A stretch of 20,801 bases of DNA from IMG/VR virus record IMGVR_UViG_3300020710_000040, positions 1 through 20,801 of that record, one strand, 5' to 3'. Both the position numbers and the translations under genes were made by a program. The DNA is from a virus. Of this stretch, positions 1 to 20,801 are shown one piece after another; positions within the stretch are counted from its first letter, which is position 1; the number at the start of each line of letters is the position of its first letter. Below the pieces are notes generated by a model, which did no database searches, had not been told where the DNA came from, and saw only the letters and a list, made by a program, of their open reading frames with translations.

Positions 1-1
1 T

Positions 2-2092
2 CTTTACATCAATCTTTATAAGTCAGACGAATCAGGGACGATTACTTGCTTGAACGGCACAAATCTGCCTAACGTAGTGATGGGTGGCTCAGATATAGCA
101 AGCGCTCAAAGATGGCCTTCTCATAATCGGCAAATGAATGGCTTAGCGTTTGCGATTGTGAAACTAAATTACAACCAAACCGCTGGCACAACATCAATGC
201 AGCCGGTTACGTTCCATGCTTCTCATTATCTAAACAGCACTGGCGTAGCAAAACCTGGCGATGTTTGGTATGACTATATAACCAACGTCAAATATGGCTG
301 TGCAATGGATTCGTCTATTGTGGATTCAGCAAGCGCTACTGCACTAAACACCTACTCAGATCAAACCATCTCGTACTACGACAGCAACGGAAATCCAGCA
401 ACTCAAGCTCGATACAGAATTAACGGGGTTTTAGACACGGGGCAAGACGTATTGTCAAACCTAGACCAAATTATGCTGGCTTGCGATTCTTGGAATCAGT
501 ACAACGCCGCAAGTGGTAAGTGGTCGGTCGTTATTAACCAGCCAAGAAGCACCGATTTTGCTTTCGATGACTCAAACATCGTTGGTCAGATTACGGTTAG
601 TGCATTTGATATTTCGCAGAGCATTAACCAGATACAAGCTCAATTTCCTAATAAGCTAAACCGAGATCAAGCGGATTATGTTTATTTAAACACTCCGACT
701 ATATATTTATTCACAAACGAGCCGGATAATAAATACACATTAACCTACCAATTGGTTAACGATTCGGTGCAGGTGCAATACCTTGCTAACCGACTGCTTG
801 AACAAGCAAGGGAAGATTTAATCGTCACATTTGCAACCACTTATAACGGCATACAAGTTGATGCAGGGGACGTTATTAGCGTCACCAACGCCGCTTATGG
901 GTGGACGAATAAGTTGTTCAGGGTCATCAAAGTGTCTGAGACATCCTTACCGGACGGGAACTTAGGTGCTGCCCTAGAATTAAATGAATACAACCCAGAC
1001 GTATATTTAGATGGCGGGTTTAACTCCTTCTCACCATCTCCAAACAGCAACCTATCAAACCCCAACTACTTTAGTAATCTCACGGCTCCGACTGTTGTAA
1101 ACATCAACACCATCGCAACGGTTCCTCATTTTGATGTGGTCTGCAATATCCCCGCAACGGGTCGGGTGACAAAGGTAACGCTGTTTTACACAACGGTGGC
1201 AAGCCCTGCGACAACGGATTGGAAATTGTGGGGCGTTCAAAGCGCAACCAACGCACAGCCTTTCCAGCCATCCTCGTCTTTAACGTTTGCTGACATCACG
1301 TTGCCGGTGAATACTTATTATTTTGGCTACCTCGTGGAGAACGAAAGCGGCGCATCGTCACTTTCCCCGATCTCGTCTAGCCTTAACTGGTCGCCTAACC
1401 TCATCACCACTGTGGGCAGTAGCCCTGCGATTTCCGGTAATACGATGACCGGCGCAGGCTCAACCATTGTGTCTAGCGGAAATTTTGCTTTTGGTAACGC
1501 AACAACTAATATCTCGTTTGATGGCACTACCATGACCTTAAACGGTAACGTGGTGGCTACGGGAAACATTAACTTAAATGCTGTTTCTGTTTTAGTAAAT
1601 CCTTCACTTGGTTCAGATCAAACATTCCCTCAATCTGTTTCATTTCCATCTACTTATAACGGATTTTCATATACCGGCGGGACAACAGTAACAGTTAATT
1701 ATGATTTCTTAACTGCAAGTGTTCCTAACTTAACATCTGGAATCATTTACACAACATTTTTTATAACTGCTATCAGCAACTACATAAATGGAAGTGGATT
1801 GCCTATTACTGGATACACAAGCACATCTGTTTTTTCTTTGATAGTTAACGGTTCAGAAGTTGCAACTTACACCGTGTTTAGCTCTAGCACTTTGACTACA
1901 TACACTTATGTAGTGTCTACAAATTCAGGGATTTCCAATCCTTGCGTAATATCTTTAAGATTAAAAACTGTATCGGTTACTGTTTTTACGGCTTCTGCTG
2001 GAACTGTTAGCGGGTATATAACAACACCAACATCTGCTCCAAGTTCAACAACTAACGGGACGCAAATCTTAATTCAAGGATTTAAGCGATGA
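2..2092 (+). CDS. phage tail-tip / host-specificity protein, 5'-truncated by window edge
   Basis: The reading frame is open to the first bases of the window, so the true start lies upstream; 696 residues are visible. The stretch encoded by about 650-1010 (a YVYLNTP segment, a block on oriented coordinates LANRLLEQAREDL, then DAGDVISVTN and ELNEYNPDVY) reads like the C-terminal part of J-like tail-tip proteins (Phage-tail_3 type), which form the distal tail hub and contact the host. It is followed by a fibronectin-III-like beta region (about 1080-1400) and a beta-rich, Ser/Thr/Asn-rich C-terminus. The last 500 bases look more AT-rich than the rest, which could mean the host-contacting end was exchanged. 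The stop overlaps the next start by 4 nt (ATGA). The tail-tip role is a family inference from motif appearance; it could be called more generally a tail protein. Confidence 0.8.
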   Translation, partial: LYINLYKSDESGTITCLNGTNLPNVVMGGSDIASAQRWPSHNRQMNGLAFAIVKLNYNQTAGTTSMQPVTFHASHYLNSTGVAKPGDVWYDYITNVKYGCAMDSSIVDSASATALNTYSDQTISYYDSNGNPATQARYRINGVLDTGQDVLSNLDQIMLACDSWNQYNAASGKWSVVINQPRSTDFAFDDSNIVGQITVSAFDISQSINQIQAQFPNKLNRDQADYVYLNTPTIYLFTNEPDNKYTLTYQLVNDSVQVQYLANRLLEQAREDLIVTFATTYNGIQVDAGDVISVTNAAYGWTNKLFRVIKVSETSLPDGNLGAALELNEYNPDVYLDGGFNSFSPSPNSNLSNPNYFSNLTAPTVVNINTIATVPHFDVVCNIPATGRVTKVTLFYTTVASPATTDWKLWGVQSATNAQPFQPSSSLTFADITLPVNTYYFGYLVENESGASSLSPISSSLNWSPNLITTVGSSPAISGNTMTGAGSTIVSSGNFAFGNATTNISFDGTTMTLNGNVVATGNINLNAVSVLVNPSLGSDQTFPQSVSFPSTYNGFSYTGGTTVTVNYDFLTASVPNLTSGIIYTTFFITAISNYINGSGLPITGYTSTSVFSLIVNGSEVATYTVFSSSTLTTYTYVVSTNSGISNPCVISLRLKTVSVTVFTASAGTVSGYITTPTSAPSSTTNGTQILIQGFKR

Positions 2093-2463
2093 CTTATATT
2101 CAACTTAATAATGGCTACGTTTCTCAGGTAATGGAAAGTACATTTATTCCCGATGAAACATGGATTGAATTTAACGATTGGAATAACTATAAAGTTTTGC
2201 AAAAAAACTCAACTGATTTATTCCATTATGAGACTTTGACTTGGGTTCAGGCTGATGAAATAACTTGTGCAAGTTTTGCAATTACTGACATATTAAGCAA
2301 AAGAAAACAAGAGCTTTTTAACTCAGACTGGACGCAGATACCCAATGGCCCACTTACGGCTGACCAGCAAACCGCTTGGGCAACGTACCGCCAAGCCCTG
2401 CGTGACATCACAAAACAATCCGGTTATCCGTTTAATATCATTTGGCCTTCTGCGCCTAATTAG
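2089..2463 (+). CDS. putative phage tail assembly chaperone
   Basis: This 124-residue protein has a variable N-terminal half and a C-terminal domain with the pattern KRKQELFNSDWTQIP...WATYRQALRDIT...YPFNIIWP. That pattern is characteristic of the Phage_tail_APC family, found in small proteins next to tail-tip and fibre genes and thought to help fibre or tail assembly. The start overlaps the stop of the tail-tip gene by 4 nt, so translation is probably coupled. Position between the tail-tip protein and the fibre genes fits. The exact partner is unknown; a tail-fibre assembly protein is the alternative name. Confidence 0.7.
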   Translation: MTYIQLNNGYVSQVMESTFIPDETWIEFNDWNNYKVLQKNSTDLFHYETLTWVQADEITCASFAITDILSKRKQELFNSDWTQIPNGPLTADQQTAWATYRQALRDITKQSGYPFNIIWPSAPN

Positions 2464-2501
2464 GGCATAATTAAACCGACAAGACATGACAAGATTCCGT
2501 C

Positions 2502-2519
2502 CCCCGCGAGGTCGTGGGG
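2502..2519 (+). other. GC-rich hairpin in the gap between tail genes
   Basis: The 86-nt gap 2464-2549 contains CCCCGCG (2502-2508) that pairs with CGTGGGG (2513-2519), one G-U pair, around the loop AGGT. There is no U-tract after it, so it is not a standard intrinsic terminator. It lies about 30 nt before the next start and could be an mRNA processing or stability element. No convincing promoter is visible in the gap. Confidence 0.45.
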
Positions 2520-2549
2520 AGCGTCAAAACCTGAGTACAGGAACAAATC

Positions 2550-3035
2550 ATGTCGCTTTTTAGCAAAAATGTCATTACCCAAGTCTCGGGTTTTGATAAC
2601 CCCCTTATTACCGGCGAGCTTGTCTATCAGCAAAATTGGTATTGGAACATTACCCTTCAAGACGTAGCCGGTGCGCCTGTCAATTTATCGACAGCTACCA
2701 TTACCGCCAACATTGCGCGGCGCGAGATTTCAAATCTGATTGACACCCGTAATGGTTTGTCATTTGATGTTTCCAATTACACCCCGACACCAACCCCAAT
2801 CAACCTGACGATCACAAACAAGGTTGATGCGGCGGGGTCTTTTACTTTGGTTATTGATGATACCGCCTGGGGGTTGATTAGCACAGACCCAGAGCTAGAC
2901 ATTAACGCCGTTAATCCTGTTTGCTTTACAGGGAAGATCAAGATTTCATTTGCGGCAAACACTCCGACCCCGGCTGAAGATGACATCATTTTCTTGATGT
3001 TCTTGGTTCGCTCGGACGGTGTAACTGTACTTTAA
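2550..3035 (+). CDS. phage structural protein, probably tail/baseplate associated
   Basis: This 161-residue protein has no motif I can name with certainty. It is beta-rich, without Cys clusters, membrane segments or signal peptide. The pattern (an ITLQDVAGAPVNLSTATITANI segment, later a SFTLVIDDTAW segment and a KI-rich beta strand near the end) resembles the immunoglobulin-like N-terminal domains of phage baseplate upper or fibre-adaptor proteins. It sits between the tail assembly chaperone and the large fibre and is followed 10 nt later by the fibre start. A role as fibre adaptor is an inference from position; hypothetical tail protein is the safe name. Confidence 0.65.
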   Translation: MSLFSKNVITQVSGFDNPLITGELVYQQNWYWNITLQDVAGAPVNLSTATITANIARREISNLIDTRNGLSFDVSNYTPTPTPINLTITNKVDAAGSFTLVIDDTAWGLISTDPELDINAVNPVCFTGKIKISFAANTPTPAEDDIIFLMFLVRSDGVTVL

Positions 3036-3045
3036 GGATTAAAAA

Positions 3046-6000
3046 ATGGCTGTGTCTAAAGTTGTCGTAGTTGACGGTAATAACCTGATCGTTCGGATTG
3101 ATCGTGGCGTAGCAGGGCGTAGCGTTACCGATGTCCAACCCGTTGAGATTAACAACGCTTTATATCTTGAGTTTTTCTTCTCGGACGGGACAACCCAAAC
3201 CGTTGGGCCAGTTGGAACGATTCAGTATTTAGGTCAATCGCCTATCGTTGTCTCGGGTTCTACCATCAGTTTATCCACTGTCCCCGTTACTTTGGGCGGC
3301 ACAGGGCAAACCACTGCTAATGCAGGGTTTAACGCTTTGGCTCCAGCGCAGACGGGCAATTCGGGTAAATACCTAAAAACCGATGGCACAAACTCGGCTT
3401 GGGATTTAATCGATATTTCCACAGCAGACATTACTGGCGTATTGCCTATTGCCAACGGGGGAACGGGTCAAAGCACCCAAGCGGCGGCTATTACGGCTTT
3501 GGCGGGTACACAAAGCGCGGGTAAATATTTGCGCTCTGATGGCACGAATACATCTTTGGCGTCTATTCAAGCAGCCGATGTCCCTACGCTCAATCAAAAC
3601 ACGACCGGCACTGCGGCTAATATCACTGCAACCAGTAACTCAACCCTGACGACTTTAAGCGTTTTAAGCCTGCCAGGTTCTCAGATCACGGGCAATATCT
3701 CGGGTAACGCCGCAAACGTCACCGGCACTGTCGCTATTGCAAACGGAGGCACAGGACAAACGACCGCTAACGCTGCCTTTAACGCTCTTGTGCCTGCTCA
3801 GACCGGAAACTCCGGTAAGTTCTTGACGACTGACGGGTCTAATACGTCTTGGTCGGTTAACCCTTTAGGTACAGTGACATCGGTGGATGTTTCTGGCGGC
3901 ACAACGGGTTTAACGACCTCTGGTGGCCCTGTTACCACTTCTGGCACTATTACCCTTGCCGGTACGCTTGGGGTCGCTAACGGTGGCACTGGCGCTACTA
4001 CGTTGACAGGTTATGTGTATGGCAATGGAACAGGGGCTTTTACAGCCTCAACAACCATTCCCACATCGGCTTTAACTGGAAACTTTGTTTCTACGTTTAG
4101 TGGCGGCACAACGGGTTTATTGCCATCTTCTGCAACTGCTGGCGCTGTTACATTGTCCGGTACTTTAGCGGTTGCTAACGGCGGCACAGGGGTGACTTCT
4201 TCTAGCGGTGCGAACTCGGTTGTATTGCGTGACACAAATCAAAACGTGTTTGCCAATAACTTCATTCCTAATACAACCACAATCACTTCTAGTTCTACAC
4301 CGATTAACCTGACGATTGCTTCAGCGCAATATCAGATCGTTAATGGCAGTACGCAATCACAGCAATTTAACTTGCCTGATGCCACTACGCTAACAATCGG
4401 TGAGACGTATTATTTCAACAATAACATTACTTATTCATCCGTACAAATTAACGCGCATGATGGCACTACATCAATCCTAGCGTTACAAGCAGGTGGTGCA
4501 GCACACGTTATTTTGTTAAGCAACTCAACGACTAACGGCACTTGGGATGTGCACTCCTATGTTCCCGCATCAGCATCTTGGGGTAACGCTACTTTAAGTT
4601 TTAATTCGGCAAGCAGCATCTCTGGTTCGGTTACTTGGTCTGGTAATGCAGTCGGTATCGCTTATGGCGGTACGGGGCAGACAACGGCTAACGCAGCGTT
4701 TAACGCTTTAGCACCTAGCCAAACGGGTAACTCGGGCAAATTCCTGACCACAGACGGAACGAATACATCTTGGTCTACTAACCCACTAGGGACTGTGACA
4801 AGCGTGGCGGCAACGGTTCCGTCTTTCTTGTCGATCTCTGGTAGCCCTATTACCACATCGGGCACTTTAGCGATTACTTTGTCTGGCACTGCACTCCCCA
4901 CTACATCGGGCGGTACAGGCTTAACCTCATTCACCGCTGGTGACTTACCTTACTACGCATCAGGAACCGCATTATCCAAATTAGGTATCGGTACATCTGG
5001 ACAAATTCTGACGTCTTCGGGTACTGCTCCTCAGTGGTCTACATTGTCTGGTGTTGCGGTAACGACATTCAGTGCTGGAACTACGGGCTTTACCCCAAGC
5101 TCGGCAACAAGCGGCGCTATTACTCTTGCCGGTACTCTTGCAACTACTAACGGCGGCACAGGCTTAACTTCGTTTACAGCCAACCAAGTTTTTTACGCAT
5201 CCAGCACAAGCGCGTTTGCTCAAAGCACAAACTTGCAATTTAGCGGTACTGACTTGACTGTTTACGGCATCACCGTAGGCCGTGGTGCAGGTGCTGTGTC
5301 TACCAACACTGCGGTGGGTGCTAGTGCTTTGACGACAAATTCAACAGGTAGCGGCACTTCTGCTTTCGGTGATAGAGCCTTGGCGGCAAATACAAGCGGT
5401 ACAAACAACGCTGCTTTTGGTCAACTTTCTTTATACGGTAACACTGCAGGTGGTACAAACAGCGCCTTTGGTCATGGGACTTTATTTACGAATACAACAG
5501 GCTCAAGCAACACTGCCGTTGGAGACACGGCTTTGTTTGGCAACACCACAGCATCAAACAACACTGCTGTAGGTTATCAGGCCGGATACAGCAATACTAC
5601 CGGCACTCAAAACGTGTACATGGGCGTTTATGCGGGACAAGTTGGAACTACAAGCTCATACAACATTGCACTTGGTTTTGGTGCGTTAAACCAGAACACT
5701 GGCTCAAACAATGCTGCTAGTGGTTATTACGCTTTGGCATCAAATAGTTCTGGTGCTTACAACACAGCACATGGCTCACAGGCCCTCTACGCCAACACCA
5801 CAGCATCTAACAACACTGCTGTAGGGTATCAAGCTGGATATAGCAATACTACTGGGGCTGGTCTTACATTTGTAGGTAATGGAACAGGGTTTGCAAACAC
5901 CACTGGTACAGACAATGTGGCAGTAGGCAGTGGCTATTCTAATGGATTTACTTTTTATACAAATACAACTGGCTCTTTTAATTCAGCTTTTGGTGGTGCA

Positions 6001-7257
6001 GCATTAAAACTTAACACTACTGGTTCTTATAATACGGCTATAGGTCAGAGTGCTTTATTGTCAAACACCACAGCATCTAACAACACTGCTGTAGGTTATC
6101 AGGCTGGTTATAGTAATACAACAGGAACAGCAATCAATGCTTTTGGGTATCAAGCCTTGTACGCAAATACTACGGGCATTGCCAATAGTGCTTTTGGTGG
6201 ACTGCATACTGGTAACGTTGATGCGGCTCTGAGAGCAAACACCACAGGAAATTACAACAATGCTTTTGGTTCTGGAGCATTGAGCGCAAACACAACAGGC
6301 TCACAAAATACCTCCGTTGGCTATGCATCACTTGCACAAAACACCACTGGTAGTAACAATATAGCACTTGGACATAATGCGCTTTACAACAACACCACAG
6401 CCTCTAATGGCACAGCAGTTGGTTTGCAAGCCCTCTACTCCAACACCACAGCAGGAAACAACACCGCAGTAGGTTATCAGGCTGGTTTTTGGCAAACTGG
6501 CGGCAGTAACACGGCACTAGGATTTTCTGCTTTAAATGGCAATACGTCTGGTGGTACTGGCGGCATTAACAACGTGGCAGTTGGCAGTCAAACCATGTTG
6601 AATAGTACCACTGGTGGTTCTAATACTGCCGTTGGTACTCAAGCCCTACAATCCAACACCACAGCCTCTAACAATACTGCTGTAGGGTATCAGGCGGGGT
6701 ATGCACAGACAACAGCAGACGGAAACGCATTGGTTGGCTATCAATCTGGGTATTCACTAACCACGGGAAACCTTAATTCATTTTTTGGCGCGGCGGCTGG
6801 TGGAGCTATTACAACGGGAACAAAAAATTCTATTCTTGGCCGTTACAACGGCAACCAAGGTGGCTTAGACATCCGTACAGCAAGCAACTACATCGTGCTG
6901 TCTGACGGGGATGGGAATCCACGGGCTTATCAATCAAGTACTGGTGGATGGTATCAATATAACAACTCAACATTATGGTCAATTACATCTGATATTCGCA
7001 TTAAAAAAAATGTTGTTTCTTTGGAATCAGGTCTTTCAATTATTCAGGCTTTGCGTCCAGTAGAGTTTGACTACATTGAAAATGACAAACACGACATTGG
7101 TTTTATTGCTCAAGAATATCAAACTGTTTTGCCAAAGCAAGTCAATGTAAAAGACGATGGAATGTTGTCTTTAAGTCCAAACCTTGTGCCTTATCTTGTT
7201 AAAGCAGTGCAAGAACTCAAAGCAGAGTTTGACGCATACAAAGCAACCCACCCTTAA
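3046..7257 (+). CDS. giant repeat-rich tail fibre with C-terminal S74 self-cleaving chaperone
   Basis: This is a 1403-residue fibre starting at ATG 3046 after an AAGGA ribosome site. Residues 1-75 form a likely attachment domain. Residues about 80-740 contain at least four copies of a GGTGQTTANAAFNAL...QTGNSGKFLTTDGTNTSW unit plus shorter GGTG units, interrupted by a different beta domain at about 405-510. Residues about 745-1290 are built of NTAVGYQAL..NTTGS-type units resembling the head repeats of trimeric autotransporter adhesins. Residues 1315-1403 are a peptidase S74 intramolecular chaperone: SDIRIKKNV holds the serine at the known self-cleavage site, followed by DIGFIAQE and a C-terminal helix. 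In this family the chaperone trimerises the fibre, then cuts itself off. The mature fibre should therefore end near residue 1314. Receptor binding is inferred. Confidence 0.9.
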   Translation: MAVSKVVVVDGNNLIVRIDRGVAGRSVTDVQPVEINNALYLEFFFSDGTTQTVGPVGTIQYLGQSPIVVSGSTISLSTVPVTLGGTGQTTANAGFNALAPAQTGNSGKYLKTDGTNSAWDLIDISTADITGVLPIANGGTGQSTQAAAITALAGTQSAGKYLRSDGTNTSLASIQAADVPTLNQNTTGTAANITATSNSTLTTLSVLSLPGSQITGNISGNAANVTGTVAIANGGTGQTTANAAFNALVPAQTGNSGKFLTTDGSNTSWSVNPLGTVTSVDVSGGTTGLTTSGGPVTTSGTITLAGTLGVANGGTGATTLTGYVYGNGTGAFTASTTIPTSALTGNFVSTFSGGTTGLLPSSATAGAVTLSGTLAVANGGTGVTSSSGANSVVLRDTNQNVFANNFIPNTTTITSSSTPINLTIASAQYQIVNGSTQSQQFNLPDATTLTIGETYYFNNNITYSSVQINAHDGTTSILALQAGGAAHVILLSNSTTNGTWDVHSYVPASASWGNATLSFNSASSISGSVTWSGNAVGIAYGGTGQTTANAAFNALAPSQTGNSGKFLTTDGTNTSWSTNPLGTVTSVAATVPSFLSISGSPITTSGTLAITLSGTALPTTSGGTGLTSFTAGDLPYYASGTALSKLGIGTSGQILTSSGTAPQWSTLSGVAVTTFSAGTTGFTPSSATSGAITLAGTLATTNGGTGLTSFTANQVFYASSTSAFAQSTNLQFSGTDLTVYGITVGRGAGAVSTNTAVGASALTTNSTGSGTSAFGDRALAANTSGTNNAAFGQLSLYGNTAGGTNSAFGHGTLFTNTTGSSNTAVGDTALFGNTTASNNTAVGYQAGYSNTTGTQNVYMGVYAGQVGTTSSYNIALGFGALNQNTGSNNAASGYYALASNSSGAYNTAHGSQALYANTTASNNTAVGYQAGYSNTTGAGLTFVGNGTGFANTTGTDNVAVGSGYSNGFTFYTNTTGSFNSAFGGAALKLNTTGSYNTAIGQSALLSNTTASNNTAVGYQAGYSNTTGTAINAFGYQALYANTTGIANSAFGGLHTGNVDAALRANTTGNYNNAFGSGALSANTTGSQNTSVGYASLAQNTTGSNNIALGHNALYNNTTASNGTAVGLQALYSNTTAGNNTAVGYQAGFWQTGGSNTALGFSALNGNTSGGTGGINNVAVGSQTMLNSTTGGSNTAVGTQALQSNTTASNNTAVGYQAGYAQTTADGNALVGYQSGYSLTTGNLNSFFGAAAGGAITTGTKNSILGRYNGNQGGLDIRTASNYIVLSDGDGNPRAYQSSTGGWYQYNNSTLWSITSDIRIKKNVVSLESGLSIIQALRPVEFDYIENDKHDIGFIAQEYQTVLPKQVNVKDDGMLSLSPNLVPYLVKAVQELKAEFDAYKATHP
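5558..6700 (+). repeat. near-identical internal repeats in the fibre gene
   Basis: Five blocks encoding ASNNTAVGYQAG or a close variant begin near 5555, 5808, 6071, 6452 and 6661. They share long runs of almost identical DNA (for example AACACTGCTGTAGG) separated by about 210-380 bases of more diverged repeats of the same kind. The identity at synonymous positions points to recent duplication or gene conversion, so unit number may vary between isolates. Confidence 0.8.
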
Positions 7258-7268
7258 AAGGAAATATC

Positions 7269-7583
7269 ATGACCACCTTCACCACCACCATCAAACAGAT
7301 GTTCACCATCCCCAATCCAACGGGGTATGTTGTAAACGTGATTTATGAGGTCACCGGAGTTGACGGTCAACATACCGCCAGCATCGATGGCAATTGCCAA
7401 TTCACTCCCACCCAAGGCGAAACGGGCTACACCCCATACGCAGATTTGCAACCCGCTCAAGTCATTGCGTGGATTCCCGCAGAGCAAATTGCAAGCGCAC
7501 AGGCTTGTGTGCAAGGCCAAATCGACAGCATGATTACGCCTCCTGTCAGTCCTACAAACACGCCATTGCCTTGGGCTGCATGA
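7269..7583 (+). CDS. small conserved phage protein (DUF7936-like)
   Basis: This 104-residue protein starts at ATG 7269 after AAGGAAA. The pattern (MTTFT... at the N-terminus, a central VTGVDGQHTASIDG and then GYTPYADLQPAQVIAWI) matches, from memory, a small family found just downstream of fibre genes in many aquatic phages, which I associate with DUF7936. No function is established. No membrane segment or signal peptide is visible. Its stop overlaps the next start (ATGATG), so it is translated as part of the late operon. A minor virion or fibre-associated protein is the likeliest role by position. Confidence 0.65.
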   Translation: MTTFTTTIKQMFTIPNPTGYVVNVIYEVTGVDGQHTASIDGNCQFTPTQGETGYTPYADLQPAQVIAWIPAEQIASAQACVQGQIDSMITPPVSPTNTPLPWAA

Positions 7584-7804
7584 TGGATAACCAACAGCTA
7601 TTTAATATCGTGGTAAGCGTAGGCGGTTTTTTAGCTGTCTACGTCTTTAACTCGATCACCGCAAAGTTACAAAAACTTGATGACAAAATTAACGACATGC
7701 CTCACGCTTATGTCATAAAAGATGACTATCGTGCAGACATTGCCGAGGTAAAAGCAATCCTCAAGCAAATTTTTGACAAGCTAGACGGTAAGGCTGACAA
7801 ATGA
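7580..7804 (+). CDS. small membrane-anchored coiled-coil protein
   Basis: I place the start at ATG 7580, which overlaps the previous stop; ATG 7583 is an equally good alternative. The frame is open further upstream, but that part lies inside the preceding gene. The 74-residue product has one N-terminal membrane segment (about residues 7-26) followed by a charged amphipathic helix with heptad-like spacing (AKLQKLDDKIND...EVKAILKQIFDKLDG). This XhlA-like architecture is common next to phage lysis genes and would tether a cytoplasmic coiled coil to the inner membrane. Function is unproven; a lysis accessory protein is the likeliest. Confidence 0.65.
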   Translation: MMDNQQLFNIVVSVGGFLAVYVFNSITAKLQKLDDKINDMPHAYVIKDDYRADIAEVKAILKQIFDKLDGKADK

Positions 7805-8301
7805 TTCCAATCGACCCGTTTGCCGCGCTAGATGCTGTCCAGTCTGCGATCAAGCTGGTCAAAAAGGCATCACAAACCGCTTCTGATTTGGGAAGCCTTG
7901 GGCCAGTTTTAGGCAAATATTTTGATGCCAAGGTCAATGCCATTCATGTCGTTGCTACGGCTAAATCAGGCGGGTTTAAAGGCTCGGCAATGGGTAAGGC
8001 GCTTGAGCTAGAGATGGCGCTTGAGCAAGCCAGGGAGTTTGAGGAATCTTTGAAGAATCTATTTTTCTCATCAGGAAAAATGGATGTCTGGATGAACATC
8101 AAAAAACGTGCGGCGGCGATGGAAGCCGAGGCGGCTAAAGAGATTGCTAGGGCTAAAGCGGCGGAAGCCAAGCGCAAGCAAGAGATCAAAGAGGCAATTG
8201 ACTTTGCTGTCATCAGCATCTTGTCTTTGATTATCTTTGGCTTAGTGGTTTGGGGTGGAATCTACTTTTATCTGCACTGCAACAAATACGGATGCCACTG
8301 A
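7801..8301 (+). CDS. phage protein with Ala/Glu/Lys-rich helix and C-terminal membrane segment
   Basis: This 166-residue product overlaps the previous gene by 4 nt (ATGA). The N-terminal half is helical and moderately hydrophobic with Gly-rich turns (residues about 20-65). Residues about 95-132 form a long charged helix rich in KRAAAMEAEAAKEIARAKAAEAK. Residues about 136-157 are a clear membrane segment, followed by a short tail with two Cys and two His. A tail-anchored topology with the bulk in the cytoplasm is likely. Similar proteins sit beside lysis genes in aquatic phages, but I know no tested function. Confidence 0.65.
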   Translation: MIPIDPFAALDAVQSAIKLVKKASQTASDLGSLGPVLGKYFDAKVNAIHVVATAKSGGFKGSAMGKALELEMALEQAREFEESLKNLFFSSGKMDVWMNIKKRAAAMEAEAAKEIARAKAAEAKRKQEIKEAIDFAVISILSLIIFGLVVWGGIYFYLHCNKYGCH

Positions 8302-8450
8302 TGAAAGAAGTTGTCGAAGGCTTTAAAAAGTTCTTTAAAGTCTTTTGCTATGTCGCTTGCGTCTGGTGGTTTCTTGATTTCGTCAAGTCGCTACCCGAGC
8401 CATTAGCGGCAAGAGTCATGGACGCTGCTTTGTCTAAACTGCCTTTTTAG
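8301..8450 (+). CDS. 49-residue membrane protein
   Basis: The start ATG 8301 shares one base with the previous stop (TGATG), the usual mark of coupled translation. The product has a short basic amphipathic start (MKEVVEGFKKFFKV) and one membrane segment rich in Phe and Trp (about residues 12-30), then a C-terminal helix. It could be a small lysis regulator or pinholin-like peptide because of its place, but nothing in the sequence proves this. Confidence 0.55.
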   Translation: MKEVVEGFKKFFKVFCYVACVWWFLDFVKSLPEPLAARVMDAALSKLPF

Positions 8451-8457
8451 GACTGAC

Positions 8458-8544
8458 ATGAAATATCTCTTATTTGCTATGTTGATTGGGGTTGGTTGCC
8501 TAGCAGCCTGTGAAGACGTTTACTTGTATAGTTATAACTGGTAA
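8458..8544 (+). pseudogene. truncated lipoprotein signal-peptide gene next to homing endonuclease
   Basis: A 28-codon frame starts at ATG 8458, 7 nt after the previous stop. It encodes a textbook lipoprotein signal peptide: MKYLLFAMLIGVG, then lipobox LAAC with the lipidated Cys at residue 18, and only ten residues after it (EDVYLYSYNW). The intact lipoprotein at 9112 also begins MK, has a lipobox and continues FDDRYRYICQN. The likeliest explanation is that this is the 5' remnant of a lipoprotein gene left when the HNH gene inserted, with the full copy preserved on the other side. A genuine tiny lipoprotein cannot be excluded. Confidence 0.5.
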
Positions 8545-8551
8545 AATAACA

Positions 8552-8584
8552 AAAGTCCCAACAGCGGTAACTGAATGGGACTTT
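8552..8584 (+). promoter_or_regulatory. perfect 9-bp hairpin upstream of the HNH gene
   Basis: AAAGTCCCA (8552-8560) and TGGGACTTT (8576-8584) are perfect complements around a 15-nt loop that can itself form a CAG/CTG mini-stem. On the plus strand only TTTCT follows, a poor U-tract. On the minus strand TTTTGTTATTTT follows, but no leftward gene ends here. It sits 27 nt before the endonuclease start, so it may limit expression of that gene from late transcripts, or protect an mRNA end. Confidence 0.6.
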
Positions 8585-8611
8585 CTAACCAACACGATGA
8601 AGGAGCATCAA

Positions 8612-9115
8612 ATGGCTGAAAAAATTTTATCACGAGATCGTCTTTGTGAATTGCTTGATGTAAACACAGAAACTGGTGTATTTACATGGAAATACACAAT
8701 GGGTGGCAAAGCAAAAAAAGGACAACAAGCTGGCGCACTTACTGCTAATGGATATGTTTCAATTCGAGTTGATAAAACTGATTATTTGGCACATAGATTA
8801 ATGTGGTTATATGTATATGGAGCGTTTCCAATATTGCATATAGATCATATTGATCGAAACAAAACCAACAATACGCCGATCAATTTAAGGATTGCTACGC
8901 CAAAACAAAACGGAGAGAATAGGTCTTTAAAAAGCAACAATTCGTCAGGACACCGTGGCGTATTTTTTCGCAAATATTTGAAGTCAAAACCTTGGGCAGT
9001 AAGCATTATGAACAATAGAAAAACAATTCACATTGGATATTATTCAACTGTTGATGAAGCAATTGTTGCAAGACGCAAAGCGGAAGATATTTACTTTACG
9101 CACCATAAGTCATGA
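8612..9115 (+). CDS. HNH homing endonuclease with AP2-like DNA-binding domain
   Basis: The start is ATG 8612, 8 nt after AAGGAG; the frame is open upstream to 8510 but that part has no ribosome site and crosses the hairpin. The 167-residue protein has an N-terminal segment (SRDRLCELLDVNTETGVFTW), an HNH_3 core with HIDHIDRNKTNN...NLR (about residues 75-105), and a C-terminal AP2-type fold (SSGHRGVFFRKY...IGYYSTVDEA). This order is typical of free-standing phage homing endonucleases, which cut uninserted alleles and spread by repair. It is a mobile gene lodged in the lysis region, and its stop overlaps the next gene by 4 nt. Codon use looks more AT-rich than in its neighbours, consistent with recent arrival. 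Confidence 0.9.
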   Translation: MAEKILSRDRLCELLDVNTETGVFTWKYTMGGKAKKGQQAGALTANGYVSIRVDKTDYLAHRLMWLYVYGAFPILHIDHIDRNKTNNTPINLRIATPKQNGENRSLKSNNSSGHRGVFFRKYLKSKPWAVSIMNNRKTIHIGYYSTVDEAIVARRKAEDIYFTHHKS

Positions 9116-9315
9116 AAACAACATTGATTATTTTGTTTTGTCTTTTGGTATCTGGTTGTTTTGATGACCGTTACCGATATATATGCCAAAATCCCGACCA
9201 CTTTACGGATGCTGAGTGTCAAAAGCCTAAATGCCTATTTACTCAGCAATGCCCTGAGTATTTAGTCGCACCCATTCTGGAGAAACAAATTGAGCCAAAA
9301 CCAGAAAACCGTTGA
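9112..9315 (+). CDS. small cysteine-rich phage lipoprotein
   Basis: The 67-residue product has a lipoprotein signal (MKTTLIILFCLLVSGC, lipobox VSGC with Cys 16). The mature part has the pattern DRYRYICQNPDHFTDAECQKPKC...QQCPEYL with several Cys, a combination seen in small phage proteins encoded near lysis genes in aquatic phages. It should be exported, lipidated and held at a membrane. Start ATG 9112 overlaps the HNH stop, so the mobile gene has been fitted into the translational chain. It ends 26 nt inside the next gene. A role in lysis or superinfection control is inference only. Confidence 0.7.
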   Translation: MKTTLIILFCLLVSGCFDDRYRYICQNPDHFTDAECQKPKCLFTQQCPEYLVAPILEKQIEPKPENR

Positions 9316-9787
9316 ACAAATTGAGATTTATGTCTGGGCTTTTGTGGTCATTGTCGTGACCTTGATATTGGCGTTTATCGTTATTGCGCTACTTTACTCT
9401 GTAACCTTTGTCACTCAGCCAATCAAGTCAATGGCTCCTATTGACCAAGCATATACAAAGATGCTTAACGACATCGTACTATTGGTTGTTGGTGGTATTG
9501 GTGGGGTGATGAGTAAACGGGCTGTGGGTGCTGCTGCCAATGCTTTGGCTACCCCTCCTACTAACCCTCCAGCTGTAAACTCAAATGCGCCAGCTGTAAA
9601 CTTAAATCCTCCAGTTGTAAACTCATTTGGGGCGCAACCGCTTGGAAACATGAACTGGATGAACTTCCAGAATCCCGCGCTGGATGAGACTTGGACACCT
9701 CCACCACCCCCGACTACACCACCTAATCATCTTGAACCCGATGAAGACCGTGTAGCCCTTGCATTAGCCCGTAAAGAGGCTGAATAA
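9290..9787 (+). CDS. putative holin-like two-TM protein with proline-rich tail
   Basis: The start is TTG 9290; GGAG lies 7 nt before it, and no ATG gives a comparable position. The 165-residue product has a charged N-terminus, a long membrane segment at about residues 13-40 and a second at about 60-79 ending in a Gly-rich turn, then a proline-rich region (about 88-150) that contains three 7-residue repeats. The C-terminus is charged. Two membrane segments directly before spanin and endolysin genes make a holin the best guess, but the long proline-rich tail is unusual for one. The stop overlaps the Rz-like start (TAATG). Confidence 0.6.
   Translation: MSQNQKTVEQIEIYVWAFVVIVVTLILAFIVIALLYSVTFVTQPIKSMAPIDQAYTKMLNDIVLLVVGGIGGVMSKRAVGAAANALATPPTNPPAVNSNAPAVNLNPPVVNSFGAQPLGNMNWMNFQNPALDETWTPPPPPTTPPNHLEPDEDRVALALARKEAE
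9569..9631 (+). repeat. three tandem 21-bp repeats
   Basis: Units 9569-9589, 9590-9610 and 9611-9631 are in frame and encode PAVNSNA, PAVNLNP and PVVNSFG. Units 1 and 2 differ at few positions; unit 3 is more diverged. Slippage would change the length of the proline-rich tail without breaking the frame. Confidence 0.8.
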
Positions 9788-10275
9788 TGTTCGGCATACC
9801 TTCACCCTACCTAATCCTCGGCGCGGTCTTGGCGGCGCTTGGAATCTATTTCACAGGGCATCACAAGGGTTGGGTTGAACGTGACATGGAAATGCAAGTG
9901 GAAATCGCCAAGAAAAACGATGAAGCCCGCGAAATCGAACGGACGATGACCACCAAGTTAAACGACAACGCCACCAAGCTGGAGGAAACCAACAATGTCC
10001 TTGCTGAAAAATCTACTGCCCTTGACCGTGCTATCCGTGCTGGCCGCTTGCGGCTCCCCGCCTCAAGTTGCGTACAAGCCACCCCAAGTGCCTCCACTTC
10101 CAGCGGGAATCCAGAAACAAGAAGCCAACCTAGTGGACAGGCTGACCAAACTGCTGATGCCACCCTCGCAGCCATCGCAGAAATAGTCGCCCAGGGTGAC
10201 AAGAACACAGCCCAATTGAACGCATGTATAGACGCATATGAAGCCGTAAGGAGCCAATTAAATGGTAACAAGTGA
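9787..10275 (+). CDS. Rz: Rz-like inner-membrane spanin
   Basis: The 162-residue product has an N-terminal membrane anchor (about residues 6-24) with the rest predicted periplasmic. Residues about 30-85 form a charged coiled coil (VEIAKKNDEAREIERTM...), then a LRLPAS segment with a Cys, a Ser/Thr/Gln linker, and a C-terminal part (AEIVAQGDKNTAQLNACIDAY) typical of Rz-like lysis proteins of Burkholderiales phages. With the o-spanin it bridges inner and outer membranes and fuses them in the last step of lysis. A second gene is embedded in its +1 frame. It overlaps the endolysin gene by 14 nt. Confidence 0.85.
   Translation: MFGIPSPYLILGAVLAALGIYFTGHHKGWVERDMEMQVEIAKKNDEAREIERTMTTKLNDNATKLEETNNVLAEKSTALDRAIRAGRLRLPASSCVQATPSASTSSGNPETRSQPSGQADQTADATLAAIAEIVAQGDKNTAQLNACIDAYEAVRSQLNGNK
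9995..10186 (+). CDS. Rz1: embedded Rz1-like outer-membrane spanin lipoprotein
   Basis: A 63-codon frame lies wholly inside the Rz-like gene in its +1 frame. It starts at ATG 9995, 9 nt after GGAGG, encodes a lipoprotein signal with lipobox LAAC (Cys 19) and a short proline-rich mature part (PPQVAYKPPQVPPLPAG). This nested arrangement, lipobox and proline-rich stretch are the hallmark of Rz1. The mature protein should sit in the outer membrane inner leaflet and meet the coiled coil of the i-spanin through its C-terminus. Confidence 0.9.
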   Translation: MSLLKNLLPLTVLSVLAACGSPPQVAYKPPQVPPLPAGIQKQEANLVDRLTKLLMPPSQPSQK

Positions 10276-10858
10276 TCAATTAGCCAAGATCGGCATCGGC
10301 GCTCAGTGGGTTGATGCGCTAAACGAGACTTTCCAAAGGTTTGGCATTAACACTCTTAATCAGCAAGCAGCGTTTATCGGTCAATGTTCGCATGAGTGCG
10401 GTAACTTCCGAGTGTTGGAGGAAAACCTAAACTACAAAGCGGCAACCCTGATGAGGTTATGGCCCAAGCGCTTCCCAACTTTAGATATAGCAAACCAATA
10501 TGCGGGTAATCCCAAGAAAATTGCAAATTCTGTTTACGCTAATCGCATGGGCAATCGGGACGAGTCTAGTGGTGATGGGTATCGCTTTCGAGGCAGGGGT
10601 TGCATCCAAACAACCGGACACGCTAGTTATTATCACGCTGGTCAAGCATTAGGCGTGGACTTTGTGATGAATCCTGACCTAGTGGCAAACCCCCAATACG
10701 CTGCCCTTACCGCTGGATTTTTTTGGGCTACACACGGTTTAAACCCGCTTGCTGACCAACAAAATCACGAGCTAATAACTAAGCGCATCAACGGCGGTTT
10801 AATCGGCTTAGATGACCGGATCAAACGCACCAATGACGCGCTTAGAGTGTTAAGCTGA
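10262..10858 (+). CDS. GH19-type endolysin
   Basis: This 198-residue protein belongs to the glycoside hydrolase 19 (chitinase-like) endolysins. The segment IGQCSHECGNFRVLEENLNY contains the general-acid Glu (residue 45) and a second acidic pair, and GYRFRGRGCIQTTG is the conserved substrate-groove motif. It cuts peptidoglycan after the holin step. No signal peptide or membrane segment is visible, so release should depend on a holin. The start ATG 10262 follows AAGGAG and overlaps the spanin gene. Its last 9 bases overlap the tail-to-tail MazG-like gene. Confidence 0.92.
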   Translation: MVTSDQLAKIGIGAQWVDALNETFQRFGINTLNQQAAFIGQCSHECGNFRVLEENLNYKAATLMRLWPKRFPTLDIANQYAGNPKKIANSVYANRMGNRDESSGDGYRFRGRGCIQTTGHASYYHAGQALGVDFVMNPDLVANPQYAALTAGFFWATHGLNPLADQQNHELITKRINGGLIGLDDRIKRTNDALRVLS

Positions 10859-11155
10859 TTTTACGAATATGCCGTCTGCGCCTAAAAATCCCTTTCGGTC
10901 TTTGATTTGATTAAACGCATGGGCTAAGCAATCAACAAGGTTAAGATCGGCGCAAGCACATCCCATGATTAACGTCACCAGGATGTCCCCATAAGCATCA
11001 ATCATTTCCTCACGGTTGTTTTCTCGAATAGCAGCGTAAAGCTCATCAAGTTCTTCTAAGGTTTTCTTTGCTTGAGCAGCGGGGGTAGAGGTCTGGACAA
11101 TGCCCCGAGCCTCCCCCCACCTGATGACCTTTAGCTCAAGGTCGGCATAACTCAT
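10850..11155 (-). CDS. MazG-like nucleotide pyrophosphohydrolase
   Basis: This 101-residue all-alpha protein carries the acidic metal-binding pattern of MazG-type NTP pyrophosphohydrolases: KTLEELDELYAAI (Glu cluster at about residues 32-37) and EEMIDAYGDILVTL (about 49-63). The C-terminal helix and GFLGADGIFVK end are as in phage MazG-like proteins. It may cleanse nucleotide pools or alter alarmone levels; the exact substrate cannot be read. It is last in the leftward operon, its start overlapping the previous stop by 4 nt, and its end runs 9 nt into the endolysin gene on the other strand. Confidence 0.85.
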   Translation of the reverse strand: MSYADLELKVIRWGEARGIVQTSTPAAQAKKTLEELDELYAAIRENNREEMIDAYGDILVTLIMGCACADLNLVDCLAHAFNQIKDRKGFLGADGIFVKSA

Positions 11156-11307
11156 TGCACAGTTTCCGCTTCTGCGGGTTGGACTTGTGGGCTTGCCTCG
11201 GACTGGATACCGTTGATTAGTTGGTTAACCTCCTGAAACGGACGGGTTCCTAAATACTGAAGCACAGCATTTACAAGTTCGGTTGAAAGAGAGATAGTTT
11301 TAGGCAT
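11152..11307 (-). CDS. 51-residue conserved small phage protein
   Basis: The frame starts at ATG 11307 after a strong AAGGAG and reads MPKTISLSTELVNAVLQYLG, then PFQEVNQLINGIQSEA and a Gln/Pro/Glu tail. It has no membrane segment. Two short amphipathic helices suggest a small helical protein. Its stop overlaps the MazG-like start (ATGA), so the two are coupled. Proteins of this form are common in phages of Burkholderiales but have no known function. Confidence 0.75.
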   Translation of the reverse strand: MPKTISLSTELVNAVLQYLGTRPFQEVNQLINGIQSEASPQVQPAEAETVQ

Positions 11308-11323
11308 TTAATGCTCCTTAGTT

Positions 11324-11409
11324 AAAAAAATAGGTGGGGTACTCGCTGCGTCTGGTGCATATGGCAACCACCGCAAATGAAGTGGCGCTACCAGCATCCG
11401 CTTTCCCCC
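11324..11409 (-). ncRNA. nested hairpin followed by U-tract, leader of the 51-residue gene
   Basis: Read leftward, an RNA from 11409 to 11324 can form nested stems: GGGG (11405-11409 region) with CCCC (11336-11339), GCG/CGC, CTGGT (11394-11390) with ACCAG (11356-11352), and GCCAC (11386-11382) with GTGGT (11371-11367) around a 10-nt loop. Seven U residues (11330-11324) follow after a 5-nt gap, and the ribosome site of the 51-residue gene comes next. It could be a terminator/attenuator or a structured leader. A second tRNA was considered but there is no T-arm. Confidence 0.5.
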
Positions 11410-11416
11410 GTTGAAT

Positions 11417-11565
11417 TGGTCAGGTTGTTTGGAGTCGAACCAAATAGATTTCTAACATACTTTGCTGTTTATTACGCATTCTAGAAATTGCCTTTCAAGC
11501 AAATAGCCACAGAAGAAACTTTGCACTAGATATGCAATCGTGCCACCACATCACGCTTCAACCTG
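11417..11565 (-). tRNA. tRNA-like element, 149 nt, with 76-nt variable region
   Basis: Read on the minus strand, CAGGTTG (11565-11559) pairs perfectly with CAACCTG (11427-11421), followed by A and encoded CCA. The T-arm is consensus: TTTGG, loop TTCGACT, CCAAA. A D-like arm (CGTG, 9-nt loop with GG, CACG) and an anticodon-like arm (TTGCA, loop TATCTAG, TGCAA) follow in the right order. Abnormal points are 3 nt instead of 2 before the D-stem, no U8, A instead of U33, and 76 nt between anticodon arm and T-arm. The formal anticodon would be UCU (Arg), but decoding is doubtful. That extra part contains a 7-bp ATTTCTA/TAGAAAT stem. It begins 6 nt after the gene at 11572. Confidence 0.6.
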
Positions 11566-11571
11566 TTTTAA

Positions 11572-11799
11572 TCAAAAGCTAATGTCGTCATCCTTGGGAG
11601 TGTCTTTTTCCCGTGGTTCGTTCAAGTATGCCCATCCAGACCAACCACCTTCCATCACTGGCATGTTGTCGATCTTGAGCATTTCCCCGTTTTTTGTGTC
11701 AATCACTGACCCTATTCGAGTGTATCGGTTCTTTTCTTGCCCTTGGGCATTAGTGTATTTTCCCGTAATAACGGACACTTCTTTTAGTACTTTAGCCAT
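11572..11799 (-). CDS. small recombination-operon protein with SSB-like acidic tip
   Basis: The 75-residue protein begins with a beta-rich part (VLKEVSVITGKYTNAQGQEKNRY, then IGSVIDTKNGEMLKI) and ends in a disordered charged tail whose last residues are DDDISF. That end is nearly identical to the DDDIPF tip with which single-stranded-DNA-binding proteins recruit partner enzymes. Its place right after ERF and YqaJ-type genes supports a role with single-stranded DNA. It is shorter than a canonical SSB, so I do not call it SSB. It overlaps the exonuclease gene by 8 nt. Confidence 0.7.
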   Translation of the reverse strand: MAKVLKEVSVITGKYTNAQGQEKNRYTRIGSVIDTKNGEMLKIDNMPVMEGGWSGWAYLNEPREKDTPKDDDISF

Positions 11800-12406
11800 A
11801 ACGTCTTTCGTTTAGTTTCACAATTTTTGCATCTAGTTCACTAAGGAACTCTTTTACTTCGGTCTCTAATCCTTTAATAATTGAGTCGTGGTATTCAACC
11901 CGCTTGATAAATAACTTTAACCCATCGGGCATTCTGGGGTCAAAGCTCACAAAGTCACACCACTGCCTTTGTGTGCAAGCCATTTGCCACATCATTTGCG
12001 TGATGTACTTAGCAGGCACTTTTTCAGACAGCAATGTGTCAATGTGTGTGGAGGTGTTGGGGCATTTAATCTCGATCAAACCAAATAGCCCCACTAACCC
12101 GTCAGGGGACGCGCCAGCCTCGTTAATCGTTGGGTGTACAACAAAGCCTGTTTCCTCAACCAACTCGTTCACAGCGGCCTCATAAGCTGCCCTGGCGTAT
12201 GGCTCTTGTTGCGTTCCCCATTCCATAGCGGGGCTAGAGTACCCTTCGATTGGTGCACCTGTCATGCGTTCACACACCAATTGAGCCATGTAATTTTCAC
12301 GCGATGCGCTGTAACCTGATTTTGTCTTTGCAACAATATCCGCTACGCGCGAGGCGGTCACCTTGCCACATCGGGCGGCAAACCATTCAGGCGATCTTTG
12401 CTCCAT
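11792..12406 (-). CDS. YqaJ/lambda-exonuclease-type recombination nuclease
   Basis: The start is ATG 12406, which shares a base with the ERF stop (TAATG); the frame is open further upstream but only inside ERF. The 204-residue product begins EQRSPEWFAARCGKVTASR, typical of YqaJ nucleases, and has the catalytic GASPDGLVG (metal-binding Asp) and IEIKCP (Glu-x-Lys) motifs, then QMMWQMACT, a helix with conserved Gln. In this family the enzyme degrades one strand of linear DNA and hands the other to the annealing protein encoded just before it. Together they form a Red-like recombination pair. Confidence 0.92.
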   Translation of the reverse strand: MEQRSPEWFAARCGKVTASRVADIVAKTKSGYSASRENYMAQLVCERMTGAPIEGYSSPAMEWGTQQEPYARAAYEAAVNELVEETGFVVHPTINEAGASPDGLVGLFGLIEIKCPNTSTHIDTLLSEKVPAKYITQMMWQMACTQRQWCDFVSFDPRMPDGLKLFIKRVEYHDSIIKGLETEVKEFLSELDAKIVKLNERRYG

Positions 12407-12966
12407 TACAGTTTCCCTTTCATTTTGTCTTTTGCGGCAATTACTTTCTTTTGCCAAACTGGTTCATTGTTTGCGTAACTGTAAGCCTTGACATAAGCCT
12501 TTTTTAAATCTTCTTCTGTCGTGGTAGCTTCAATTGCCGCCAGATGGTCAGCCATCACTGATTCATTAACTTCTGATTTCTTAACTTCTGTTTTGCGGCT
12601 GGCAGCGTTACCATCATCATCTTCTGGAGCAATACCGCAAGCAGCCATCAAGGAGTAACGCCGAGCATAAGTTAACGCTGACCCGTAACCCTGGGGGTCA
12701 TGCTTAACAGCGGGAACGTGGAGTTTTCCGCAAGATAAAGTCTCACCGGATTCATGAATGAACACAGTCTCTACGACTACACCAGTGTCTGATTCCGAGC
12801 ACTGCTGGACAAGAGCGATGCCGTTGTCGTTTAAACCGTTTATAACGGCTTCTACGCAAGCGGACAGGTCAGCGTATCGGCTGCGGAAATGTGGGTTTGT
12901 AGAGGTCTTTAAAGCGGGGCCAAAGGCTTTTTGAGCTTTGACCAAGGCTGTTGCAATGTTTTTCAT
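12406..12966 (-). CDS. erf: ERF-family single-strand annealing protein
   Basis: The 186-residue product has the ERF core: KAFGPALKTSTNPHFRSRYADL near the N-terminus, then VQQCSESDTGVVVETVF, and PQGYGSALTYARRYSLMAACGI (about residues 90-115) followed by APEDDDGNAA. ERF proteins form rings on single-stranded DNA and anneal complementary strands, mediating phage recombination and genome circularisation. The C-terminal third is a charged helical region. The start ATG 12966 overlaps the preceding 53-residue gene by 4 nt. Confidence 0.93.
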   Translation of the reverse strand: MKNIATALVKAQKAFGPALKTSTNPHFRSRYADLSACVEAVINGLNDNGIALVQQCSESDTGVVVETVFIHESGETLSCGKLHVPAVKHDPQGYGSALTYARRYSLMAACGIAPEDDDGNAASRKTEVKKSEVNESVMADHLAAIEATTTEEDLKKAYVKAYSYANNEPVWQKKVIAAKDKMKGKL

Positions 12967-13124
12967 AATTCGTCTTTCTTTGTTACTTTGATTGCTAACA
13001 GATGCTTGTCACCCAACTGGCGCACAGACTTAACCCACTTACGGATATTGCTCCTAGCAATGTCGCGGGGTACGTCATTAATTGCCCAAAGTTCACGAGC
13101 TCGTTTGAGGATTGATGTGTTCAT
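12963..13124 (-). CDS. 53-residue basic protein of the recombination operon
   Basis: The frame begins at ATG 13124, overlapping the previous stop by 4 nt (ATGA), and ends by overlapping the ERF start in the same way. The product (MNTSILKRARELWAINDVPR, then NIRKWVKSVRQLGDKHLL) is strongly basic and helical, and looks like a small DNA-binding or Red-associated protein. I recall similar proteins in Burkholderiales phages near ERF, without a known role. Confidence 0.7.
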   Translation of the reverse strand: MNTSILKRARELWAINDVPRDIARSNIRKWVKSVRQLGDKHLLAIKVTKKDEL

Positions 13125-13282
13125 GAAATCACCTTTAATTCGCTATCTGTACTGAAGCACTGAACAGTAAATTCATTACCGTCCTTGTCAGTGATGACGA
13201 TGTAACGCACTTTGTAACTTGTGCCATCTCTGATTTCTTTAACCTCAATGGTTTTAACTTGGTGAAGGGTTAACGAGTTCAT
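13121..13282 (-). CDS. 53-residue hypothetical protein
   Basis: The frame starts at ATG 13282, one base after the stop of the 26-residue membrane gene, and its stop overlaps the next start by 4 nt. The product (MNSLTLHQVKTIEVKEIRDG, then YKVRYIVITDKDGNEFTVQCF) looks like a small beta-sheet protein with alternating hydrophobic strands. No motif was recognised. The unbroken chain of overlaps on both sides is the main evidence that it is real. Confidence 0.65.
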   Translation of the reverse strand: MNSLTLHQVKTIEVKEIRDGTSYKVRYIVITDKDGNEFTVQCFSTDSELKVIS

Positions 13283-13283
13283 T

Positions 13284-13364
13284 TCAACCCCTCCAGGCTA
13301 ATAGAATGGCAAACACAGCGCCGATTGCGATGGCGGCTAAACAGTCTAAGATTTGATCTTTCAT
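13284..13364 (-). CDS. 26-residue single-pass membrane peptide
   Basis: The frame starts at ATG 13364 and ends one base before the next start. The product (MKDQILDCLAAIAIGAVFAI, then LLAWRG) is one membrane helix with a short acidic start and a basic Trp-Arg end. The leader before it (AAGAAAGAC) is nearly the same as that before the ERF start. Peptides this short are easy to miss; I support it by spacing and composition, not by homology. Confidence 0.5.
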   Translation of the reverse strand: MKDQILDCLAAIAIGAVFAILLAWRG

Positions 13365-13378
13365 AATTTGTCTTTCTT

Positions 13379-13392
13379 GGGGCCGAAGCCCC
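13379..13392 (-). other. UUCG-tetraloop hairpin between leftward genes
   Basis: Read leftward the sequence is GGGGCTTCGGCCCC: a 5-bp stem closed by C-G around a UUCG loop, one of the most stable RNA hairpins known. It lies 10 nt after the stop of the 70-residue gene and 15 nt before the 26-residue gene. There is no U-tract after it, so it may act as an RNA end stabiliser or mark differential expression of the first gene rather than a terminator. Confidence 0.7.
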
Positions 13393-13402
13393 GTTCAATT
13401 TA

Positions 13403-13615
13403 TTAAACAGTTGCGCGAATAACAATGCCGTTATCAGTACGCGACCAATCTAAACGGTTCATTTTGCGAAGTTTGCTTTCAGCAGCAGAAAACGAAATGT
13501 TTCTGCTACTCATTTTGCGCCATCCTTTGCGAAACGATGGATGGTAAAACTTGTATTCGGTGCTGTTGAGATATGCGCCATCAAGAAGAAGGTCAAGAAT
13601 TTTTTGGCTGTTCAT
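13403..13615 (-). CDS. first gene of the leftward operon, unknown small basic protein
   Basis: The 70-residue product starts at ATG 13615 after AAGGAAG. It has a helix (SQKILDLLLDGAYLN), an aromatic basic middle (YKFYHPSFRKGWRKM), another helical segment (FSAAESKLRKMNRL) and a short beta end (WSRTDNGIVIRA). This helix-helix-basic-beta order is reminiscent of a winged helix, so DNA binding is possible, but no family was recognised. It is not a CI-type repressor: there is no S24 peptidase part. It would be the first product from the leftward promoter. Confidence 0.7.
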   Translation of the reverse strand: MNSQKILDLLLDGAYLNSTEYKFYHPSFRKGWRKMSSRNISFSAAESKLRKMNRLDWSRTDNGIVIRATV

Positions 13616-13665
13616 GATTTGCTTCCTTAAAAGACCCTTTTGCGAAATTGCTAGGGCATGGGTGA

Positions 13666-13695
13666 ATTATAAGCCAACTTATTACGGAATTTCCA
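13666..13695 (-). promoter_or_regulatory. leftward early promoter with overlapping operator
   Basis: Read leftward, TGGAAA (13695-13690) is followed after 18 nt by a perfect TATAAT (13671-13666). The dyad ATAAG-TTGG-CTTAT (13682-13669) overlaps the -10 box. Transcription should start near 13660 and give a leader of about 44 nt before the gene at 13615. A regulator bound to the dyad would block this promoter. The -35 is weak (4 of 6). Confidence 0.7.
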
Positions 13696-13700
13696 TCTTT

Positions 13701-13726
13701 CCAAAAAAAAATTAAAAAAATTTTGG
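13701..13726. other. A-tract inverted repeat between divergent promoters
   Basis: CCAAAA (13701-13706) and TTTTGG (13721-13726) flank a nearly pure A stretch. It lies midway between the two operators, whose centres are 78 bp apart. Such A-tracts bend DNA and can serve as UP elements; either use is an inference. Confidence 0.5.
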
Positions 13727-13746
13727 TTTTGTTACAAATTTGCCCG

Positions 13747-13769
13747 ATAAGGTCACTTATACTAACGGC
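13747..13769 (+). promoter_or_regulatory. rightward promoter of the cro-like gene with overlapping operator
   Basis: The dyad ATAAG-GTCA-CTTAT (13747-13760) runs into the -10 box TATACT (13758-13763), in the same register as at the other two sites. No good -35 is visible. A transcript would begin about 13770, which is the first base of the cro-like start codon, so the mRNA may be leaderless, as for lambda cI from PRM. No ribosome site precedes that ATG, which agrees. Confidence 0.65.
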
Positions 13770-13961
13770 ATGGAAAAATCAACTGCAATACGGCTCGCAG
13801 GGTCACAAACCAAGCTGGCTGCGATACTTGGCATCGCACAAAGTGCTGTGGCACAATGGGGCGAGGATGTCCCGATGATGCGGATTTATCAACTAAAAGT
13901 CTTAAAGCCTGGGTGGTTTAAGGGTGAAAAACCAACCCCAAAAGCAATGAGGCGAGTATAG
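13770..13961 (+). CDS. Cro/YdaS-like HTH regulator
   Basis: I choose ATG 13770 over the TTG at 13740 because the extra ten codons cover the promoter and operator. The 63-residue product has the compact helix-turn-helix of YdaS/Cro-type phage regulators: TAIRLAGSQTKLAAILGI, then AQSAVAQWG as recognition helix, and MRIYQLKVLKPGWF. The basic tail follows. By family it should bind a short dyad as a dimer, and the ATAAG-N4-CTTAT sites are the obvious candidates, including one over its own promoter. The gene may be translated from a leaderless mRNA. Confidence 0.85.
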   Translation: MEKSTAIRLAGSQTKLAAILGIAQSAVAQWGEDVPMMRIYQLKVLKPGWFKGEKPTPKAMRRV

Positions 13962-13981
13962 AAAAATTAGGTATAATTTTT
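13962..13981 (+). promoter_or_regulatory. rightward promoter -10 inside a perfect inverted repeat
   Basis: AAAAATTA (13962-13969), GGTA, TAATTTTT (13974-13981) form a perfect 8+4+8 inverted repeat that begins right after the cro-like stop. It contains TATAAT at 13972-13977. No good -35 is present, so the promoter may be of extended type or depend on an activator. The repeat could instead be an operator for a second regulator or, less likely as the stem is all A-U, a weak terminator. Confidence 0.55.
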
Positions 13982-13993
13982 GAAACACGGCTA

Positions 13994-14075
13994 GGTTGGG
14001 ATTGATCCCCCGACCGAAAAGCGAACTCCCCGCCTGCCGCAGTTTCTTTTCTGGGAGATTTGCGGAGTTGCTTAA
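13994..14075 (+). promoter_or_regulatory. structured leader that can hide the replication gene's ribosome site
   Basis: The first hairpin pairs GGTTGGG (13994-14000) with CCCGACC (14009-14015). Further on, AACTCC (14024-14029) can pair with GGAGTT (14064-14069), which covers the GGAG ribosome site 8 nt before ATG 14076. Alternatively CTCCC (14026-14030) can pair with GGGAG (14053-14057), freeing the site, while GAAAAG (14016-14021) pairs with CTTTTC (14046-14051), a pseudoknot order. The exclusive pairings suggest a translational switch. This is from pairing by eye only. Confidence 0.5.
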
Positions 14076-14828
14076 ATGCACTATTACCAATTTCACATTG
14101 GTGACTACATCAGTCACACTCGCCACCTTTCTTTGATGGAAGATTTGGCTTACAGAAGGCTTTTAGACTTTTATTTTTTGCATGAAAGTCCTATAAAACA
14201 ACGTGACATAGCGCGTCAAATTGGCATGCGCGACTATGAACAAGACGTTTTAACCGTCCTCAATGAGTTCTTCATGTCAACAGAGGAAGGCTTTGTAAGT
14301 CCTCGTGCCGACAAGGAAATTAAGCAATACAAAGAGTTTTCAGAAGCCGGTAAACGTGGGGCGGCTAAGAGGTGGGCAAAACCCCCTGATGAGGAGGCTA
14401 ATAGCCCCCCTAATGCTACCCCAATAGCAACCAATAACCATAAACCAATAACCAATAACCAAATAAATACCAATATATGTCCACCTGACGGTGGCCTTCC
14501 GAGTTGCGACCATGAAAAAGTTATTGAGCTTTACCACCAGCACCTTCCAACATTGAGAAGGGTAGAGGTTTGGAACGACACCAGAAAAGGCTACCTTAGA
14601 CAGCGATGGCGGGAAGTGGCTGAGGAGCTATCCAAAGAGAAGGAGATTGTGGCTTCTGATGTACTGAACTGGTTTGCAGAGTTTTTCGACCATGTAGGGC
14701 AATCCAAGTTCTTGACTGGCAGAGTAACCAGCAAAGACGGGCGAGCGTTTTTAGCTGATCTTGAGTGGATTTTGAAACCTAGCAACTTCGCAAAAATCAT
14801 TGAAGGGAAATATCATGGCTCTAAATAA
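14076..14828 (+). CDS. DUF1376 (YdaU-like) replication-region protein
   Basis: The 250-residue product has an N-terminal DUF1376 domain (YYQFHIGDYISHTRHLS, EDLAYRRLLDFYF, then DKEIKQYKEFSEAGKRGAAKRWA; residues about 1-105). A Pro/Asn-rich linker (about 108-145) follows, then a helical C-terminal part with DTRKGYLRQRW and EFFDHVGQSKFLTGR, as in phage O-like replication initiators. DUF1376 proteins stand where lambda has O and are thought to start replication at an origin inside or near their own gene. The linker is encoded by the CCAATA repeats. Start ATG 14076 follows GGAG by 8 nt. Confidence 0.8.
   Translation: MHYYQFHIGDYISHTRHLSLMEDLAYRRLLDFYFLHESPIKQRDIARQIGMRDYEQDVLTVLNEFFMSTEEGFVSPRADKEIKQYKEFSEAGKRGAAKRWAKPPDEEANSPPNATPIATNNHKPITNNQINTNICPPDGGLPSCDHEKVIELYHQHLPTLRRVEVWNDTRKGYLRQRWREVAEELSKEKEIVASDVLNWFAEFFDHVGQSKFLTGRVTSKDGRAFLADLEWILKPSNFAKIIEGKYHGSK
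14421..14475 (+). repeat. CCAATA repeats in the replication gene, candidate origin iterons
   Basis: CCAATA occurs at 14421, 14431, 14445, 14452 and 14470, with a CCAAATA at 14459; between 14431 and 14459 the starts are 7 or 14 nt apart. The surrounding stretch is AT-rich. Lambdoid origins lie as iterons within the O gene at just this place, so these may be initiator sites. The low-complexity Asn/Thr/Ile linker they encode could also explain them. Confidence 0.5.
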
Positions 14829-15051
14829 CTTTCGCATTAACCAAACCAAAACTGAGGATGATGATTATTCACGTTATTGCTCAGTAAATAATTGCCAAAA
14901 TCTTTGGTCGGTGAGAGCTGACGGTGATAAACAAAAATGCTCTTATCACCAATGGCTTAGAACTGATAAGCCAAAGAAAGCACCGATTTTTCCAAACTTG
15001 CAACAAAAATCTAAACCTGCATCAACATGGTATGACGAGGTGGAATTTTGA
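14815..15051 (+). CDS. small putative zinc-binding protein
   Basis: I choose ATG 14815, after AAGGGA, rather than the TTG at 14800. The 78-residue product has a possible metal site in RYCSVNNCQNLW...KQKCSYHQW: two Cys four residues apart, then Cys and His two apart. The rest is basic and Pro-rich, ending STWYDEVEF. It overlaps the DUF1376 gene by 14 nt. In other phages a small zinc-ribbon protein often follows such initiators; whether it aids replication here is inference. Confidence 0.7.
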   Translation: MALNNFRINQTKTEDDDYSRYCSVNNCQNLWSVRADGDKQKCSYHQWLRTDKPKKAPIFPNLQQKSKPASTWYDEVEF

Positions 15052-15218
15052 CTTATGACCAAGCAAACAGAATCCTTGACCGCACCCGCGAAGGGTGGGA
15101 ATTTAGCGAATTTGTCGTCCTCAGAGCTTTGGAGCTTACGGGAGACTATGAACCAAATGGAAGCGAAAGAATGGATACGCCGCTACAAAAAGAAAGCGAT
15201 GGAGGAAGGCAAACTTGA
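15048..15218 (+). CDS. 56-residue small phage protein, TTG start, largely overlapped
   Basis: The frame starts at TTG 15048, sharing TTGA with the previous stop, 4-5 nt after a strong GAGGTGG. It reads LTYDQANRILDRTREGWEFS, then EFVVLRALELTGD, before a polar tail. This helix pair ending in ALxLTGD is a pattern I know from many small phage proteins. The competing frame from ATG 15055 encodes Ser/Thr/Ala-rich text without a ribosome site. I therefore take this frame as the real gene for 15048-15150. Confidence 0.7.
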   Translation: MTYDQANRILDRTREGWEFSEFVVLRALELTGDYEPNGSERMDTPLQKESDGGRQT

Positions 15219-15330
15219 GGCTTTTAACTGGTGGCAAGAAACGCTAGAGGACATCGAGAAAAAACGAGGCAAGCAAGCGGCGCAAGATTTACGAGATCGG
15301 ATGAACTCTTTAAAGGAATCAAATGACTGA
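15148..15330 (+). CDS. small helical phage protein (DUF7696-like)
   Basis: The recognisable part is NQMEAKEWIRRYKKKAMEEGKL, then FNWWQETLEDIEKKRG and LRDRMN, a charged helical protein of a type common in Burkholderiales phages, which I associate with DUF7696. I start it at ATG 15148 (60 residues), close behind GGGAG, since upstream of it the other frame is coding. A longer start at ATG 15055 (91 residues) is possible if the two frames overlap fully. It ends 8 nt inside the next gene. Function unknown. Confidence 0.65.
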   Translation: MNQMEAKEWIRRYKKKAMEEGKLEAFNWWQETLEDIEKKRGKQAAQDLRDRMNSLKESND

Positions 15331-15595
15331 CGAACAAATCATTGAGATGGCTAGACAGGCAAATTTACCAAGTTGTTTAGCAACTCATCCAAAAGCACTT
15401 AAACGATTTTCCGAACTGGTAACAGCAAAAGAGCGTGAAGAGTTTGCAGTCCATGCAGTAGACATTGCAAGGCGAGCAGTTGCAGAGGAGCGTGAGGCGT
15501 GTGCAAAATTGTGTGAGTCTGAATCATCAAACGTGGCAGAGCACATGTTTGGCAAAGAATGTGCCGCAGCAATCCGAGCAAGAGGAAACACATGA
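15323..15595 (+). CDS. 90-residue helical phage protein
   Basis: The start ATG 15323 follows AAAGGAA and overlaps the previous stop. The product begins MTDEQIIEMARQANLPS and has KRFSELVTAKEREEFA, then a Cys-containing EEREACAKLCE segment and a C-terminal AAAIRARGN. This EREACA..C..AIRAR pattern is frequent in small accessory phage proteins. It is predicted all-helical and soluble. No function is known. Its stop overlaps the RusA start by 4 nt. Confidence 0.75.
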   Translation: MTDEQIIEMARQANLPSCLATHPKALKRFSELVTAKEREEFAVHAVDIARRAVAEEREACAKLCESESSNVAEHMFGKECAAAIRARGNT

Positions 15596-16020
15596 CATTC
15601 ATGGTAACTTTTTGCGTAGAAGGCACTCCTATCGGCAAAGGACGACCCAAGTTTGCTCGCCGTGGCAACTTTGTTTCTGCTTACACTCCAACCAAAACCA
15701 GAGACTACGAATCCATTATTGCTCAAGCAGCCAAAAATGCCATGCTGTTTGCCGAGCCTCTAAAAACGCCTGTAGCGGCTTATATCTATGTCACAGTACC
15801 TGTGCCTACCTCATACCCCAAATGGCGCAAGGAGATGTGTTTAAAGGGCTTCCAGAGACCTTGTAAGCGCCCTGATCTGGATAACATCCTAAAAGCATAC
15901 TTAGATGCGATGAACGGGATTGTTTATGACGATGACACCCAAGTCGTCAGTTTGCACAGTACAAAGGTGTATGGAACTGAAGGGCGGGTAGAGGTGATGA
16001 TTAAAGAGGAGCAGCTTTGA
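15592..16020 (+). CDS. rusA: RusA-family Holliday junction resolvase
   Basis: I choose ATG 15592 (ATGA overlap, AGAGGAAA before it) over the upstream frame. The 142-residue product matches RusA: an N-terminal FCVEGTPIGKGRPKF, then KRPDLDNILKAYLDAMNG and VYDDDTQVV, which hold the three catalytic Asp residues, and a final RVEVMIKE strand. RusA acts as a dimer cutting four-way junctions, here probably resolving intermediates made by the ERF/YqaJ pair and replication. No key residue is missing. Confidence 0.93.
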   Translation: MTFMVTFCVEGTPIGKGRPKFARRGNFVSAYTPTKTRDYESIIAQAAKNAMLFAEPLKTPVAAYIYVTVPVPTSYPKWRKEMCLKGFQRPCKRPDLDNILKAYLDAMNGIVYDDDTQVVSLHSTKVYGTEGRVEVMIKEEQL

Positions 16021-16439
16021 TCTTTCATCTCCAAACCCCAGAGCAAGCCAGCGCGTTAATGAACAGCATCTGGCCCAAGGTCAAAGACAATTTGCGAGCT
16101 GGAAAACTGCTGCAATTAGAGATCAAACCTCAAAGCAAAAGCCGTGACCAAGAGGAAAAATATCACGCAATGATTGGGGAAATAGCTACCCAAGCGCAAC
16201 ACCTGGGAGCTAAGTGGTCAGCAGAGGATTGGAAACGGCTTCTGGTAGACCTATTCGCCAAGGAAACAGGGCTACAAGGCGGCAAGATTATCCCATCCTT
16301 GGATGGCTCAGGAATCGTCCAATTAGGGCTACAAACCCGCAATTTCACCAAGGAACAAGCGATGGAGTTCATCACTTTCCTAGAAGCCTGGGGCGCTGAA
16401 AAAGAAATTATTTTTAAAAATGTTGATAAATCCATATAA
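16017..16439 (+). CDS. ninB: NinB-like recombination protein
   Basis: The start is TTG 16017, overlapping the RusA stop, with GAGGAG 5 nt before it. The 140-residue product has the NinB pattern: KPQSKSRDQEEKYHAMIGEIA near residue 40-60, KWSAEDWKRLLVDLF, a Gly-rich turn with SLDGSGIVQLG and the C-terminal FTKEQAMEFITFLEAWGAE. Lambda NinB (Orf) binds single-stranded DNA and helps RecFOR-like loading in recombination. It closes the first rightward early operon; its last codons overlap the next promoter. Confidence 0.88.
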   Translation: MIFHLQTPEQASALMNSIWPKVKDNLRAGKLLQLEIKPQSKSRDQEEKYHAMIGEIATQAQHLGAKWSAEDWKRLLVDLFAKETGLQGGKIIPSLDGSGIVQLGLQTRNFTKEQAMEFITFLEAWGAEKEIIFKNVDKSI

Positions 16440-16452
16440 GTGAGCTTATAAT
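16423..16452 (+). promoter_or_regulatory. second rightward promoter with the shared operator
   Basis: TTGATA (16423-16428) and TATAAT (16447-16452) are spaced 18 nt. The dyad TATAAG-TGAG-CTTATA (16435-16450, 6-bp arms) lies between and over the -10. It matches the leftward promoter at 15 of 17 positions from ATAAG through TATAAT. Transcription should start near 16459 and drive the small-gene operon from 16494. A short CCTC/GAGG hairpin with TCTTTT (16462-16481) in the leader is too weak to call a terminator. Confidence 0.85.
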
Positions 16453-16493
16453 TAGTCCATGCCTCAATCCCGAGGTCTTTTAAGGAGCTAGTA

Positions 16494-16700
16494 ATGCCAA
16501 CATTTGTGACTCATGCAACAGTGGAAAGCGAAGATGTGACGGTGCATCTTGATTACATGTATGACGATTACGGAGTGTTTTCCAGCGAAATCACCAAAGT
16601 GATTTACAAAGGCGTGGATGTCTTTAACCTTTTGAGCGAAGATGTCCTTTACGAACTAGAGGCTTTTGCCGATCACAAATTGGATAGACAAGATGACTAG
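16494..16700 (+). CDS. first gene of the small-gene operon, unknown 68-residue protein
   Basis: The start ATG 16494 follows AAGGAG. The acidic product has a beta-rich N-terminal half (FVTHATVESEDVTVHLDYMY, then SEITKVIYKGVDVF) and an acidic helical end (LLSEDVLYELEAFADHKL). No motif was recognised. As the first gene after a strong regulated promoter it should be well expressed early. Small acidic early proteins often act by binding host proteins, but nothing here proves it. It overlaps the next gene by 8 nt. Confidence 0.75.
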   Translation: MPTFVTHATVESEDVTVHLDYMYDDYGVFSSEITKVIYKGVDVFNLLSEDVLYELEAFADHKLDRQDD

Positions 16701-16872
16701 TCTAGTCCATATTCTGATTATCGGCATGATTACTAATTTAATCAGCATATTTATATTATTTGCCCCGCCTGCAAATCAATATTTCCATAATCACCCTGAA
16801 TGTTCAATCACATTTAGCCCTGATTTAACTACAAAACAAAAGGCATTTTGCCGTGAATGGAATAAAAAATGA
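16693..16872 (+). CDS. 59-residue membrane protein with Cys-containing tail
   Basis: I choose ATG 16693, which overlaps the previous gene by 8 nt. The product has an N-terminal membrane segment (about residues 4-24: VHILIIGMITNLISIFILF) and a short tail with two Cys (ECSITF, then AFCREWNKK). An anchored protein with the tail outside, possibly disulfide-bonded, is likely. No family recognised. The stop overlaps the next start by 4 nt. Confidence 0.6.
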   Translation: MTSLVHILIIGMITNLISIFILFAPPANQYFHNHPECSITFSPDLTTKQKAFCREWNKK

Positions 16873-17018
16873 CAGCACAAAAAACGTTTGAAGCCATTAT
16901 GAAAACAAATGGTCATACAGACTTTTCACAAACCAAAACCGGCAAATATGTTGTTCCAGCTATCCAAACACGCTGGAAATACTTTTTACTCGGTTGGGAA
17001 ATGCGAGGTGTTATATGA
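16869..17018 (+). CDS. 49-residue hypothetical protein
   Basis: ATG 16869 overlaps the previous stop (ATGA), and the stop at 17018 overlaps the next start likewise. The product begins MTAQKTFEAIMKTNGHTDF and ends in TRWKYFLLGWEMRGV, a C-terminal signature I recall from other tiny phage proteins. Position in the overlap chain is the main support. Confidence 0.65.
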   Translation: MTAQKTFEAIMKTNGHTDFSQTKTGKYVVPAIQTRWKYFLLGWEMRGVI

Positions 17019-17218
17019 CACCTACACCGAAACTGCGCTTTGTTGAGCGCTCTGTGCCTCTGCATCCGTGCTACAAAACTGTTGATGCCCAAGGCAACAC
17101 GGTGCAAACCATGCAAACTTTTCGTATCCTCCAGCAATGGTGGGCCGTGGAACGCGCTGGACAAATCACGCCTACGGGCGAATGGCGTGATGTGCCAACA
17201 GAAAAGGAGCAAGCATGA
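17015..17218 (+). CDS. 67-residue hypothetical protein
   Basis: The start ATG 17015 lies in an ATGA overlap; the longer frame to 16994 would cover the previous gene. The product shows LRFVERSVPL and FRILQQWWAVERAG, then GEWRDVPTE. The Trp-rich centre and the WRDVP ending resemble other small phage proteins of unknown role. No membrane segment or Cys pair. Confidence 0.65.
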   Translation: MTPTPKLRFVERSVPLHPCYKTVDAQGNTVQTMQTFRILQQWWAVERAGQITPTGEWRDVPTEKEQA

Positions 17219-17424
17219 ACGAACGAATTAAACAACTTGCCACAAAAGCAGGATTACTCACATACAACCCCGGAGGACTACCAACCAAACTGGAAATGTT
17301 CGCCGAGTTGATTGTGTTAGATATATGTGATCTGTTTGACAAAAGAGCCGAGCCAAATATAGGGTTTTACGAACCACACGAACCCGCAAAATTAATCAAA
17401 CAACATTTTGGGATTGAACCATGA
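17215..17424 (+). CDS. 69-residue hypothetical protein
   Basis: The start ATG 17215 follows AAGGAG and overlaps the previous stop. The product begins MNERIKQLATKAGLL and has a central helix (EMFAELIVLDICDLFD), then a polar part ending IKQHFGIEP. This form (MNERIxxLA..AGL with a central FAELIV..C) is frequent in phages of Burkholderiales. Function unknown; soluble and helical. Confidence 0.7.
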   Translation: MNERIKQLATKAGLLTYNPGGLPTKLEMFAELIVLDICDLFDKRAEPNIGFYEPHEPAKLIKQHFGIEP

Positions 17425-17654
17425 CTAAAAACGAAGCCCTACGCTTGGCGCTGGATGCGTTGGAAATGTACGAATTAGAAACAAATTCAGAGTTTCAACG
17501 CAAAGCAATCACCGCAATCAAAAAAGCACTGGCACATTTAGAGCCTGAGCCGGTAGCAAAGGTGGCGGAAATTCACCTAAGCCGTTACACAATTGAGTGG
17601 GTAAATGGCCCTTTGCCGGAAGGAACGCCCCTCTACACCCAACCAAAGGAATAA
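17421..17654 (+). CDS. small phage protein, paralogue of the gene at 18569
   Basis: The 77-residue product begins MTKNEALRLALDALEMYE and continues with RKAITAIKKALAH, then an EPEPVAKVAEI segment and PEGTPLYTQP. The first half is a helical hairpin repeated in the protein at 18569; the DNA 17445-17468 is 22/24 identical to 18590-18613. The C-terminal part matches a widespread phage tail-end signature. Function unknown. Confidence 0.75.
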   Translation: MTKNEALRLALDALEMYELETNSEFQRKAITAIKKALAHLEPEPVAKVAEIHLSRYTIEWVNGPLPEGTPLYTQPKE

Positions 17655-17656
17655 AC

Positions 17657-18028
17657 ATGGCACTTTGCGATTACATACTTTGCTGCAAATGCGACATTAA
17701 GCTCATCTATGACGGCGACAGAGGTAACCGTGAATGGTGGGAGGAACGCTTTGGCTCCGAACCAGAGATTAAATGCCCCAATTGCGAGCGAGAAGCACAT
17801 GTCGATGGCAACGACACATGCCAAGAACGTGTCGATAAAGCGGAAGAAAAACGACACGAGCCTGTGGAGGTTGACCGAGCCACTATGGAGTTGGCTGAAA
17901 GTGTTGGTCTGATTGGCCCTGCAAGCAGGACGCATGACTTACACAATGCAATTCAGCGCTTTCACGACCTGATATGCGCCAACGCAACAATCAAGGCGGC
18001 AGTGGCTTTTTCTCGCACTAAGGAGTAA
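17657..18028 (+). CDS. 123-residue protein with zinc-ribbon-like N-terminus
   Basis: ATG 17657 follows AAAGGA; the longer frame from 17597 lies within the previous gene. The N-terminal part has Cys pairs in LCCKCDI and IKCPNCER (about residues 9-45) and probably binds zinc. A Trp/Glu-rich segment (NREWWEERFG) lies between them. The C-terminal part is helical (LAESVGLIG, then LHNAIQRFHDLI). The end matches other phage accessory proteins of unknown role. Nucleic-acid or protein binding is possible. Confidence 0.7.
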   Translation: MALCDYILCCKCDIKLIYDGDRGNREWWEERFGSEPEIKCPNCEREAHVDGNDTCQERVDKAEEKRHEPVEVDRATMELAESVGLIGPASRTHDLHNAIQRFHDLICANATIKAAVAFSRTKE

Positions 18029-18034
18029 GAACAC

Positions 18035-18187
18035 ATGAACAACGAAACCCAAAGAATGATGGAAGCACTGATGCTGATATATGGCAGTGATTTACAAGCC
18101 GCAACGATAACGGTGCTACTTAAAGATGGCGACACAGCTTTTCGCTTTATTACACAAAGTTTGCCACAGAAGGAGACAGAGAAATGA
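18035..18187 (+). CDS. 50-residue hypothetical protein
   Basis: The start ATG 18035 follows AAGGAGTAAGA. The product begins MNNETQRMMEALMLIYGSD and has a beta segment (ATITVLLKDGDTAFRFI) before a polar end. The stop overlaps the next start by 4 nt. No family recognised; the ribosome site and coupling support it. Confidence 0.6.
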   Translation: MNNETQRMMEALMLIYGSDLQAATITVLLKDGDTAFRFITQSLPQKETEK

Positions 18188-18351
18188 ACGAAGAATTACG
18201 GCAATTGCGCATTGAAAATAAACTTTTGCGTGAAGAAAATGAAAGATTGAAAAAAGAAATTGCCAATCAAGACGCAATGCTGGAGCGTCAAACAGCCCGC
18301 ATTGTTGAACTGCAAGAACACATTGAAAACTTTGATGGAGAAGACAGATGA
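18184..18351 (+). CDS. 55-residue coiled-coil protein
   Basis: ATG 18184 overlaps the previous stop. The product is almost wholly one coiled coil, with leucines in heptad spacing through LRQLRIENKLLREENERLKK and on to VELQEHIENF. It ends GEDR. It resembles a leucine zipper without a basic DNA-binding part, so dimerisation with itself or another protein is likely. The end of the gene carries the ribosome site for the next one. Confidence 0.65.
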   Translation: MNEELRQLRIENKLLREENERLKKEIANQDAMLERQTARIVELQEHIENFDGEDR

Positions 18352-18440
18352 TTTGCGAACATTGTAATTATCGATGTGCGTTGCGCGGATTAATTGTTTG
18401 TCGTAAATGTTTTAACGAATTTTCTGGAGAAGACCGATGA
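18336..18440 (+). repeat. direct repeat flanking the zinc-ribbon mini-gene
   Basis: TGGAGAAGACAGATGA (18336-18351) and TGGAGAAGACCGATGA (18425-18440) differ at one base and lie 89 nt apart. Each holds the end of one gene, the ribosome site and the start codon of the next. Recombination between them would cleanly add or remove the 30-codon gene. Confidence 0.75.
18348..18440 (+). CDS. 30-residue zinc-ribbon mini-protein
   Basis: ATG 18348 overlaps the previous stop, and GGAG in that gene lies 7-8 nt before. The product holds CEHC (residues 3-6) and CRKC (residues 18-21), eleven residues apart, the minimal four-Cys zinc ribbon, plus one extra Cys at 10. It ends SGEDR, like the neighbour before it. 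The gene is flanked by a 16-bp direct repeat. Confidence 0.6.
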   Translation: MICEHCNYRCALRGLIVCRKCFNEFSGEDR

Positions 18441-18565
18441 ATGATTTATTCAAGCCGCATCAATGCCCACGATGCTTTGGTTTATTTAAGGTAGGTGACA
18501 GGTTTTATAACGATTCAGGAACAGTCTATCACTGGATTTGCTGGGTAAATAAATCAAAGGAGTAA
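18437..18565 (+). CDS. 42-residue Cys-containing protein
   Basis: ATG 18437 overlaps the previous stop. The product has CPRC at residues 10-13 and HWIC near 32-35, which may form a zinc ribbon with Cys and His ligands. The rest is aromatic and short (VGDRFYNDSGTVYHW). It is the second ribbon-like mini-gene in a row. Function unknown. Confidence 0.6.
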   Translation: MNDLFKPHQCPRCFGLFKVGDRFYNDSGTVYHWICWVNKSKE

Positions 18566-18568
18566 GAC

Positions 18569-18829
18569 ATGAGTAAAAAAGCAATGAAGTTGGCGCTGGA
18601 GGCGTTGGAAACGCTTGAAAAATGCGAACCAAGTTACTCAAAGATTTGGTCTCTTAAAGATAACGCCAGAATTACTATCACCGCCATCAAAAAAGCCTTG
18701 GCACAGCCAGATCAGGAGTCTGTGCAAGTATCACCACTTGAGTTTGTCACGATGGTGATGGAAAAAGAACATTTGATTGGCAAGCCGTTGTTCTGGGCTG
18801 AATGGCCTAACAAGGAGCAAAAACCATGA
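18569..18829 (+). CDS. small phage protein, paralogue of the gene at 17421
   Basis: ATG 18569 follows AAAGGAG. The 86-residue product begins MSKKAMKLALEALETLE and has ITITAIKKALAQ, as in the 77-residue protein, but with ten extra residues between the helices and a different C-terminal half (SPLEFVTMVMEKEHLIGKP, FWAEWPN). The shared half is close in DNA as well, so a fairly recent duplication is likely. Function unknown. Confidence 0.75.
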   Translation: MSKKAMKLALEALETLEKCEPSYSKIWSLKDNARITITAIKKALAQPDQESVQVSPLEFVTMVMEKEHLIGKPLFWAEWPNKEQKP

Positions 18830-19005
18830 TTGAGGACTTAACACCTGAGGAAAACGAGGAATTTAACCGTATTGAGGTTGAATCAAACGTCCGCAAAATG
18901 GCGGTAAATGCTGCTTTACAAAAACTGCATGATGTAAAACTCGGTTTATATAAAGGTGTTTATCCATTAACTGACGATGAATTGAAAGCCTTAAATGACA
19001 TATGA
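18826..19005 (+). CDS. 59-residue acidic hypothetical protein
   Basis: ATG 18826 overlaps the previous stop (ATGA) with AAGGAG before it. The product is acidic at the start (MIEDLTPEENEEFNRIEVE) and then helical (MAVNAALQKLHDVKLG), ending PLTDDELKALNDI. It overlaps the next gene by 11 nt. No motif recognised. Confidence 0.65.
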   Translation: MIEDLTPEENEEFNRIEVESNVRKMAVNAALQKLHDVKLGLYKGVYPLTDDELKALNDI

Positions 19006-19345
19006 CGAAAAGAAACAAGCATGGTGGGAATGGCACAAAGAAAATCCTAAAGTGTGGGAATACTTTGAAAGATTCTCATTAGAAATTGTCAAAATGGGGC
19101 GTAAAAAGGTTAGCCATTGGTTAATCATAAATAGGATTCGCTGGGAGGTTTATATGGAAACCACCGGAGAGTTTAAAATATCAAATGATTACATCGCCTT
19201 TTATGCTCGACTATGGAAGGCTAAATACCCACAATATGCCGATCTGTTTAACACAAAGAAAATGATAGGCGAAACAGAATATGAACGGATGATACAAAAG
19301 ACCAAAAACCATCTGATTGCCAAAAAAGATGTGGTCGAAATATGA
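18995..19345 (+). CDS. 116-residue conserved phage protein
   Basis: The start ATG 18995 overlaps the previous gene by 11 nt. The product has an aromatic N-terminal half (EKKQAWWEWHKENPKVWEYF, then RKKVSHWLIINRIRWEVYM) and a second part with FKISNDYIAFYARLWKAKYP. The order, including the WEVYMET and FYARL segments, is a conserved phage pattern known to me only as hypothetical. The many Trp/Tyr and Arg/Lys residues suggest nucleic-acid contact. It overlaps the next start by 4 nt. Confidence 0.75.
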   Translation: MTYDEKKQAWWEWHKENPKVWEYFERFSLEIVKMGRKKVSHWLIINRIRWEVYMETTGEFKISNDYIAFYARLWKAKYPQYADLFNTKKMIGETEYERMIQKTKNHLIAKKDVVEI

Positions 19346-19659
19346 AATTCCCAAAGCACCAATACATCCGCAGTCACGAGCTACTTAGAAACGCCAGGGA
19401 ATTGCCCTGCCAACATTGTGGTGCTGATGACGGGACTGTGGTGGCTGCTCACTCAAATTGGGGTGCAGGCAAGGGAAGGTCAATTAAGTGTGATGACAAC
19501 CACATCGCCTCGTTATGTTTTACATGTCACGCAGAAATAGACCAAGGGAAAACACTGACAAAGAAACAACGCCAAGAGCTATGGTTTGAAGCGCACTTGA
19601 AAACAGTCATCAAACTGGTTGGCTTAGGTTTATGGCCTAAAGACGTACCGTTTCCATGA
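19342..19659 (+). CDS. YbcO/DUF1364-like HNH-type nuclease
   Basis: The 105-residue product has CQHCGADDG, AAHSN (the active-site His context), a Gly-rich GAGKGRSIKCDD and SLCFTCHAEIDQG, the two Cys pairs and the CH..D end of the beta-beta-alpha metal fold in YbcO-like proteins. YbcO is a putative phage nuclease in the nin-like region, probably dealing with branched or single-stranded DNA. Its place after RusA/NinB-type genes fits. The exact substrate is unknown. Confidence 0.75.
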   Translation: MKFPKHQYIRSHELLRNARELPCQHCGADDGTVVAAHSNWGAGKGRSIKCDDNHIASLCFTCHAEIDQGKTLTKKQRQELWFEAHLKTVIKLVGLGLWPKDVPFP

Positions 19660-19895
19660 AAAAAACACTTCAATTGATGCTCTTTGAGGAGCAAGTTTAT
19701 TTCAGTCTGTTCAAAATGTGGGATTGTGTAGACAATTGGGACTTTGAGGGAGCGATGTATTTTCAATTGCTTTATCTCAGTTACAAGTCACAATTACGCA
19801 AGCGCTTGAGCAAAAAAACCTTTGTTCAGCGGATGGAATTAGCCCAGATCGCATTATTTGGTCACACATTAGACGGAAACCCAAAGGATTATTAA
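19656..19895 (+). CDS. 79-residue hypothetical protein
   Basis: ATG 19656 overlaps the previous stop. The product is aromatic and helical (LMLFEEQVYFSLFKMW, FEGAMYFQLLYLSY, then LRKRLSKKTFVQRME). No membrane segment is long enough to call. It ends right at the next start with no gap. No family recognised. Confidence 0.65.
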   Translation: MKKTLQLMLFEEQVYFSLFKMWDCVDNWDFEGAMYFQLLYLSYKSQLRKRLSKKTFVQRMELAQIALFGHTLDGNPKDY

Positions 19896-20291
19896 ATGAT
19901 TACTAAGAAGCCAGATGGTTGGTACAACGGCAAAAATGGCCCATTTGTTAGCCATGTCCGAGCCTTAAACGCAATAAACGAAAACATCAATGAAAAGCGT
20001 GAAAAAGGTTTGGTCATCGCCATCGACTATCACGACACTTACGAAGCAGACCCAAAGCTGTGGGATTGCATCATCAATTTGTTTTGGTTACGCAAAGATG
20101 AGGTCATTTGCATCAGCCGAAACCACAAGGGTGACAAACAGGAAATCTACGACACCATCGGCAAAGTGATCGGAAAAAAGAATGTCTACATCACAAACGG
20201 AGAAGGCAAACAAGAATGGTGCAAACAGAATAATGTAAAAGTAGACATCTGGATTGACGACAACCCACAACACATAACAGAGCATGAGTGA
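19896..20291 (+). CDS. HAD-like phosphatase with altered motif I
   Basis: The 131-residue product has a 35-residue N-terminal extension, then a HAD-like core: strand GLVIAID, motif I DYHDT (residues 44-48), YEADPKLWD, strand EVICISR, a Gly-Lys motif (GEGKQEW, Lys 105) and the final VDIWIDDNP with Asp 121-122. In related phage proteins motif I is DxDxT; here the second Asp position holds His 46. The nucleophile Asp 44 is kept but the general acid is missing, so activity may be altered or lost. Role in nucleotide or nucleic-acid end processing is inference. Confidence 0.7.
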   Translation: MITKKPDGWYNGKNGPFVSHVRALNAINENINEKREKGLVIAIDYHDTYEADPKLWDCIINLFWLRKDEVICISRNHKGDKQEIYDTIGKVIGKKNVYITNGEGKQEWCKQNNVKVDIWIDDNPQHITEHE

Positions 20292-20773
20292 TGCCAACCG
20301 CGCCTCATAACACCAAATGCGCGAGTTTGGGTTGCAAACAACAACGATCAAGATTAAGCACATATTGCTTAGATCATGGCGGCAGAGACACATACGTTGG
20401 GAAAATTACGCATGAACGTAAAGAAATTAACGCAATGTACGATCAACCCTTTTGGAAGAAATTTCGTAAGGCGCAATTGAGCAGACAACCATTGTGCCAA
20501 GCGTGTTTATGTCAAGGACACATTAGTCCAGCCAACCAAATAGACCATTTGTTTGCATGGCGAGCATTAAACAAAGAAGCCTTTTACAACAATATATTTC
20601 AAAGCTTATGCGTTGAGCACCACAGTCACAAAACAGGTCTTGAACACAAAGGGATATATAGACATTACAATGTCAAAGACGGAATAAAGGATTACAACAT
20701 CGGAGATTATGGATACGCAATGATGCACCTAAATGGTGCCGACACATTGTGTGGCGATTCACTCGAGCCATAA
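20291..20773 (+). CDS. HNH endonuclease, packaging-region type
   Basis: The start is ATG 20291, sharing a base with the HAD stop; GTG 20288 is the other choice. The 160-residue product has an N-terminal Cys/His knuckle (CASLGCKQQ...YCLDHGG), then FWKKFRKAQLSRQPLCQAC, QIDHLFAW (HNH core His) and FQSLCVEHHSHKTG, the second ligand set. This Cys-x2-Cys plus HNH design is that of phage HNH proteins that work with terminase in DNA packaging, usually encoded just before the terminase small subunit. Terminase would be expected just past the window's end. Confidence 0.85.
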   Translation: MPTAPHNTKCASLGCKQQRSRLSTYCLDHGGRDTYVGKITHERKEINAMYDQPFWKKFRKAQLSRQPLCQACLCQGHISPANQIDHLFAWRALNKEAFYNNIFQSLCVEHHSHKTGLEHKGIYRHYNVKDGIKDYNIGDYGYAMMHLNGADTLCGDSLEP

Positions 20774-20801
20774 ACTTAAAAAAATGTCATGTGTTTACAA
20801 T

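Follow-up and report, generated by a model that had tools for sequence, protein, structure and literature searches.

The window, i.e., the whole stretch of viral DNA analysed here (20,801 nt; IMG/VR record IMGVR_UViG_3300020710_000040, positions 1 to 20,801), contains a recombination operon on the minus strand, and a tRNA-like element is located within this operon. The features of the locus are as follows.

12406..12966, minus strand: probable ERF-type single-strand annealing protein gene; it adjoins the exonuclease gene, and exonuclease relatives have an ERF gene beside them
11792..12457, minus strand: YqaJ-type exonuclease gene of the operon, according to annotated relatives (exonuclease / YqaJ)
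11572..11799, minus strand: upstream gene of 75 aa, the stop codon of which joins the G-element directly in relatives without the tRNA-like element
11417..11565, minus strand: whole tRNA-Pro-like element, 149 nt with ACCA; it scores 164.9 bits with the family covariance model, the training sequences of which include the window sequence itself
11333..11409, minus strand: G-element, a conserved RNA-like sequence GGGGGAAAGCGGATGC...GCAGCGAGTACCCCACC located 3' of the tRNA-like element, with the same order in the contigs L105, L176, and L269

In the minus-strand reading, a tRNA cloverleaf with an arm of approximately 70 nt in its variable region extends from 11565 to 11417 (149 nt in total). This bears out the original prediction, which had described an acceptor stem, ACCA, a T-arm, a D-arm, and a third arm in tRNA order. 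The parts of the element are listed from its 5' end.

11559..11565, minus strand: P1, the acceptor-like stem, 5' strand CAGGTTG; both-side changes in six of seven pairs among eight sequences
11539..11555, minus strand: D-arm CGTG-ATGTGGTGG-CACG, with a conserved GG in the loop; the stem is invariant in all eight sequences
11521..11537, minus strand: P3, the anticodon-arm equivalent, TTGCAT-ATCTA-GTGCAA, without U33; homologous to the tRNA-Pro anticodon arm, with 2 nt more in the loop
11514..11519, minus strand: P4a, the stem of the enlarged variable arm, 5' strand GTTTCT (from covariation)
11504..11513, minus strand: internal-loop strand of the P4 arm, TCTGTGGCTA, near-invariant across the eight sequences
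11498..11503, minus strand: P4b, the inner helix, 5' strand TTTGCT (hand alignment)
11461..11466, minus strand: P4b, 3' strand AGCAAA, which holds most of the second GCAAAGT (hand alignment)
11448..11453, minus strand: P4a, 3' strand AGAAAT (from covariation)
11428..11444, minus strand: T-arm TTTGG-TTCGACT-CCAAA; 97.5% of cells paired, both-side changes in two pairs
11421..11427, minus strand: P1, 3' strand CAACCTG (covariation alignment)
11417..11420, minus strand: A73 and encoded CCA (ACCA), from the sequence and its relatives

The third ('anticodon') hairpin can be written with five pairs (TTGCA-TATCTAG-TGCAA), but a reading with six pairs and a loop of 5 nt is preferable. The window copy has A at positions 8 and 33, where tRNA has U8 and U33, so the absence of both uridines had been noted correctly. 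In the P4 arm, the near-invariant internal-loop strand TCTGTGGCT lies opposite TGTT. Two copies of GCAAAGT are present at 11524-11518 and 11465-11459, 59 nt apart, and deletion of one unit leaves 90 nt, as had been stated. The proposal that these repeats bracket a 59-nt insertion fails, since they are not conserved: the homologue in L105 reads GCAAAAC and GCAGGGT at these places. The first copy lies at the end of the third arm and the second overlaps the 3' strand of the covarying P4b. The lack of conservation of the repeats indicates that the extra ~70 nt are the P4 arm, not a random insertion.

A strict scan of the window (GTTCRANYC T-loop, 5-bp T-stem, adjoining 7-bp acceptor, and NCCA) found one site, and none was found in 300 dinucleotide shuffles. 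The check with a tRNA finder gave a divided answer: ARAGORN called tRNA-Arg(TCT) in the 90-nt form and in the form without the P4 arm, and in the full 149-nt form it found neither a tRNA nor a tmRNA. In Rfam, the full element had no match even at E ≤ 10. The single-sequence minimum free energy fold of the window copy is unremarkable in comparison with shuffles (z −0.75) and lies 6 kcal/mol below the cloverleaf-constrained fold; support for the fold therefore rests on comparison. A helix TTTCTA...TAGAAA inside the extra segment, taken at an early stage from the single sequence, was dropped, as the covarying helix is another one.

Seven further distinct sequences were identified in unrelated freshwater phages of IMG/VR, which makes eight with the window. 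The element is absent from 80 contigs with a related exonuclease. A search with the G-element pattern revealed a 149-nt homologue just before the G-element in L105 and L176, and further sequence patterns added L269, L319, L320, L346, L347, L348/L355, and L349; the last pattern, applied across all viral contigs, gave no new family members. BLASTN comparison of the full element with phages and plasmids returned chance fragments only, and an exact 21-mer from the T-arm and acceptor was not found in viral contigs. A looser D-loop/T-loop pattern detected mostly chance pairs around ordinary tRNAs and three true members, and none of the 24 matches of a stricter pattern in a scan of genome contigs belonged to the family. 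The family model returned nothing at E ≤ 1e-10 over 401 + 369 bacterial genomes, an empty answer that, having no positive control, shows nothing. The family is absent from Rfam 15, and a literature search found no description of it; it is a previously undescribed family of phage structured RNAs. As for the 3' end, ACCA is present in the window, L105, L176, and L269, and GCCA in L355. In L319, L320, L346, L347, and L349, AAAA or ACAA stands instead of CCA and the acceptor extends into a longer stem, so that not all members can be processed to a free tRNA end.

The covariation alignment comprised the eight distinct sequences with the variable tip of P4 taken out. Among 28 pairs in five helices, 96.9% of cells are paired and 10 pairs show both-side changes; all the sequences come from metagenomic contigs of about five lineages, and the tested structure was derived from the same sequences. 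None of the five covariation measures was reached by any of 500 shuffles (0/500). Related sequences can beat shuffles without any structure, which is guarded against by a slid-partner control, where only 31–43% were paired. The invariant helices (D-stem and most of P3) contribute no covariation evidence. In P1, the first pair (C1-G72) is constant and the other six vary on both sides; P4a covaries as TTTCT:AGAAA, CTTCT:AGAAG, and CCTCT:AGAGG, and P4b, in the hand alignment, as TTTGCT:AGCAAA, CTTGCT:AGCAGG, ATTGCT:AGCAGT, and CTTGG:CCAAG. RNAalifold, with the alignment as sole input, recovered the acceptor, D, third, P4, and T arms, and the single-sequence minimum-energy fold of L355 is the family fold. 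Comparison of the window with L105 gives 19 differences, of which 12 are in helices and affect eight pairs, every one still paired; the suggestion of a decayed tRNA does not stand up to this result. The pairing of the acceptor and T-stem, on the conservation of which in relatives the original prediction had staked itself, is kept by compensatory changes. Covariation across the eight sequences points to a maintained RNA structure, neither decay nor chance, and to judge from these alignments the element is almost certainly a real conserved RNA.

The surroundings of the element differ between lineages, which marks it as a module. In L003, L005, L031, and L001, the G-element stands directly after the stop codon of the gene, and the site occupied in the window is empty; L003, L005, and L031 read TTTTGATTAACCGGGG or TTTTGATTAACGGGG, and the window reads TTTTGATTAAAA-[element]-ATTCAACGGGGG. 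The complete genome of a podovirus from Manatee Spring (MW202484.1) provides a second empty site: it has the large RNA of L349 without the tRNA-like domain. These two empty sites indicate that the element is an optional module. In L105, it is located in a non-coding array of ~1 kb between two genes, and in L355 in a tRNA array, where it ends in GCCA ~5 nt before tRNA-Gly. In L320, its position is upstream of a gene with 62.5% identity to the major capsid protein of the Methylophilales phage MEP301. By capsid protein, this isolate is the closest to the L320 phage; it has no more than a short gap at the corresponding place and gave no match to the family model. In L347, a 20-bp stem carries the element, and terminator-like sequences flank the non-coding region around it.

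The G-element span also reads GGGGGAAAGCGGATGC...GCAGCGAGTACCCC (11409-11333), which is conserved among the exonuclease relatives. Its pattern occurs in at least 120 viral contigs in IMG/VR, e.g., L001, L005, and L082-L201, as an intergenic sequence of ~70–80 nt, GGGGGAAAGCGGATGC-(variable hairpin)-GCAGCGAGTACCCCACC, which mostly lies downstream of a stop codon and ahead of the following gene. The GAA/AGUA sides are similar to a loop E motif, and no match to the G-element was found in Rfam. Past the tRNA-Gly on the minus strand of L348/L355, there is a tRNA-like sequence with an anticodon arm of Arg-TCT type and no visible D-arm; in this region ARAGORN finds tRNA-Gly only.

In L319, L320, and L346, the element is located inside the same kind of RNA region of ~530–560 nt. 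A near-consensus promoter (TTGACA, then TATACT) precedes the large RNA in L319 and L346, and a 751-nt stretch over this region of L319 folds far better than shuffles (z −4.85). The places of this large RNA are given below.

L319 430-1000, L320 1553-2090, L346 3725-4260, L435 4504-4880, and L349 (minus strand): large structured phage RNA, 365–557 nt

Its outer stem covaries (e.g., TGACAC/GTGTCA, TAGGAA/TTCCTA, and TAACGGT/ACCGTTA), the tRNA-Pro-like domain is optional within it, and in MW202484.1 the region is annotated as the hypothetical protein UOF77725.1. The non-coding array that holds the element in L105 and L176 also contains the Betaproteobacteria-1 RNA of Rfam (101 bits; L105 1481-1598, minus strand; L176 600-717, plus strand), reportedly described in a 2017 survey. 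The L105 array (2275-1276, minus strand) has further structured-looking modules, e.g., GGTTAGCGCC...AACACTGCTTTATG, shared with L014 and partly with L096 and L106. In addition, tRNA-Leu-like phage genes of L247 and L302 have in the anticodon loop an apparent structured insert of ~50 nt between TCAGA and TCTGA, and the two inserts look related.

The ancestry of the family was assessed with host-group tRNAs. The family covariance model was run over 200 genomes of Burkholderiales, the order holding the Comamonadaceae MAG G011, and at E ≤ 1e-6 it found six places only, all of them ordinary tRNA-Pro genes. Applied to the tRNAs of two genomes, the model gave 37.8, 35.3, and 30.2 bits for Pro-GGG, Pro-UGG, and Pro-CGG, respectively, and 23.8 bits for the next tRNA. 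In global alignments of the core without P4 with 65 host-group tRNAs, Pro-GGG was first for the window, L105, L319, and L347, with a lead of 5 to 13 points; L355 was ambiguous, Ser-CGA being slightly above Pro-GGG over the whole core. The third arm corresponds to the anticodon arm of tRNA-Pro (host sequence CTTGCATGGGGTGCAAG), its loop being extended by 2 nt, and UUGG is kept in the anticodon-equivalent loop of six of the eight aligned sequences, those of the window and L355 being the exceptions. The likeness to bacterial tRNA-Pro(GGG) comprises C1-G72, A73, the T-arm, the GG of the D-arm, and the anticodon arm TTGCA...TGCAA, whereas the ~70-nt P4 arm, the loop longer by 2 nt and without U33, and the absence of CCA in some members distinguish the element from it. 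The element is similar, not identical, to the sampled tRNA-Pro genes, and the sampled genomes may not include the true host of the phage. Judged by these comparisons, the family very likely has its origin in a host tRNA-Pro, with GGG as the nearest isoacceptor.

With elongator tRNAs, the element shares a cloverleaf with a 7-bp acceptor, D, anticodon, and T arms and, in the window, the 3' ACCA; it does not share the 7-nt anticodon loop with U33, the length of ~73–95 nt, or detection by tRNA finders. Decoding is not expected, since U33 is gone and the loop is 2 nt longer than that of tRNA-Pro, and there are good grounds to regard the RNA as non-decoding. Class II tRNAs (Leu, Ser, Tyr, and bacterial Sec) also have five arms, one of them a stem in the variable region, set 1–3 nt after the third arm and 3 nt before the T-stem, but P4 is several times longer, contains a conserved internal loop, and is attached to a core like that of class I tRNA-Pro. 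The tRNA-like domain of tmRNA likewise has a tRNA acceptor and T-arm on a longer RNA; the element, by contrast, keeps the D-arm and third arm, and its 3-70 pair is G-C, not the alanine G3-U70. No conserved tag reading frame was seen, and neither ARAGORN nor Rfam gave a tmRNA match; a tmRNA, the marks of which are a tag frame, pseudoknots, and G3-U70, was rejected. A group I intron or other known insert in the anticodon arm was also rejected, as Rfam gave no match at E ≤ 10. GOLLD and ROOL are large structured phage RNAs that occur near tRNAs or carry them; the resemblance is in kind only, and Rfam matches to them were absent from the window, L319, L347, and L105. Betaproteobacteria-1 (RF02932), a neighbour of the element in the array of L105 and L176, is a different RNA and has no match in the window.

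Among the options offered by the original prediction, a tRNA mimic agrees best with these results; the tRNA-Pro core, the third hairpin of 6 bp with a 5-nt loop, and the nature of the element as an optional module beside or inside other structured RNAs had been missed. The strongest rival, and the most interesting reading, is a putative decoy: by imitating tRNA-Pro, the RNA would engage a host enzyme, be it ProRS, a modification enzyme, or a defence toxin that cuts tRNAs, and so protect the phage or slow the host, while its broken anticodon loop and P4 arm would bar it from translation. The tRNA-Pro descent, a C1-G72 pair that never varies while the other six acceptor pairs do, A73 in most members, and a Pro-like UUGG in six of eight loops, albeit without U33, are consistent with it, as are the copy of one phage (L355) in a real tRNA array and the presence or absence of the element between close relatives, as for anti-defence cargo. 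The copies of the window and L355 have, however, lost the anticodon triplet, a free CCA end is missing from five members, and we regard a decoy as rather unlikely. The window copy, placed exactly between a stop codon and the next operon element, might act as processing punctuation in the way that organellar tRNAs do between mRNAs; here, the tRNA fold would allow cleavage of the operon transcript by RNase P and 3'-end enzymes, so that the recombination genes are parted from what lies downstream, namely the RNA element and a MazG-type gene. The ACCA end kept in the window and L105 and the position of the L355 copy between other tRNAs agree with this. Such a role, on the other hand, needs neither the conserved 70-nt P4 arm nor its internal loop, close relatives manage without the element, copies embedded in longer stems have no free end, and punctuation is on the whole unlikely.

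A functional tRNA from which an insert is spliced or removed to give the 90-nt form, or a phage tRNA in decay, is already largely refuted and very improbable: ARAGORN does accept the 90-nt and P4-less forms as tRNA-Arg(TCT), but the repeats at its borders lack conservation, the segment itself is the P4 arm, which is conserved and covaries, U33 is absent, the loop sequence varies between lineages, all eight changed pairs between the window and L105 are retained, and neither a group I intron nor any other Rfam match was found. Phages often integrate at tRNA genes, and the T-arm and acceptor of L105 resemble those of the host tRNA-Pro, which would suit a DNA-level role as a site for attachment or recombination that stems from a host tRNA-Pro gene. 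DNA identity, however, would not call for the compensatory changes that keep the structure along the entire element, no 3' identity segment was seen, and the same family occurs at unrelated genome positions; with the whole fold conserved rather than a 3' segment, the recombination site considered originally is hardly credible.

The best explanation, which we consider probable, is an undescribed phage RNA domain derived from tRNA-Pro, with a P4 arm of ~70 nt, matured or protected by host enzymes and not used for decoding; it probably imitates a tRNA rather than works as one. The element would be transcribed within a phage transcript and fold into the tRNA elbow (D-loop/T-loop). Host tRNA-maturation enzymes could recognise this elbow, with RNase P acting at the 5' end and 3' trimming to CCA in the CCA-ended forms. 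The outcome may be a stable RNA, released or protected, that displays the P4 arm and its conserved internal loop to a partner, and the anticodon arm, remodelled by the absence of U33, the longer loop, and, in the window copy, the loss of the Pro anticodon, would not decode. Since several members have no CCA end, it can be argued that what all members require is the arm and elbow rather than charging.

With regard to function, two inferences stand foremost, namely processing and stability of the tRNA type, and a decoy role. A handle for the maturation or stability of P4 or of the neighbouring RNA is tentatively put forward as the main role. More speculatively, a mobile, non-decoding tRNA-Pro body with a protein- or RNA-binding variable arm might be used by unrelated phages, alone or in an RNA of ~500 nt, to act on the host tRNA machinery, e.g., as a decoy for ProRS or tRNA-cutting defences. 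The existence of empty and filled sites makes the function open to a direct deletion test, given a cultured carrier phage. As tRNA finders reject sequences of this sort, many non-decoding phage RNAs of tRNA origin may have gone unnoticed. The element, if confirmed, would show how a tRNA gene can become an RNA domain for regulation or defence, and it would provide a concrete probe of phage manipulation of host tRNA metabolism.
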